Source: Prorocentrum cordatum
Lineage: Eukaryota > Sar > Dinophyceae > Prorocentrales > Prorocentraceae
DNA: 64,000 bases
Direction: 5' to 3'
Assembly: GCA_963575745.1 (NCBI GenBank)
Contig: CAUYUJ010015748.1
Location: forward strand, 129,001-193,000
The notes under the pieces are model-generated. The model saw only the letters and a program-made list of their open reading frames with translations, made no database searches and was not told the origin of the DNA. Position numbers and translations under genes: made by a program. Within the stretch, counting starts at the first letter, position 1. Each line of letters begins with the position of its first letter. Shown in pieces: positions 1 to 64,000 of this stretch.

Positions 1-600
1 TCGTGGTCGTGGTGGGTGCATCTCCGCGTCATGGGCACCTCCATGTGTCACGGAATACTCCCTTCCTGGGTGGACGCCGGCGTTTCGCCGTGATGACGCG
101 ATCGTGACGGCAATTTCTGGTCGTGTAGGCTGTTTATGGTCGTGGTCGTGGTGGGTGGCTGTGCGTGGTCGTGGTGGCTGCTCTGGTCGTGGTGGCTGTT
201 CCTCGTGGTGGTCGTGGTTGCTGTTCGTGGTCGTTGTAGCTGTTTCTGGACGTGGTCGTAGTGGCTGTTCGTGGACGTGGTGGGCGCAACACCGTATCAT
301 GGACACCTCCATGTGTCACGGAATACCCCCTTCCTGGGTGGACGCTGGCGTGTCGCCGTGATGGTCCAGGACGTGGTCGTGATGGCTGTTTCTGGTCGTG
401 TAGGCTGTTTATGATGGTGGTCGTGGTGGCTGTTCGTGGTTGTTGTGGCTGTTTCTGGTCGTGGTCGTGGTGGCTGTTCGTGGTCGTGGTGGGTGCGTCT
501 CTCCGTCATGGACACCTCCATGCGACACGGAATAATTACCCCCTTCCTGGGTGGGCACCAGCGTGTCGCCGTGATGGTCGCTGTGGAGGTCGATAATCAC
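1..600. repeat. GTCGTG-type low-complexity repeat with three interspersed ~65-bp modules
   Basis: The stretch is dominated by GGTCGTGGTGGCTGTT-like units. Three related modules, containing CACCTCCATG, CCTTCCTGGGTGGACGC and GTGTCGCCGTGATG, lie near 29-95, 299-364 and 509-590. The last module recurs at about 11215-11276, so it is a dispersed repeat. Frames through this region are simple Val/Gly/Arg runs and were not taken as genes. Confidence 0.8.
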
Positions 601-1495
601 ACCTTTCAAGGCGGTCCAAGAGGCCCCCAAGATCTCCCCAAGACGGCCCGAGAGACCCTCAAGACCGCTCAAAGACGGCCCAAGAGCGCTCCAAGAAGGC
701 CCAAGAAACCCTGAAGAACTTTTTTTCGGAGCCCAGGAGAGCTCCAAATCGGTCCAAGAGGGGCCCGAGAAACCCTCCAGACGGTCCAAGAGAGTCGGGA
801 GACGCCGAAATATCACTCCCAAACGCCTACGATGGCCTCAAGACGGCCCAACACGCCTTCAAGACGCCCCAAGAGGTCCCTAAGAGGTCCCTAAGCGGCG
901 TCCCAAGAGACCTCCCACTAGCAAAAATCGTCCCATTCCCTTAGGACAACGTGCATTTTTAACATATCCGCCTCTTCGTCTTTCACGCCTTTCAAGGCGG
1001 TCCAAGAGGCCCCCAAGATCTCCCCAAGACGGCCCGAGAGACCCTCAAGACCGCTCAAAGACGGCCCAAGAGCGCTCCAAAAAGGCCCAAGAAACCCTCA
1101 ATAACTCTCTTTCGGGGCCCAGGAGGGCTCCAAATCGGTCCAAGAGGGGCCCGAGAAGCCCTCCAGACGGTCCAAGAGAGCCGGGAGACGCCGAAATATC
1201 ACCCCCGAGCGCCTTCGATGGCCTCAAGACGGCCCAGCAGGCCTTCAAGACGCCCCAAGAGGTCCGTAAGCGGCGTCCCAAGAGGGCTCCCACAAGCAAA
1301 AGTCGCTTCATTCCTTTAGGAAAACGTGTATTTTTAACGTATCCGCCTCTTCGTCTTTCACACCTTTCAAGGCGGTCCAAGAGCCCCCAAGATCACCCCA
1401 AGACGGCCCGAGAGACCCTCAAGACCGCTCAAAGACGGCCCAAGAGCGCTCCAAGAAGGCCCAAGAAAACCCTCAAGACGGTCCAAGAGGCCCCA
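601..1495. repeat. Three tandem ~380-bp units
   Basis: CCTTTCAAGGCGGTCCAAGA begins at about 602, 988 and 1363, giving spacings of about 386 and 375 bp. Each unit continues with CCAAGACGGCCCGAGAGACC and then a GC-rich arm ending in CGTCTTTCA. The third copy is incomplete. No gene is seen. Confidence 0.85.
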
Positions 1496-1910
1496 ATACG
1501 GCCCCATGATTGAGGTCCACAGGGGCAACCTGAACGGAATCTTTGAGCCTCCCGCCCAAACACGCCCCCGAAAGGCCCCTAGAAGCCCCCAAGTAGCCCC
1601 ACGAAGCCCCCAAGAGAGCCCCAAGAGGCCCCCAAGAGGCCGCAAGAAAGCCCCAAGAGGCCCCCGAGAGGCCCCCAGGAAGCTCCCAGGAGGCCCCCAA
1701 GAGGCCAGGCAGACCCCCCCAAGAGACCACCAAGAGGGCCCACCCAGAGCCATCCACGAGGCCTCCCAGAGTTCCCAAGAAGCTCCCACGAACCTTCCAA
1801 GGGCTCCCAAGACCCCGCGAGGCCTCCAAGAGCTCCCAAGAAGCTTCCCAGATGCCTCCAAGGGCTCCCAAGAGGGTCACAAGTACTCCTCCTGAGAAGC
1901 TCCTTAATGC
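1496..1910. repeat. CCAAGAGGCCCC short-period repeat
   Basis: Degenerate copies of CCCAAGAGGCCCC fill the interval. The same repeat returns at 2560-2670, 3300-3414, 11152-11180 and 20560-21150. Open frames here encode only Pro/Arg/Gln/Ser-rich low complexity on one strand and Gly/Leu/Trp on the other. Confidence 0.85.
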
Positions 1911-2454
1911 TCCCAGAAGAGACTCCCAGAAACATCCATGAGCTCTCCGATATGCCCCCTCCCCAGATTCCCAGCACTCAGATTTTCTCGCGTCCCTCAC
2001 CCTTGGATCCTTCACTGCGTTTTCCTCCAATTTCGATTGGATGAGGATGAGCTTGGGATGGTCCTGGACATGTGTGGGGGGCTCTGGAGGTCAGCGTGAA
2101 TTCTGAGAGGTTGTCGGTTGCGTGTCTTCTGTAAAAACAACCAAGAATAGGAATAATGGAAAGACCGCACATACATCACCGATCCCCAAACGGCCCACAT
2201 GTGTATGCATTCGGCAACGTGTATGATGTGGGATGTCAAGCACGTCTGGCCCCATCCTCCTCGAAGTGGTCGCCCTCATCATCCTCCGCCTCCACCTCCT
2301 TCTATCCGTCCCTCCCTCCCTCATATCCCTGCCCCACCTCCCTCTCCTCCATTTTCTCCTCTTCCTCCTCATATTTCCTCCCAAAGTGGGGTGGGACGGA
2401 CCCCGGGCGAACCCTCAGGAACCCCGACAACATACAGGAATCCCTGCAAAGCTC
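1911..2454. other. Stretch without a recognised gene
   Basis: Mixed-composition sequence that becomes CCT-rich from about 2265 to 2370. I see no frame with protein-like content. Confidence 0.5.
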
Positions 2455-2551
2455 CGAGGAGGAGGAGGAGGAGGAGGAGGAGGAGGAGGAGGAGGAGGAG
2501 GAGGAGGAAGAGGAGGAGGAGGAGGAGGAGGAGGAGGAGGAGGAGGAGGAG
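2455..2551 (+). repeat. (GGA)n microsatellite
   Basis: About 97 bp of almost pure GGA with a single GAA interruption. It explains the poly-Glu, poly-Gly, poly-Arg, poly-Ser and poly-Pro frames at this position. Confidence 0.95.
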
Positions 2552-2559
2552 GGGGCCAC

Positions 2560-2700
2560 CCAAGAGGCCCCAGGGGAGCCCAGTACGCCGCCAAGGAGCC
2601 CCAAAACGCTCCCAAAAAACCCCCAAGAAACCCCCAAGACGGCCCCAAGAGGCTCCAAATAGCGCTCCAGGGCCGGCGGAATGAGCGAAGCGATTACATA
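2560..2700. repeat. CCAAGA repeat ending in a dispersed module; candidate empty site
   Basis: After CCAAGACGGCCCCAAGAGG comes TAGCGCTCCAGGGCCGGC and then GGAATGAGCGAAGCG. The same order occurs at about 11152-11211, directly to the right of the large transposon, but here it is uninterrupted. I therefore read this as a paralogous unoccupied copy of the insertion site. Confidence 0.7.
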
Positions 2701-3299
2701 GTCCCCAGACAATTGTCCTACTTGTTCCTATGCTGGAATAGATTCCCCCAGTAGAGGGACAGGCCCGACTTGATACTACGAGTGGTAAGCGAGGCCGCCC
2801 CCAAGAGCTGCAGGGCACCGGCGGCCCGACGGAGAGCAGGCCGCCCCCAGGGCGCCCCCGAGGCGGCGGCTGGCCGCCGCTCCCCGAGTCTAGGGGCGAG
2901 CGCAGGACTGGAGGGGCCCCGGGACACACAAATTCGCCGGCCCAACGGGCCAGAGGCGTGCTAAGATCTCTGGGAACTACCCTGACCTTCCAGGAGGGCT
3001 AAAAAATAGCACGCGACTTAAACACCTATCCCAGAGCTATTATATGTCTTGGTTTTAGGTTGTTTCGTTTAGTGTTTTTCGGTTTTTTGGCTTCCTGTGC
3101 TGAATAATAGCTCTCTGGAAGGTCAGGGTACTGAACAATATTTCTAGTTCGCGCGCGCGGGGCGGCCCCTGGGGGGCCCCCGGGCGAAAAGTACCCTGGC
3201 CGATCCCCGGCCGGGTCCCGGGCGATCCCCAGGGGGGAGGCTATTTTTCGCCACCCCTCACGAGGATCGTGGCCTCCGAGGGGGGCGCTGCCAACGACT
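2701..3299. other. GC-rich stretch without a recognised gene
   Basis: It contains GTAGAGGGACAGGCCCGACTT at 2751-2771, a short module that recurs with small changes at about 56033 and 59695. The rest is GC-rich with CCCGGG-type runs. No convincing coding frame. Confidence 0.5.
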
Positions 3300-3414
3300 A
3301 CCCCCCCTCCCGCCCCGAGGGGCCCCCAAGAGCCCCCCAAGAGGCCCCAGAGGGGCCCTAGACGCTGCCAGGGAACCCCAAGACGCTCCCAAGAAGCCCC
3401 TAAGAGGCCCCAAA
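3300..3414. repeat. CCAAGAGGCCCC repeat, left flank of the transposon
   Basis: Degenerate CCAAGAGGCCCC units run up to ...GAGGCCCCAAA immediately before the terminal inverted repeat. The repeat resumes as AAGACGGCCCCAAGAGG at 11152, which shows that the element interrupts this repeat. Confidence 0.8.
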
Positions 3415-3447
3415 CCCAGTAGCCGAAAAAGCTTAGAACAAATAGAT
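3415..3447 (+). repeat. Left terminal inverted repeat
   Basis: Begins CCCAGTAGCCGAA, followed by A and then AAGCTTAGAA, then CAAATAGATC. The right end read as reverse complement differs at one base within the first 24 and then stays similar (AAATAAATC). Confidence 0.85.
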
Positions 3448-3660
3448 CTATAGTTATCTTCATGAAAAGATAACCAACACATCTTAAAAGATAAGTCATG
3501 CGCATGATAAACATAATATGTTCACATTTATCTGTTCGGAGAGATAAATACACCAACAATTATGGCATACTTATCTTATCTTCAAGATAATTATGTCATA
3601 ATTATCTTCAAGATAACTATCTTATACTCAAGATGATTATCTTATAATTTTGTTATGCAG
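3448..3660. repeat. Left subterminal zone with AAGATAA/TTATCTT motifs
   Basis: AT-rich, with about ten copies of AAGATAA or its complement. Several are paired as palindromes, such as TTATCTTCAAGATAA. In CACTA elements, subterminal repeats of this kind bind an element-encoded protein; that role here is inferred. Confidence 0.7.
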
Positions 3661-3798
3661 TCAATGTCGTCATGGCCGTCGCCATCACAATCCTCATCGT
3701 CGTCGACGCCGTTGCCGCTGTTGCTCTTCTTTTGCCCGAAGCATGTTGTTTCTCCGTGTTCCACACTGTAGTTTGCTCCAGCGATTTCTGTTCGCGCG

Positions 3799-4041
3799 AT
3801 GGAGGTGATTAAGACGTTCGGCAAGATTAACACTAGATCTACAGAGCGCAAGATCTGGCGGCACGACAAGAGAATAGGGGGTGAGGAGTACGCCAACCAA
3901 CGCCAGATTGAGAGGCTGGGCCCAGACGCAGCACTGGAGTGCCGCTTGTGGTCGATCCACTACAAGTTCCCGCTGCGCCCGTTGCCCTACCCTGAGTGGT
4001 TGCAGCACGTTCCTGGGACACCTTCGCCCTATGCGCAGTAG
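3799..4041 (+). CDS. Small basic protein, gene 1 of the transposon
   Basis: An 80-residue frame with diverse, protein-like composition: a basic N-terminal half (KTFGKINTRSTERKIW, then HDKR) and a C-terminal half with aromatic and Pro residues (YKFPLRPLPYPEW). It does not match a family I recognise. A GTC/CAT-rich spacer precedes it (about 3660-3735), as for the other genes of the element. An A-rich tract and hairpin copy 1 follow 70 bp after the stop. The ATG at 3799 is the first in frame after the spacer; an upstream exon cannot be excluded. A product of this size could be an accessory DNA-binding protein, but nothing visible proves it. Confidence 0.5.
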   Translation: MEVIKTFGKINTRSTERKIWRHDKRIGGEEYANQRQIERLGPDAALECRLWSIHYKFPLRPLPYPEWLQHVPGTPSPYAQ

Positions 4042-4110
4042 CTTCCTTTTCTGTGCAGACCTGGGGAACTCGGTAGTGAAAAAAAAGAAACAACAAACAA
4101 AAAAGACAAC

Positions 4111-4126
4111 CTCCGCGAGCGCGGAG
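4111..4126 (+). promoter_or_regulatory. Hairpin copy 1
   Basis: CTCCGCGAGCGCGGAG: a perfect 7-bp stem with a 2-nt AG loop, preceded by AAAAAAGACAAC and followed by TGGTTCA. It lies 70 bp after gene 1. Role unknown; 3'-end formation or transcript processing is a guess. Confidence 0.75.
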
Positions 4127-4149
4127 TGGTTCACATGGGCACACCATTC

Positions 4150-4234
4150 AACAACAAGAAACCAAACAACTAAACAACAAAAACAACAACAACAGCAGCA
4201 GCAACAACAACAACGACAACAACAACATCAACAC
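4150..4234 (+). repeat. (CAA)n/(CAG)n spacer
   Basis: CAA-type repeats fill the space between hairpin copies 1 and 2. They create an apparent poly-Gln frame that is not a gene. Confidence 0.8.
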
Positions 4235-4239
4235 GTATC

Positions 4240-4255
4240 CTCCGCGCACGCGGGG
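4240..4255 (+). promoter_or_regulatory. Hairpin copy 2
   Basis: CTCCGCGCACGCGGGG: 7-bp stem including one G-T pair, loop CA, followed by TGGTTCAT as in copies 1 and 4. It stands ahead of gene 2. Confidence 0.7.
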
Positions 4256-4299
4256 TGGTTCATACGTTTATTGCATAGCATTGTCATCCTCATGAACAC

Positions 4300-4390
4300 C
4301 ACTCCGAGGCGCATCATCATCGTTATCATCACCACCATTACATACCATTACCACAATCAACACCGACATCATCGTCTCATCACCATCATC
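4300..4390 (+). repeat. CAT/CAC-rich spacer before gene 2
   Basis: Degenerate CAT/CAC trinucleotides. A similar run occurs downstream of hairpin copies 3, 4 and 6, so it is part of the intergenic pattern of this element. Confidence 0.7.
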
Positions 4391-4410
4391 GTTGCGATTC
4401 TGGCTTGCAG
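4389..4410 (+). promoter_or_regulatory. Possible spliced-leader relic or splice acceptor before gene 2
   Basis: TCGTTGCGATTCTGGCTTG then CAG. It closely resembles the sequence before gene 3 (5914) and, more loosely, the dinoflagellate spliced leader 3' half (GTAGCCATTTTGGCTCAAG, known). A plain acceptor ending in CAG is the alternative. Confidence 0.4.
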
Positions 4411-4462
4411 AACGTCGCTTCCCCCTTTTTCTCCACTAGCACACTCGTGGCCGCTTCCCGAG

Positions 4463-5686
4463 ATGTCGGGCAAACCTCGTCGCAAAAGGCCGACGGAGTC
4501 TCAGGTGGACCCCGAGACGTTGGCAGACCAATGGAACGACCTCGCGAAGTTAAGAGATCCAGGATTCCGTTGGGATGGGTCGGGGTATGGCGCCACCAGG
4601 GCGCAGCCGCTAGATGAAGACACGATGGTTCAATACGAGCGCCTCTTGCAGATCCTGCTCCAGCTCGCGCCGACGGGCTTCCCGACTCACAAGTCATTGG
4701 CGCAGACCTTCGAGAAACTCCACAGTCGCCATGGAATTTTAGGTTGTGATCCACGCTTCGTGAATCGAAGCGCCACGTTGGCATCAGAGACATGGAGAGT
4801 AATGACGAAGCACATCTACAACGCAGCGCTGAACGAGAAGGTGCTCAAGAACAGCTCCCTTCGAGCGTTGGTGGATATGATCGCCTTGCCATCTGCAGAT
4901 CTGGAATCAGCGTCGCGCGAAACGTTTGAGGAGGCGGCAACAGACGAACCTGGAACCTGGAGAACAGAGCCAGCCAGCGGGAGTCGCGACGCTAGAAGTG
5001 CTGCCGACTTGAGCGCGTCGAATGTCCAAGAGCTCTTCAACATGAGCGCGGATGCAGGCGGCGATACGGAAGTCGAGACTGACGTAGAGCTTTGTGGCGT
5101 ATTCTGCAAGTGCCCAGAGTGCACCAGGATGATCATGGTGAGTGGTGATTCGGGTGAGCAGGAACGCGTGGAGATCCCCTCGGCAGCCATCGGCGGCCAG
5201 AAACGTGACACCAAGAAGATGCTGCAGAGCGAGAGTGGCGCCAAGAAGGGCAAAGGCAAGGGCTGCGCCAAGAAGGGCAAGGGTTGCGCCAAGAAGAGCA
5301 AGGGAGGCGCCAAGAAGGGCAAGGGCAAGGGCAAGAGTTGCGCCAAGAAGAGCAAGGGAGGCGGCAAGGGCAAGGGCGTCAAGGTGAAAATGCGACTGCG
5401 TGGCAAGCAGGGAAACAAAGGCAAGGACAAGGACAAGGAAGGGGACGCTGGCAAGGACATCGCAATCCCGACGACGATCATCCAGAGGCGCGAAACAGCT
5501 CAACGTCGAGGGGAGGCGTACTTGCTCGACCGTAAGGGCATCTACCTCGTCGGCATCACTTCGAAGAGGTCCCCGAACTACAATTCTCTGATGGAGACGC
5601 TCAAGAACGAGGTCAACAGCGGTGCCGTGAAGACCAAAGAGGACGCGAAGAGGTGGCTGGACGAGCATGTTTCGGTGTGCGATTGA
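4463..5686 (+). CDS. Lysine-rich protein with a Cys cluster, gene 2 of the transposon
   Basis: 407 residues. The frame is open further upstream, but only through spacer repeats. The ATG at 4463 opens the first protein-like segment (SGKPRRKRPTESQVDPETL). Residues 1-150 are a mixed globular-looking region. A Cys cluster C211-x3-C215-x-C217-x2-C220 could bind zinc. Residues ~258-310 are AKKGKGKG-type repeats, strongly basic and suited to nucleic acid binding. The C-terminal ~75 residues (from IQRRETAQRRGEAYLL) look folded again. I do not recognise the family. Its place in the element suggests an accessory DNA-binding protein like TNPA of CACTA elements, but that is inference from position and charge only. 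Hairpin copy 3 follows 33 bp after the stop. Confidence 0.7.
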   Translation: MSGKPRRKRPTESQVDPETLADQWNDLAKLRDPGFRWDGSGYGATRAQPLDEDTMVQYERLLQILLQLAPTGFPTHKSLAQTFEKLHSRHGILGCDPRFVNRSATLASETWRVMTKHIYNAALNEKVLKNSSLRALVDMIALPSADLESASRETFEEAATDEPGTWRTEPASGSRDARSAADLSASNVQELFNMSADAGGDTEVETDVELCGVFCKCPECTRMIMVSGDSGEQERVEIPSAAIGGQKRDTKKMLQSESGAKKGKGKGCAKKGKGCAKKSKGGAKKGKGKGKSCAKKSKGGGKGKGVKVKMRLRGKQGNKGKDKDKEGDAGKDIAIPTTIIQRRETAQRRGEAYLLDRKGIYLVGITSKRSPNYNSLMETLKNEVNSGAVKTKEDAKRWLDEHVSVCD

Positions 5687-5718
5687 CGTCGTGAGAAAAA
5701 GGTGAAAAAAAGGACATC

Positions 5719-5734
5719 CTCCACGAGCGTGGAG
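5719..5734 (+). promoter_or_regulatory. Hairpin copy 3
   Basis: CTCCACGAGCGTGGAG: perfect 7-bp stem, loop AG, 33 bp after the gene 2 stop and just after GTGAAAAAAAGGACAT. Compared with copy 1, both stem strands changed (G to A and C to T), which preserves pairing. Confidence 0.75.
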
Positions 5735-5754
5735 TCGGCGCGTCCTCATGAGCA

Positions 5755-5912
5755 TCACCCTCGTCACCATCAACATCATCAACATCGTCGCATCGTCGTG
5801 CTCACCACCATCATCAGCATCACCGTCGTCACCATCAGTATCATCAACATCATCATAATCATCACATCATCAGCATCACCATCCATCTCCATCACCATCG
5901 TCATCGTCATCC
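5755..5912 (+). repeat. CAT/CAC/ATC-rich spacer before gene 3
   Basis: Degenerate CAT/CAC trinucleotides from hairpin copy 3 to the start of gene 3; no gene content. Confidence 0.75.
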
Positions 5913-5913
5913 T

Positions 5914-5932
5914 TCGTTGCGGTTTTGGCTCG
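5914..5932 (+). promoter_or_regulatory. Possible spliced-leader relic before gene 3
   Basis: TCGTTGCGGTTTTGGCTCGA matches the known dinoflagellate leader CGTAGCCATTTTGGCTCAA at about 15 of 19 positions, including an unbroken TTTTGGCTC. It lies 40 bp before the ATG. Genomic leader relics are known from recycled dinoflagellate cDNAs. Confidence 0.5.
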
Positions 5933-5970
5933 ATCGAGGGTCTTTCGTGCGCCCCTCCTTGAAGAGAAGG

Positions 5971-6990
5971 ATGGGCAAGAGGAGGAACAAGTCTGCTCTG
6001 CCAGAACCTGAGGAAGATGTCGCGCCTAAAGCCAACCCTCTGGCCAAGTGGTGTATCAATGCGAGGATAGAGGCTGCGAGTCGTGGCATGCCCTTGCCGA
6101 AACAGGAGATGAAAATCGAGACGGAGGCCGACGAGGTCGAAGAGCCACCCGGCAAGAGAGCCGCTGCAGTTGCCTCGGGACCACCGCCACCAGCACAGAA
6201 GGCCACGGCAATAAAGAATACAGCAGCAGCACCACCAGCACCCGCAAAGACGGCAGCACCAGCACCACCAGCAGCACCAGCACCCGCAGACATGGAGACG
6301 GAAGCCGACCTCATGAGCATGGACGCTGCGACGTGGGTGAGTGAGTTTGTGAAGAATTCAAAGGAAGAATACAACGCGTTCAACTACCGTCTTCGGGGCA
6401 AGCCTGAAGAGACCAGGGACGAGTGGAAGAGGATCCAGAAGACGGGATCGGCGTTCGAGGCAATGCAGTTCGTGGAGACAATCAGGTCTGACCAGACCAG
6501 GCACCGCAGCGACATCCATCGGAAGTTCGACAAGGAGGAGTTCTTCAATACATGGAAGACGTGGAAGGAGGCGCTGGAGAAGTACGACGAGCCGATCTTG
6601 CTGGCCATGGTAAAGGCGAAGACACTGGAGACACGACGCGACAAAGCCATCCCAGAATACTTGGACGTGCCATACCCCAGGTACTTGGAGGTCAAGATCT
6701 CGTCTGAGAGAACCACGCAGCTCAAGGAGCAGGGGTACCAGCTGACGGCGGAGGAGCAGCTGACCGAGGACCACTTCGACAGGACCAAGAGCGACTTTGC
6801 CGCGCTCGCAGCGGCGACGAGGGCAAGCAGCAGCGGCCACAGCAGCAGCAGCAGCATGCCCCAGCAGCAGGACGACGGAGCGAAGCAGATGCCAGGGTCA
6901 GTGCAGGTCGCGCTGAAGGGGGCGAGGAACGCCCACAGCATGGCCGACAGGTTCATCCGCGAGCTCGGCGCGGCGATCACGTCCAGCCAG
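5971..6990 (+). CDS. Gene 3 of the transposon, exon 1 (unknown protein)
   Basis: Encodes 340 residues. The ATG at 5971 (GKRRNKSALPEPEED) is chosen over one 54 bp upstream because that one lies next to the leader-like sequence. Order: a basic/acidic N-terminus, an Ala/Pro-rich linker at about 70-110, then a charged, probably helical domain (EEYNAFNYRLRGKPEETRDEWK onward, about 127-280) and a Ser/Gln-rich linker. The protein-like sequence ends at ITSSQ, where GTCTGG gives a GT donor at 6991 in phase 0. Beyond it the frame is only poly-Glu from (GGA)n. Exon 2 at 7787-8020 continues in phase. No family recognised; in this element it is probably an accessory protein. Confidence 0.65.
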
Positions 6991-7786
6991 GTCTGGGCTG
7001 GGGAGGAGGAAGAGGAGGAGGAAGGGAGGTAGGGAGGCAGCGAGGGAGGGAGGGGGGAGGGAGGATGTGAGGCGGAGGAGGAGGAAGGAGGAGAGGAGGA
7101 GGAGGAGGGGAGGAGGCGGAGGAGAGGAGGAGGAGGAGGACGGAGGAGGAGAGAGGAGGAGGAGGAGGAGGAGGAGGAGGAGGAGGAGGAGGAGGGAGGA
7201 GAGGCCATCTGAAAGTCATCTTAAGATGATCTTGAGATGACCTTATCTGATAGAATCAATAAGAACTTAAGATCATCTGAAAGTCATCTTAAGATGACCT
7301 TAAGATGAAGCTGTTTTTTCGAGGTTGGGGCGCTGCCCCGCCTCCCTCCCCCTCCCCCTCCTTCCCCCTCCGTCCCCTTCCTCTTCCCTCCTCCTCCTCC
7401 TCCGCCTCCTCCTCCTCATCCTCCTCCTCCTGCTCGTCGTCATTCGTCCCTCCTGCTCATTCATTCCTCCTCCTCCTCCTCCTCCTTCCCTTCCTCCTTC
7501 TCCTCCTTCTCCTCCTGCTCCTCCTGCTGGTCCTCTTCCTGCTGCTCCTCCTCCTCCTCCGCCTCCCCATCCTCCTCCGTCCTGCGTCCTCCGTCATCCG
7601 TGCCCCATCCTCTTTCCTCCGTCTCCTCCCCCTCCTCCTCATCCTCCTTCTCCTCCTCCTCCTCCTCCTCCTCCTCCTCCTCCACTCCTCCTCCTCCTCC
7701 TCCTCCTCTTCCTCCTCCTCCTCCTCCTCCCTCCTCCTCCTCCTCCTCCTCCGCCTCCTCCTCCTTCCTCCTCCTCCTCCTCCAAG
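6991..7786 (+). other. Gene 3 intron with complementary GGA and TCC arms
   Basis: GT at 6991, AG at 7785-7786, about 796 bp. The 5' part (about 7005-7203) is GGA-rich and the 3' part (about 7330-7785) is TCC-rich, so the two arms are complementary. Between them, 7205-7305 holds two copies of ATCTGAAAGTCATCTTAAGA and other palindromic ATCTTAAGAT motifs. The TCC arm also provides a polypyrimidine tract. Confidence 0.6.
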
Positions 7787-8020
7787 GGAAACGCGAACGC
7801 GCATGGGTGCAAGATCGAGGCCGACCTTACGTCGCTGAAGGCGGCGCTCGCGACGGACGACCAGCTGCTGCTGGACTTCGAACAGAGGTGCGTCTCGGAC
7901 TGGCAGGCAGTCAAGGCAGCGGACATCGAGGCTGCGGCTAAGGTGGCCACGAGCATCGACGAGGATATCAAGAAGGACCGCAAGAAATTGGCCGCGATGC
8001 GGGCACTCTGGAAGCTTTGA
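7787..8020 (+). CDS. Gene 3 of the transposon, exon 2
   Basis: Begins after CTCCTCCAAG and reads GNANAHGCKIEADLTSLKAA in phase 0 with exon 1. It ends ...RKKLAAMRALWKL and a TGA, 77 residues. Composition is helical and charged (heptad-like Leu/Ala spacing), matching the end of exon 1 and unlike the Pro/Ser-rich translation of the TCC run before it. The stop is followed by AAAAAATGAAATAAAAAAAG and hairpin copy 4 at 35 bp. Confidence 0.6.
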   Translation, partial: GNANAHGCKIEADLTSLKAALATDDQLLLDFEQRCVSDWQAVKAADIEAAAKVATSIDEDIKKDRKKLAAMRALWKL

Positions 8021-8054
8021 GGGGGCCGCGACAAAAAATGAAATAAAAAAAGAC

Positions 8055-8070
8055 CTCCGCGAGCGCGGAG
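8055..8070 (+). promoter_or_regulatory. Hairpin copy 4
   Basis: CTCCGCGAGCGCGGAG, identical to copy 1, after an A-rich tract and followed by TGGTTCATCATC. It lies 35 bp after the gene 3 stop. Confidence 0.75.
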
Positions 8071-8072
8071 TG

Positions 8073-8073
<1 letters not shown>

Positions 8074-8158
<85 letters not shown>

Positions 8159-8210
8159 ACATCATCATCACCATTATCACCATCATCACTATCATAACTC
8201 ACACCATCAC
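8074..8210 (+). repeat. (CAT)n microsatellite
   Basis: Nearly pure CAT for about 85 bp, then degenerate CAT/CAC. It accounts for the poly-His, poly-Met, poly-Asp and poly-Ile frames here. Confidence 0.95.
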
Positions 8211-8228
8211 TACTATCCTCAGCACTAC

Positions 8229-8685
8229 CCCCTCCTCCTTCTCCCATTCTCCTCCTCCTCCTTTTCCTTCTCCTCCCTCCTCCTCCTCCTGCTCCTCCTC
8301 CTCGGCCTTCTCTTCATTATCCTCCTTCTCTTCCTCCTCCTCCTTTTCCTCCTCCTCCTCCTCCCCCTCCTCCCTCCGCCCTGCTCCTTCATCACCCACC
8401 TCCTCCTTCTCCCGCCTCCCGCGCCTCCTCCTGCTCCTCCTCCTCCCCCTCCTGCTCCTCCTCCTCCTCCTCCTCCTCCTCCTCCTCCTCCTCATCATCA
8501 TCATCATCATCATCATCCCTCCTCCTCCTCCTCCTCCTCCCTCCTGCTCCTCCCTCCTCCTCCTTCTCCTCCTCCTCCTCCTCCTCCTCCTCCTCCTCCT
8601 CCCCGCCACCACTGCTCCTCCCTCCCTCCTCTCTCTCTCACCCATCCTCCTCCCTCCTTCTCCCCTCTGCCTCCTCCGGAGCGAA
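8229..8685 (+). repeat. (CCT)n-rich run
   Basis: CCT trinucleotides broken by a short (CAT)n at about 8493-8517. No gene. Confidence 0.9.
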
Positions 8686-8796
8686 ACAAAAGCCACAGCA
8701 TCGCCATCGTCACCACCATCTTCTCGAACACCACGACAACAAACAAAACATCAGAAGAAAAAAAACCTGTTGGCTATGACGGCGATGGTGTCGATC

Positions 8797-8837
<41 letters not shown>

Positions 8838-8853
8838 TATGATGATGATGGCT
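8797..8853 (+). repeat. (GAT)n microsatellite
   Basis: GAT repeats ahead of hairpin copy 5, complementary in type to the (CAT)n that follows copy 4. Confidence 0.9.
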
Positions 8854-8876
8854 GCAACCGCACATAACTAACATTC

Positions 8877-8892
8877 CTCCACGGGCGTGGAG
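8877..8892 (+). promoter_or_regulatory. Hairpin copy 5
   Basis: CTCCACGGGCGTGGAG: perfect 7-bp stem, loop GG, 68 bp before the ATG of the transposase-like gene. Confidence 0.75.
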
Positions 8893-8959
8893 TGGCAATG
8901 AGCATCAACACCACAACGCAATGTAGTTCAGTAGTCCCTTTCCTTTGGTTTAAGACAAT

Positions 8960-10723
8960 ATGTTAGCGCCTTTGTGGGCGCATTTGCCTGCCCCAGCACC
9001 GCGGCGCAGAGGGTGTTGGCGCATGCGCCAAGCGGCTGATCAGTTGGATCCTCCTGTTGGCGACCTTCGGCCCCCGAAGATATCCAGGCTGTTTGGCAGC
9101 CATTTGCTTTCATGGGGCGAGGGGGGTATCTCTGCAGCGAGGCTGCAGTCGTTGGCCGTTGCTGGGAAAACTGATGGGTTCGAGCATCCAATGCTCACTC
9201 GGCTGGCTGGATTGCGCGAGGGGCAGCGCGCTCAATCTTCTTTGATGAGCTTGCTGGAACAATGCGGCGTGCCGCAAAAGATTTCTCATTTCCCTGGCGA
9301 GTTCGATACTCATTCTATTTTGCCTTCGACTTGGATTAGTATTGTGCATGAATTCCCTCCAGAGTTCAAAACCCGTCTCGGCGCAGAAAGAGGGAAGGTA
9401 CGCATGTTTTGGCAACAGTTTCTCAGCAAGCCTGCTAACCAAGACGTCAAAGATAGCCATCCTGTCGTTGGCGGAAAGGATCTCGATTTCCTGGAGACCG
9501 TCATCCCGTTCACTATCCATGCAGACGCTGGCCCATTTTCTGAAACAACAGCCTGTTACGTGGTCAGCTGCGCATCTTTGCTTGGCGTCGGCGATGCTAA
9601 GTTCCAAACATTTGTTTGTGCATCGTATGTGCAACCTGCGGGAGGCGGGGGTGATGATGCGTGGTGGGGTCACTTGCTGGACAATGTCTTGGCGCTGGGC
9701 TCAGGCGTGGTCAACGGCAGGGAGGTGGCGCGCGACGCAGATGGCACCCTTTGGTGCGCTGCATTACTTTTCGTGAAATGCGACGAAGACGTTCGAGCCA
9801 ACGACTTTGGTTTAACTCATTTTTCTGGTGCTAACGAAGTATGCCCAGACTGTTTGGCAAATAGATCAGAAAGGCCCTTCACAGACTTGTCAGCCAACGC
9901 GGCGTGGAGGCCAGGGGAGGCCATGTATTTCATCGTATACAAAGCCAGGGCGAGAGAACCACAACACCCTTTAGTAGCGAGCTCGTTTTTCTGCCACCGT
10001 TTCTTCTTTCCGATAGACGTTATGCACCTCCTCGAGTGCAAAGGCGTGACGCCTTTGGTTTACGGATCCGTTTTGTCTTGGCTGCTTTTGGACGCAAGGT
10101 TGGGGCCGAACAGAGATGCGCGCCTGGCTGCCATCAGCGAGCACAGGCAAAAGTTTTACGACGATCGGCCTGGCAGCAACAGGCTCCCAAAGATTTACAT
10201 GTCCACTTGCACTCGGGACGGGTGGGGCAACTTTGCTGGCCCCGCCTTCAAGGCTGCCAAGACTAGAGGGGGAGCGCCATTTTTTAGAGAACTGGTGCAC
10301 CGTCATTGTGTTTCTGCAAGTCCTCGGGACATAGCGTTGCGCAATGTTGTCGCTTGTTTGGATGACCTTTACAACGCGCTGTATGCCTCTCCGGTGTTTC
10401 CTTCGGATGCAGAAGTTGATGGGATTCGCCAGATTTGTTTGAAGTTTGGAAACGCCTATCAAAAGATGCGAGAATATTCGCGTCGCGCGGGCAGGTATGC
10501 TTTCAATGTAACCCCGAAGGTGCACAAAGTTCAACACATCCCAAAGTTATCGACGTGTATCAATCCAGTTCGAGTCCAAGTCTACAGTGAAGAATCAATG
10601 ATGGGCGGAATAACGAAAACCTGGAGAGGGTCGAAAAATGGACGATATAAACATGTGGTTCAAAGAGTTGTGCTGATCAAGCAGCTAACTGGGATGCTGT
10701 TGCGTTACGAGCTAGCCTTATGA
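8960..10723 (+). CDS. Putative CACTA/TNP2-like DDE transposase, gene 4 of the transposon
   Basis: 587 residues, one uninterrupted frame with diverse composition. Seen: HADAGPFS at residues 187-194 (Asp189); a CPDC pair at 295-298 after GANEV; PIDVMHLLE at about 351-359 (Asp353, His356, Glu359); and SEESMMGGITKTWRGSKNGR near the C-terminus (Glu544/545). From family knowledge, TNP2/KDZ-type transposases have a first Asp in a strand, a DxMH-like second Asp motif, a zinc-binding CxxC insert and a late Glu. The likely role is to cut and join the ends of this element in the nucleus. The start at 8960 is the first ATG after hairpin copy 5; a second Met at residue 22 is possible. The terminal repeats around the gene support the call, but no alignment was run. 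Confidence 0.65.
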   Translation: MLAPLWAHLPAPAPRRRGCWRMRQAADQLDPPVGDLRPPKISRLFGSHLLSWGEGGISAARLQSLAVAGKTDGFEHPMLTRLAGLREGQRAQSSLMSLLEQCGVPQKISHFPGEFDTHSILPSTWISIVHEFPPEFKTRLGAERGKVRMFWQQFLSKPANQDVKDSHPVVGGKDLDFLETVIPFTIHADAGPFSETTACYVVSCASLLGVGDAKFQTFVCASYVQPAGGGGDDAWWGHLLDNVLALGSGVVNGREVARDADGTLWCAALLFVKCDEDVRANDFGLTHFSGANEVCPDCLANRSERPFTDLSANAAWRPGEAMYFIVYKARAREPQHPLVASSFFCHRFFFPIDVMHLLECKGVTPLVYGSVLSWLLLDARLGPNRDARLAAISEHRQKFYDDRPGSNRLPKIYMSTCTRDGWGNFAGPAFKAAKTRGGAPFFRELVHRHCVSASPRDIALRNVVACLDDLYNALYASPVFPSDAEVDGIRQICLKFGNAYQKMREYSRRAGRYAFNVTPKVHKVQHIPKLSTCINPVRVQVYSEESMMGGITKTWRGSKNGRYKHVVQRVVLIKQLTGMLLRYELAL

Positions 10724-10767
10724 TTTTCGCGCTGGTGCTCAGTAGTGGTTATTAATAGAAAAGAATC

Positions 10768-10783
10768 CTCCACGAGCATGGAG
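10768..10783 (+). promoter_or_regulatory. Hairpin copy 6
   Basis: CTCCACGAGCATGGAG: as copy 3 but with one stem mismatch (C-A). It lies 45 bp after the transposase stop, after AATAGAAAAGAAT, and a CAT/CAC-rich run follows to about 10865. Confidence 0.7.
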
Positions 10784-10949
10784 CGTCCAAAACCGCAGCG
10801 TCATCATCACCATCACCATCACAACCATCCTCACAATCGTCATCATCACCACCATCGTTGTCATCAGGAACTTCAGCAGTTGGTAGTGGCATACATGAAT
10901 AGCAACGTTTTACACCAAAATACAGCTGCGACCTAAAAAAACACAAAAC

Positions 10950-11100
10950 CATAATTTCAAGATAATTTAACATACTTTTGAGATAATTATCTCAAAATCA
11001 TGTTTTTATTAAGTTCCACCTGAGATGAACATATGTCGCATTATCTTGCAAATGTCTAAGATTATCTTCGCAACAAGATAATGGGGCGCATGTTAAACAT
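10950..11100. repeat. Right subterminal zone with AAGATAA/TTATCTT motifs
   Basis: AT-rich with TTCAAGATAATTT, GAGATAATTATCTC, ATTATCTTGCAA, GATTATCTTCG and CAAGATAATGG. It mirrors the left zone. Confidence 0.7.
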
Positions 11101-11118
11101 AAGCAAGCTCTAAACAAC

Positions 11119-11151
11119 GATTTATTTTTCTAAGCTTCTTCGGCTACTGGG
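11119..11151 (-). repeat. Right terminal inverted repeat
   Basis: Ends TAAGCTTCTTCGGCTACTGGG, the inverted counterpart of the left end, directly followed by AAGACGGCCCCAAGAGG. Confidence 0.85.
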
Positions 11152-11290
11152 AAGACGGCCCCAAGAGGCCCCAAGTAGCGCTCCAGGGCCGGCGGAATGA
11201 GCGAAGCGAATAACAATTACCCCCTTCCTGGGTGGACACCAGCGTGTCGCCGTGATGGTCGCTGTGGAGGTCGATAAGTGGAGGTGTAAG
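11152..11290. repeat. Right flank: CCAAGA repeat plus dispersed modules
   Basis: Repeats the order at 2630-2697 (TAGCGCTCCAGGGCCGGC, then GGAATGAGCGAAGCG), then a copy of the CCTTCCTGGGTGGACACC module also found at 509-590. Confidence 0.75.
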
Positions 11291-12150
11291 TGGAGATTTA
11301 GATGATGGATGCTGGAGGTCGCGGTGCTCAGCAGGTGGAGGCCGGAGGTCGATAGGTGGAGGTGGAGGTGGAGAGGCGGCGGTGGCGGCGCCGGTGTCGG
11401 CAATGGCCTTGGTGAAGGCGTCGGCGTAGGCGCAAGCGTAGATGCTGGCGTCGGTGCTGGTGTCGGAGTTGGCGAAGGCGAGGGCGTTGGTGCTAGCGCC
11501 AGTTGGCTGGGCAACTAACCGGTGCGCCGCTTCCGGCGTTCACGATCATCTTTTGTTTTGATCGTCGGTCACTTTTTTGTACCGATGGTCCAAGATTGAA
11601 GCTGGTGGCGATCGGTGCCGTGGTGGCGCCGTTGGTGCCAGCGTAGGCGCAGCCGTTGGTGCCGACGTAGGCAAAGGCGTTGATGCTGGCGTCGGTGCTG
11701 CGGCGGCCATGGCGCCAATATATTCTGGAACACTGGTGAGCCAGGCAGCTCGCCGGTGCGCTGGCGTCGGTGCTGGCGTCGGCGCTTGTGTAGGCGCTGG
11801 CGCTCGTGCTGGCGTCGGTGCTGGCGTCGGTGCTGGTGCAGGTGCTTGCGATGGTGCCGGCGTAGGCGTCGGCATGGATGCTCGCGTCCGTGCTGGAGTC
11901 GGCGCTAGCAGAGCCGCCAGCGGGAGCCGCCGCGGTGAGTTCTGCAGCCCCCCGGTGCACTCTTGATAGTGAAGTCGGTGCTGGCGACGGCGCTGGTGTA
12001 GGCGCTGGCATTGGTGCCGGTGTAAGCGTAGGCGTAGATGCTGGCGTCGGTGCTGGCGTCGGCGCTGGCGTAGGCCCAGCGTGCGTTCCTGGGGCACACG
12101 TGCGCCTGCCGGCTCACAGGCCGGTGTGTTGGCGTGGGTGGTGGCTTCGG
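11291..12150. repeat. GGCGTCGGTGCT-type minisatellite
   Basis: Hexanucleotide-like units GGCGTC and GGTGCT/GGCGCT predominate, interrupted at about 11510-11610 and 11900-11950. Frames are Gly/Val/Ala or Ala/Thr/Pro runs and are not accepted as genes. Confidence 0.8.
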
Positions 12151-12156
12151 CGCTGC

Positions 12157-12225
<69 letters not shown>

Positions 12226-12415
12226 GTAACAACTATTTTACGATGGTGATGCTGATGATGATGCTGATGATGATGAGGAGGAGGAGGGGGAGGGGGAGGT
12301 GGAGGACAAGGAGGTGTAGAGGGGCGGAGGACGAGTAAGAGCAGGAGGACGAGGAGGAATAGGAGGAGAAAGAGGAGGAGGAGGAGGCACAGGAGGAGAA
12401 GGAGGAGGAGGACCC
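12151..12415. repeat. (CTG)n, (ATG)n and (GGA)n microsatellites
   Basis: CTG at about 12152-12178, ATG/GAT at 12179-12224 and again to 12272, then GGA-rich to 12411. Confidence 0.9.
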
Positions 12416-12530
12416 AGACTGTGCACAGACTGTGCACAGCCACTGCGCACAGACTGTGACTCGACCCAGACTGACCCACATTCGACCCAGACTGTGCACA
12501 GCCACTACGCGCACACGGTGAGCCAGACAA
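12412..12530 (+). repeat. GACTGTGCACAG tandem repeat
   Basis: Several copies of CCCAGACTGTGCACAG with variants such as CGACCCAGACTGACCCACA, in about 120 bp. Confidence 0.75.
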
Positions 12531-12537
12531 GCAGGAC

Positions 12538-15500
12538 ATGGTCACAGAGGCCGGCATCGAGAAGCACTTCGTCTACGTCTCACTACGACTAGGCCACAAA
12601 TGCTTGCCTGTACCGACCAGCAAGGGCTGGGCCAAAGCCCGGAGAGAGAGACGCACATCACGATTGCATACCTACCCGACACCAACAATAACTACTTCAA
12701 CTTACCATACGATCGGCTCACAGCAACACTCCCGGGCTGGAAGTACCTATGGCCAGATCATCACGTCGAGGTACACTGGTCACAACGGCCAAATGAAATT
12801 CCATACTACAGGAAAACCGACTACAGACCCGACCACCAGCCATTCATCGACGACGAGGAGCCACCAAGATACTTACGCAAAGCCCCACTCATACACAGCA
12901 CATGGGAGCAGCTCAAAAAAGATATCGACCAAAACAAGGTACGACTAAAGTACTCCCACGACAATGAAGACGACAACGATCAAAACCTCCAATAAACACC
13001 TTACCACTTTTACAATCTATTCCTCCAACAGAGCACCAAGAGGTACGAGTTTCAGATGGGCGAGGATTACCCCATCCACACGAAGATCAACTACAGCAAA
13101 AAGAACTACGAAGCACGTACATTCACATGCTCAATGGCCGACGCAAGCCACAACGTCGCATCAGGGTCTGAGCTACTCTCACTCACCAGCTACCCCGCTG
13201 ACGTACAGCACACATCAGGAGCCTCAACTCTACACCCACCATGGGCAACATGCATACCAGAGAAGAGCCGACGTCACATCACCCCACGAGTCACATACGA
13301 GCAGCCCAAATACGTCGAACTAGAAGACTCTAACAACGTCGAATGCGGCCTACTAAACCAATGGGAGGGTACCGCACGCTTCCAACCCAACTACCATGCA
13401 GGTCCAACACCTCCCACGCACTACGAGCTCAAATCACCAACCAAACATAACCCCAATTGGCCACAGATGATCGAAAGCACTGGACCTACGCTCATCACAG
13501 AGCTGTACCTGGGCAAATACAACAGCTACAGCGAATGCAACCGAACTACATTCAGGCCGAACCATCAGACGTATTACCGCACCCTCACGGACCACAATTC
13601 ACATGGACCATCGGCTTCCGTTTCCGCACCGACCTACCACCAGACGATGAGCACTACGCATTCGTACACCAACATCTTACAGAACGATACGAGACCTGGA
13701 AGGACTTCTATGACTACCTGGAAGAATTGCGAATTATGTGCAATGGTCAAAAGGACATGCTACCACCAGAGCAAACCATACCCATCATCACGTCCAAGAA
13801 AAAGAAAACGAAACACGACAAGAGACGATACGAAGACTGCAACGAATACATTACACCCGAGCCACCGCGGATGCCAGCCGGCACAAAGCGACGACGCACC
13901 AACGGCCCAATGGCAAGACGACCAATACGAAGACTACAACATGTCAGCGTCAGGCAAGAACAACAGCAACAGAGACGACCCATGGGCCAAGATAAGCCGA
14001 GCTTCCGACTTTCTCGAGACTTGTCTATCACCGCTCAAACCAAACAGATACCATGACATACACCTACCCAGTGGCAGCACCACCTACTGCCACTATGCCG
14101 ACTCAGACGAAGATACACAAGGAGAAGACATTTGGCACCATGCAGTTTACTACCAAGAGGCAGCCTACACATACACATTCAAGGTCCCAACGCCCACCTA
14201 CGACTGCCTGGATGGCATAGATACCTCAACACATACAACAACGAGATCTTTGTACACAGCGACGGCCAGCACTACCTACCGCAGCCGCCACCACGGCCCG
14301 ACCCCCAAGCTACACCACTGACCACTTGTGCATTCTCAGCTACGACCAGCACGAAGCTGATCAAGCTCAAGGACGTCGTCAAAGCGGACTCACACCAACC
14401 ACTACACATACCACCCAAGCAACCGAACTTCTCATGATGCGGCAACGACTTACAAGCTTCTGCGGCACCATACCGCGACAGCTTAACATTCAGAGTACAA
14501 GTAGTCCAAACACAGGCCCACATCACCACGCTGATCGCAGGAGGACAAGCACCACTCAAAAATGCCAAGATCAAAGCGATACACGAAGTAGCACACTTGC
14601 TTAACACTTCTTAACACTTGCCACGACGACCACGACAGGAAGTACAACTGGACAGTACGACTGCCCGACACAGCACTCCTGCTACAATGCAGATGCAGCG
14701 CACACGACCCAAGGCCACAACCCCCCAGCAAGCGCGACGACAGCGACAGCTCCAACGACAGGGACAACATCCCTAGCATAACTCAAAGAACTCAACAAAC
14801 ACCAACTTAACCACCACCACCAATAGCCCAGCCCTTTCTCAAACCACTTGCACGAACTCGACGACCATCCTGGATTGCTGGCAACAAACCGACCAGCCCA
14901 ACAAATACAGAAGACGATACGCATACCCAGCAACGGAGCACCAGGCGACACAGCGGCAACTGCAGTCTAAAGTGTCCACACGACCTGCAACCACGCAGCA
15001 AGACAACACTCCACACTCGCAACGAAAACAAAACACAATACTAAGCAAGCCTATGCCAACTATACGCAGTAGCATAACGACCACGGTAATTACGACCTCA
15101 CCACATCAACGACCGTACAAACCACCACCTGCGCATCTGACCCAGCAGCCGTCGACCACGCCTAACACTAGCAACCTGCACCAGCATTGACCGCAACGAT
15201 CAAATGGTCACCGTCGTACATGTGCATACCGCCACACCTTCAATCATCAGCATTCATGATACCGATCCTGTACCCGCCTGGAGAAGACATTAACACACAA
15301 CAATAGGTACAAACCATCCTGTGGCGACAGCTAGCACCGCAGACACTAGCGACAAGGCACACTTACTTCCCGACACAAACCGCACAAGCAATTGCAGCAT
15401 ATCAAGAAGCAGCTCGACGCGGGACACAACGGATACACAGATTCGACCGACGTGTCATCTTCATCAATAAGACTGGTAACCCATCATTCGAGAACTACAT

Positions 15501-15830
15501 CGGCAGACTACGCGGACACCAAGCTCGCCACGAGACATGCCCCAACAGCCCCAACGAACACACAATGGGAACACCATTTAAGAAACCACCGCCCAAAAAC
15601 ATTGTACCGATACACAGGGCTGCTCCCAAGCCTTAGCCGGCAAACACTACGACGGGCCAACCGAGCCAAGCATAACAACCGACCCACGACGCATGGTACA
15701 CGGCAGACTACCGCACTTTCCACATCAAGCACGCCGAGTGGGTCAATTACCGCAGAAGGACCCGTACTGAAAGGCAGCACATCCATTCAGCATGCAGTCT
15801 GTATACCACTGACCTGCAATCCGCCGCCCC
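12538..15830 (+). pseudogene. A/C-skewed gene remnant with frameshifts; unknown family
   Basis: Protein-like sequence moves between frames: MVTEAGIEKHFVYVSLRLG at 12538, then HITIAYLPDTNNNYFNLPYD from about 12652, YPIHTKINYSKKNYEARTF from about 13068, WTIGFRFRTDLPPDDEHYAF and YETWKDFYDYLEELRIMC around 13610-13740, and DSLTFRVQVVQTQAHITTLI near 14480. Later pieces are RRVIFINKTGNPSFENYIG near 15450 and WYTADYRTFHIKHAEWVNY near 15690. The first switch falls in GGAGAGAGAG, a slippage-prone run. HITIAYL resembles the H-x-T-x motif of 2H phosphoesterases, but only one such motif is seen. The plus strand is rich in A and C throughout. I read this as a decayed gene or pair of genes. A multi-exon gene with more introns than I found is possible. 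Confidence 0.55.
12939..13031 (+). other. Intron in the A/C-skewed remnant
   Basis: AACAAG then GTACGACTAAAG gives a GT donor at 12939. TTACAATCTATTCCTCCAACAG ends at 13031. It is 93 bp and phase 0, and it joins a frame ending DIDQNK to one beginning STKRYEFQMGEDYP. The frame would otherwise stop at 12993. Confidence 0.6.
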
Positions 15831-15879
15831 TCTTTCTCCGAGCGGCTCCTCTCACACGTCAGTGAGACTTACGAATGCA

Positions 15880-17960
15880 AGGCTGGGAGCTAGCCTACAA
15901 AACCCTGGGCAGCAGCCTTAAGATTGTTTGTTTTTCTTCTCGTGCACCTCCCTTGTTCTACACCCTCCTTGTCCGCATCGTCGTGGGCCTCTCCTCCCAG
16001 CTTCGGGGTTAGCCTACAAAGCCCTGGGTCGCAGCCCAAATGTTGCACGCTCTCTATTTCCGAGGTTGAGGGTTAACCTTCAAAACCCCATCGCACATGC
16101 AGCCTCGGACACAGCCAGGCAGCATTAGTTCGGCGACTGTCATCTTTCATACACAGCAGCGCACAGTGCACACTTACACATGCAGTCTCGGACACAGCCA
16201 GGCGGCAAGTATGGTACTCTCGCTTTGCTACTCGTGGAGGTGGAGGCTGTATCGGAGGAGGAACTTACTGCATAGGTTCGGGACTACCCTACAAAATCCT
16301 GGGTAGCAACCCAACAACAGTACGGGGCTACCCTACAAAACCATGGGTAGCAGACCACAGACAGCACTCGTTTTTTTGGGGGTGGGAAAGCGGTCAGGGG
16401 TAAACCTTAACAAAAACCCTCTTTCAAAGCACAGAGTACTAGCAGCACGGTAGCGATACCGTCTACGCAGCAAGAAGACCTTACACACTCTCATCCGTTG
16501 TTTCTTTCCTCTTGCTGTACCAAACCATCGTATATATCTGTGTATGTCCTCCTTCCTCCTTATTTGCATCCTCATGGACCGCTCCCCTCAGGTCCGGGTT
16601 CACCTACAACACCCTGGGTCGCAGCCCACATTTTGCACGCTCTTGACCGTTGAGGTTAAGGGTTAACCATCAAAGCCCCAGCGCGCACGCAGCTTCGGAC
16701 ACCGCCAAGCAGCACTTGTTCAGCGACTGCCATTTCTTCAGTGCACACTGTGCCGACAGCTATCAGCGCACAGTGCACACCTACACATGCAGCCGCGGGC
16801 ACAGCAAGGATGGTACTGTCACTTTGCTACTCGTGGAGGTCGAGGCTTACGTAGTCGGACGTGGTAGCGGAGGAGGAGCTCTCTACTAGGTTCGGGGTTA
16901 CCCTACAAAACCATGGGTACCAACCCAAACATTTCACGCCCTTTCTTTCCAGAGGTTAGGGGCAAGCCTTAAAAACACGCAGAGTTATAGCAGCACGTGC
17001 AATACACTTCTCCCCTCTTTACAGCGCGGCCCTGACACGGTGGTGGCATCTTACCATGGGCAGGTTCGGGGTTAACCTACAAAACCCTGGGCAGCAGCCC
17101 CAGGACTGCATTTTGTTACTTCATTGTATCTGGCCAGCCTGTAACATTACAGGCCAGCCACACGGCCAGCCTACTCAAAATGTCAGCCCGTAAGCACATA
17201 GTTCAGACTTTCGATCAGTAGAACTTGCTAATAACAGGTTGGGGGTTCGCCTACAAAGCCCTGGGTAGCAGCCTTAGGATTGCCCCTTTTTTATTTGCGT
17301 ACACAAATTCCCTGTCCTCCATGAGCACACCTACACATGCAGCCCCGGACACAGCAAGGCAGCAAATATGGTACTCTCACTTTGCTACTCGTGGAGGCAG
17401 TTGCTTATTACTAGTATCCGGCGGTGGTATCGCTACAGCATAACTGCAGCATGCTCGGTGCTAGTTACCAATAAAGGGTTGAGGGTTAACCTACAAAACC
17501 CTGGGTAGCAGCCCTAGGATTGCCTTTTCTAATCACGTGCACATCTCCCTTGCCCTCCTTCCTCCCTATTCGCATCCTCGAGGACACCCCCCTCAGGTTC
17601 GGGGCTAACCTAAGACCCTGGGTAGCAGCCCAAAGATTGCACGCTCTTTCCTTCTGAGGTTAAGGGTTGACCATCAAAACCCCAGCGCGCACGCAGCTTC
17701 GGACACCGCCAAGCAGCTTTTTTTCAGTGACACCATTTTTTCTTGACACATCGTACCGACAACGTGCAGCCTCGGACACAGCCAGGCTGCAATAATGGTA
17801 CTCACACTTTGCGACCCGTGGAGGCGGAGGCTATTGCGTTTACTCTGTGGTGGTATCGGAGGAGGTACTTACTACATAGATTTGGGGTTACCCTACAAAC
17901 CTGGGTAGCAGCCCAACGATTGCACACCCTTTTTCCACAGGTCAGGGGTAAACCTTACAA
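15880..17960 (+). repeat. Array of ~45-bp imperfect hairpin repeats and companion modules
   Basis: About a dozen copies of GGGTTANCCTACAAAACCCT followed by GGGTAGCAGCCC, near 15888, 16008, 16272, 16323, 16592, 16892, 17068, 17241, 17480, 17599 and 17882. The copy at 16323 pairs perfectly (GCTACCC...GGGTAGC). Between them recur GCAGCCTCGGACACAGCCAG and ATGGTACTCTCACTTTGC. Three larger units start near 16003, 16588 and 17596. No gene. Confidence 0.75.
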
Positions 17961-18279
17961 GCCCTACTGCAGCGCACAGGACAAGCCCTCCCACACTCTC
18001 ACTTGTTTGCACCATGCTATACGTGAGCAGTCTGCCCACGTACATGCCCCAGCAAAGCAGCTTGCGCAGCGAGTTGTTTTTTTTCTTGTGTTCCCTCCAA
18101 TTGACGATGACTCAACGATCTCTCAGACTGCAAAACACCATAGCAATGCTGCCCCGCAGTCTGCATCGGAGGAGCACCTGGTCAGCTACAGCAGCGTCAC
18201 AGGGAGGAGGAGGAATAGAGGACGAGGAGGAAAAGGGGAGGGGGAGAGGACAGAAGCGAAGCGAGGGAGACTGATACAG

Positions 18280-18313
18280 GCGGTGTGTGTGTGTGTGTGT
18301 TTGTGTGTGTGCG
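18280..18313 (+). repeat. (GT)n microsatellite
   Basis: GTGTGTGTGTGTGTGT with a single TTT interruption. Confidence 0.9.
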
Positions 18314-18924
18314 TCCCCACATGGCCCAACAGACCATTAATCTAATAAGGCATCACACAAGGACATGCGTACGGTCTAGCGTAAGGGCATAGTACAGTAC
18401 CAAAACCAAGTTGCAGCCTAAGCGGCCACGCGGCTGATAGCAAACATGCCTGGATTACGATCGCACGGGAGGAAGAATCAAGAAGGGGAGGGCGGAGAAA
18501 CAAGAAGGGCGGGGTCAGAACCAGAGAGAACAACAGAGAGAAACGCAACAACAAACCCCCACCCACCAGCTTGCGCAGAGAGTGTTATCTACAGCGTACG
18601 TCTTGACCGCTGCCAGCGGGGGCTTCTTCCTATTTTAAAAGTGGCGGTGGAGAACACTCTCTTTCGTTCTTACTTTTGCACTGTTCGCAGCAAGTACCTA
18701 GGGGAGGGGGATGATCTGTAGCATGATTACAGGTGGAGAGGTTGCGAGGGTACCAAAGCTGCACTTAGATCTAGCGGGCGCCTACTCAATCGTCTACTCT
18801 CTTCCATCGTCTCTCTTTGCTTAATTTTCCGCGGCGCCCGCCAGGTACCTTTTTGACACGAGTGGTACCTTTCGTTTTCCGTGCTGCACCTCGCAAACGC
18901 AACAGGCTCGCACCAAATGTCGGT
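18314..18924. other. Stretch without a recognised gene
   Basis: Mixed composition, partly purine-rich (18465-18545). Nothing identifiable on either strand. Confidence 0.5.
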
Positions 18925-19170
18925 CTAACGCAAAAAGGAGGAGGAGAAGGAGAAGGAGAAGCATGAGTAGGAGGAGGACCAGAGGGAGGAGGAGGGAGTG
19001 AGAACGAGGAGCGAGAAGGAGGACGAATGACGGAGGAGGACGAGGAGGATAGATGGAAAGGGAAGAGGAGGAGCGCAGGAGAGGGGCAACAACAAGGGTG
19101 ATGGTGATTTTGAAGCTGATGATGATGATGATGAGCAGGAGGAGCAGGAGGCGGAGGACGAGGACAGACG
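18925..19170 (+). repeat. GGA-rich low complexity
   Basis: GGA/GAA trinucleotides with a short (GAT)n at about 19115-19132. Confidence 0.8.
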
Positions 19171-19990
19171 CTATGGCTGATGATCACCAAAGCTTGTCCA
19201 ACGTAAAAGGAAGGCGAGGTGAGAGGAGGATCGATGATGCGGGGCAGGTGGAGGGGGGAACGAGGTCTTGGACCTGATGGTCGGCGCCCGAAAACGAAAC
19301 CGCACCATGTCGTACCTGCTGCCGTCAACCAGCCACTCCTCCGGTGGCTCGGAGGGACCCTGTCTCTGAATGGCGAGCGTCACAGCTCTTTCCTCCTGCT
19401 CTCCTTCCTCCTCTCCCAGCCATCCCTGCGACTCTTCCTTTCTCCATCTTCCAATTCTCCCCCTCCCCCTGGTTGGGGCTGGTTCGTGCACGGTTCGGGG
19501 TTGGGACTCTCGCTTGACGTGTGCGGTTGGGGGCTGTCGAGCAGTCCCTGTTCTTGGGCTGAGGCTTGCCATTGCGGCCCTCTCCCCCCCTGGCAGAGCT
19601 CAGCCAACTGAGCCACTCGAGGTCCTCGACCGAGCGACCGACCGACCGACCCCTCCTCTTCCTCCTCCTCCTCCTCCTCCTCCTCCCCCTTCTCTCTCTT
19701 TCTAAATTTCTCTATATCTATCTTGCTGACTCACTGAACCACTCGAGGTCCTCGGCCGACCGACCGACCCCTTCCTCCTCCTGCTCCTTCCCCCTCTCTC
19801 GTTCTCTCTCTCTCTCTCGTGCTTTCGTTTTGTTGTTCTCTCTCTCTCTCTATCTTCCTCCCTCTGCCCTTTCCCTACTCCAAGCTTCCTTCCCGATTCC
19901 TCACCATCCTCTCGTCCTTCCTTCTCCCTCCCCGAGGAGCAGGAGCAGAAGGAGAGGGGCGGAAAGAGTAACAGAGAGAACGATAACGAT
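19171..19990. repeat. Short duplicated motif within CCT/CT-rich sequence
   Basis: TGAGCCACTCGAGGTCCTCG followed by CCGACCGACCGACCCC occurs near 19612 and, slightly altered, near 19736. Around both are CCT and CT runs. Frames at 19219-19611 are not convincing as genes. Confidence 0.55.
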
Positions 19991-20062
19991 GCAACAGGAG
20001 GAGGGAATACAAGACACGAAGGACGGGGAAGGGGATGAGGGAGCAATCCAAATAAGATATGC

Positions 20063-20131
20063 ACGTGCATGTATGTATGTATATGTATATATATATATAC
20101 GTATACATATCTATATATATATATGTATATA
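20063..20131. repeat. (TA)n/(GTAT)n microsatellite
   Basis: ATGTATGTATATGTATATAT and similar for about 70 bp. Confidence 0.9.
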
Positions 20132-20234
20132 CAAAACTTGAACCTCGCTGCGTTTCGCTTTAACATCTTGGTTATATGAAACTGTATGGCCAATTCCGGA
20201 AACCCTGAACCCCAACATGTTGTCATTCCTTGGG

Positions 20235-20395
20235 GTCACATATTTACTTCCGCCAGCTTCCGGCGGCCTTCCGCCCGCGGAGGCGGCGTCCTTTTACTTC
20301 CGTCGGCTTCCACCACCCTTCCGCCGCCTTCCGCCGAGGAAGAGATGACACCGACTTCGAAACTTGAAGGCGAGGCCCTGTGTGGAACGCCTCAT
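20235..20395 (+). repeat. Dispersed CTTCCGCC repeat, copy A
   Basis: CTTCCGCCAGC/CTTCCGCC units, then GAGGAAGAGATG, an ACTTGAAGGCGAGGCCCT-like tail and GGAACGCC. The same order is found at about 59985-60115. Confidence 0.6.
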
Positions 20396-20559
20396 ATGCG
20401 TACGAATACTTACACAACAATCCGCCACCGTGCCCCCTGGCACGTTGAGGCGTGCTAGGATGCCAAATGCTGTCTGGTGGGGTTTGGGGATCTTCCAAGG
20501 GACTCCCCCTCCGGGTCGCTTAGTGCTGCGTATATCGCCCATGTTCCCAAGGGGTCCTG

Positions 20560-21150
20560 GGCGGCCATGGCGCCTCCCCGGGGCTTTCCAAGGCTTCCAT
20601 GACGGCCCAGGAGGCCCCCACGACGGTCCAAGAGGGCCCCGAGTCGCCGAACGATCGCTTGAAGACGCCCCAGATGGCCGCAAGATAATGCAAGAGACTT
20701 CTAAGTCGCCCCAAGAAGCCTCCACCCAAGAGGGCCCCCAAAGGCAATTTCATGGATTCCCCTTGTGCATTTTTCAAGGATTATGGCGTTCTCGCCTTTT
20801 CGGCTTTGCGACGTTCCAAGAAGGCCCAAGAGGCCCCAAGACCACCCCAAAACGGCCCAAGAGGCCTCCAAGAGGGCCCCAAGACGGCCCAAGAACGCCC
20901 CACGACGGCCCACGAGGCGCCCAAGACGGCCCAAGAGGGCTCCAAGACGGGCCCCATAAAGGGGGCCCAGAGAGGGAACACGAACCGACAATACGACCCT
21001 TCCGCCCCAAGGGCCCCCCAGGAGGCCCCAAGAGGACCCCAAGAGGCCCCCAAGATGCCCCGAGAGGCTCCCAAGAGGCCCCAAAACGGCCCCAAGAGGC
21101 GTCAAAACTGCCTCCCAGAGGCTCCCGAGAGGCCTCCCACGAGATTCCAA
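20560..21150 (+). repeat. CCAAGAGGCCCC short-period repeat
   Basis: Same repeat as at 1496-1910, with one palindromic variant GGGCCCCATAAAGGGGGCCC near 20951. The apparent 288-aa frame spanning it is low-complexity Pro/Arg/Gln. Confidence 0.8.
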
Positions 21151-21226
21151 CGAACATCCACTACGCTCCTCGGGTACCCCCTCGAAAGAAAGCCGCCGAG
21201 CATGCTGGGCTGACACGGTGGCACGT

Positions 21227-21335
21227 ATAAATGCATGCTAGCATACAGATATGTATGCCTGCACGCATGCAAGCATGTATGCATGCATGTATGTACGTAC
21301 GTACGTATGCCTGTATGCACGTATGTGTAGATGTG
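21227..21335 (+). repeat. GTATGCATGC-type tandem repeat
   Basis: ATGCATGCAAGCATGTATGC and GTACGTACGTACGTATGC; alternating purine-pyrimidine with many ATGCAT palindromes. Confidence 0.85.
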
Positions 21336-22254
21336 TGCGATGCACCGCCGACGCCGGCGTGAGGAACATCGGGCTCCACATCGAGCCGCAACACCGATGC
21401 ATTGGCGATGCGGCGCGATCCCCCGAACCCATCTACTCTGACCCCATCTGGGAAGCGCAATCAGATCCACCGCAATTCCAATTTATTTTCCTGGTTAAGA
21501 GGGAACGTGTTCACAAAACTTCAACCGACTCTTCCTCGAACACTGTGCCAATCAACATGACGCCAACCAAACCCGTGAACACCAAGCAAGCCGACCTGCG
21601 ATAGGCACTCTTACCATTCGTACCAGCATTTCGCCCTCAACCAGGATTTTTCCATAATGCTGTCTGAGCTGGCTGCTGGCGACGCCGTCCGAGTCGCAGA
21701 TGCCGTTCCTCGATCAGATGCTCAGTGGGCTGCCAGTCTCCCCACCCACTGGGCCACCTGCACGACGCGCGACTCACAGGCCTGAACGCACAATGGCTGT
21801 TCCCCTGGACCCTGCAATAGGTCGGGAGGGAAATAAAGTGGGCCTATCACCGTGTCGTTCCCTCGTTTTCGTCCGACGGTCTGGTGTGTCTTCAGCAGTG
21901 GCACCCTGATGGCTCCCCCACGGCGGCTCGTCATTAATACCGTCTTTGCTCCCCCAATAGGCGCGCCCCAGCTTTGGCCAAACGGTCAGCGTGCTGATTC
22001 CCTTGTAGTTGCCGCTTCTCGTCTGCGCTCACAGCGCCGCTCAGTGCTCTGTGCGATTTCACGCGGTGCGCCCGCACGTTCTGGCCCGCCGTCTACTTGA
22101 AGCACTCCTCCCACAGGTGCCGGCGTGTTCACGTGGCTACCAGTGAGCGGCGGGCTGGGAGAGTTGCGCAGCCAGTGGGCTCTTTGCAGTCGCTGTGACT
22201 GGGGAAACTGATACCGCTACTCCCCGAACCTCTCCTGGGGTGCGTTCTGACCAG
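21336..22254. other. Stretch without a confident gene
   Basis: A frame ending at 21604 (…IEPQHRCIGDAARSPEP…VNTKQADLR) has fairly protein-like content but no start outside the repeat before it. No family was recognised. Fragments at 21650-22140 are broken in all frames. Confidence 0.35.
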
Positions 22255-22412
22255 AATCTCGAGACTATCACCATCATTACTATCATCACCAGCAACATCG
22301 TCATCATCATCACTATCATCACCAGAAGGCGATCACCATCATTACTATGATCATGATCACGGTCATTGCCATCATTATCGTCATCGCTGCCACCATCACT
22401 TCCACCACCATC
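22255..22412 (+). repeat. (ATC)n microsatellite
   Basis: Degenerate CATCATTACTATCATCACC units. Confidence 0.85.
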
Positions 22413-22463
22413 CTCCGCGCGCCCTGCTGCCTCCTCAACGCCCCGTGGGAAAACCAAAAGGCA

Positions 22464-22815
22464 CGGATACCGCTACTCCCCGAACCTCTCCCTGGGTGCG
22501 TTCTGAGCAGAATCTCGCGGCGAATCCAGCGGTGGCGACGAGGGCCCCCCAGGAGGCCCCAAAAAGGGGAACCGAGGGAAGGCCAAGGCCACGCGAACGG
22601 CGATGTTGCTCAACGGTGACGCGGGGAACCGAATGGCAGGACATCGCGAACCACGTTTCCCGACATGTCCACTGTGCACATGTATCCAACGAGAACGACA
22701 CAGCGAATTGTAGGAACGCGCGAGCCACGCGCTCCCACAATACCGAAACATACATCGCCGTTACATGCATCGCCGTTCGCGTGTCTACGGGAAGGGTAGC
22801 GGCATCGGCACCTTG
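22464..22815. mobile_element. MITE-like element with ATACCGCTAC ends, copy 1
   Basis: The left end GGCACGGATACCGCTACTCC is inverted at the right as GGGTAGCGGCATCGGCACC (about 22794-22812). Internal TTCTGAGCAGAATCTCG and GCGAATCCAGCGGTGGC recur near 22205-22260, 30735-30830 and 53607-53746. No coding content. Confidence 0.5.
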
Positions 22816-23865
22816 CCCTCCCCTGAAGAGTTGCGCAGCCAGTGGACCTGCACATCCTTTCGGACCTGCAGGTTCCAGGACTCCCTCATATTTATCTGAA
22901 GCAATGGATTTACATCCCAGTGCGTTCACAGGGCATTTTCAACTCGCACGTCTGGCCGGCGATGTCTTGGGGCGCCGCGCCATCAGCTTCCCAGCCAGAG
23001 AACACAAGACCCACCGTGGACGGGAGGACGAGAACAAAAATACACAACCGGCAGCGCTCACCAGCACCGTTGGCAGGCCGTTCCCCTGGAGCCGCCCAGC
23101 GAGTGCAAGGGCGCACCAGGGGAACCCAGCTGGAGTTTTGGACGCTGGAGCTGCCCGGCGAATACAAGGGCGCACCAGACGAGCCCAGCGGATGCAAGGG
23201 CCGAGGCCCGGAAGAGCGGCGACGGGGAGCGGCGGCACTGTGGCAACGAGGGCTGGCAGCGACCCACGGAGCGGCCACGAGGAGCGGCTGCTGGTACCGT
23301 TGGTCGGGCGTTTCCCTGACGTCGCGCGTTTGCGAATGGCCAACACTGCACCTGCCCAGGTGCGCGAGAGAGGCCCGTTGCGGGCTGGCGGTCGACGGCC
23401 CGACGGCGGACCACACGGCAGACGACGCTGCAATCCCCAAGGGACACTGGCGTGCAAGAGCCAAAGGGAATCCCGCGCCACGCTGAGCGTGAACATCCTA
23501 CTCCCTCGGAGCACACTAGCGTGAACACCAGCGAATGAGACAAGCGAGCGCCTGCCCACCAGGATCAAGCGCTGGACGCAAGCCAGGGAAGCCCCCAAAG
23601 GCTTAAAAGAAAAGAGTGGAGTACAAAACACTGTTCCGTCTTGTTTTCCTGCTCCCCCAACCGCCACGCGATGTCGGAGCGGAAAGAAAACGCGGACGGA
23701 GCCCGGAAAAAAATGCGCCAGAACCGGCCGCAGAAGCTGCAACACGCCACCAAGAAACGCACGGCCCTGTCGGGGCCCGCGAAAGCCGCGACGCCCAGCG
23801 GTGCGCTTCCCCCCGCTCCCGGCCCCAGCCGGAAGAGAAGGAAGAGGCTTTGGAAGGAATGAGGA
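22816..23865. other. GC-rich stretch without a confident gene
   Basis: Open in several frames on both strands because GC is high. It contains near-repeats such as AGCGAGTGCAAGGGCGCACC, AATACAAGGGCGCACC and GGATGCAAGGGC at 23095-23200. None of the overlapping frames stands out as coding. Confidence 0.4.
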
Positions 23866-23936
23866 GGAGGCGGAGGAGGAGGAGGAGGAGGAGGAAGAGG
23901 AGGAGGAGGAGGAGGAGGAGGAGGAGGAGGAGGAAG
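23866..23936 (+). repeat. (GGA)n microsatellite
   Basis: GGA/GAA trinucleotides; the repeat resumes at 24131 after the inserted element. Confidence 0.9.
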
Positions 23937-23938
23937 AG

Positions 23939-24131
23939 GTTGGCGGCGCGCACAGGGGAGTTGCGCAATGGGGGAGGGCGGCCTTTTAACAAGGCGGGAT
24001 GGCTTCTAAGAAGGCGGGGGGCGTCTTAGACGCAATCCCGGCTTCTACGAAGGCGCCTGCCTTCTAAGGAGAGCGCCGCCTTCTTACGAGGCCGCCCCCC
24101 CTCGCGCCACCCCCTTGCGCGCGCCGCCAAG
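23939..24131. mobile_element. MITE-like inverted-repeat element in a GGA microsatellite
   Basis: Starts TTGGCGGCGCGCACAGGGG and ends CCCTTGCGCGCGCCGCCAA. The arms stay about 80% complementary for roughly 58 bp (GGGCGGCCTTTTAACAAGGC against the right-end equivalent). Inside are TTCTAAGAAGGC-type small palindromes. GGAGG repeats lie on both sides. Confidence 0.6.
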
Positions 24132-25480
24132 GAGGAGGAGGATGAGGAGAACGAGCGATTCGACGTAGTCAGTTAATGGCTGACATCAAAGTTAAGTGGC
24201 CACCTGGGCTTGCTGTGCCTTGCTGAGCAGCGTGGGCCACAAGCCCAGAAAGATACTCCTGCCGATGGGGGGCCACGAGATTCACGCATGGACTCGCTAG
24301 CTCACGGACCCTGCGAGCCGACGGCGCGAAGCAAATCAAACCTCTTCTCAGAAATCACGACGGGAGCCCTAGACCCTATCTTTCTGCGCCATCCTTCGAG
24401 CCGGATCGATCCGCGGGGGTCCCAGGGCCCGAAACCAAGCGAAAACGCCCAGCACGAAAGAATTGAGGGCGGAGGTGATGAATCAGAGAGGGTGGCGAGC
24501 GAGGAGGGGCGCGCTCCTCGCTCACGCTCGCGCGGAACGTGTGGCGGAGCTTCCGCTCGAGGACCCTGCCCGACCTCGCCGCCGCCACAGGCTCGACCGC
24601 GAACTCCTTCGTGCCCCCCGCGGGGCCCGACGTGGCCGGCTCGCGCGGGAGACAGGGCCGACTCACATCTTCGACAGGGCCGAGTTTGCAAGCGATGAGA
24701 TGTTTCTCTGATGCCTCGGTTAACGGTGTGGGCATTGGATAAGGACCCTTGAATCAGGAATCCCGGGTCTGGAAGCCAGTGGAAAGCCAATCGTGGATCG
24801 GCCATGGATACCACCGCCGCCCTCATTGGATAAGGAGTCCTCCAGGGTCTGGCTCCTCCTGGGACTATTCCTTAACCAACGCAGCCCCCACCGTACTTCG
24901 GGCAACGGTCCTTACCCTGGGGAGGCCCGGATGAAGGTCACTCCTGGGTGGAGAGCCCCTCCCCACTCGCACGATCGTTATCATTACACGTGGGGAGGTT
25001 GGCCCAGGTAACGACCGTCACGCGCCAGAGGATAACAAAAAGATCTCGATGGGGGTCCTGCACTGCCCTGGGAAAGTGATACATCTGCAAACCTCGATTT
25101 GTGCGATTTCGCGGCCTTTGGCTCCTCGGTGTCTTTGGGCTCCTGTGGCCGTCCTCGGGCCCCGGGACCGTCAGACACAGACCCAGGAAGAAAAACTGCT
25201 CCAAGCCCCCAGACGATTCTGGCACGACCTGCAGAAGTTGCATTGCTTACGTTTTCCTCGCCCCTCCCTCGCAGAGCCGATCGTGCTGCTCCTCTTGAGC
25301 TCCTGGTCCTTCTGCCCATCGCTCGCCTGCGCCGCCTCAACCTGCTCTTTCTCCTCCTCCATCTCTTCTCCTTATGAGTAACTGCTTCCTGTCGCCCCAG
25401 ACGGTTTGGTAGGACGGGCTGCGCCTTTCGCCTGAGACTTCCTCACCATGTGCGACCCTGAACCTTGACATGTCCAGCAC
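24132..25480. other. Stretch without a confident gene
   Basis: CATTGGATAAGGA occurs twice (24731 and 24825) within a diverged repeat. A minus-strand frame at about 24463-24720 (ASEKHLIACKLGPVEDVSRP) could be an exon, but both other frames are equally open, so it is not called. Confidence 0.4.
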
Positions 25481-25735
25481 TTTCACGGATGGATGGGGAG
25501 CTGTTTTCAAAATGTGGCTCTCGCCTTACACTCGTCTAAAACAAGTTGTAACACTTTCAACGGATGCAGGGCGGGTTGTTTTCAAAATGTGGCTCGCGCC
25601 GTAGCGCAGCGCACATGTCTCCTGAAAGTGTGCAGCAGCTTCATGGATGGAGGATGGGTGGTCTTCAAACTGTATCTCTCGCCGTAGCGCAGCGCACATT
25701 CGCTGTGAAAACTTGCAAAGATATCAAACATTCGC
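25480..25735 (+). repeat. Tandem repeat, three ~80-bp units
   Basis: GGATG...TTTTCAAAATGTGGCTC followed by CGCCGTAGCGCAGCGCACAT, near 25490, 25563 and 25643. The units are diverged. Confidence 0.7.
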
Positions 25736-25775
25736 ATGGTCGACGACCCGGGAACTTCTGGCAAGACTGAACACT

Positions 25776-25930
25776 GTCAGGACGCAGCGCTCACGTTGAT
25801 TCGCGGTGTTGAAGTCCCAGAAATCGCATTCTGGCGCGATTCAGGATTTTCAGGACGCAACAATCACTCTGATTCGCAACGCTGAAATCCAGGAATGCCT
25901 TTCGGCACAATTGACGATGCTCAGACGTTT
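25776..25930 (+). repeat. Tandem repeat, two ~75-bp units
   Basis: TCAGGACGCAGCGCTCACGT, then GATTCGC, then a GTTGAAGTCCCAGAAATCG-like stretch, repeated from 25851 with TCAGGACGCAACAATCACTC. Confidence 0.7.
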
Positions 25931-26149
25931 GCCTTCGCATGGGGCATTTCCCGAAATGAAAGTAAACTCTTATAGGGCCCTATGAAGAGGAAGCTTCGAG
26001 GGAAGGTTTATTGCAACACTGTTGACGCGTCTTGGGTTTACACTGGTTCCCCTCCTCTTCCTGCTGGGCTGTCCTACTGGTGTCTCCCCCCATGATATTT
26101 GTCCCCTCCTTCTTCCACCCCCTTGACCCCCCTGCCCCCTCGCCTCATG

Positions 26150-27110
26150 GTCTTCCTCCTTTCTTCCCCCTCCCCCTCCGCCTCCTCCTGCTCTTCCTCC
26201 TGCTCCTCCTCCTCCTCCTCCTCCTCTTCGTCACGTCGTCCCCCTCCCTTCTTCCCCAGGGGCGCCGCCAGGAGGCGGCGCCATGGTGTTGAGACAGCCC
26301 TGGGCTACTCCGGGGGCCAGTTGAGGCCAGCTGGGGCTACTCGGGGGGGCCTTGCTGAGGCCAGCGGGGACTCCCTGGGGGGGCTGTCCGTGCGCAGCCC
26401 AGAGCCGTACCACTCCTCCTCCTCCTCCTCCTCCTCCTCCTCCTCCTCCTCCTCCTCCTCCTCCCCTTCCTCCTCCTCCTCCTCCCCCTCCTTCTCCTCA
26501 TCCTTCCTCCTCCTCCTCCTCCTCCTCCTCCTCCTCCTCCTCCTCCTCCTTCTCCTCCTGTTCCTCCTACTCCTCCTCCCTCCTCCTCCCCTCCTCCTCC
26601 TCCTCCTCCTCCTCCTCCTCCTCCCCTCCTCCCCCTCCTCCTCCCCCTCCTCCTCCCCCTCCTCCTCTCCTCCTGGCCCTACCTTCTCCTCCTCCTCGCT
26701 CCTTCTCCTCCTCGCTTCTTCTCCTCCTCGCTCCTCCTCCTTCTCCTCGTATTTTTTCTCCCCCCCTCTGCCACCGTGCTCCCCCCGGCCGGCTCCCCAG
26801 TCCTTGCCCGGCACCACGGCGATGGCGTCCTCCGCGCAGGGGAGAGCGCGCCCGGAGGCGGGAGCAAGGTGGCAGGGGGCAAGCTGGGCATCGGGGAGGC
26901 CCTCCCACTCGTCCTCCTCCTCCTCGCTCCTCAACGTCGCTCCTCAACGGCGCTCCTCAACGTCGCTCCTCGGCCCCTCTCCTCCCTGCTCCTCGCTCCT
27001 CCTCGCTCCTCCTCGCTGCTCCTTGCTCCTCCCTCCGACTGCTCCTCGCTCCTGCTTCCTCGCTCCTCCTCGCTTCTCCTTCCTCGCTCCTCCTGCCTGT
27101 TCGCTCCTCC
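26150..27110 (+). repeat. CCT-rich low complexity
   Basis: CCT runs at about 26200-26227, 26410-26760 and 26908-27110, the last as CTCCTCAACGTCGCTCCTC units. Long Ser/Pro/Leu and Glu/Arg frames here are artefacts. Confidence 0.85.
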
Positions 27111-28509
27111 CTTACGGGTCGGCAGCGGACTTAAAGGTCACACTACATGCTGAGGGGGACAGGGAGCATAACCAAGAGGTGATCAATCTGCGATACGGAC
27201 AGACGAGGCGGTTCGTGAGGAGTGAACGTAAGGAGCAAGCTCCGGAATGATTTAAGGATCGGCACCTCAAGAAAGACGGTACAATTCAGAATAGCGCGGG
27301 CGGGCACTAGCATGCAATGCTGCTTAGCTTATTCGGCTGGATGTTTGAAGGGGCGGGGAGGCGAAGAGGAACCTGATGGTACGCAAACGACGGAGGGATG
27401 AAACTGAAAGTAACTAGGGTGTCGTGTAGGTTCAGACATCGTATGTTCATGCTGGGGAGGTGAGGGGAGAAGACGATCTGGAACCTTAAGAACACATGGC
27501 AAACTAAAAGGGATAATCCATTGGGTCTGCCTCACGTCATCACCGCAACACGGGAGGTTCAGTACGACTATGCTCTAACATACTATTGGTGCATCGCCGC
27601 ACGGTCCAGGACATCTCACGCGCTCGGTGTACCGCTTGAGAGGCAATGGTGGGGTCCAGGGCCTAGGGCGGTGGTGTACGAAGTACGTCTCCTTATCGCG
27701 ATGGCCATGGCGGCGGCAGCGGCCGTTTTCTTCTGCGAGCGGATGGAGCCGCTAGCAACTGAATGGAGCTTCTTGTATGCTCACAGCTTAGCATGGGGGA
27801 AACGGGTCCTGAGAGAAACGAGTCCTTGACCCCAGGGCCTCCCTGGACCCCAGGGCCCCCCCCCCGGACGAGATCTTCATCCTTAGTCGTTTTCTGACAG
27901 TCCCGTGGACCGTGGAGGGCCCCGAGAGCCCGAAAAAGGCGAAACAAATTCAGGACCCTTTGCCTGCAGGACCATGTTCCCCGTGGCGAACAGCGCTGCT
28001 TGGACGGCCTTGGCAAACCGGAGCCTCCTCCACGACTCCTGCGTGGCGTCATGGGGCTCGCTGTTCCGGCCGCTTGCACCACGGCGGCTGCGGGGCCAGG
28101 CCACAGATTGATGTTCCACGGCCTGCGGCCGTTGACCGCGTCCTTCCCCGGGCCGCGCAAAAAACAAAAAAAAATGCCGTGGCGGCGCAAACCGTGGCGA
28201 CAGGTGCGTCCCACCCGTGGCGTCAGGCACGAGTGCGACGCGCCCGCTGCAACGGTCAACAGCCGCGTCGTCCTACGGATAAAAAAAGCAAAGAGTCACA
28301 GCAGTGGCGGAGGGCGGGGGCGGGAGGGGAGAATTGCATGATAAGAAACTGGGGGAGCAGCATGGAGACGACGCTGCAGGAGGAGAAGGAGGAGGAGGAT
28401 CGGTAACGATAGTGAGCCCTAGGTTTACCAGCGATGCTGAATTTCGACATAGGGACGGCATGAATATACACTTTCGGAGCTCCGCGAAGATTTCTTGGAT
28501 CTGCGCTGG
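27111..28509. other. Stretch without a recognised gene
   Basis: Mixed composition. 27830-27950 contains a diverged member of a dispersed family (CATCCTTAGTCGTTTTCTGA then CAGTCCC) also seen at about 43960 and 44070. Confidence 0.45.
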
Positions 28510-28516
28510 ACCCCCA

Positions 28517-28558
28517 GGCGGCGCCTCTGGCGCCGCCGCTGGCGCGCTCCGCGCACCT
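28517..28558. repeat. GC-rich double hairpin, copy 1
   Basis: First hairpin GGCGGCGCC-TCT-GGCGCCGCC (28517-28537), then GGCGCGC-TCC-GCGCACC, imperfect. The same pair of hairpins occurs at 57392-57435 and 58786-58826. Confidence 0.65.
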
Positions 28559-28804
28559 GGGGGGGTGGGCAGCGCCGCCGAACCAAGTCATCAGCGGGGA
28601 GCTCCGAATTATGGTTGTGCCGTTTTTGAATAACTAAACAAGGACCCCTAACCCTTTGGGAGGGGACCTAAGTTAGGAGGGCCAAAAACATTAGGGATAC
28701 GGGCTCAGTTCTGCAGGTGTATCGAACCAAACCGTCCAGATTGCTTATAACCCTAATGCAAAGACGGGGACCTCAGTGAGGCCACGTCTTCATCGTGCTA
28801 CTAG
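28559..28804. other. Stretch without a recognised gene
   Basis: AT content rises, with CCCTAACCCTTTGGGAGGGG near 28647. Nothing coding is seen. Confidence 0.4.
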
Positions 28805-29538
28805 GGCTAAGGGTTCTTTTGCTCTCGATGAGTCCTCTGTCCCTCTGGCACAGTCTCCCTCCCGTCCCAAGCCTCGCCATCACACAGGGCTCGATCCGAG
28901 CAGTGCTCTCCGTTTTCGCTTTGCTTCCGCTTCCTCTCGTTCTGCCCCCGCCCCGCCTCTGCTGCGAAACGAACTCACGAGGAGAACGGCCTACGAGGTC
29001 GTCGGAACACCGGCCCGGTCGAGCCCTGCCACCACTAGGGAGCACACAAAGGACGTACGCGCCCAGCTATGTACATGAACACGGCCCCTTGACCCGCGAG
29101 ACCTGCCGCGCGATACGAACCTTCGCGCAGTGCGAACTCTCGAAACCAGCGTGGATTCATGTACATGTACGTCCTTCTTTCGCTCCTGAACCACGAGCCC
29201 GTGCCGTGTGCCCTCCGGACGGCCCCCCCCCCGCCGCGCAACGACGAGGGGCCCCCGGGCCTGCCCTGCAGCACGACGGGGGCCCCGTGCGGAGAGGGGG
29301 GGGCCGCCCTCCGTCCGTGCAGCAGTGGCACGGCTCGAAGTAGTAGTCTCGAGCCCGGGCGTTCGTGAGTTCGTTTCGCAGCAGAGGCGGGACGGGGGCA
29401 GAACGAGAGGAAACGGAAGCAAAGCGAAAACGGAAAGCACTGCTCAGATCGAGCCCTGTGTGATGGCGAGGCTTGGGACGGGAGGGAGACTGTGCCAGAG
29501 GGACAGAGGACTCATTGAGAGCAAAAGAACCCTTAGCC
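28805..29538. mobile_element. Inverted-repeat (foldback-like) element with ~170-bp arms
   Basis: The left arm 28805-28980 starts GGCTAAGGGTTCTTTTGCTC and the right arm 29368-29538 ends with its inverse, GAACCCTTAGCC. The arms are over 90% complementary by eye, with a spacer of about 390 bp. The spacer has no convincing gene, and no target duplication is obvious. Confidence 0.65.
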
Positions 29539-29745
29539 AGCGCCCCGCCGTGAGGAGGAGCCTCCCTCCGCCCTCCGTCCGTGCAGCAGCGGCGCGGCTC
29601 GAAGTAGCAGTCTCGAGCCAGCGCCCCGCCGTGAGGAGGAGCCTCCCTCCGCCCTCCGTCCGTGCCGCAGTGGCACGGCTCGAAGTAGCAGTCTCGAGCC
29701 AGCGCCCCGCCGCGAGGAGGAACCTCCCCCCGCCCGTGCAGAGCT
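29538..29745 (+). repeat. ~81-bp tandem repeat
   Basis: Units start CAGCGCCCCGCCGTGAGGAG at about 29538, 29619 and 29700, each with GCTCGAAGTAGCAGTCTCGA near its end. A partial copy is at about 29300-29357. Confidence 0.8.
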
Positions 29746-30499
29746 TCCACACGGGCTTGCACTTCCGCCGGAGGGTCGCGGGCGAAGTCCGAGCTTGGGG
29801 AGGAGGCGTCCTCCGTGCTTGAGGCGGCTGGGAGCTTGTCAGACGAGCGTGCGTGGCGCACAGAACGAACCCCACGTTCTGCAAACACACGGCCTTCCAT
29901 CCTTGAAGCTGCCGGGCGCTTTTACTTTAGAGGGACGCTCTCGGAGCTGAGGCGAAAACCACAGTTTGAAAGCCAACCGCCATCCATCCTTGTAGCTGTT
30001 GGAGCAGCCAAGCTTCAGGGTGAGAAGTGGTGAGGAAGTCTACCCGCACGGCCCGCCCTGACGATAAGTCTCGTGCTGCGACGAAAAAGGATCTATCCAG
30101 AAGGAACAGGGATTGAAGAACAGGACGAGAGAAGGATGACGAGCGATGAGGAAGGAGTCGGGATGAGGAGAAGGACGATCGGGGGAATGCGGAAATATGC
30201 GGATGACGAGGAAGCGGCATCAATGGAAAATCCAACCTCGCCGAATGGCGGATCGGCCCAACAACGAGAGACGCCCCGCTGCAGACCTCACGCACATCAT
30301 TCGAGCTGGCGCTCCGTGCTGGCGCCCCGCTTTTGCATCAGTTCGAGCTTCGACCAAACCTTCGCTGCAATCGTCGAACGCACGGTACACTTGACCGCGC
30401 AAGGGACAACCATCACAACATTGCCGAATGCAGAATCCTGGCAGGCAGCTGAAATATGGAACAAGGACCAACGTGGGCCAGAGAAGGCATGATCACCGC
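29746..30499. other. Stretch without a recognised gene
   Basis: CTTCCATCCTTGAAGCTG and CATCCATCCTTGTAGCTG form a diverged pair about 90 bp apart (29891 and 29982). No frame is convincing. Confidence 0.4.
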
Positions 30500-30504
30500 T
30501 TCAC

Positions 30505-30555
30505 TCCTCCTCCTCCTCCTCCTCCTCCTCCACCTCCTCCTCTTCCTCCTCAGCC
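30505..30555 (+). repeat. (CCT)n microsatellite
   Basis: CTCCTCCTCCTCCTCCTCCT followed by degenerate CCT. Confidence 0.9.
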
Positions 30556-30569
30556 TCTTTCGAGGGCGT

Positions 30570-30840
30570 TCGCGAGGGGGGCGTCCAAGAGAGGGGTCGC
30601 TAAATCATGTCCCGAGGCATGTGCGCGGACGAGGAGGGGGACCTGGGGACGTATTGCAAGAAAGGGAGCGGGTCGTGAAAGCCAGGGGGATTCATGGCCC
30701 GCGGTACCCCCTTTCTTGAAAAACCTGCCCGTGTCGGTACTCTCTGGACCTCGCCCAGGGGTTGTTCTGACCAGAAGTTTGGGGAAAATCCAGCGGTGGC
30801 AGTGAGGGCCCTCCAGAAGGAGCAGCGGCATCGGTATCTC
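30570..30840. repeat. Two dispersed repeats side by side
   Basis: 30570-30700 resembles 40665-40800 (CCAAGAGAGGGG..., GGCATGTGCGCGG, GGGGACGTATTG, CATGGCCCGCG). 30735-30830 is a member of the ATACCGCTAC family (TTCTGACCAGAAG, AATCCAGCGGTGGC, GCGGCATCGGTATC). Confidence 0.5.
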
Positions 30841-30892
30841 TCCCTTCTCTGTTCCCCAGGTGGTATGTAGCCTCGCCTACACGCAAGAGCGG

Positions 30893-30939
30893 CCCTGGGC
30901 AAGAGTGACCTTTGGGCCAAAGGTCACTCTTGCCCAGGG
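30893..30939. repeat. 47-nt perfect palindrome
   Basis: Arms of 23 nt (CCCTGGGCAAGAGTGACCTT then TGG) around a single central G, with the exact inverse on the right. AGGTCACTCTTGC or TGTCACTCTTGCC recurs at about 30961 and 31093. Confidence 0.9.
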
Positions 30940-31099
30940 TCGCAGCTTCAGGGGGACCAAATGTCACTCTTGCCCCGGGCAAAGGCTTTGGTGCGCAGCT
31001 TTAGGGGGCCGCGGGGGGAGCAGGTCAGCTTCAAGCAGGCCAGCCAGCGCGGGGAGGACCACTGTGGTCCCGCACCATGAGTCACTCAGGCGAAAGGTC

Positions 31100-31385
31100 A
31101 CTCTTGCGAGGCCTCGTGCCACGGCCTCGCTCACTCCGCGCCCACGACACACCGGAGGCGCCGAGCTGGCCGCATAAAATGAAACCCAAGCGGCGAAACC
31201 CTACCGCACGTGCTCAAGGAGACCCAGAGACCGAGCCCAATCTGCCGGCGAATCTCGAGCGCCCGCGAGGCCTCGTGCCACGGCCTCGCTCACTCCGCGC
31301 CCATGACAAACAAAAGTCCCTGAGCTGGCTGCACGGAGTGAGACCTAACCAGCTGAACCCTGCTGCCGCACGCGCTCAATTAGAC
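31100..31385 (+). repeat. Tandem duplication, ~157-bp units
   Basis: GCGAGGCCTCGTGCCACGGC then CTCGCTCACTCCGCGCCCA occurs at about 31108 and 31266, and both units continue similarly (GAGCTGGC..., GAACCCT, CGCTCAA). Confidence 0.7.
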
Positions 31386-31390
31386 CGCGC

Positions 31391-31586
31391 TCACTCCCGC
31401 GCCAGGCCGATGGCACTCCCGCCACTCTTGCCAGCCGCCTCCCTCAGCTCGCGCAGCGCGTCGCGGAGGCGCGCCTCGGGAATCCTCTTGAGCTGCAGGG
31501 CGGCGACGAAGTCGTCCTCGAACCTCAGGACGTCGGAGGCCCGCGTCACCTCCTCCTCTCGGGTCGCGCGAGAACCTAAACCCTCC
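31391..31586 (-). CDS. Possible exon of an unknown gene
   Basis: The minus-strand frame reads GSRATREEEVTRASDVLRFE, then DDFVAALQLKRIPEARLRDA and LRELREAAGKSGGSAIGLAR before a stop. It is helical and charged, unlike the repeat DNA around it. On the minus strand it follows GGAGGGTTTAG, a possible acceptor. No family and no further exon found. Confidence 0.3.
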
Positions 31587-31589
31587 AAC

Positions 31590-31944
31590 GCATTGGAACA
31601 CTTAGTGTGCTTCAATCGATCTTTACCCGCGAATGTGAGGCGGAATCCCCATGGAACACCAACACATGTGGGGCCCGGCGGCCGCTGTATGCAGCCGTCA
31701 ACTCGTCGAAGGCACGAGACAGAAGACCCAAAGAGCACCAACACACTTTGCGCCTGGGCCGCGGTGTGCGAGGCGGGTCGGTAGCTCTATTCTTTATGCA
31801 GTAGAGGCCCGACCACAAGTAACCTTCCACAAGAAACCCAACCCTGAGACCCCAGGGCGTCCAGTGATTCCCAACCATCCTGTGGTGTTGGGTCCTCGTT
31901 TTGAAGAAACGTCCCCGCGTCTCCTCCTCCTCCTCCTCCTCCTC
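31590..31944. other. Stretch with the first satellite 'head' module
   Basis: No gene. From 31876 it carries ATCCTGTGGTGTTGGGTCCT then CGTTTTGAAGAAACGTCCCC, followed by CCT repeats. This module precedes satellite blocks here and at 41880 and 42526. Confidence 0.5.
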
Positions 31945-32900
31945 CCGTGCCCCCCCAATGGGGGAACCACATGCGTCCGCCACACCCAATACATCGTTTC
32001 GTGGCCCCATAAAAAGGGCTCCACGTAAGGCCCCAGTATGGGTACCACATGCGTCCGCCACACCCAGTACAACGTGTCGTGGCCCCATAGGGAGCTCCAC
32101 CGAAGGCCCCAGTGGGGGCGGCCATATGCGTCCGCCACACCCAGTACAACGTGTCGTGGCCCCATAGGGAGCTCCACCGAAGGCCCCAATGGGGGTGCCC
32201 GCATGCGTCCGCTACACCCAGTACAGCGTTTCGTGGCCCCACAGGGAGCTCTACATAAAGCCCCAGTGGGGGTGGTCACTTGCGCCCGCCACACCCAGTA
32301 CAGCGTTTCGTGGCCCCATAGGGAGCTCCACCGAAGGCCCCAGTGGGGGCGGCCACATGCGTCCGCCACACCCAGTACACCGTTTCGTGGCCCCGTAGGG
32401 AGCTTCATCAAAGGCCCCAGCCCCAGTGGGACCGCCCACATGCGTCCCACACACCCAAGTTGGCAGTTTCACCGACCCAGTACAGCGCTTCGTGGCCCCA
32501 TAGGAAGCTCCACCAAAGCCCCCAGTGGGATCGTCCGCGTGCGTCCCGCACGCCCAATTTGGCATTTTCGCCCGCCCAGTATAGCGCTTCGTGGCCAGGG
32601 GCTCCACCGAAGCCCCCAGTGGGACTGTCCGCATGCGTCCCGGAAGCCCAATTTGGCATTTGCACCTTCCCAGTACAGCGCTTCGTGGCTCCATAGCTCC
32701 ACCTAAGCCTCCAGAGGGAACGTCCGCATGCGTCCCGCACACCTCATTTGGCATTTTCGCCGACTCAGTACGGCGCTTCGTGGCCCCATAGGGAACTCCA
32801 CCGACGGCCCCAGTGCTACCGCCCGCATGCGTTCCCCCCACCCAATGCAGCGCTTCGTGGCCCCATAGGGAGCTTCACCGAAGAACATATTCACAATTGC
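31945..32900 (+). repeat. 77-bp satellite, block 1 (plus orientation)
   Basis: About twelve units of GTTTCGTGGCCCCATAGGGA, GCTCCACCGAAGGCCCCAGT, GGGGG-, GCATGCGTCCGCCACACCCA. Measured spacing is 77 bp in the first copies. Open frames such as the 222-aa frame at 32038 arise from this array. It ends in a 'tail' module with GCATATGGTTGGGCCCTTCG at 32912. Confidence 0.9.
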
Positions 32901-33208
32901 GGTACTCACAACTGCATATGGTTGGGCCCTTCGCCAGGATAAATGTTGGTGTGGGAACGTCACGCTTCCCATCGCACAACCATCGAACCCCAAGAAATCC
33001 AGGGCCCCCGGGAGGCAAGCAGGGTGTTTCTTGGCATGGGCCCCCGCTGTATCTAACAGCTCCAGTATTGTCTCAATGCATTGCTTGTTTGTTCCCAGCC
33101 ATCCTGTGGTGTTGGGCACTCGTTTTGAAAATACAGCGCCCCGTGTCGACCTCCCTTCTCCTACCTCCTCTCTCCTGCCATCATCACCCCTCTGACCTCT
33201 GCACGTCA
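32901..33208. other. Satellite tail and second head module
   Basis: Tail GCATATGGTTGGGCCCTTCG at 32912, then about 180 bp of unique sequence, then ATCCTGTGGTGTTGGGCACT at 33100. No gene. Confidence 0.5.
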
Positions 33209-34442
33209 ATATCGGAGAGAGCGTGATCCACCGCCGCTTTACTGTGGAAAATTGCCAACCTTTTCCTCCGGAACCCGGGGGTCTCCCCCCCCCCCCTCCG
33301 AAAATCCCCCCCCCCCTGCCGGAACCCCTCCCCCCCCCCCCTCTCCCCCCCGGCAAAACCCCCCCCCTCCCCTAACCCCCCCCCCCCCCCCCTCCCGCTC
33401 GAAAACCGGGGGGGGGTCACTACCGGTTCGAACCCCCCCCCCCCCCCCCCTCCGGATCCGGAAAACCGGGGGGGTCACTACCGGTTCGAACCCCCCCCCC
33501 CCCCCCCCCCCCACCCCACTACTCACCGCCAGCAAACGACTCCCGGTCCCCACCACCGTCCGCATCACATCCCCCACTGGTGTTCCCAGCACCACTGTCC
33601 TCACCACCGCTGTCCCCACTGGTTCCACCACCGCCCCTACTGTCCCCACCAGTGGCCCCACCACTGTCGCACTGTCCCCGCTGTCCCCAGAACTGTTCCC
33701 ACCACGGTTCCACTCTCCCCACTGTCTCCACGGCCCCAACCACTGCCCGACTATCCCCACTGTCCCCACTGTCCCACTGACTCCTCCGCTGTCCCACTGA
33801 GCTGTCCCACTGTTCCCACCACTGTCCCCACTGTCCCCACCACTGTCCCCACTGTACCTCTGTCCCATTGTCCCACCGCCGTCCTCGCCACCGCCTTCAC
33901 CACTGTCCCCACCACCATTGTACCCTCCACTGTCCCACTGTTTCCACCTCATTCCCATTGTCCCCACACCACTGTCCCCACCACCACCGTCACCACCACT
34001 GTCCACTGTCCCCCCCTGTTCCCACCATTGTCCCCACCACTGTCCCCACCACTACCGTCCCCACCGCTGTCCCACTGTCCCACTGTCCCCACCACTGTCC
34101 CGCTATCCCCTCACCACTGTCCCCACCACTACCGTCCCCACCACTGTCCCACTGTCCCCCCACTGTCCCCACCACTGTCCCGCTGTCCCCTCACCACTGT
34201 CCCCACCAACACCGTCCCCACCACTGTCCGCACCCCCACTCGGTTTTCGAGGGGGGGGGGGGTTCGAACCGGTAGTGACCCCCCCCCCCTTTTCATGATG
34301 GGGGGGGGGGGGGGGGGAGGGGTTCGAACCGGTAGTGACCCCCCCCGGTTTTCCGGGGGGGGGGGGGGGGGGAGGGGTTCGAACCGGTAGTGACCCCCCC
34401 CGGTTTTCCGCCAGCAGCGGTAGAACACGCTCTTTCCAATAT
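33208..34442. mobile_element. 1.2-kb inverted-repeat element with poly-C/poly-G arms
   Basis: AATATCGGAGAGAGCGTG at the left is matched in inverted form by CACGCTCTTTCCAATAT at the right. Further in, two left copies of GGGTCACTACCGGTTCGAAC followed by poly-C are matched by three inverted copies at 34260-34405. The centre (33600-34230) is a CCACTGTCCCCA minisatellite. There are no genes. Confidence 0.65.
33590..34232 (+). repeat. CCACTGTCCCCA minisatellite
   Basis: Short-period CCCCACCACTGTCCCCA units, interior of the inverted-repeat element. Confidence 0.85.
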
Positions 34443-34680
34443 CGGCACGCCCCTCACACGTTTCGTGGCCCCACAGGGGGCTCCACCGAAGACCGAAGTG
34501 GCGCGGTTCGCATGCGTCCCCGCCACCGATTTCGATACACCCTCACACGTCTCGTGGCCCTATAAAGAGCCCCGCCGAAGTTCCCACTGTGGCGGCCCAC
34601 CCCTCGCACGCTTCGTGGCCGCATAGGGAGCTCCACCGAAGGCCCCAGTGGCAGGGATCGCATGGCACCACCGCGCCCAT
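34443..34680 (+). repeat. Satellite block 2 (plus orientation, diverged)
   Basis: CACGTTTCGTGGCCCCACAG, GGCTCCACCGAAGACC and two further diverged units; resumes directly after the inverted-repeat element. Confidence 0.75.
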
Positions 34681-34789
34681 GTTGGCACATTTCTCACAAG
34701 CTCCGTGGAGCCCCGGCCACGAACAAATCCCCCGGTCTACATGTGAGGAGCGACCCGGAAACCAGAGCCCATCGCGCACCCAGTGGTCC

Positions 34790-35160
34790 TTATTTCAGCG
34801 TCTTGACTGTATGCTGGATCTTTTTCCCCACCCAACAAGCATAGGCTGTTAGATCGACAAGAACGGCTCCCCACCCGTCTCTCGTGTCCCGCCTCGTGCT
34901 CTCGACGATTGACGACTGCATGCCGCGGCCGCCAAGCCCGAAGCTTGCTGATGCTCCCTGGGTGTCCCGCCGCGCGTGGTTGGGTGGGGATCGCTCCAAC
35001 CAAAATGAAGCCAGCATCTTGACTGCGTGCGGCGTTTTCTTATTGTAATTTCCCTGCGTGCCAGTGCTCCCTGGGTGTCGCCTCTCGTTCTTGGGTGGGA
35101 ATCGCTCGAGACAACGCACTTTCAGCATCTGGACTGTCTTTGGGGAAAGAGATAACCCGG
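34790..35160. repeat. Three diverged ~110-150-bp tandem units
   Basis: CAGCGTCTTGACTGTATG (34797), CAGCATCTTGACTGCGTG (35012) and CAGCATCTGGACTGTC (35123), with TGCTCCCTGGGTGTC and TGGGTGGGGATCGCTC between them. Confidence 0.6.
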
Positions 35161-35229
35161 CGAAAGACACGCAGGGTAATGATGAGCACCTCCTCGTAGG
35201 TAGCGAGCCGCGGGAAACATGGGGCACAG

Positions 35230-36500
35230 GACATGCGGATGAGTGCCGCGAGAAATTGAGGGGTGTGCCGACATGGGCTGGGGGGCGCATGTACGTGCTG
35301 CCACGGGAGCCTTCGGTGGTGCTCCCTGTGGGGCCACGACACTTCTGATGGGTGTGCCGAAATAGCCTGGGGGGGCCTTCGGCCAAAAGAGCCCTCGGCT
35401 TAGCTCCCTATGAGGCCACGAAGCGTGTGAGGGGTGTGTTGACATGGGCTGGACGCGTGCGAGCGCTTCCACAGGAGCCTTCGGTTGAGCTCCTTGTGGG
35501 GCAACGAAAGGTGTGAGGGTGTGCCGAAATTGGCGGGGGGTGGCGCGTGCGAGCGCTGCCACTGGGGCCTTCGGCGGATCTCCACCTGTGGCCACGGAAC
35601 GTATAATTGGTGTGCCGATACGGTCGGAGGGACGCACGAGAGCGAATACACTGGGGCCGTCGGTGGCCTGGGGCCACGAAGCGTGTGAGGGGTGCGCCGA
35701 AATCGACAGGGAGACGCATGCGAGCGCTGCCACGGGAGCCGTGGGTGGAGCTCCTTGTGGGACCGCGAAACGTGTGAGTGTTGTGCCGAAATGGGCCTGG
35801 GGGCGCATGCGATCGCTGACACAAGAGCCTTCGGCGGAGCTCCCTTTGGGGCCACGACACGTGTGAGGGGTGTACCAAACAGAGCTGGGGGACGCATGCG
35901 AGCGGAGCCACTGGGGCCCTTCGGGGGAGCTCCCTTTGGGGCAACGACACGTGTGAGGGGTGTGCCGAAATATGCTTGGGGGACGCATGCCAGCGCTGCC
36001 TCAAGAACCTTCGGCGGAGCTCTCTTTGGGGCCACGGCACGTGTGAGGGGTGTGCCTCAGTTGGCTGGGGGACGCACGCGAGCGCAGCTACTGGGGCCCT
36101 TCGGTGGAGCTCCCTGTGGGGCCACGAAGCGTATGAGTGGTGTGCCGATATAAGCGGGGGAGGCGCCTGCGACCGCAGCCACTGGGGCCTTCGGTGGAGT
36201 TCCCTGCGGGGCCACGGAGCGTGTGAGAGGTGTACCGAAGTAAGAAAGGGGAAGCGTGCGAGCGCAACCATTGGGGCCTTCGGCGGAGCCCCCTGTAGTG
36301 CCGCGAAATGTGTGAGTGGTGTGCGGGAATGGGCTGGGGGACGCATGCAAGCGCAGTCATTGCGGCCTTCGGTGGGGCTCCATCTGGGGCCACGAAGCGT
36401 GTGACGGGTGTGTCGACATGGGCCAGGGGGATGTTTGCGAGCGCAGCCACTGGGGCCTTCGGTGGAGCTCCCTGTGGGACCACGGAAGGTGTGAGGGAAG
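35230..36500 (-). repeat. Satellite block 3 (minus orientation)
   Basis: The same satellite read from the other strand: GAGCTCCCTTTGGGGCCACG, ACGTGTGAGGGGTGTGCCGA, GGGGGACGCATGCGAGCGC. Spacing is about 85-93 bp, with roughly 14 units. Confidence 0.85.
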
Positions 36501-36535
36501 CGGGAACGAGCATGTGGAGAGCAGAGGCACGATAC

Positions 36536-36779
36536 TGATGATGACGATGGCGATGACGAGGATGCTGATGATGCTGCTGATGATGATGATGATGATGATG
36601 ATGATGGTGACGATGATGCTGATGCTGATGCTGCTGCTGCTGCTGATGATGATGATGATGCTGATGCTGATGTTGAGGCTGATGATGCCGGAGATGTTGA
36701 TGATGATGGTGATGGTGATGCGGATGATGATGCCGATGGTGCTGATTATGATGCTGGTGATGCTGGTGCTGGTGCTGCT

Positions 36780-36810
<31 letters not shown>

Positions 36811-36890
36811 ATGATGCTGATGCTGATGCTGAAGCTGCTGCTGCTGATGATGATATTGGTGTTGGTGATGGTGGTGGTGGTGGTGGTGAG
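36536..36890 (+). repeat. (GAT)n/(CTG)n microsatellite
   Basis: GAT and GCT trinucleotides alternate in blocks; the long Met/Leu or His/Gln frames are artefacts. Confidence 0.9.
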
Positions 36891-37184
36891 GGGGAGGGGT
36901 GGGAGGAGGAGAACAAGGAGGAGGAGGAAGAAGAGGAGGATGAGCACAATGATGAGGAGGCGGAGGAGAAGGAGGACGGAGGAGGGAGGAGGGAGAAGGG
37001 AGGAGGGAGAAGGAGGAGGGAGGGGGAGGAGGGAGGAGGGAGGAGGGAGGAGGAGGAGGGAGGAGGGAGGAGGGAGGAGGGAGGAGGAGGAGAGGAGGAG
37101 GAGGAGGAGGAGGAGGAGGAGGAGGAGGAGGAGGGAGGAGGAGGAGGAGGAGGAGGAGGAGGAGGAGGAGGGAGGAGGAGGAAC
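36891..37184 (+). repeat. (GGA)n-rich run
   Basis: GGAGGAGGGAGGAGGGA units, purine-only over long stretches. Confidence 0.9.
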
Positions 37185-37363
37185 TTCGTCGTCGACTCTT
37201 CCCGTCCACCCCTTTCGTCCGACCCGCCGATCCTCCCTGCACCATTCCCACGCCCGCCGCGCCGCCGCGTCCGACAAGTCCGCCGCGTCCAGGAGTTCTG
37301 CGAGGCCCTCCACCTGCCGGCGGCGCGAGGAGTCAGCATTATAGTGTTGTTCTCTTGCTCTGC

Positions 37364-37694
37364 TCTCTCTCTCTCTCTCCCTCTTTCTTTTGTTCTCTCT
37401 CTCTCTCTGTCTCACTCCCTCCCTCCTTGTCTCTCTCTCTCTCTCTCTCGATGTTTTTTTTTTTTTTCTCTCTCTCTCTCTCTCTGTCTCTCTGTCTCAC
37501 GCCCTCCCTCCTTTTCTCTCTGATTGATGATACTGAGAAATATGTCTCCCCTCTCTCTCTAGCTGTTTGATTGCTCTCCCTCTCTCTCTCTCTTTAACTC
37601 TGTCTCTCTCATCCTATGTATCTGTAATAAACAGATTGCTGCCGACGTAGATGTACCCCTCTCCCCCCTCTCTCTCGCTCCTTCATTGTTTGTT

Positions 37695-37731
<37 letters not shown>

Positions 37732-37737
37732 TGGAGG
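37364..37737 (+). repeat. (CT)n-rich runs
   Basis: CTCTCTCTCTCTC blocks with T11 at about 37456 and CCCTCCCTCCTT segments. No gene. Confidence 0.9.
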
Positions 37738-37859
37738 GAGAGACACCAGTCTCAACGTGAAAACCGAGTCCCTCCACAGCCACGCGCAAATCTCCCACGG
37801 GGGGGACCAGTCGGTAGAGTTTGGCAAACCATAGCCCAATTCGAATGGGCCCGAATGGA

Positions 37860-39808
37860 CATGGCCCGAATTCGCCACCATGCACGACGACTGGGGCACC
37901 CGCCTCTCCTGGCTCCAGCTGCCAGCTGGTCCCTTCGCGCGCGTGCTCTGGGCCGCGCAGCGGAGACTCTTCACCCGGCGCATCCCAACCACCAGGCACG
38001 ATCCTGGAACCGTGGCCGCCGTCAAACAAGGCCTCGAACATTCTGCCAACATCTGGCCCCTTGGGACCGAAAGCGAAGCCAACTGTACCGCTTGGCACCT
38101 CAACCCGCTTTGCAACTGCCTCTGTGGAGGCGGCCACGCCCGGCGGAGGAAAGTCGAGGCCGGCATTGCGGCAGACCCCTCCCTCCTGTGCAGATAGTCG
38201 ATAGTGTGACCAAGACGATGACACCCAGGAGCACACTGTCTGGAGATGCCCTTGGTGGGTAAGCCAGAGGACTCCCCTCAACACCGTGATCACCGATCAA
38301 CAATGGCAGGACCTCCCACCGCACACCAGGCACTGCGGCCTCCTCGAGGAACGCTCCACCTTGCTCGACCTCCGGGCAGCTCTGGCGAAGGACGAACTCC
38401 CTCAGTCCATCCCGAAACGGCCACGGGGCGACGAGGATGAGGATGCCTCAAGATTGCGTCGACAGCCATGGTGCTCGACGGGCCTACGCCGCGACCGACG
38501 GGGCCTGTTCCAAGCAAGCCCGCCCTCCCCCGGCCAGGGCGTGCACTGCGGCCCCCAACGCCCGCTCAACCACTCGGTCCGCCCACGCGGCCTGGCACAG
38601 TCCGCGCAACGGCTGAAACCCTCGCCATGCTGCGCCTCGTCGCCACGGCCGAACGACCGGACCGCGCATTTGTTGTCAATGAAGCGGTCGCGGACGGGTC
38701 CGAAAACCTCAAGGGCAAACCACCGCAGCGCGTGGAGCCGCAATCGGACTTTCTTGGGCACAACATCTGTCGGGGGCTTCTGGCGAAACCTGACTTTTTC
38801 AAAATTCGGAGGGGTCGACAGTCACCTCGGGGAGCAAGGCGCCAACGAAGGCCGCATCACGCCTATCGCATGACTTTTCAACTGCCACGCCGATGCACTC
38901 GCTAATTACCGCGGGGGCGAGGCGCCACGACATCCCACAAAGTGTAATTCGTCGACGCTGCTGGATGGCGCCACAAGCTCGCCGCTGTACTGCACAGCGT
39001 GGCCGTCGCCGTACTTGATCAGCGACGCCGCGCGCTTCCTCTGCCCCACAGGAAAGTGGGGTACTCCAAATCTGAGCAATCCAATATGGAACCCAATTCG
39101 CTCACAACCAGTCGGGGAGGACCGCCACCCACGTCCAGACCACCAAATCCCAACCATTTCGACGAACTCGATGGTCCCCGGACCCCAACCAAGGACGAAG
39201 TCGAAGCTGATGGCCTCGACCTGCGAGGGCTAGAAGCCTTCCTCAACGCTGACGACGACCGCGACTTCCTGTCACTGAGCCACCCCCACGGCAATAGCCA
39301 AAGTGCCGAGGATCACCTGAACGTGACGACAGACGCGCAGCCGCTCAACGCTCGGGAGCGGCAAGGCACGCTGGCCACTCATCACTCTTATCAAACTCGC
39401 CACCCCATTCGGCCCACCAGGGATCCGACGGGGACGGCCGCGAGACTGGGGGTGACGGCCACCACGCCCGGGGTCACCGACGCACTCCCGGCGCTGACGG
39501 CCACACCCCGGGGCACAACTCCGCCAGTAGCGCCACCCGCCTGGGAAAGGACCTGCGCATGTCAGGCGAGGGGTCGCGGACTGCGCCCCCCATGGGCCAG
39601 CTCCGCCGCCCCAGCCCGCCGGGCTGGCCGGTGCTGTTGCACACCCAGCGGCCCCCCAGCGCAGTGCTTCCGACCACCAGGCAAAGCCCCGGGCTCACCA
39701 GGGAGCGGGGGTCACGGGTCCTTGTGCCACCCGCTAGGGTGTAGGCGACCGCACGACCTCAGAGCATCGTACCGATCGGAGGGATGCCCTCACGCAGCAC
39801 CTCACTGA
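37860..39808 (+). pseudogene. 3' part of a degraded non-LTR retrotransposon (RNase H region)
   Basis: Pieces in shifting frames: DDTQEHTVWRCPWW near 38217 (the H-x4-C end of a zinc-knuckle-like motif), LPPHTRHCGLLEERSTLLDL near 38310, ATDGACSKQAR with Asp codon 38497-38499 (first RNase H Asp in TDG), TAETLAMLRLV near 38615, and CHADALANYRGGE with Asp codon 38892-38894 (the NxxADxLA end of RNase H). The last frame (DAAGWRHKLAAVLHSVAVAV, from ~38957) stays open to 39808. The order matches the tail of dinoflagellate LINE-like elements after the reverse transcriptase. Frameshifts and stops make it inactive. No reverse transcriptase is seen upstream, where CT repeats begin. Confidence 0.55.
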
Positions 39809-41221
39809 GGCCAGCGGCCAGCAACGAGGGGGCCGCTGAACAACTCTCACTGCCAGCATTCTAGCGCCCCATCAGCGAGCCAACCGGCTGGTGATCTCCG
39901 GCCACCAGATCCAAGAACAATCGGCTCCGCCGATCGACAAGTGCCACCGTGCGCCAGAAATTTGGAGCGGCCTGCAGTGGACCTTCTGGCCTGCTGCGGC
40001 CATGGGGGCCACCCTACACGGCAAACCCCGAACCTCTTCCTTGACGCTCAAAGGGCGAGACACCAGTGCTAGCCTCTTCCTTTCTCGTCGGGCCTCCTGA
40101 ACTGCCCCTGTTCTGTCGTCTGCTTCTCCTGGGCCGCTGTGGGGGATGCCCCGAGGCGGCGCCCGTCCCTGGGCGCCGAGGTGCGCCTGCCAAAGCGTGC
40201 TCAAAACCGTTTTTTTGTTGTTGTTTCTCTCTCTCTCTCTCTCTCTCAGCACGGTGGCGCCGACGGGCCTTCGAGAGGTCTGATCACCGCTGCCCGCCCG
40301 TTTCTTCCACACGGGGGCCCCGCAGCCCGCGCCTGGGGGAAGGCTCTGCCACCAACCCTGTTGCCTGTGCGGCGCCCCCCGTTCCGCGAGGAAGGCCCGC
40401 CGGGCACGCGCGGCCCGGGGGCCTGCACGACCTGTCGTCCTTCTTGTAGGGGCCCAGGGGCACACGAAATGGACACAAATCCTAGGACCCCCGAACGTTT
40501 CCCATATCTTGCTGGAGTTTCGTCTCCCCCCCCGCTTCCCACAGTTTCTAACATCCTTGCCTGGAAACCGGCGATTCTTTATGTCTCTGTGTGTGTGTGC
40601 GTGTTTTCCCTCCTGACTTGTATCTGATTGCCGGAACTCTGGCCCCTCCCTCTTCGGGGGCGGCCAAGAGGAGGGAGTCCAAGAGGGGAGGGGGGGGGCA
40701 CAACTCATGGCCTGCGGCACGTGCGCGGCCCAAGGGGGGGCCAGGGACGTAATGTGAAGTAAGAAGAGGCGCCATGACATCTAAGGAAATATCATGGCCC
40801 GCGCCATGATATCCCCCCCCCAGTCACCACCCCCCTCTTGGCCGCCCCCGACCCCTCGCCCCGCGCCCGGCCGAGATGCGCTCTCCTCCGGCCCCCGGTC
40901 CCCCCGCACGGCCTTCCTACCCCGGCCAGGTCTCCCGAGGCCGTGCCCGGCCGCGGCGACGACGAGCACCGCCAGAGCTGCCCCCCCCCCCCCCTATCAG
41001 GACCCTGCCAAGAACAGCGACGTCGGCGATGGCGACGTCGCCTTTGACGCCTCCCTTTCTTCACGCGCCGCCGACGCGGGACTCCTTGGGCGCGAATTGA
41101 CTGGGGGGGCGATGAATGGAACGGGGGGGGCGGGGGGGAGGAAGGTCCGCGCGCCGCCGACACGGGACTCTGTCGGGCATCTAATGACCCGGGTCGATTC
41201 AAACCTGGGTCAGTCATGCCT
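39809..41221. other. GC-rich stretch without a confident gene
   Basis: Contains (CT)n at 40226-40248, a 9-bp-stem hairpin ATATCATGG/CCATGATAT at 40789-40812 and poly-C/poly-G runs. 40665-40800 is a copy of the dispersed repeat at 30570. Frames on both strands overlap and none is convincing. Confidence 0.45.
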
Positions 41222-41300
41222 TCTTGCAGGATCCTGCAAGACCCTGCAGGGTCATGCAGGACCCTGCGCCCAAGCCCAGATCAGGGTCCTGCAAGACCTG
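41222..41300. repeat. Cluster of palindromes built on CCTGCAGG
   Basis: TCTTGCAGGATCCTGCAAGA is a perfect 20-nt palindrome (41222-41241). It overlaps GACCCTGCAGGGTC (41240-41253), followed by GCAGGACCCTGC and GGGTCCTGCAAGAC. Confidence 0.8.
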
Positions 41301-41598
41301 GCGCTCTGACTGACCGCTGTTTGCATGGACCCCCGTCTCTTAGCCCCGACTGCGAACCTTGAGGCTTCCTCCGAGAGGCTCGCGCATTCTGACGACACCG
41401 CGCCCCCGGGAGGGGCCCTGGGAACTTCAACGTGACGGGGAACCTTTCCAGGGCGGACCCCCTTCCCGCAGAACCTCCCCTCTGCATGGCGATCCTCCAG
41501 GATCCGCTCAAAATTGAGCCTTCTGGCTCTCTCGGGGTCCATGCTGGCCCAGCACTGACCACGAGAACCTCCATAGACTCTCAAGGCCTCCAAAACAA

Positions 41599-41627
41599 CG
41601 TCGTCGTCGTCGTCGCAGCCGTCGCAG

Positions 41628-41670
<43 letters not shown>

Positions 41671-41671
41671 C
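41599..41671 (+). repeat. (GTC)n microsatellite
   Basis: GTCGTCGTC with GCAGCC interruptions; source of poly-Val and poly-Asp frames. Confidence 0.95.
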
Positions 41672-41994
41672 CGCCCTCCCATCTTTGTGCCGTCGACACC
41701 TGCGACGGCAAACATACGCTGGCCAACGTTTCGTCCTGGGTCGATCCTTACGCCCCAGGGGCCCGAAACATACCTCCGGAGGCAGACAACTCATGAACAG
41801 CCTGTTTCGAATTTCCACCTCGATCGCCATCGCTCGGACGTCCATTCGTGTATTTTTCGGTCTGCTGTACTTTTCCCAGACATCCTGTGGTGTTGGGTCC
41901 TCGTTTTGAGGAGACGGTCCCCGCGTTTATTTCTCCTCCTCCTCCTCCCGCTGCCACCTCCTCCCCTCCCTCCGCCCTTGTCCCGTCACCCCCC
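41672..41994. other. Third satellite head module
   Basis: ACATCCTGTGGTGTTGGGTC at 41880, then CTCGTTTTGAGGAGACGG and CCT repeats. Otherwise nothing coding. Confidence 0.5.
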
Positions 41995-42330
41995 TCACTT
42001 TGGCACACCCCTCACACGCTTCGTGGCCTCATAGGGAGCTCCACCGAAGGCCCCAATGGGGGTGTCCGCATGCGTTCGTCACACCCAGTGCAGCGTTTCG
42101 TGGCCCCATAGCGAGCTCCACCGAAGGCCCCAGTGGGGGTGCCCGCATGCGTCCGCCACACCCAATGCAGCGTTTCGTGGCCCCATAGGGAGCTCCACCG
42201 AAGGCCCCAGTGAGGGTGCCCGTATGCGTCCGCCACATCCAGTACAGCGTTTCGTGGCCCCAAGGGGGAGCTTCACCGCCACACCCGGTACAGCGTTTCG
42301 TGGCCCCACAGGGAGCTCCACCGAAAAATC
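41995..42330 (+). repeat. Satellite block 4 (plus orientation)
   Basis: Four to five units, measured spacing 77 bp, nearly the same sequence as block 1. Confidence 0.9.
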
Positions 42331-42640
42331 GCATACGTCCCGACCATTTGTCTCCCCTGCTCGCACTGCCCCGCGCCTCGTTCTTCCTACGGCGCGTTGC
42401 CTATGATAGCAGAAGGTATACCGCATGCGCTATTCGGGGTTTGCGTGTCCTCCTCCTTCGTCCCATCCCCATCGCGGTTATCGCCGCTGCATATGGTTGG
42501 GTCTTTCGTCAGGCTATTTTGTCCCAAACATCCTGTTGTGGTGTTGGGTCCTCGTTTCGAAGAGACAGCGTCGCGCGTCCCTCTCTCCTCCTCCTCCCCC
42601 TCCTCCCTCCCTCCTCCCGTCATCATCATCCTCATTCTTC
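42331..42640. other. Tail plus head modules between satellite blocks
   Basis: GCATATGGTTGGGTCTTTCG at 42488 is followed within 40 bp by ACATCCTGTTGTGGTGTTGG and then CCT repeats. Confidence 0.55.
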
Positions 42641-43350
42641 GTCACGCCCCTTACACGCTTCGTGGCCCCATAGGGAGCTCCACCTCAGGTCCCAGTAGCG
42701 CAGTCCGCATGGCGGCGCCGCCCTATGTTGGCACACCCCTCACACGTTTCGGTGCTGCATACGGAGCTCCACATCAGGTCCCGGCGGCGCAGTCCGCATG
42801 GCGGCGCCGCCCTATTTCGTCACACTCCTCACACGTTTCGTGGCCGCATAGGGAGCCCCACCTAAGGTCCCAACGACGCATGCGCCGCCCCAATTTGGCA
42901 CACCCCTCACACGTTTCGTGGCCCCATTGGGAGCTCCACCTCAGGTCACAGTGGCGCAGTCCGAATGGCGGCGCCGCCCCGTTTTGGCAAACCCCTCACA
43001 CGTTTCGTGGCCCATAGGGCGCTCCACCTCAGGTCCCAGTGGCGCAGTCCGCATGGCCGCGCCGCCCCATTTTGGCACACCCGTCACACGTTTTGTGGCC
43101 CCATAGGGAGCTCCACCTAATGTCTCAGTGGCGCAGTCCGCATAGCTGCGCCGCCCCATTTTGGCACACCCCTCACACGTTTCGTGGCCCCACAGGGAGC
43201 TCCACCTGAGGTCCCAGCGGCGCAGTCCGCATGGCTGCGCCGCCCCATTTTGGCACACCGTTCACACGTTTCGTGGCCCCATAAGGAGCTCCGCCCTGCC
43301 CTATTTCGGCACACTCTTCACTCGCTTCGTGGCCCCGTAAAGAAGATCCA
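42641..43350 (+). repeat. Satellite block 5 (plus orientation, ~88-bp variant)
   Basis: CACACGTTTCGTGGCCCCAT, GGAGCTCCACCTCAGGTCCC, AGTGGCGCAGTCCGCATGG, GCGCCGCCCCATTTTGGCAC; about eight units, ended by a tail module at 43386. Confidence 0.9.
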
Positions 43351-43552
43351 CCGAAAGTGATACTCACAACGACGGTATTCACAACTGCATATTGTTGGGT
43401 CCTTCGCAAGGTCATATATAAAATGCACACGTCCGAGCGATGCCTGACCTCCGACCTGCGGGGACGCCTGCGACTCATCGGCGTCCTGCGCCAACTGCTC
43501 CTTCGGCGGCGCCCTGCGCCTCTCGCGCGCTCGGCCACGGACACCCTCTGTC

Positions 43553-43728
43553 GGGGGGGAAGTGAGAAGGGGCGGGCCTTCTCAGAAGACTCGGAGGGCC
43601 TCGGGCCTTCTGAGACATCTTCTAAACCTCCCCCCCCTGAAGGCACAACAAGCTTATCAGAAGGCCAGGGGGGCTTTCGAGGAACACCACCACCTTCTGA
43701 GAAGGCCTTCTCCCTCTCACTTCCCCCC
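43553..43728. mobile_element. MITE-like element, GGGGAAGTGAGA family, copy 1
   Basis: Left end GGGGGGGAAGTGAGAAGG then GGCGGGCCTTCTCAGAAG. The right end TTCTGAGAAGGCCTTC then TCCCTCTCACTTCCCCCC is its inverse. Internal TTCTGAGA/CTTATCAGAAGGCC motifs. A second copy lies at 59284-59453. Confidence 0.65.
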
Positions 43729-44085
43729 TGGGCGCGCCACGAAACCGAAACCGACCGAAATCGACGGGCCGGAAGCAGCCCGGAAGGGCGCAGCGACGCG
43801 GAACGACACGATAACCGCACGAACCGAACCGACCGAACGCAACCGACTTCGGCGCAACCGAACCGACCGAACGGTGAACCCATGCATGGCTTAGCGAGGG
43901 GGAGACGGGTCCTGAATCCTGAGGGAAATGAGTCCTGGACGCGGTGGCTTTCCCACCAAAACGAGTTCTTCATCCCAGGTCGTCTTCTGACAGTCCCAAG
44001 GCCTGAGTCCTGAAGGAAACGAGACCTGGACGCGCTGGCTTTCCCCCAAAACGAGTTCTTCATCCCGGGTCGTCTTCTGACAGTC
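43729..44085 (+). repeat. Dispersed repeat in two tandem copies
   Basis: AAAACGAGTTCTTCATCCC then GGTCGTCTTCTGACAGTCC occurs at about 43958 and 44047, each preceded by GAGTCCTGGACGCGG-like sequence. Related to 27860-27905. No gene. Confidence 0.6.
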
Positions 44086-44349
44086 CTAGGGCCCGAGGAT
44101 GGCCTCCACGGCTTCCCTCGGGACCCGCTTCCCCATGGCGAGAACCCCTGTGTAGCCAAGGGGTCCATGTTTGAACGCCGGACGCCTGACCCTCCTCGTC
44201 GCCCGAGACGGCCTCGCGGCGCTCGCTGCCGCGGGCGGCTCCGGCGCCGCGCCCCTGAGCTCCTCCGCCGCGCTGGCCGCTGAGCTCCTGCCCGCGCCGA
44301 GCGCGTGCCGGCGGGCCATGACGTCCTCTAGCGTGTTCTTTGCTACCAT
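44086..44349 (-). CDS. Possible exon of an unknown gene
   Basis: The minus-strand frame reads MVAKNTLEDVMARRHALGAG, then an Ala-rich stretch, then RPAFKHGPLGYTGVLAMGKR and VPREAVEAILGP. It begins exactly where the TATG-rich repeat ends, so it could be a start or an acceptor after GGTAG. It runs into a dispersed repeat at its 3' end. Function unknown. Confidence 0.3.
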   Translation of the reverse strand: MVAKNTLEDVMARRHALGAGRSSAASAAEELRGAAPEPPAAASAARPSRATRRVRRPAFKHGPLGYTGVLAMGKRVPREAVEAILGP

Positions 44350-44580
44350 GTATACATACATATAACTATATGTATGCACATATATATATATATACATATA
44401 GAGAGATATGCACGGATGTATGTATGTATAATTGTCTGCTTGTTTGTACCTCTACCTGAATCGATGTCTACATGTATGCATGAATGCATGTCTGTACGTA
44501 TGCCTGCATGTATGCATGCATGCTTGTATGCATGTATGTAGGTATGTATAGATGTATGGTTGTATGTACAGCCTCGGAGC
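44350..44580. repeat. TATG/ATGC-rich tandem repeat
   Basis: ATATATATATATACATATAG and GCATGTATGCATGCATGCTT; similar in kind to 21227-21335. Confidence 0.85.
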
Positions 44581-45630
44581 CAGGGCCTGAGTTGTCTTAG
44601 CATATTCACGAATATCTGGAACCCAGGGAAGACTAAACATATCGTCTGAAATCTAGAAACTAAAGGTTTATGACGCAGAAAACAATGTAGAGAAGAGAAA
44701 AAGAAAACGAATGAGGGGAATTAACAGAAAACTTATACCGAAACCCGTTATATGAAACCCGGCCGGCTTGACCCGTACTTCACGTGCATCCTATTATGTC
44801 TCTCATTCGCTTTCTTTAGGTGCTCGTGAGATTACGTTCACAATCTGTCATGTGGAGAATTTCTTCTGGAAAATATTGGACGGACGGATGGACGGAGTTT
44901 GGCACTGGACCCAGCCATCACTACATACAATACATCGAAGTTCCGGAGGTCGCAGCATGGTAGGGCATCATGTTACCTTGGAACACCTTGAGCCATCTTG
45001 AACCATATTCAACTTACATGTTTAATTATTGACTTTTCTCTGGGGTACTAAGGTACAACACAGAGTGAGCACAAACCGAGAACATTACAAACATTTCGCG
45101 TTTCTGGACAGCACAGCCTGAACAACTAATTACAAACAGGTCGCACTTCTGGACAGCACACCAAACGCATCAAACTTTCAAAAACAATCAAGCACATGAA
45201 ATTTTCAAAATCCGAAAACATCAAGAAACATAAGAGTTCGACAAACCGCAAAATCCTCAACACCAAAACATTGCAAATCTTCAGAAAATCTGGTAGACAT
45301 TCAAACATTCTCAACAGCCCGAGTGAATTCATTCACTTTGTTAGTCAATTGCTTAACTACGAATGAACTAATCAATTCGTAATTAATTCGACATCAATCG
45401 ATTACTGACGAATTACTGAACTACCTGATGTATTATTACTTGAATGATTAATTCATTAATTATTTTGTAGGTATTTATGTAAAAAACAAAAAATGACACA
45501 CTAATTATTAATTAACGAATCAATGAGCAACGGGAAAACTACGAAGCAAGAGCCGATTGATCTGAACAGCTCGGGCTTCATTGAAGTATCGTTTGTTTGA
45601 AATGGCTTACTTGCGCCCCAAAAAAAGACA
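44581..45630. other. AT-rich stretch without a recognised gene
   Basis: Base composition shifts to AT-rich. 45340-45530 has many ATTAATTA/AATTAATT motifs. CAGGTCGCACTTCTGGACAG near 45137 echoes a sequence at 45097. No gene. Confidence 0.5.
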
Positions 45631-45639
45631 TTACTACAG

Positions 45640-45775
45640 AACGTTTTCTTTTTAAGTTTGGGACTTCTGGTGCAACAGAAAGGAGCGCAATAATGAGCAT
45701 GTCAAACATTTGAATACGACAAATGTTTTCACATGTGTAAACTAATACGTTTTCAATTTTTTTGCAGCCAATTTC
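45640..45775. repeat. Flanking ~140-bp repeat, left copy
   Basis: TTTGGGACTTCTGGTGCAACAG, GCGCAATAATGAG and GTGTAAACTAATACGTTTTC correspond to elements of the copies at 46905-47340. Confidence 0.55.
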
Positions 45776-45855
45776 GATTTTTTTGTTTGTTTTTTTTCGA
45801 AAACCATGTTGCCGAGCTCGTACGGGATGCTCGCGCTGCCGTTCTTCCCAACGGC

Positions 45856-46860
45856 TCAGTAGCCCATGTGCTTGAGGAAGCCGTCCATGGTCACGCCAGT
45901 GGCCGTCTCTTCGAACGCGCCAATGCCAGCGAGAGCGTTCAAGGAGTCCACCAGCCCGTCAGAGATGCCCTCGAGGAGCTTCGCCAAGGTCTCGCCGGTG
46001 TTGAAGCCGTCGCGCGCCATCTGGGGGTGCCGCTTGCCCAGGTTCTTGAGCGCCACGGAGCGCCACGCCGTGGAGAGCTTGTAGGCCTCGTTGCGCATCA
46101 GCAAGCCCTTGTACATGGCGTGGATGAAGCACATCATGGGCGCCAGCTTCTGGATCCGCTCCAAATTGGCTGTGGTCTTCTCGTTGGGGAAGTGGCTGCA
46201 CCACGAGATCGGATCGGCCTGCCACTCTGCGCTGAGCGCCAGCTGCTGACGCGCCACGAGCGCCGTCATCGCGATGTACAGCCGGATGACGCCCGACAAG
46301 GCGAAGAGCCAGACCACCTTGCCGCGCGGCTTCTCGATGGCAACGGCGGACTGGCCAGAGACCAGCGTGTAGCCCTCCTCCGCGCTCGAGGCGGCAGCCT
46401 CTGCAGCCTTGCGCTTCTCGTGCGCTGCCTTGGCCTCGTTGACCTCCTTGTGGCGCTTCTCGAGCTCGGGCGACACCACCTCGCCGATGTAGAGCTGGGA
46501 CAGGCAAGTCCTCATCTTGTCGGTGATGGCGGTCATAGTCAGGCCCAGCATTGCCTTGCCATTGCCAATTGCGACGCTCTCGACCTCCATGACCGAGCTC
46601 TTGGGCACGAGCATCTCGAACCGCGTGATCGACCCGTCGTCACCGGCTGACGTGATGCCCGTCGTCTGGCCCTCCGAGTCGATCGTGGCGCGCAAGCGAG
46701 CGAGTTCCTTGGCCAAGTCGTCGCAGAGCGGAATGCCTGCGTGCGCCGAGCCGCACCCTGCCGGAGCCACGGGCGTCCTTGCAGCAAGCCAACTGTGGAC
46801 GTGGCGAGAGAAGAAGGTGCAGATCTCTGGCACGACCGAGGCGCGCATCAGCATGCGCAT
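45856..46860 (-). CDS. Unknown 334-residue protein
   Basis: The minus-strand frame runs from ATG at 46860 (MRMLMRASVVPEICTFF) to TGA at 45856. It is GC-rich and protein-like inside an AT-rich island. Visible parts: an N-terminal region; a charged, probably coiled-coil segment with many Lys/Glu/Ala (ELEKRHKEVNEAKAAHEKRK, residues ~130-155); a more hydrophobic segment VVWLFALSGVIRLYIAMTAL (~180-199) that could be membrane-associated; and an Ala/Leu/Gly-rich helical C-terminus ending FLKHMGY. The frame extends 10 codons further upstream, to a TAA, without another ATG. An acceptor AAACAAAG just there means it may instead be the last exon of a larger gene. No family recognised. Confidence 0.65.
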   Translation of the reverse strand: MRMLMRASVVPEICTFFSRHVHSWLAARTPVAPAGCGSAHAGIPLCDDLAKELARLRATIDSEGQTTGITSAGDDGSITRFEMLVPKSSVMEVESVAIGNGKAMLGLTMTAITDKMRTCLSQLYIGEVVSPELEKRHKEVNEAKAAHEKRKAAEAAASSAEEGYTLVSGQSAVAIEKPRGKVVWLFALSGVIRLYIAMTALVARQQLALSAEWQADPISWCSHFPNEKTTANLERIQKLAPMMCFIHAMYKGLLMRNEAYKLSTAWRSVALKNLGKRHPQMARDGFNTGETLAKLLEGISDGLVDSLNALAGIGAFEETATGVTMDGFLKHMGY

Positions 46861-46904
46861 GTCGAACGGGTGCAGCACCAGCCAGTTTCGAGTTCTTTGT
46901 TTAG

Positions 46905-47340
46905 CAGAGGTATTGCACCATGATTGGGGGGCGTTGTGATTTAAGTCCGAGACTTCTGGCAGCAGAGAGGGTAGGAATAATCATTAGTTCAAGCAAATTA
47001 CAAAGAACTAATCTTTAACTATGTGTAAGCTAATATGACTTCAAATATGTTCCTTGGAGTGTTTGAGTGATCTGTTTTAGTCGAGGCATTGAGATATGAT
47101 TGTAGAGCGCTGTGGCTCAAATCCGAGTTTTCTCATGCAGCAGCAAGTTTTGAATATATATTTTCAAGCAGGCTCAGATACATGCGAAATTCTTTAGATT
47201 CGAACTATATGCTTGTTGTTTTCAGCCTTTTCTTTGAGTCAAGATATTTCGACATTATTGAAAAGCGTCTTTGTTGAAGTTCGAGGCTTCCAGAGCAGCG
47301 GCACTATACGAAGTAATAATGATTCCCAATAACCAAAAAA
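46905..47340. repeat. Flanking ~140-170-bp repeat, right copies
   Basis: Three diverged copies around ATTGGGGGGCGTTGTGATTT, ATTGTAGAGCGCTGTGGCTC and ATTGAAAAGCGTCTTTGTTG, each followed by AAGTCCGAGACTTCTGG-like sequence and GCAGCAG. Confidence 0.6.
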
Positions 47341-48540
47341 CGAAAAAGACAGCAGCAGCGGAAAGAGCAGGAGCAGGAACAGCAGGAGCAGCAGGAGGAC
47401 CAGCAGTGCACCTCAGTGCGCGCGATGCGTGCCGCTCGCCTTTTCTTTGTATCTTTCCCTGCCGTCTTTTGTCTGCTGCTGTCGTTTCTCCCTGTTCCCT
47501 CCTTCCCTTCCTCTCTCACAGTCCCTGTCTTCTGTCGTCTACTAGATTCCCCTCCTCCCTCTCCTTCACTGTCTTCATTTCTTCTCTGTTCCCTCCCTCC
47601 TTCCCTCATGAACAGACATATAGACACACACTCACACAGCACGAACACCGTCGATGAAATCGAGTTCGTATATGATGTTACTTCTTGTCTTGGAGCCCAA
47701 AGATTCTGGAGATTTCCAAACCCAGACCGCGAATTAAAAAAACGGAGCCGGAGCTTCCAGAGTCTGTTTTCTTAGGCTAAAGTTCTTTTAATTCAAATTT
47801 CCGGTGTATGTATGTCTGTATGTATGTATATCTATAGTTTTACGCGTACAGCTGCATGTCTGTATATAGGCGTGTGTTTGCGTATGGAAGAGTGTGTGTA
47901 TGTATGGTTTCTAGAACGCGCGCTTCAGTTCGAATGAGGCCTCGGAGTCGAAGCCCGAATCCTACGACACCTTGGATGACGCAATTAGATTAACACCATA
48001 CAGGCGCGCCCCCGTGCCAACCCACCCATGCACGCTTTGGGGGCAAACCTGGGACAAACTTGGGGGCCACGCGTTGGAACCGCGCGTGGGGGCTACAGTT
48101 GGGGGCTTCCGTTGGGAGCCGTGTGTTGGGGGGCACGCGCCGCCCCTTCCCCCCCACCCTCTGTCCGCCCGCAAGGGGTGCTTCGTCAAAGTAAGGGGGG
48201 GCGAGCCGTCCTCCACCGTCTCTGGGTGGGCGGTGGAGGTGTAACCCCGCGCTGCGGACTTCGCTGCACTTCCTGCATCTGCAGAAAGAACTGTTGTTGA
48301 TCCCCCCCTCCTCCGGTGCACACTGCACCGTTCACTCAGAAGTGCCCCTCCTGGAGCTCGCACCGTGTTTTTCTACCAGGGGGAATCTCGAGCCACCGAC
48401 TGTGTTCCCGGCTCCTGGTTTACAGCAAAAGCAACAACGGCCACCGTCTGATATCTGCTCACACTTTGCGGAGACATCGAGCTTTCGCGAAAAACAGCCT
48501 CGCACTTTATCCAAGAATCGCGCGCTCAGGCCCCAGACTT
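47341..48540. other. Stretch without a recognised gene
   Basis: CAG/GGA-type short repeats at 47350-47405, TCCCTCC-rich to 47610, TATG repeats near 47805-47910 and a 25-30-bp TTGGGGGC-type repeat at 48030-48140. Confidence 0.5.
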
Positions 48541-49400
48541 ACTTGCAATTTACTCACGGATCGCTCTCTCGGCGCTTTGGACTCGCGCTCTCGCTCGGGA
48601 TTTCCTGGTACTTTGCTCTGGAACAGCGCTCTCGCCTGGGACTTCCTTGCCATCCCCTCGTGCTGATCCCCGTTGCTTCTCCCTCTCGTCCTCCATCTTC
48701 TCCCTCCTGTTCTTTTGCCCACTTCCCTCCTCCCTCCCTTCTTCCACTCTCTTCCTCCACGCTCTTTCCTTTTTCCATGATTTTTGTTCTTCCTGTTCTA
48801 CAGGCAGCGCCACTTAGCACGTGGCAGGTGAGAAAGATCTGGCCCCCAAACGGGGTACGATCAAAGACGAAATGGGCGGGTAGCAAGGGTTGTAGGGAAA
48901 CACATGCTGGATGGCATGCGAGCACGAACAACTTCAAACTGATTGTTGGTGTTGTTGAGCTCCCCTTTCCGATCAATAACTATGGTTGACACCCTGGTGC
49001 GCAATTGATGACAACGCCGCGCCTCCTCGACACTCAGGAATCACGCTCGCGCTCTGGACTTCGTTACTTGGAAATCGCGCTATCGCTCAAGACTTCCTCG
49101 CGATTCGTGCAAAACTGACGCTTCAACGACCCGCCCGCTCGACCCGGCCGTCTGGGCCCGCCCGCCCGACCCGCCCGTCGGGTTTTGCCGCTTGCTTTCT
49201 GACCCCTACCACCGTGCTCAATTCTCTCTCGTGCTCAAGTCTCCCTCGTGCGCAATTCTCCCTCCCCCTGTTTCAGGGGCTGCGCCAACTACGCGTTGGA
49301 GATAAGGAAGATATGCCCCCAAGGGGGATAAGATCGAAGAAGGCGGATATCGAGGGTTTGGCCTACCCATGTTAATGGACGCGCGAGCATAACATACCGA
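48541..49400 (+). repeat. Diverged tandem duplication, ~430-bp units
   Basis: GGACTCGCGCTCTCGCTCGG against GGACTTCGTTACTTGG; AGAAAGATCTGGCCCCCAAA against AGGAAGATATGCCCCCAAG, in the same order. No gene. Confidence 0.55.
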
Positions 49401-49435
49401 ACAGTAATACAATGATTGTGCTGTTGTTGTTGTTG

Positions 49436-50551
49436 AACATTATTAATTCTAAAGAATAATTATTGTTGGGACCCCTGGTGCACGGCCCCCCTGCGCCGCC
49501 TAGGCCGCAGCTACATTTTCATCATTTTCGTGAGGAAGCCTCAGGTAATTCGATGTGATCAAGATCCGGTTGTTTTGTTCCCCCCCGCTTTCCCTTGCAA
49601 AAAACACTATAAAATGACATTTCTTGTTCTAATATAATCAAATTTCAAGAATCCTTTGCAAAAAATAAGGTAAAGTGGACATTCGCGCGCGCAAGACGAA
49701 ATCCTTCCAAAAGCTTAGTGTTCGGAGCGATTTTAACATAAAAACATCAAAAAACCAATGGTTTTTCAACAAAAAAATGTCAAAATCTCATCCCGCGCGC
49801 TCTTGCGGATTCGTAGGAAACCCAACACTTTTTAAACATTTCTGTCAAACGGGCTTTTGCGAGCAACTTTTTCGAACTTCTGCGACAACGGTTGCGCACC
49901 TGCCAGGGCCATCATCCCTGTCAAATAATACCATGCGGGACAGATTCGTTTTTTCTTCGCGCGCGCACGCCGAAATCTCCAAAAACCATTGGGTTCTTAA
50001 GAATTTTACCACCGCGCATCATAAAATCACACGAATCGCACCGTAGGTCCTCGAAAAACACCTGCACGACTTTTCAAAATTTCTACCCGCGCGCGCTGTC
50101 CGAATCCTAAAAAAAAATGGTTTTCCAACATTTATGTTACATGAGCTCGCGCGAGCTACTTTCGCACGCTCTTGCAACGGGGTTCGCGCGCCTGCCAGGG
50201 GCCACAATCCCTTGCGGTTGCGCCATAGGTTGCGCCCTCGGCCGCCGAGAATAAAACGTCCCCCTAGGGTTAACAACTTCTGTGGGTGTGTACTCCACGC
50301 CAGTGTAGTAGCCACGGTCGTCCGCAGGCCACGAAGTGAAGTGTCCGAACGTCATAGGGCGGGAAGCTGGGTGTGGGTGGTGGCGAAGAGTCGTGTGGAT
50401 ATTTGGTAGAGCTTGCACTGCCCCCCCACAAAGTGGGGGTATTGGCTGGCGTCGCATGAAAACCCTGGCACTGGTGAGAACACTGAGCGTTCGGGTAAAG
50501 TGATTGCTGTTGTTGTTGTTGTTGTTCTTCTTCTTATTATTCTTTTTCTTC
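49436..50551. repeat. Recent tandem duplication, unit 1
   Basis: From GAACATTATTAATTCTAAAG to the TTGTTGTTG/TTCTTCTT run. It is almost identical to unit 2 outside one indel. Unit 1 carries about 220 bp (50046-50268) not found in unit 2. It contains a putative minus-strand exon at 50275-50356. Confidence 0.9.
50275..50356 (-). CDS. Putative 82-bp exon, copy 1
   Basis: On the minus strand, CACCCACACCCAG is followed by a frame reading SRPMTFGHFTSWPADDRGYY then TGVEYTPTEV, then GTTAAC as a possible donor. Composition is rich in aromatic and acidic residues, unlike the flanks. No family recognised. A matching copy lies in unit 2. Confidence 0.35.
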
Positions 50552-51471
50552 TTGTTGAACATTATTAATTCTAAAGAATAATTATTGTTGGGACCCCTGG
50601 TGCACGGCCCCCCTGCGCCGCCTAGGCCGCAGCTACATTTTCATCATTTTCGTGAGGAAGCCTCAGGTAATTCGATGTGATCAAGATCCGGTTGTTTTGT
50701 TCCCCCCCGCTTTCCCTTGCAAAAAACACTATAAAATGACATTTCTTGTTCTAATATAATCAAATTTCAAGAATCCCTTGCAAAAAATAAGGTAAAGTGG
50801 ACATTCGCGCGCGCAAGACGAAATCCTTCCAAAAGCTTAGTGTTCGGAGCGATTTCAACATAAAAACATCAAAAAACTAATGGTTTTTCAACAAAAAAAT
50901 GTCAAAATCTCATCCCGCGCGCTCTTGCGGATTCGTAGGAAACCCAACACTTTTTAAACATTTCTGTCAAACGGGCTTTTGCGAGCAACTTTTTCGAACT
51001 TCTGCGACAACGGTTGCGCACCTGCCAGGGCCATCATCCCTGTCAAATAATACCATGCGGGACACATTCGTTTTTTCTTCGCGCGCGCACGCCGAAATCT
51101 CCAAAAACCATTGGGTTCTTAAGAATTTTACCACCGCGCATCATAAAATCACACGAATCGCACCGTGGGTTAACAACTTCTGTGGGTTAACAAGGCTTAA
51201 CAACTTCTGTGGGTGTACGAACGTAGGCTTAACAACTTCTGTGGGTGTGTACTCCACGCCAGTGTAGTAGCCACGGTCGTCCGCAGGCCACGAAGTGAAG
51301 TGTCCGAACGTCATAGGGCGGGAAGCTGGGTGTGGGTGGTGGCGAAGAGTCGTGTGGATATTTGGTAGAGCTTGCACTGCCCCCCCACAAAGTGGGGGTA
51401 TTGGCTGGCGTCGCATGAAAACCCTGGCACTGGTGAGAACACTGAGCGTTCGGGTAAAGTGATTGTTGTGG

Positions 51472-51475
<4 letters not shown>
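50552..51475. repeat. Recent tandem duplication, unit 2
   Basis: Shares about 610 bp (50553-51163) and about 245 bp (51230-51474) with unit 1, with only a few substitutions seen (for example AATCCCTTGC against AATCCTTTGC). Where unit 1 has the 220-bp segment, unit 2 has short copies of GGTTAACAACTTCTGTGGGT. Confidence 0.9.
51234..51315 (-). CDS. Putative 82-bp exon, copy 2
   Basis: Same sequence as the exon at 50275-50356. Downstream on the minus strand, its last 18-20 bases (ACCCACAGAAGTTGTTAA) are repeated three more times. Confidence 0.35.
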
Positions 51476-51512
<37 letters not shown>

Positions 51513-51515
51513 ATG
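51476..51515 (+). repeat. (TTG)n microsatellite
   Basis: TTGTTGTTGTTG directly after unit 2, also present in shorter form at the end of unit 1. Confidence 0.9.
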
Positions 51516-51699
51516 ATGTTTGCTGTTGCCATCCTCCCACACGCGACCCACACGCAACCCACCCGTCGACCAACCCGTCTTCGGAAGGCTTCTGGACGTT
51601 CCAGCTCGCTTCGAGCCCGCGAGGGCCTCTGGAAGCATGGGGCCTCTCTCCTGGGCACCTCCCGGGACGTCTGGGGGGGGGGTCCGCAGCACAATTTGC

Positions 51700-51776
51700 G
51701 ATCTCATGTCCAGGAGGGGGATCTTGCCCAGCTGCACGCTCTTGTCGGATCCGTTGGTCACCTGGCGGGCGACGAA
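51700..51776 (-). CDS. Likely 3' exon of the HET-like gene
   Basis: After CTAG on the minus strand the frame reads FVARQVTNGSDKSVQLGKIP and LLDMRSQIV. A VTNxSDKxVQLxKIxxLD-like end is what I remember for HET-like proteins of dinoflagellates, and it fits the order and strand of the exon at 52393-53118. The exon's end and the exact splice partner are uncertain. The intervening ~670 bp would be an intron containing minisatellites. Confidence 0.4.
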
Positions 51777-52149
51777 CCTAGACCTCCGTCGATGTGTGTC
51801 TCAATCCCGAGCGGTCCGGGCGCGGAGCGAGGCTCCCAAGGAGGTGGTCCAGAGCCCTGGGGCGCCGCGGATTGAAACCCACCTTCACGTCGTCGGGGGC
51901 CCGGGACGGCACAAGGGGTCTGACGCACGATGGCATTGCGACCTGACGCGGCGACTCACGCAATCCGCGGTTGCGGTAAGCCATGCACTTCGAAAGGAGG
52001 GCGCGCACGCGCGACCTCCCGTGGACAGTCCGCGCGCGAATCTCCTCGCCATGGGGCTTCTTTTTGCAGCGGCCAGGGGGTCTGCGCTGGGTTGGCCTGG
52101 AGAAAACCTGTCAAGAGCCGGGGCTCGAGGGCACATCCGCTCCGCATCG

Positions 52150-52262
52150 GTCCCGAAACCCCTGCCGGGGTCTCGGAGCTGACCCAGCCGGGGTCCCGAA
52201 ACCCCTGCCGGGGTCTCGGTCCCGAAACCCCTGCCGGTCCCGAAACCCCTGCCGGTTCCAGC
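52150..52262 (+). repeat. CCCGAAACCCCTGCCGG minisatellite
   Basis: Four copies of GTCCCGAAACCCCTGCCGG, two of them followed by GGTCTCGG. CCCGAAACCCC...GGGGTCTCGG is partly self-complementary. It lies in the presumed intron of the HET-like gene. Confidence 0.8.
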
Positions 52263-52392
52263 CGCGCCCAGCCGTGGCGACGAGGGGGCCCACTCCGGCC
52301 CCCTCTTCTGCCGGCTGGTGCCAGTGCATGGGCCACCTCAGCCACCCAGCTGGCTCCCAGAGAGGAGGGCGCTCACGCGCGACCTCACGCCG

Positions 52393-53118
52393 TCAGCTCG
52401 CGCGTGAGTCTCCGCGCCATCGACCCCCTCTCCTGCCGCAGCCCGCCTGCACGCTGTCCGCGGAGAGGGTGCGCACGGCCGCCTCGGCCGACCCGTCCCG
52501 CAGGCCCTCGTAGGTGTAGGCCTCCCTTAGTGCGACCGCGAGGCTGTCGTGCGCGCCGTGGACGCACCGGATCTCGCAGCGGGGCTCCACACCCTCCTCC
52601 TCCACCTCCTGCTCCAGACCCTCCTCCGTGATGCGCAGCATCGACACCCACGCCTCGAACCGCGTCCAGAACCTGCCCATGTACGCGTAGTCCAGGAGGA
52701 CAAGGACCCTGGCGCCGAGATACACGAACACCATGTTTGAGAGCATGGTGTAGAACGCCGCGTTGTCCTCCAGGGTCCTGCTCTTCCGGCCGCCCTGCGG
52801 GAGCGAGATGAAATCGTAGAACACATACTCGACCTCCGAGTGCTCGACGAGATAACTCTTCAAGGCTGTGAGCTGCTCGTTGGCCAAGTCTGGGTGCTCG
52901 GGGTCCTCCCACCGGTGGCTGACCGCAAGGTACCGGTCTCGGTACTCACCTTTCACCACGGAGTCGAAATCTATCGTGCGGCGCTCGATCCAGTCGGGGA
53001 ACCGCGACCTCATCTCCTGCAGCGTGACCATCCTCGGGAACTCCGCGTCTGAGGCCTCCCGGAGCTTGGCGGCACGGACGAAGAAGAAGTCGCAGCTCAT
53101 GGTAAACCACTCGAACAT
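52393..53118 (-). CDS. HET-like domain protein
   Basis: The minus-strand frame from ATG 53118 (MFEWFTMSCDFFFVRAAKLR); the frame is open further upstream but with repeat-like content, and an ATG at 53100 is also possible. Visible order: YLAVSHRWEDPEHPD (about residues 56-70), YVFYDFISLPQGGRKSRT (about 93-110), AAFYTMLSNMVFVYLGARVL (about 115-134), GRFWTRFEAWVSML (about 143-156). This is the pattern of HET-like domains: a Y-x-A-x-S-x-R-W strand, a W/F-x-D-x-xSLPQ turn and a late WT-xx-E motif. In fungi, HET domains act in incompatibility; in protists the role is unknown. The sequence stops being protein-like near 52450 (RTLSADSV), so a donor there and an exon at 51700-51776 are likely. Confidence 0.65.
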   Translation of the reverse strand: MFEWFTMSCDFFFVRAAKLREASDAEFPRMVTLQEMRSRFPDWIERRTIDFDSVVKGEYRDRYLAVSHRWEDPEHPDLANEQLTALKSYLVEHSEVEYVFYDFISLPQGGRKSRTLEDNAAFYTMLSNMVFVYLGARVLVLLDYAYMGRFWTRFEAWVSMLRITEEGLEQEVEEEGVEPRCEIRCVHGAHDSLAVALREAYTYEGLRDGSAEAAVRTLSADSVQAGCGRRGGRWRGDSRAS

Positions 53119-53606
53119 GAGATCCTCCTTTGGGCCACGCGACACGCACGAGCGGCCCTGTAGGAAACAGCAGCCGTTGGCGCGCGCCCTCCGAGGGCCG
53201 CGGGGCGGCCCAATGCTGGTGCGCACGCCAGTGCGGGGAGGGACCCTGTGTACCCGCGCCGACGGTCTCCCAAGCGAAGGGGCACTCGTCGGGCGTCCGG
53301 ATAGGTGGGGCAGGCTCGATGCAACGCGCTCTGCACGGCCCAGGGACGAAGGCAAGCTCGGCTGCCAGGCGGGTTCGGCTCCCGACCCCACGCTGGGCTA
53401 ACCCGGACATTTTCCGATGTGTTTTTGTCCCACTGCGCGGCCCCAGAGATCCCGACCCCTTCCCCAGGGGCTCAGGGGTACTCATGCGGCCCCGATCCAT
53501 TTTGGAGGGTCCTGGGGTCCCACAGTGGGCCCCAGAGGCCGAAATCTACAAAAACACGCGAATCGTAACAAGCCATGACGTCTAAAATCTGGGTTTCACG
53601 CGCAGA
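53119..53606. other. Stretch without a recognised gene
   Basis: GC-rich; the upstream extension of the HET-like frame has low-complexity content. CCCCAGAGATCCCGACCCC near 53442 belongs to the dispersed family discussed at 53790. Confidence 0.45.
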
Positions 53607-53748
53607 CGATGCCGCTACTCCCCACACCCTGGACATCTCCCGAGGGCAATTCTGACCAGGATTCCGAGGCGAATCCAGGCGTGCGACGAGGGCCTCGCAG
53701 GAAGCCCAGAAAGGCGAAAACGAGGCAAGGGTAGCGGTATGGGTACCT
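53607..53748. mobile_element. MITE-like element with ATACCGCTAC ends, copy 2
   Basis: Left GATGCCGCTACTCCCC, right GGGTAGCGGTATGGGTACC. Internal TTCTGACCAGGATTCCGAGG and GCGAATCCAGGCGTGCGACG parallel 22500-22560. About 140 bp, so shorter than copy 1. Confidence 0.55.
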
Positions 53749-54705
53749 TTGGAGATCTGGAATCGTGATTGGGTGGGGTTTTACGTGCCGCTGGGTCCCC
53801 GGAGCTCTGGACCATGTCCCAGGGACCAGTTTTTCGTCCCAGATCGATTGTGTTGATGGTCCTGGGCCCAGCGAGGGCCCCTGGACGCCGAAAACGAAAA
53901 TTGCGAAAAAAACTGTCCCTTGATTTTAATCGGTGCCTTTCCTCCTCTGACCCCCTGCCGACGCCCGAACATTTGGCGTGCAGTCGATCCTTCAGCTCCC
54001 GGCGGCACGGCGCGGACGGGCCAGGGGCGGGGAGCGACTCGGCGGGGGCGCCGGGCAGGGCCAGTAAATCGACCCACTTGCCCGGGCTGCTGGGCAGCGG
54101 AGCCAGCACCTGAGGGGCAACAGTAGCTGGCGGCGCGCAGCAAGGGAGTGGAGGGAGGGGGCGGGGTGGCTTCCAAGACCTCCTCGAGTCATGAAGCAAT
54201 CACGTCGGCAAGCTTCTCGGCATTTTCGGCCTCGCCGGGCCTCGGGACTGTCAAAAGGGGCGCATGACGAAGAAATCGGTCTGGGGGAATGGGTCGAGAC
54301 CTCTGGAGGCCGACGTTGAGAACAAATCATGACGTCGGGGGTCTGAGGGGAGCGGAGGGAGGGAGGGAGGCGTCTCAGAAGAAGGGTGCTTCTCAGAGGG
54401 CGCCGGCCTGACATCTATAGATATTTTTGTTTGGTTGCTAGAACCTAGAATCAACCTGGCACACCTTGCCTCAGCCAGCCGTCAGAGAACAGGAAGGGCG
54501 GGCGGACACACTGAGGAGGTGCCTCAACGCCCGCCCCCCGTTCAGTCCAGCGCTCTCTCCCGGAAGGCGCCTCGCTCACACTGTAAGAGTGAGCGGCACG
54601 TCTCACCTAGGCAGAGCTTCACCTCAGAAGGGTGCCTGCGTCGGCGCAGGAGCGAGCGGCGATACTCCGCGGTGGGATTCCAAGGCACACCCTCGCACGG
54701 CAGGA
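53749..54705. repeat. Dispersed 'CGGTCCCGGGG' family member and unique sequence
   Basis: 54220-54340 (GGGACTGTCAAAAGG..., ATCGGTCTGGGGGAATGGGT, CGAGACCTCTGGAGGCC, ATGACGTCGGGGGTCTGAG) aligns in order with 57150-57245 and 58615-58715. No gene. Confidence 0.55.
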
Positions 54706-54707
54706 TA

Positions 54708-54880
54708 CAGTCGACCTGCAGAGTAAGGATAGGCATCCCTCCCAGGGGTACCCTTGCATCCTTGCTTCCTGGGTCCATCCTTGGATACTTTCGTTGGCCG
54801 CGCCCCGCTCGAAACGCTTCGAGATAGGCGTCCAAGGGCCTTGCATCCTTATCGCGCATCCTTACTCTGCGGGTTGACTG
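54708..54880. mobile_element. Tc1/mariner-type MITE, 173 bp
   Basis: The left end CAGTCGACCTGCAGAGTAAG and right end CTTACTCTGCGGGTTGACTG are inverted copies over about 27 bp. Both sides are TA (GGATA|CAGT and ACTG|TAAG), fitting the TA target duplication and CAGT ends of Tc1/mariner elements. There is no coding capacity. Confidence 0.65.
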
Positions 54881-54949
54881 TAAGCCTGCATCCCCGCTCG
54901 CTCGAGAACACACCGCACCGATCGTAAAACGTGTGCTGGCCAGAGCGGT

Positions 54950-55090
54950 ACAACGCGTGGCCCAGCGCCCCAACGCGCAAGGCCGACGGGGTCAGGTGCT
55001 CCCCCCGCCCCCCGCCCCACGACGAAACGGCGGTCCACCCGAAGACATCTATAGATAGGGCCTGCGCCTTCTGAGAAGCAGGGGTGCTTC
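54950..55090. repeat. Dispersed ~130-bp repeat, copy 1
   Basis: AAGGCCGACGGGGTCAGGTG, CTCCCCCCGCCC, CGGCGGTCCACCCG, ATAGATAGGGCCTGCGCCTT then CTGAGAAGCAGG, repeated at 56060-56185. Confidence 0.8.
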
Positions 55091-55318
55091 TAAGGTTCAG
55101 TCGGGCGTGTCCCCTTACAGCAAGATTTTCAACGAACAAATACATAAAAAAAACTCCCAAATGGTCAAAACATGCTCAACAAGTAGTCCCCAGACTATTT
55201 CCCTACCTAGGCTCTGCCTAGAAGGGTTCTTACTCGGAAGCTTTAAGGGGCCGGGCAGTGGAACGCGCCCCGGGCGGTTCCCCCAGTATCCGCCCCGCGG
55301 TTCCCCCAGTTACGTCCC
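55091..55318. other. Short unique stretch
   Basis: Nothing recognised. Confidence 0.4.
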
Positions 55319-55890
55319 TTTAGCTTAGCTTTGCTTATCTCATCTTAGCTTAGCTCAGCTTAGCTCAGCTTAGCTTAGCTTAGCCTAGCCTAGCTTAGCT
55401 TAGCTGTAGCTTAGCCTAGCCTAGCTTAGCTTAGCTCAGCTTACCTTAGTTTAGCGCAGCATTCGCATAGCATAGCATAGCATAGCATAGCATAGTATAG
55501 TATAGCATCGCATATCATCGCATAGCATAGCGCAACATAGCATAGCGCAGCATCGCATAGCATAGCATAGCATAGCATATCATAGCATATCATAACATAA
55601 CATATCATAGCATAGTGCAGCATATCATTGCATAGCATAGCATAGCATAGCGCAGCATATCATAACATAGCATAGCGCAGCATAGCACACCATAGCATAG
55701 CAAAGCTAATCATATCATATAATAGCATATTATAGCATAGCGCAGCATAGCAGATCATATCATAGCATTGCACAGCATAGCGCAGCATAACATATCATTT
55801 CATCGCCTAGCATGCCATAGCATAGCGCAACATATCATAGCATAGCATAGCGCAGCATAGCATAGCATAGCATAGCATAGCATAGCATAG
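55319..55890 (+). repeat. Pentanucleotide satellite: TTAGC then CATAG
   Basis: 55319-55455 is TTAGC/CTAGC-type. 55462-55890 is CATAG-type with variants such as CATAT and CGCAG. Both are 5-bp periods. Confidence 0.95.
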
Positions 55891-56021
55891 CCGCTACTGC
55901 TACAACTGCGACGATGAGGAGAAGGAGGAGGACGGCGTTTACCGTTACTACTAAGATTGCTCTCTTCGGGGCTCCAACTCCTGGGTAGGGTCGCTCTGGG
56001 ATAATTTTTGACTATTTTTGA

Positions 56022-56190
56022 ATATTCCCCCTGTAGAGGGACAGGCCCGACTTAAGCCTAGCGCCTGAACGCGGAAGGCCGACGGGTTCAGGTGCTCCCC
56101 CCGCCCCTCGCCCCACGACACAACGGCGGTCCACCCGGATACAGCTACTTATAGATAGGGCCTGCGCCTTCTGAGAAGCAGGGTCGGCGT
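56022..56190. repeat. Dispersed repeats: GTAGAGGGACAGG module and ~130-bp repeat copy 2
   Basis: CTGTAGAGGGACAGGCCCGA (56031) recurs from 2751. 56060-56185 recurs from 54950-55090. The flanks (55891-56021 and 56191-56740) hold no recognised gene. Confidence 0.75.
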
Positions 56191-56744
56191 TGGACAAACC
56201 TCCCTTTAATAAACCTCCCTTTAGTGAAAACGACCTCCCTTTAGTAAAAACAAACCGAACACGGTCAATTCCTTGATCGACGTGTCAGGGTAGGAGGTCT
56301 GTCCACCTCCGACAGGGGTGCTTCTAAGGAGCTCTCCGCCATCTCCCCACCCGCCTCTGCGCGTGCCCGAGAGAGGGGGGACCGACCTAAGGGGGGGGGG
56401 GGGGAAGCGTCGACCTGGAATCGGCGACGCAGTGCGAATAGAGCGGCGGCGATGGGCCCCCGAGGGCGCACCCCCACGGCAGGGGTGGGCCATCGGGCCC
56501 ACGCTGGCGGCCAACGGGCCATTATGGGTCGACGCCTCCCCCCCTCAGCCTGTCCTTCCGCACGGGGGAAGCGGGCCCGGGGGGGCCCGGACCCTGCCTG
56601 GACCCTGGGGCCTTCCCCCGAGACGGGACCTTCCTTTCGAGTCGTGTCCCGACGCTCCGGGGGCCCGCGGAGGGCCGGGGAAGGCCGAGAACATTGAAAT
56701 ACCTCAGGACACGCGTCCCTCAGGACTCGTGTCCCCCATAGCGA

Positions 56745-56887
56745 TGTACCTCCTCGACCTCCTCCTCCTCCTCCTCCTCGAACTCCTCAACCTCCTCGAC
56801 CTCCTCGACCCCCTCGACCTCCTCGACCTCCTCGACCTCCTCCTCCTCCTCCTCCTCCTCCTCCTCCTCCTCCTCTTCCTCCTCCTC
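56745..56887 (+). repeat. CTCGAC/CCT repeat
   Basis: CTCCTCGACCTCCTCGACC units and CCT runs. Opposite strand type to 57695-57945, so the two are complementary arms about 0.8 kb apart. Confidence 0.9.
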
Positions 56888-57391
56888 TAACGTTGCCCCG
56901 GAGCACCCGGCCGCGGAGGTTGGGGTAGTTTGACAGGTCCTCGCTGGCGGCGCGCGCCAGGGGGGGGTCAGCCACGAGGGGAGGCCGCCCTCGCAGCAGG
57001 CGGGGGAGCCTCCAAGGAGGGACGGGGGGGCCCAAGAGGTTTCCAGGAAGCCTCCTGTCCAGACCCCTGGGAGTCGCAACAAAAATCACGAGGGCAAATG
57101 TTTCCCCATCTTCGGCCTCCGGGGGCCCTCGCCGGGCCTCGGGGCCGTCAAAAAAAAGCGCAGAATGAAAAAGCGGTCCCGGGGTATGGATCGAGACCTT
57201 TGGAAGTCGCGGTGATGACAAAAACCGTGACGTCGTAGGTCTGCGTCAAAAGCCGGACAGGGCTTCCAATATTTTTGCTTTGAAGGAAAAGGAGCGGACA
57301 CCACCGTGCCAACGTCCCATCGTGAAGCATGTCTACTGGGAGCACTGCCACTGCCTCACAGGTATGACCGCCATGGCCAAAACTGGCCCTA
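56888..57391. repeat. Dispersed family member and unique sequence
   Basis: 57110-57245 carries GGGCCGTCAAAAAAAAGCG, AAGCGGTCCCGGGGTATGGA, TCGAGACCTTTGGAAGTCGC and GTGACGTCGTAGGTCTG. No gene. Confidence 0.55.
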
Positions 57392-57435
57392 CCTGGCGCG
57401 CGGAGCGCGCCAGGGGCGGCGCTGGAGGCGCCGCC
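57392..57435. repeat. GC-rich double hairpin, copy 2
   Basis: CCTGGCGCGC-GGA-GCGCGCCAGG (57392-57414) directly followed by GGCGGCGC-TGGAG-GCGCCGCC (57415-57435). Both stems are perfect. Confidence 0.8.
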
Positions 57436-57689
57436 AAGGGGCTCCAGCCCACATCCCAAAAAACCGGGCGGACCGTCGACAGTTGTTCCTAAATGCTGCC
57501 GTCGCTTCGTCCTCGATAAAAGGGGCCCCACCGAGCTGCTGAACGTAGCCGTGATGTGCGCAGAGCATCAGCGAAATGCCAGGCGCCTGCGCTGGCGCAG
57601 GCTCCTGTCCAGGGCGCTGTGCGGAGTGCGGACGGACCGCCCCCCCCCCCCCTCCTCGAAGGGCTTCTACGAAGGATCCTGTCTTCGCG

Positions 57690-57948
57690 GCCTCGAGGAG
57701 GTCGAGGAGGTCATGGAGCAGGAGGAGAAGAAGGAGGAGGAGGAGGTCGAGGAGGTCGAGGGGGTCGAGGAGGTCGAGGAGGTCGAGGAGGTCGAGGAGG
57801 AGGTGGAGGAGGAGGAATGGGAGGAGGAGGAGGAGGATGAGGAGGAAGAAGAAGAGAAGGAGGAGGAGGAGGAGGAGGAGGAGGAGGTCGAGGAGGTCGA
57901 GGAGGTCGAGGAGGAGGAGGAGGAGGAGGTCGAGGAGGGCCGACGTTT
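57690..57948 (+). repeat. GAGGTC/GGA repeat
   Basis: GAGGTCGAGGAGGTCGAGG and GGA runs; produces the poly-Glu/Val and Gly/Arg frames. Confidence 0.9.
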
Positions 57949-58785
57949 CTGGCGATGGCCAGACGAGCCTCCCCGCCTGCCCAGAAGGGACTCGACCCGC
58001 CCTCGCGCTGGCCCCCTCTTGCGCGCCGCCGGACCTCGGCCAGGAGGACCCGGATGAAGTCGACCTGGAGGAGGAGACGGCAGGGGCAGAAGCGATCAGC
58101 GACTAGACCCACACCGCTGGGAGGAGGAGGAGGAGGAGGAGGAAGAAGAGGTGGAGGAGGATGTGGAGGAGGAGAAGCTTGGGGAGGAATATGAGGACCA
58201 AGAGGAATTGATGGATGGAACGCCTGTCTTGCCGTGTCCCCTGTGTCCCCCGTGAAGCTGTGTGTATGGGATCCTTACGCAGGAGGGGATGCAACGAAAA
58301 TTTAGTTGGGATGCGGAAGGACATACTAGCAGTATGTGTCCTCCTCGGAAGCATGCGTTCGAAACGAACATATAGCACAAGCATCTTGTAGCGTATCGTT
58401 TCCCGAACATCGAGCGGTATGGCCAGAAAACGCCCGCCATGGGGCATGTACTATAAGACGTCTCGGCGCACGCGTCGCCCCTGGAGGGGCGACGCGCACA
58501 TAATTAGCATACTGGGGTAGCGCCAATTTGATAAACGTTGGAGGGCGGGGTCCGAGGAGCTTCCGTCGGATATCCTCGGCCATTTTCGGCCTTCAAAGCC
58601 CCTGCTGGGCCCTGGGACAATCAACAACACGATCCGGGGTGACCAACTGGTCCCGGGGTAGTGGTCCAGACCTCTCGGGAGCCGCGCTATGAAACATCAC
58701 GGCGTCGGATGTCTGGGAGCATTTTGTGAACAGCACATTTCGGAGGCTCGTGCGGGTTTCCTGGAGGGGCGCTGGGCCCCCCCTT
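57949..58785. repeat. Unique sequence and dispersed family member
   Basis: GGA-rich at 58115-58200. 58560-58715 matches the family at 54220 and 57110 (ACTGGTCCCGGGGTAGTGGT, CCAGACCTCTCGGGAGCCGC). No gene. Confidence 0.5.
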
Positions 58786-58826
58786 GCGGCGCCTCCAGCG
58801 CCGCCCCTGGCGCGCTCCGCGCGCCA
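58786..58826. repeat. GC-rich double hairpin, copy 3 (opposite orientation)
   Basis: GCGGCGC-CTCCA-GCGCCGC (58786-58804), then TGGCGCGC-TCC-GCGCGCCA (58808-58826). It is the inverted order of copy 2. Confidence 0.8.
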
Positions 58827-58876
58827 TAGGCGGGGACCTTGCGCCGATCCAAGAGATCCGCGTGGACCTGGACATC

Positions 58877-58930
58877 TATAGACATATATATATATATATA
58901 TATATAGACATATATATATATATATATTAT
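58877..58930. repeat. (TA)n microsatellite
   Basis: ATATATATATATATAT with GACA interruptions, after the motif CATCTATAGA that also ends the repeats at 54410 and 55045. Confidence 0.9.
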
Positions 58931-59120
58931 GCACATATATTGGTTTACATTCACATACATAATTACACACATGTATATGTATACACACATATCTGCATAT
59001 GGATCCTTACATCGACACCATCCGACGGAGTTTGCATGTACCTCGAGGGACTGCGGCGGTGTATAAAGCCGCTGGCTCTCATTGGTGATATATATATATA
59101 TTATTGTGGCGGATTTGTGT

Positions 59121-59261
59121 TTATGTAGATTTGTCGTCTTCGGCGACCACGATGCCCTTGCCGCCGCCCTGCTCGGCGTCAAAGTGCACGCAGATGCTGG
59201 AGTTCTCGGGGTCGTGGGCGAGGATGGTCTGCTGCTTCCCGAAGGTCACAAGGGCCTTGTC
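59121..59261 (-). CDS. Likely terminal exon of an unknown gene
   Basis: On the minus strand CGATCCTAG is followed by DKALVTFGKQQTILAHDPEN, SSICVHFDAEQGGGKGIVVA and EDDKST, then TAA: 46 residues. The frame is clearly protein-like and lies between simple repeats. The upstream (higher coordinate) side is a MITE-like element, presumably in the preceding intron; no further exon was found. The family is not recognised. Confidence 0.5.
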   Translation of the reverse strand, partial: DKALVTFGKQQTILAHDPENSSICVHFDAEQGGGKGIVVAEDDKST

Positions 59262-59283
59262 CTAGGATCGGCGGCCATCAAAA

Positions 59284-59453
59284 GGGAGGGGAGTGAGAAG
59301 GAGGAGGCCTTCTCAGAAGGCGGCGGGGCTTCTCAGAAGCCCTTCGACCCTCTGAGAAGTCCTTTGTGTCTCCGGGGAAGGCTTCGAACACTTCTCAGAA
59401 GGCCGGAGGACTTCCGCGCCGTCTGAGAAGGCCCGCCCCCTCTCACTTCCCCC
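59284..59453. mobile_element. MITE-like element, GGGGAAGTGAGA family, copy 2
   Basis: Left GGGAGGGGAGTGAGAAGG then AGGAGGCCTTCTCAGAAG; right TCTGAGAAGGCCCGCC then CCCTCTCACTTCCCCC. Same ends and internal TTCTCAGAAGGC motifs as 43553-43728. Confidence 0.65.
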
Positions 59454-60239
59454 TGGGCTGGCCGCTGGTAGGAGGGAGGTGCAGACCAGGGGGGGGGACC
59501 TCAGGGCATCCCGAGCGCAGCTGATTGTTCAAAGCCCGCGGGAGCTCGCGGTGTTGCGCGCGAAGCGAAGGCATATCTTCCTACAGGCGGACTTGTGAAG
59601 AATAGCAAAAAAGCCTGAATCATAACACACCGTCAAAAGAGCACGAAACATCACCACCCTACTATGATAATCTACTCTCCTTGCATCTGCCTCCTGTAGA
59701 GGGACATGCCCGACTTGAATATGCCCTGGCAAACAGCATCTAGATTCTTGATGGGCGTCCCCACTGCGCCAGCTCTGTGCGCGCTCCTGGCTAAGGCAGC
59801 CAGGGAGGCACATGGCCCATTCCAGAGAGAACATCGGAATATAAAACAATGACCTCTCTTTTTTCCCCCCAGGCACAGGCCAGAACATAATTTACCCGAC
59901 TGTGTCTGGATGGCCGTCTTGCTGCATCAGCCGCTGCTGCAGCAAACCAATGACCTCTTTGGGCAAGGCAGCAAAAAAACGTCCGCCAGCTCCCGCCGGG
60001 GGGAACCGCCTTCGCTTTACTTTCGCCAGCCTTCCGCCAGCGTTCCGCTGAGGAAGAGAGATGCCAACTCCGCGATCCCTGAAAGTCGAGGCCCTTGCTC
60101 AAAGGCCCCATACCCAAGCATCCGACGTCTTGATTCCCAAGACAGCTGAACAGCTTGGGGTGCTCTCGTGATACAAGCTGGTTGCTAGTTCTGCCTGCGG
60201 GACAGCCCCAGAGGGACATGTTTAAATACACTGGAACGG
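59454..60239. other. Stretch without a gene; dispersed repeats
   Basis: The GTAGAGGGACATGCCCGACT module is at 59695, and the CTTCCGCC repeat copy B (partner of 20235-20395) at about 59985-60115. Confidence 0.5.
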
Positions 60240-62352
60240 AACGGGTCGTTTCGCCTGAGACATGCTCACTGCTCTCGTTGGCTGGGGTTGAGCGTTTCAA
60301 TTAAGACATCCTCGCACCTCAGAGCTCACGCGCAAGAGGCGGTCTGGCACGTTAGCCTGGGACATCTGCGCGCGAGGTGGTCCAGTGCGTTTCGCTCGAG
60401 ACATCATCATGCCCAAACGAACATTTGACTACACTTCTGTTGTCAACGTGTGCTCCGGGAGGGGGCTGGGCGCCGCCTGTGAACATCCTCGCACCTCTGG
60501 CCTCCGAGGTGCCGCGCGCGAGGAGGTCCAGCGAGTTTCGCCAGACACATCCTCGACACTCTGGGCTCCGAGAAGCCGCGCGCGAGGTGGTCTGGCGCGT
60601 TTCGCCTGAGACATTCCGGCAAAGCGGGGCCCCAGGATGCTGCTCGCGAGGTAGTCCGCTGCGCTTCGCTTGAGACGTCGTGTCAACTCTGGGTTCCGAG
60701 ATACCGCTCGCGAGGTGGCCCGCCGCGTTTCGCCTGAGACATCCTCGCAACTCTGAGCTCCGAGATGCCGCGGGAGAGGTGGTCCAGCGCGTTTCGCCTG
60801 AGGCATCCTTGCAACTCTAAGCTGCGAGATGCTCCGCGCGAGGTGGTCCAATCCGTTTCACCGGAGACATCGTCATCCCCAAATGAACCATTTGATTCCA
60901 CCTCTCTTGTCAAACTCTGTTCTGGGATTGATCTGGATGCCGTCTGTCTGAAGTATACTTGCAAATCTAAAGCTCCGAAATGCCGCCCGCGAGGTGGTCT
61001 GGCCCGTTTCGCCTGAGACATCCTTGCAACTCTGGCCTCCGAGGTGCCGCGCGCGAGATTGTCCGGCCCGTTTCGCATGAGACTTCCTCGCAAATCTGGC
61101 CTCCGAGATGCCACGCGCGAGGTGGTTCAGCGACTTTCGCCTGACACATCCTGGCAACACTGGCCTCCGGGATGCCGCGCGCGAGATGGACAAGCCTGTT
61201 TCGCTTGAGACACCCTCGCACCTCTTGACCTCCGAGATGCCGCGCGCGAGGTGGTCCAGCCAATTTCGCCCGAGACATCCCGTCAACTCTGGGTTCCGAG
61301 ATACCGCTCGCGAGTTGGTCCGCCGCGTCTCGCCGGAGACATGCTCGCAACTCTGATCGGGCGTTGGCAGAACTGGGTTTCGTGGGACCTGGTTTAGTGA
61401 TGTGTACTGGGGGACGCCCCCCCTGCCCCGTTCCACTAATAAGAACTGCCGTCACCCGAAAAAAGACCAGCTACGGCAGACCTGGTTCAATGATTCTGGC
61501 CAATTCAATGGCTCCGGGGCCCTACCACTAACCGGGTCCCCTTACCTGGGGTCCTGGCTTTTCCCGATCTGAGCTCCGAGATGCCGCGCGCGAGGTGATC
61601 CAGCTCGTCTCGCCTGCGACACCCTCGCAGCTCTGAGAGCCGAGATGCCGCCCGCGAGGTGGTCCGCCGCGTCTCGCTCGAGACATGCTCGTACCGCTGA
61701 GCTCCGAGATGCCGCCCGCGAGGTGGTCCAGCCCGTTTGGCATGAGACATCCCAGCAACTCTGGAAACCGAGATGCCGCACGCGAGATGGTCTGGCCTGT
61801 TTCGCCTCCTCCTCCTCCTCCTCCTGCTCCTCCTCCTCCTCACACCCTCGCAACTCTGAGCTCCGAGATGCTGCGCGCGAGGTGGTCCAATCCGTTTCGC
61901 CTGCGACATCCCTGCAACTCTGAGAACCGAGATGCCGCCTACGAGGTGGTCTGGACCGTGTCGCCTCAAATCTGTTCGCAACTCTGGGCTCCGTGATACC
62001 GCGCGAAACATGTTCTGGCCCGTTTTGCCTGAGACGTCCTCTCAAGTCTGAGCTCCGGGATGCCGCGCGCAAAATGGTCCGGCACGTTTCGCCTGAGTCA
62101 TCGTGGCAACTCTGGGTTCCGAGATGCCGCCGCGCGCGAGGTGGTCCAGCCCGTCTCGCCTGAGATATATTCACAACTCTGGGAACCGAAATGCAGTGCT
62201 CGAGGTGGACCGACAGCGCTGGGCTCCGAGATACCGCTCGCGAGTTGGTCTGGCCAGTTTCGCTGGAGGCATCGTCGCAGTTCGGGGCTCTTACATGTAG
62301 CGAGCGAGGTGGTCTGGACGGGTTCGCCTGAGACATCCTGGCAACTCTGGGT
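60240..62352 (-). repeat. ~63-bp satellite array
   Basis: More than thirty units of CTCCGAGATGCCGCGCGCGA, GGTGGTCCAGC-CGTTTCGCC, TGAGACATCCTCGCAACTCT. Two units carry a longer insert (60408-60490 and 60868-60960) that begins CATCGTCATCCCCAAATGAA. A ~210-bp unrelated stretch interrupts at 61350-61560. Because the period is near 63, frames stay open and look like repeated proteins; I do not accept them. Confidence 0.9.
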
Positions 62353-63973
62353 CAACAGTTCGCCCTGCCAAAGATCAAGCCCCACGCCGCGAGCGCGGCC
62401 TTTGAATCGACGCGAGTCTCGCTCCAGACCTGCGCTGCTGAAAAGCAAGCTCAAAACATCTCCCTGCTTGGCCCCTCGACCGACGTCGAAGTGCTTGCTG
62501 CCGCGGGCGGGTCCGAACCGGCCCAGACGCACACTTGATGACGAATGAACCTATCCAAGATTAGCGCCTAGACAAAGCAAGGCTTCGAATGCTGCTTGGT
62601 GTCATTTCTGTGAGAAACCTTTGTCAAATCCGCACTGACAATCCAAAAGTCGCACACCCGCCCCCCAAATGTCCCGCAAACTTCCCCAATCGCTGCAGAC
62701 ATATCGCGAAGCGATGTCAGCAACCGACCTGGTCAGCGGCCTGTTGAATATCAAGCGTTGGTCGGATGCGTGCGAAGACGAATCTGGAGGAGATCTTGTA
62801 CGTCATTTCCAGAAGAGCGACAGGCCGCCAATTCTTGACATCTTTCCGCGGGGGGGCCCTCGGAAGCATCGAGGACTGAGTTTCTCGGCAACTGGGTTCG
62901 AGAATTCCTGTTTGAAGCAGGTGGTTGAAAAACGGACTAACAGTAAACGCCCCAGAGGCGCCAGGCCGCCATGCGCATAGATCTGGTGGGCGGCGCAGTT
63001 CATGTCTGCGCGCTTCCCATGGTCTCCGCGGCGTAGACTGCAGCTCGACCATCGTGAAAGGCTGAATGTTGGAAACGTCTTCAATGCCAGATGTGCGATG
63101 CCAATGGGCACGTGATTCCGAGGGGCCCGTTGACGAACTGTGCGAAGTGTTCCACCGAATCCCCGAATTCATCTGCAGGGGTGGGACGTCGTCGGGGGTT
63201 AAGCACAGGGGGCGCGCGAATTCCAGGGATGCGTCTGGCGCAGGGACATCTCTTGAGATGTTCAGCAGCCTGTTATCGCAATGAGTGGGCACATTCCCCC
63301 AGGCAGCTTTCACATCATCTTCGACAGACAAACGCGCGCACGTTTGTCGGACATACTGCGACGCCTGCGACGCGCAGCCTGGCTTTCCAGGTCTTTGCGC
63401 GGAAATGCGGGAGCTTCGCCGCAATCGGCTCGATCGCGGGTCGCCTTGGATATCGCGGCCTCCACTGCTGAGAGGCACATGACGTAAGTTTTGTCCAAAG
63501 TCTGTCGGGCGGCATCCGGACATGCATTGCCCCGCCAATCTGGGCCCAGCTTTGGCTTCCACCGCTTGGTTTTCTGGCGACGGGCGTCCAACGTCCTCCT
63601 GCGTTCGCCAACCAGCAGGCCCGCCAACGCAGCGCGGTGATCAGTGCCAATATCTAGATGATTCTTTGGTCGGCACTGCTAGTAAACCAGGCTGGAAACC
63701 AGAAGAATACAATCAATGCGCCGCCTCGCCAGAACTGAGTGTCCAGAGAGTGTTCACGGACTCGTTGAACGCGTCCTCTACGTTGGCAGCAATCAGCGAG
63801 CTCTGTTTTAGCAAATCAACCAAAATCGCACCCCTGAAACCGACGTCAAATTGAGTGTTGAAGACGCCTCCGGTAACACATCTACGCTCCGTGCGTCGCG
63901 CCATATCCATCTTTTCAAACGTGCTCGTCGCGCGCGCGAACATTTTATCAGGGCCATGGCCAGCACGCGGCAT
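62353..63973 (-). pseudogene. Degraded non-LTR retrotransposon: endonuclease end and reverse transcriptase
   Basis: Read on the minus strand from high to low coordinate: a region ending NVEDAFNESVNTLWTLSSGE (about 63725-63790), then LDIGTDHRAALAGLLVG (about 63605-63655), the C-terminal SDHR-like motif of APE-type endonucleases. Next come a linker (KTKRWKPKLGPDWRGNACPD), KNWRPVALLEMTYKISSRFV then ADQVG (about 62735-62835) of the reverse transcriptase fingers, a weak GFDKGF at the motif A position (about 62620), and FDVGRGAKQGDVLSLLF (about 62440-62490). Frames shift several times. The frame ends GVGLDLWQGELLT, where the expected next motif would be the YADD box, but the satellite begins instead. 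Confidence 0.7.
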
Positions 63974-64000
63974 TTTTTAGCTCAACAGCTCTTCTCCACC
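63974..64000. other. Window edge
   Basis: Too short to interpret; the endonuclease region may continue beyond it. Confidence 0.3.

Follow-up and report, generated by a model that had tools for sequence, protein, structure and literature searches.

Transposition by RAG1 and Transib enzymes duplicates 5 bp of target DNA. Related DDE transposases are grouped in the CMCT clade, which, according to PMC12730594, comprises EnSpm/CACTA, Mirage, Chapaev, Transib, Plavaka, ESTA, and Lanisha. The traits given there are a DDE transposase in which C(2)C and H(3-4)H motifs lie between the second D and the last E, a target duplication of 2–5 bp, and, for the most part, CA..TG ends. We analyzed a 64 kb stretch of dinoflagellate DNA (the window), in which a DNA transposon with four genes and both of its ends very probably occupies positions 3415–11151; the genome contains several copies of it. 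Its gene 4 encodes a DDE transposase with a RAG1/Transib-like predicted fold, and the element would likely move by cleavage at its CCCAGTAGCC ends, with a 2 bp duplication of the target.

The left terminal inverted repeat (3415–3438, + strand), which begins with CCCAGTAGCC, matches the right one (11128–11151, − strand) at 23 of 24 bases, in agreement with the first-pass annotation, and no further site with seven or fewer mismatches was found elsewhere in the 64 kb window. The CCCAGTAGCC start is common to the ends of the relatives C12336, C17030, and C980. The right end adjoins the transposase in the window copy, as it does in C12336 and C17030; in C13533, no right end was found within the stretch read. 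The idea that second copies share the same termini was supported: the termini of relatives are of the CCCAGTAGC type, as in the window copy, although the exact 24-base end occurs only at the window element, with one additional site at two mismatches. The ends of the element are CCC..GGG (CCCAGTAGC..GCTACTGGG), unlike the CA..TG that is typical of the CMCT clade rather than defining for it, and the CCCAGTAGC termini differ from the CACTA of EnSpm/CACTA elements. We take the resemblance to the RSS heptamer to be confined to CAGT.

The subterminal zones at 3415–3660 and 10940–11151 contain nine and four copies of AAGATAA/TTATCTT, respectively. The motif is absent between the two zones and occurs twice in the remainder of the 64 kb, and none of 5000 composition shuffles reached either count, which bears out the AAGATAA-rich zones described in the first pass. 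Arrays of short subterminal motifs in both orientations, together with a transposase and an accessory protein, are also features of CACTA/En-Spm elements (TNPA, TNPD; PMC2613891). The present element differs in having separate genes with their own end signals, whereas the CACTA proteins are products of one spliced gene. It also has three accessory genes, for which no similarity to TNPA was established.

The repeat reported earlier to be interrupted on both sides of the element has an uninterrupted copy at 2560–2720 (+ strand), confirming the interruption. The joined flanks of the element align to this intact host repeat, with an optimum after the removal of 2 bp (AA, at 3413–3414 on the left and 11152–11153 on the right). 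For the window copy, a 2 bp duplication scores 194 versus 191 for 3 bp, a difference decided by a single base within a run of C, and 3 bp is possible. Matching 2 bp flanks were present in all four elements read end to end (AA, CA, CG, and AC), and those of C12336, C17030, and C980 agree over 2 bp, not 3. A 2 bp duplication is inside the CMCT range, in contrast to the 5 bp of RAG1/Transib. It also departs from the 3 bp of CACTA in these three relatives, while the window copy alone would be compatible with 3 bp.

Gene 4 (8960–10723, + strand) encodes a protein of 587 aa with the residues D189, D275, and E545. Across the aligned rows, D189 is conserved in 17 of 18, and D275 and E545 in every row having a letter (17/17 and 11/11, respectively). 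In the predicted model, D275 follows a strand and E545 starts a helix region. As in the CMCT clade, putative zinc motifs lie between the second D and the last E of the window protein (C295-x2-C298 and H522-x3-H526), with exceptions in some homologues: C295 is replaced by L, S, and S in P0011, P0015, and P0017, respectively, H522 by S in P0017, and H526 by E in P0016. The H526 replacement occurs in the most distant homologue. The cysteines are located at D2+20 and +23, compared with +19 and +22 in mouse RAG1, and the histidines at E−23 and −19, compared with −25 and −20 (RAG1 positions from PMC4914335). The reading frames of the transposase are broken in C12336 and C17030.

The predicted model of gene 4 (mean pLDDT 74, from 13 sequences) displays the RAG1/Transib core fold, with a resemblance to Transib, ProtoRAG, and RAG1 over residues 42–587, and on this basis the transposase is predicted to be RAG1/Transib-like. 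Sequence profiles (Pfam, NCBIfam, PHROGs, and PDB sequences) tied it to no known family, and of 18 members compared with Pfam, a single one gave a match, to GREB1_C (E 0.041). The fold and the catalytic motifs back the first-pass reading of gene 4 as transposase-like, and no match to a non-transposase family spoke against it. The assignment to TNP2/EnSpm or KDZ raised in the same annotation gained no support. An enzyme of the KDZ or TNP2 family, whose RAG1 match merely reflects a shared RNase H core, would be consistent with the C(2)C and H(3-4)H motifs that CACTA (TNP2) enzymes share with RAG1 (PMC12730594), which may point to a CACTA relation. We consider it unlikely, given that gene 4 has no Pfam match and that the RAG1 match extends beyond the RNase H core. 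No KDZ chain was present among the PDB fold matches, an absence that carries no weight as a KDZ test. The RAG1/Transib-like element differs from ProtoRAG/RAG1 in having no recognized RAG2-like gene.

Three further genes accompany the transposase, as claimed earlier. The full set of four is present in the window copy, C12336, C17030, and C13533, and C12336 and C17030 carry both ends as well, providing the additional copies that the first pass had sought. Gene 1 (3799–4041, + strand; 80 aa) belongs to no known family. Its protein is 69% identical in C12336 and 76% in C17030, its dN/dS versus C17030 is 0.37, and a search for it in C980 found none. Gene 2 (4463–5686, + strand; 407 aa) has a K/G-rich middle and a CxC..C motif, 15 homologues, and a dN/dS of 0.46 versus C17030; no match was found among PDB folds. 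At the level of a guess, its product is a possible candidate for binding subterminal DNA. Gene 3 comprises exon 1 (5971–6990) and exon 2 (7787–8020), separated by a predicted 796 bp phase 0 GT..AG intron (6991–7786; all + strand), and its frame is open once spliced. The intron corrects the earlier gene layout. In C13533, the junction is read straight through without an intron. Searches of Pfam, NCBIfam, PHROGs, and PDB sequences gave no score beyond chance-like levels for these genes, and Rfam at gathering thresholds gave no match.

A nearly identical small hairpin of the pattern CCTCCRCGAGCGYGGAG follows each of the four genes, at 4111–4126 (gene 1), 5719–5734 (gene 2), 8055–8070 (gene 3), and 10768–10783 (gene 4). 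A second, degenerate hairpin is located 3′ of gene 1 (4240–4255), a region that likewise contains a pair of sites in C12336 and C17030, and another lies upstream of gene 4 (8877–8892; all + strand). At one mismatch or fewer, 16 sites were found inside four elements, versus none in 79.9 kb outside them. The stems contain compensatory changes. A covariation test on the first six rows only was weak (26/500), and a later covariation count drew on 9 of the 31 sites listed for relatives, chosen as well-formed gene-end sites. A separate check without such picking covered 13 gene ends in six other relatives and found the hairpin absent or strongly degraded at 2 of them. Single 40-nt stretches show only a modest folding advantage over shuffled sequences. 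In C980 and C21492, five gene ends were inspected and none has the hairpin. Because it is absent from some relatives' gene ends, transposition itself does not need it. The hairpins likely mark the mRNA ends of the element genes.

A host-wide gene-end or spacer signal that the element merely shares would be a rather unlikely source of the hairpin. Little is known about the signals at the 3′ ends of dinoflagellate mRNAs, which leaves room for such a signal, but the sites are confined to the elements in the DNA compared above, and the related C980 subfamily in the same genome lacks them. A literature search of open-licence papers returned, among the matches listed, nothing on this element or on dinoflagellate gene-end hairpins. 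A resemblance to the dinoflagellate spliced leader in a motif upstream of genes 1–3 was rejected as weak: 109 of 2000 shuffled probes equaled it, and the window-wide pattern count was at chance.

A palindromic hairpin after each gene, here known from the DNA, resembles the Mimivirus mRNA 3′-end hairpin rule as described in PMC4402537; unlike in that description, conservation here extends to the sequence of the hairpin, and its carrier is a transposon. The hairpins, which recall this giant-virus rule, and the several genes of no known family could suggest an integrated DNA virus or a virus-derived element instead of a classical transposon. Such an origin is extremely unlikely, as none of the element's genes was identified by profile searches as encoding a capsid, ATPase, or polymerase, scans of viral contigs found no relative (nor did those of prokaryote contigs), the transposase had no match with E ≤ 0.001 in a viral fold library, and the RAG1-like transposase and 2 bp duplications argue for a transposon. 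Five matches to the hairpin pattern in viral contigs all fell in one phage coding stretch and were attributed to chance. Within the transposons, the four-gene set, the lack of a Pfam model match, and, in one subfamily, the hairpin after each gene distinguish the element from the CMCT clade.

The transposase cassette (8853–10856, + strand), which includes the hairpin upstream of gene 4, is inverted relative to C12336 and C17030. Element bases 5439–7442 align directly to C12336 and the remainder aligns reversed; C17030 shows the same pattern for element bases 5388–7431. The first-pass description of all genes on one strand holds for the window copy, and for genes 2–4 in C980 and C21492, but of the nine relatives retrieved in which gene 3 could be detected, seven have the transposase in the opposite orientation. 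The cassette borders are CAT/ATG microsatellites, which assemble poorly and might have produced an artefact in one copy of a family with a single layout. This is very unlikely, since seven contigs share the inverted layout and C980 and C21492 have the same arrangement as the window copy.

In the mechanism we propose, the D189-D275-E545 site would cut both ends, as in RAG1-type enzymes. The gene 2 product, perhaps with those of genes 1 and 3, may bind the subterminal AAGATAA arrays and unite the ends, as TNPA does in CACTA elements. Each gene would yield an mRNA of its own, with its 3′ end set at an A-rich tract and the hairpin. The transposase cassette may flip by recombination between the CAT/ATG tracts that flank it in opposed orientation, or between the palindromic hairpins on its two sides, and the flip would be harmless because every gene has its own end signal. 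We tentatively suggest, as a plausible reading, a new deep lineage of dinoflagellate RAG1-type transposons carrying its own transcript-end signal, in which the conserved hairpin after every gene would create self-contained expression cassettes, so that the transposase cassette could flip without loss of expression. RAG1-type transposases would then extend to a lineage missed by the sequence profiles tried, and the cassette inversion, together with the lineage-specific presence or absence of the intron, may record ordered events within one transposon family.

The window copy runs from 3415 to 11151, and its two ends agree in 23 of 24 bases; the terminal sequence was found nowhere else in the 64-kb window, allowing up to 7 mismatches. 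Inside each end is an A+T-rich zone carrying AAGATAA/TTATCTT in both orientations (nine in the left zone, four in the right, none in the 7.3 kb between them, and two in the remaining window), and the count of each zone was reached in 0 of 5000 zone shuffles. The joined flanks align to another copy of the same host repeat, uninterrupted at 2560-2720, with the best score obtained when 2 bp (AA) are removed (194, versus 191 with 3 bp removed and 188 with none). Beside the element, at 12996-14321, is an open frame of 441 codons whose composition is skewed.

Further copies were sought in the assembly that contains the window (4.13 Gb in 21,875 contigs). The transposase yielded at least 77 match rows, and the 24-base end, at up to two mismatches, recovered the two ends of the window copy and one site in contig C8213. 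The comparison drew on stretches from 10 relatives that carry the transposase, from C8213, and from part of C13877. All 10 relatives have an end starting CCCAGTAGC on the transposase side, that of C21492 being backed by a short shared start only; the scan also matched a few other places. Where both ends were read, the elements measure 7279 bp (C12336), 7871 bp (C17030), and 7303 bp (C980), with 2-bp duplications of CA, CG, and AC, respectively. C980 and C13877 are 98.6% alike across 916 columns, diverging exactly at the element end. A second, inverted end sequence lies ~640 bp inside the transposase-side end in C13533, C1947, C14075, C14381, and C21321 (L018-L023 and L026-L029). A lone CCCAGTAGCCCAGAAAGCTTAGAA end at C8213:481834 (L032) is perhaps a decayed copy; the 10 kb read there showed no element gene. 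C21492 holds two transposase copies of equal score (23274 and 38634), ~15 kb apart, perhaps a local duplication.

Gene 3 turned up in nine of the 10 relatives; in C14381, the exception, the sequence read reached only 3.9 kb beyond the transposase. Gene 2 was detected in five and gene 1 in three; for the remaining 65%-identity copies, the fetched stretch stopped short of the expected place of both genes. Gene 1 was not found in C980, read end to end, nor within the stretch read of C21492. The gene 2 homologue P0020 and the gene 3 homologue P0018 each lie on a 4210-base contig, probably one and the same.

Genes 1, 2, and 4 encode 80, 407, and 587 aa. Gene 3, on the forward strand, is predicted to join exon 1 (5971-6990, ending CAG|GT) to exon 2 (7787-8020, preceded by a pyrimidine-rich tract and AAG) in a 417-aa frame, across a 796-bp intron (6991-7786) with a purine-rich start and pyrimidine-rich end. 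The relative C13533 continues across this junction without an intron; this backs the splice model and shows that one lineage has the intron and another lacks it. The intron may be an introner-type insertion. A repeated TCATCTTAAGATGA palindrome lies inside it. Nei-Gojobori dN/dS values, from our own script, for the window copy versus C17030 were 0.37 (gene 1), 0.46 (gene 2), 0.60 and 0.38 (gene 3 exons), and 0.30 (transposase); they were 0.37-0.89 versus C12336, whose transposase frame is broken, and 0.39-0.65 versus C13533, with the transposase saturated. Genes 1, 2, and 3 are each preceded, at a distance of 50-90 bp, by a motif CGTTGCxxTTxTGGCTC (3710, 4390, and 5915), which bears a weak resemblance to the dinoflagellate spliced leader.

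A hairpin with a 6-bp stem and 4-nt loop, CTCCRC-GAGC-GYGGAG, follows every stop codon in the window copy (+70, +33, +35, and +45 for genes 1-4), an arrangement that six randomly placed sites gave in 1 of a million trials. Gene 1 is followed by a second, degenerate hairpin, and another lies upstream of the transposase. Scoring the best site on the gene's strand within 170 nt after each stop, we found hairpins with at most two mismatches at 12 of 12 gene ends in the window copy, C12336, and C17030 (at distances of 27-162 nt), and with at most three at 11 of 13 in six further relatives (gene 3, 5/5 without mismatch; gene 2, 1/1; transposase, 5/6; gene 1, 0/1). C980 and C21492 had none at five gene ends by the same tally. 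Sites with at most one mismatch number five, five, and six in the window copy, C12336, and C17030, with none in C980 or in 79.9 kb outside these elements; at three mismatches, a few others turn up in the window. Over 15 chosen rows, 96.7% of cells are paired, one position is A-U in seven and G-C in seven, and both sides changed in eight cells, matched by 0 of 500 shuffles. Restricted to the six rows from the window, the covariation test was weak (26 of 500 shuffles), and individual 40-nt stretches outdo shuffled sequence in folding by only a modest margin (z -0.8 to -2.3). C980 (L033) carries a different C/T-rich palindrome (CCTCTCCTCGAGGGGAGG) ~90 nt past the transposase stop, and its subfamily may use another gene-end hairpin.

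Compared with C12336, the window element aligns in reverse over element bases 1-726, 867-4602 (in pieces), and 7632-7737, and directly over 5439-7442 (81%); C17030 gives the same pattern, with a direct segment of 5388-7431. A direct segment amid a reversed remainder indicates that the cassette, made up of the transposase gene and its two flanking hairpins, is inverted with respect to genes 1-3 and the element's two ends. Among the nine relatives with gene 3, the transposase lies on the opposite strand in seven and the same strand in two (C980 and C21492), the latter being the layout of the window copy. Outside the two cassette hairpins lie ATG-rich and CAT-rich tracts in opposite orientation (8797-8850 and 10798-10870), which could provide a recombination route for the inversion.

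We interpret the element as a RAG1-type cut-and-paste transposon, whose transposase would bring together and cleave the CCCAGTAGCC ends while one or more accessory proteins, most likely that of gene 2, would load onto the subterminal arrays. The predicted gene 2 model has two confident regions around a low-confidence KG-rich middle and no PDB match, so its array-binding role is a conjecture modelled on TNPA (PMC2613891). The gene-end hairpins would likely set mRNA 3' ends; some homologues sit on contigs slightly longer than one gene, possibly transcripts, consistent with single-gene messages. In its way of working, and in catalytic features and target size, the element agrees with CMCT/RAG transposons, but the ends are not CA..TG, and no sequence profile places it in a known family. 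We file it as a variant of the CMCT/RAG kind, assigned to neither EnSpm, Transib, nor another named superfamily.
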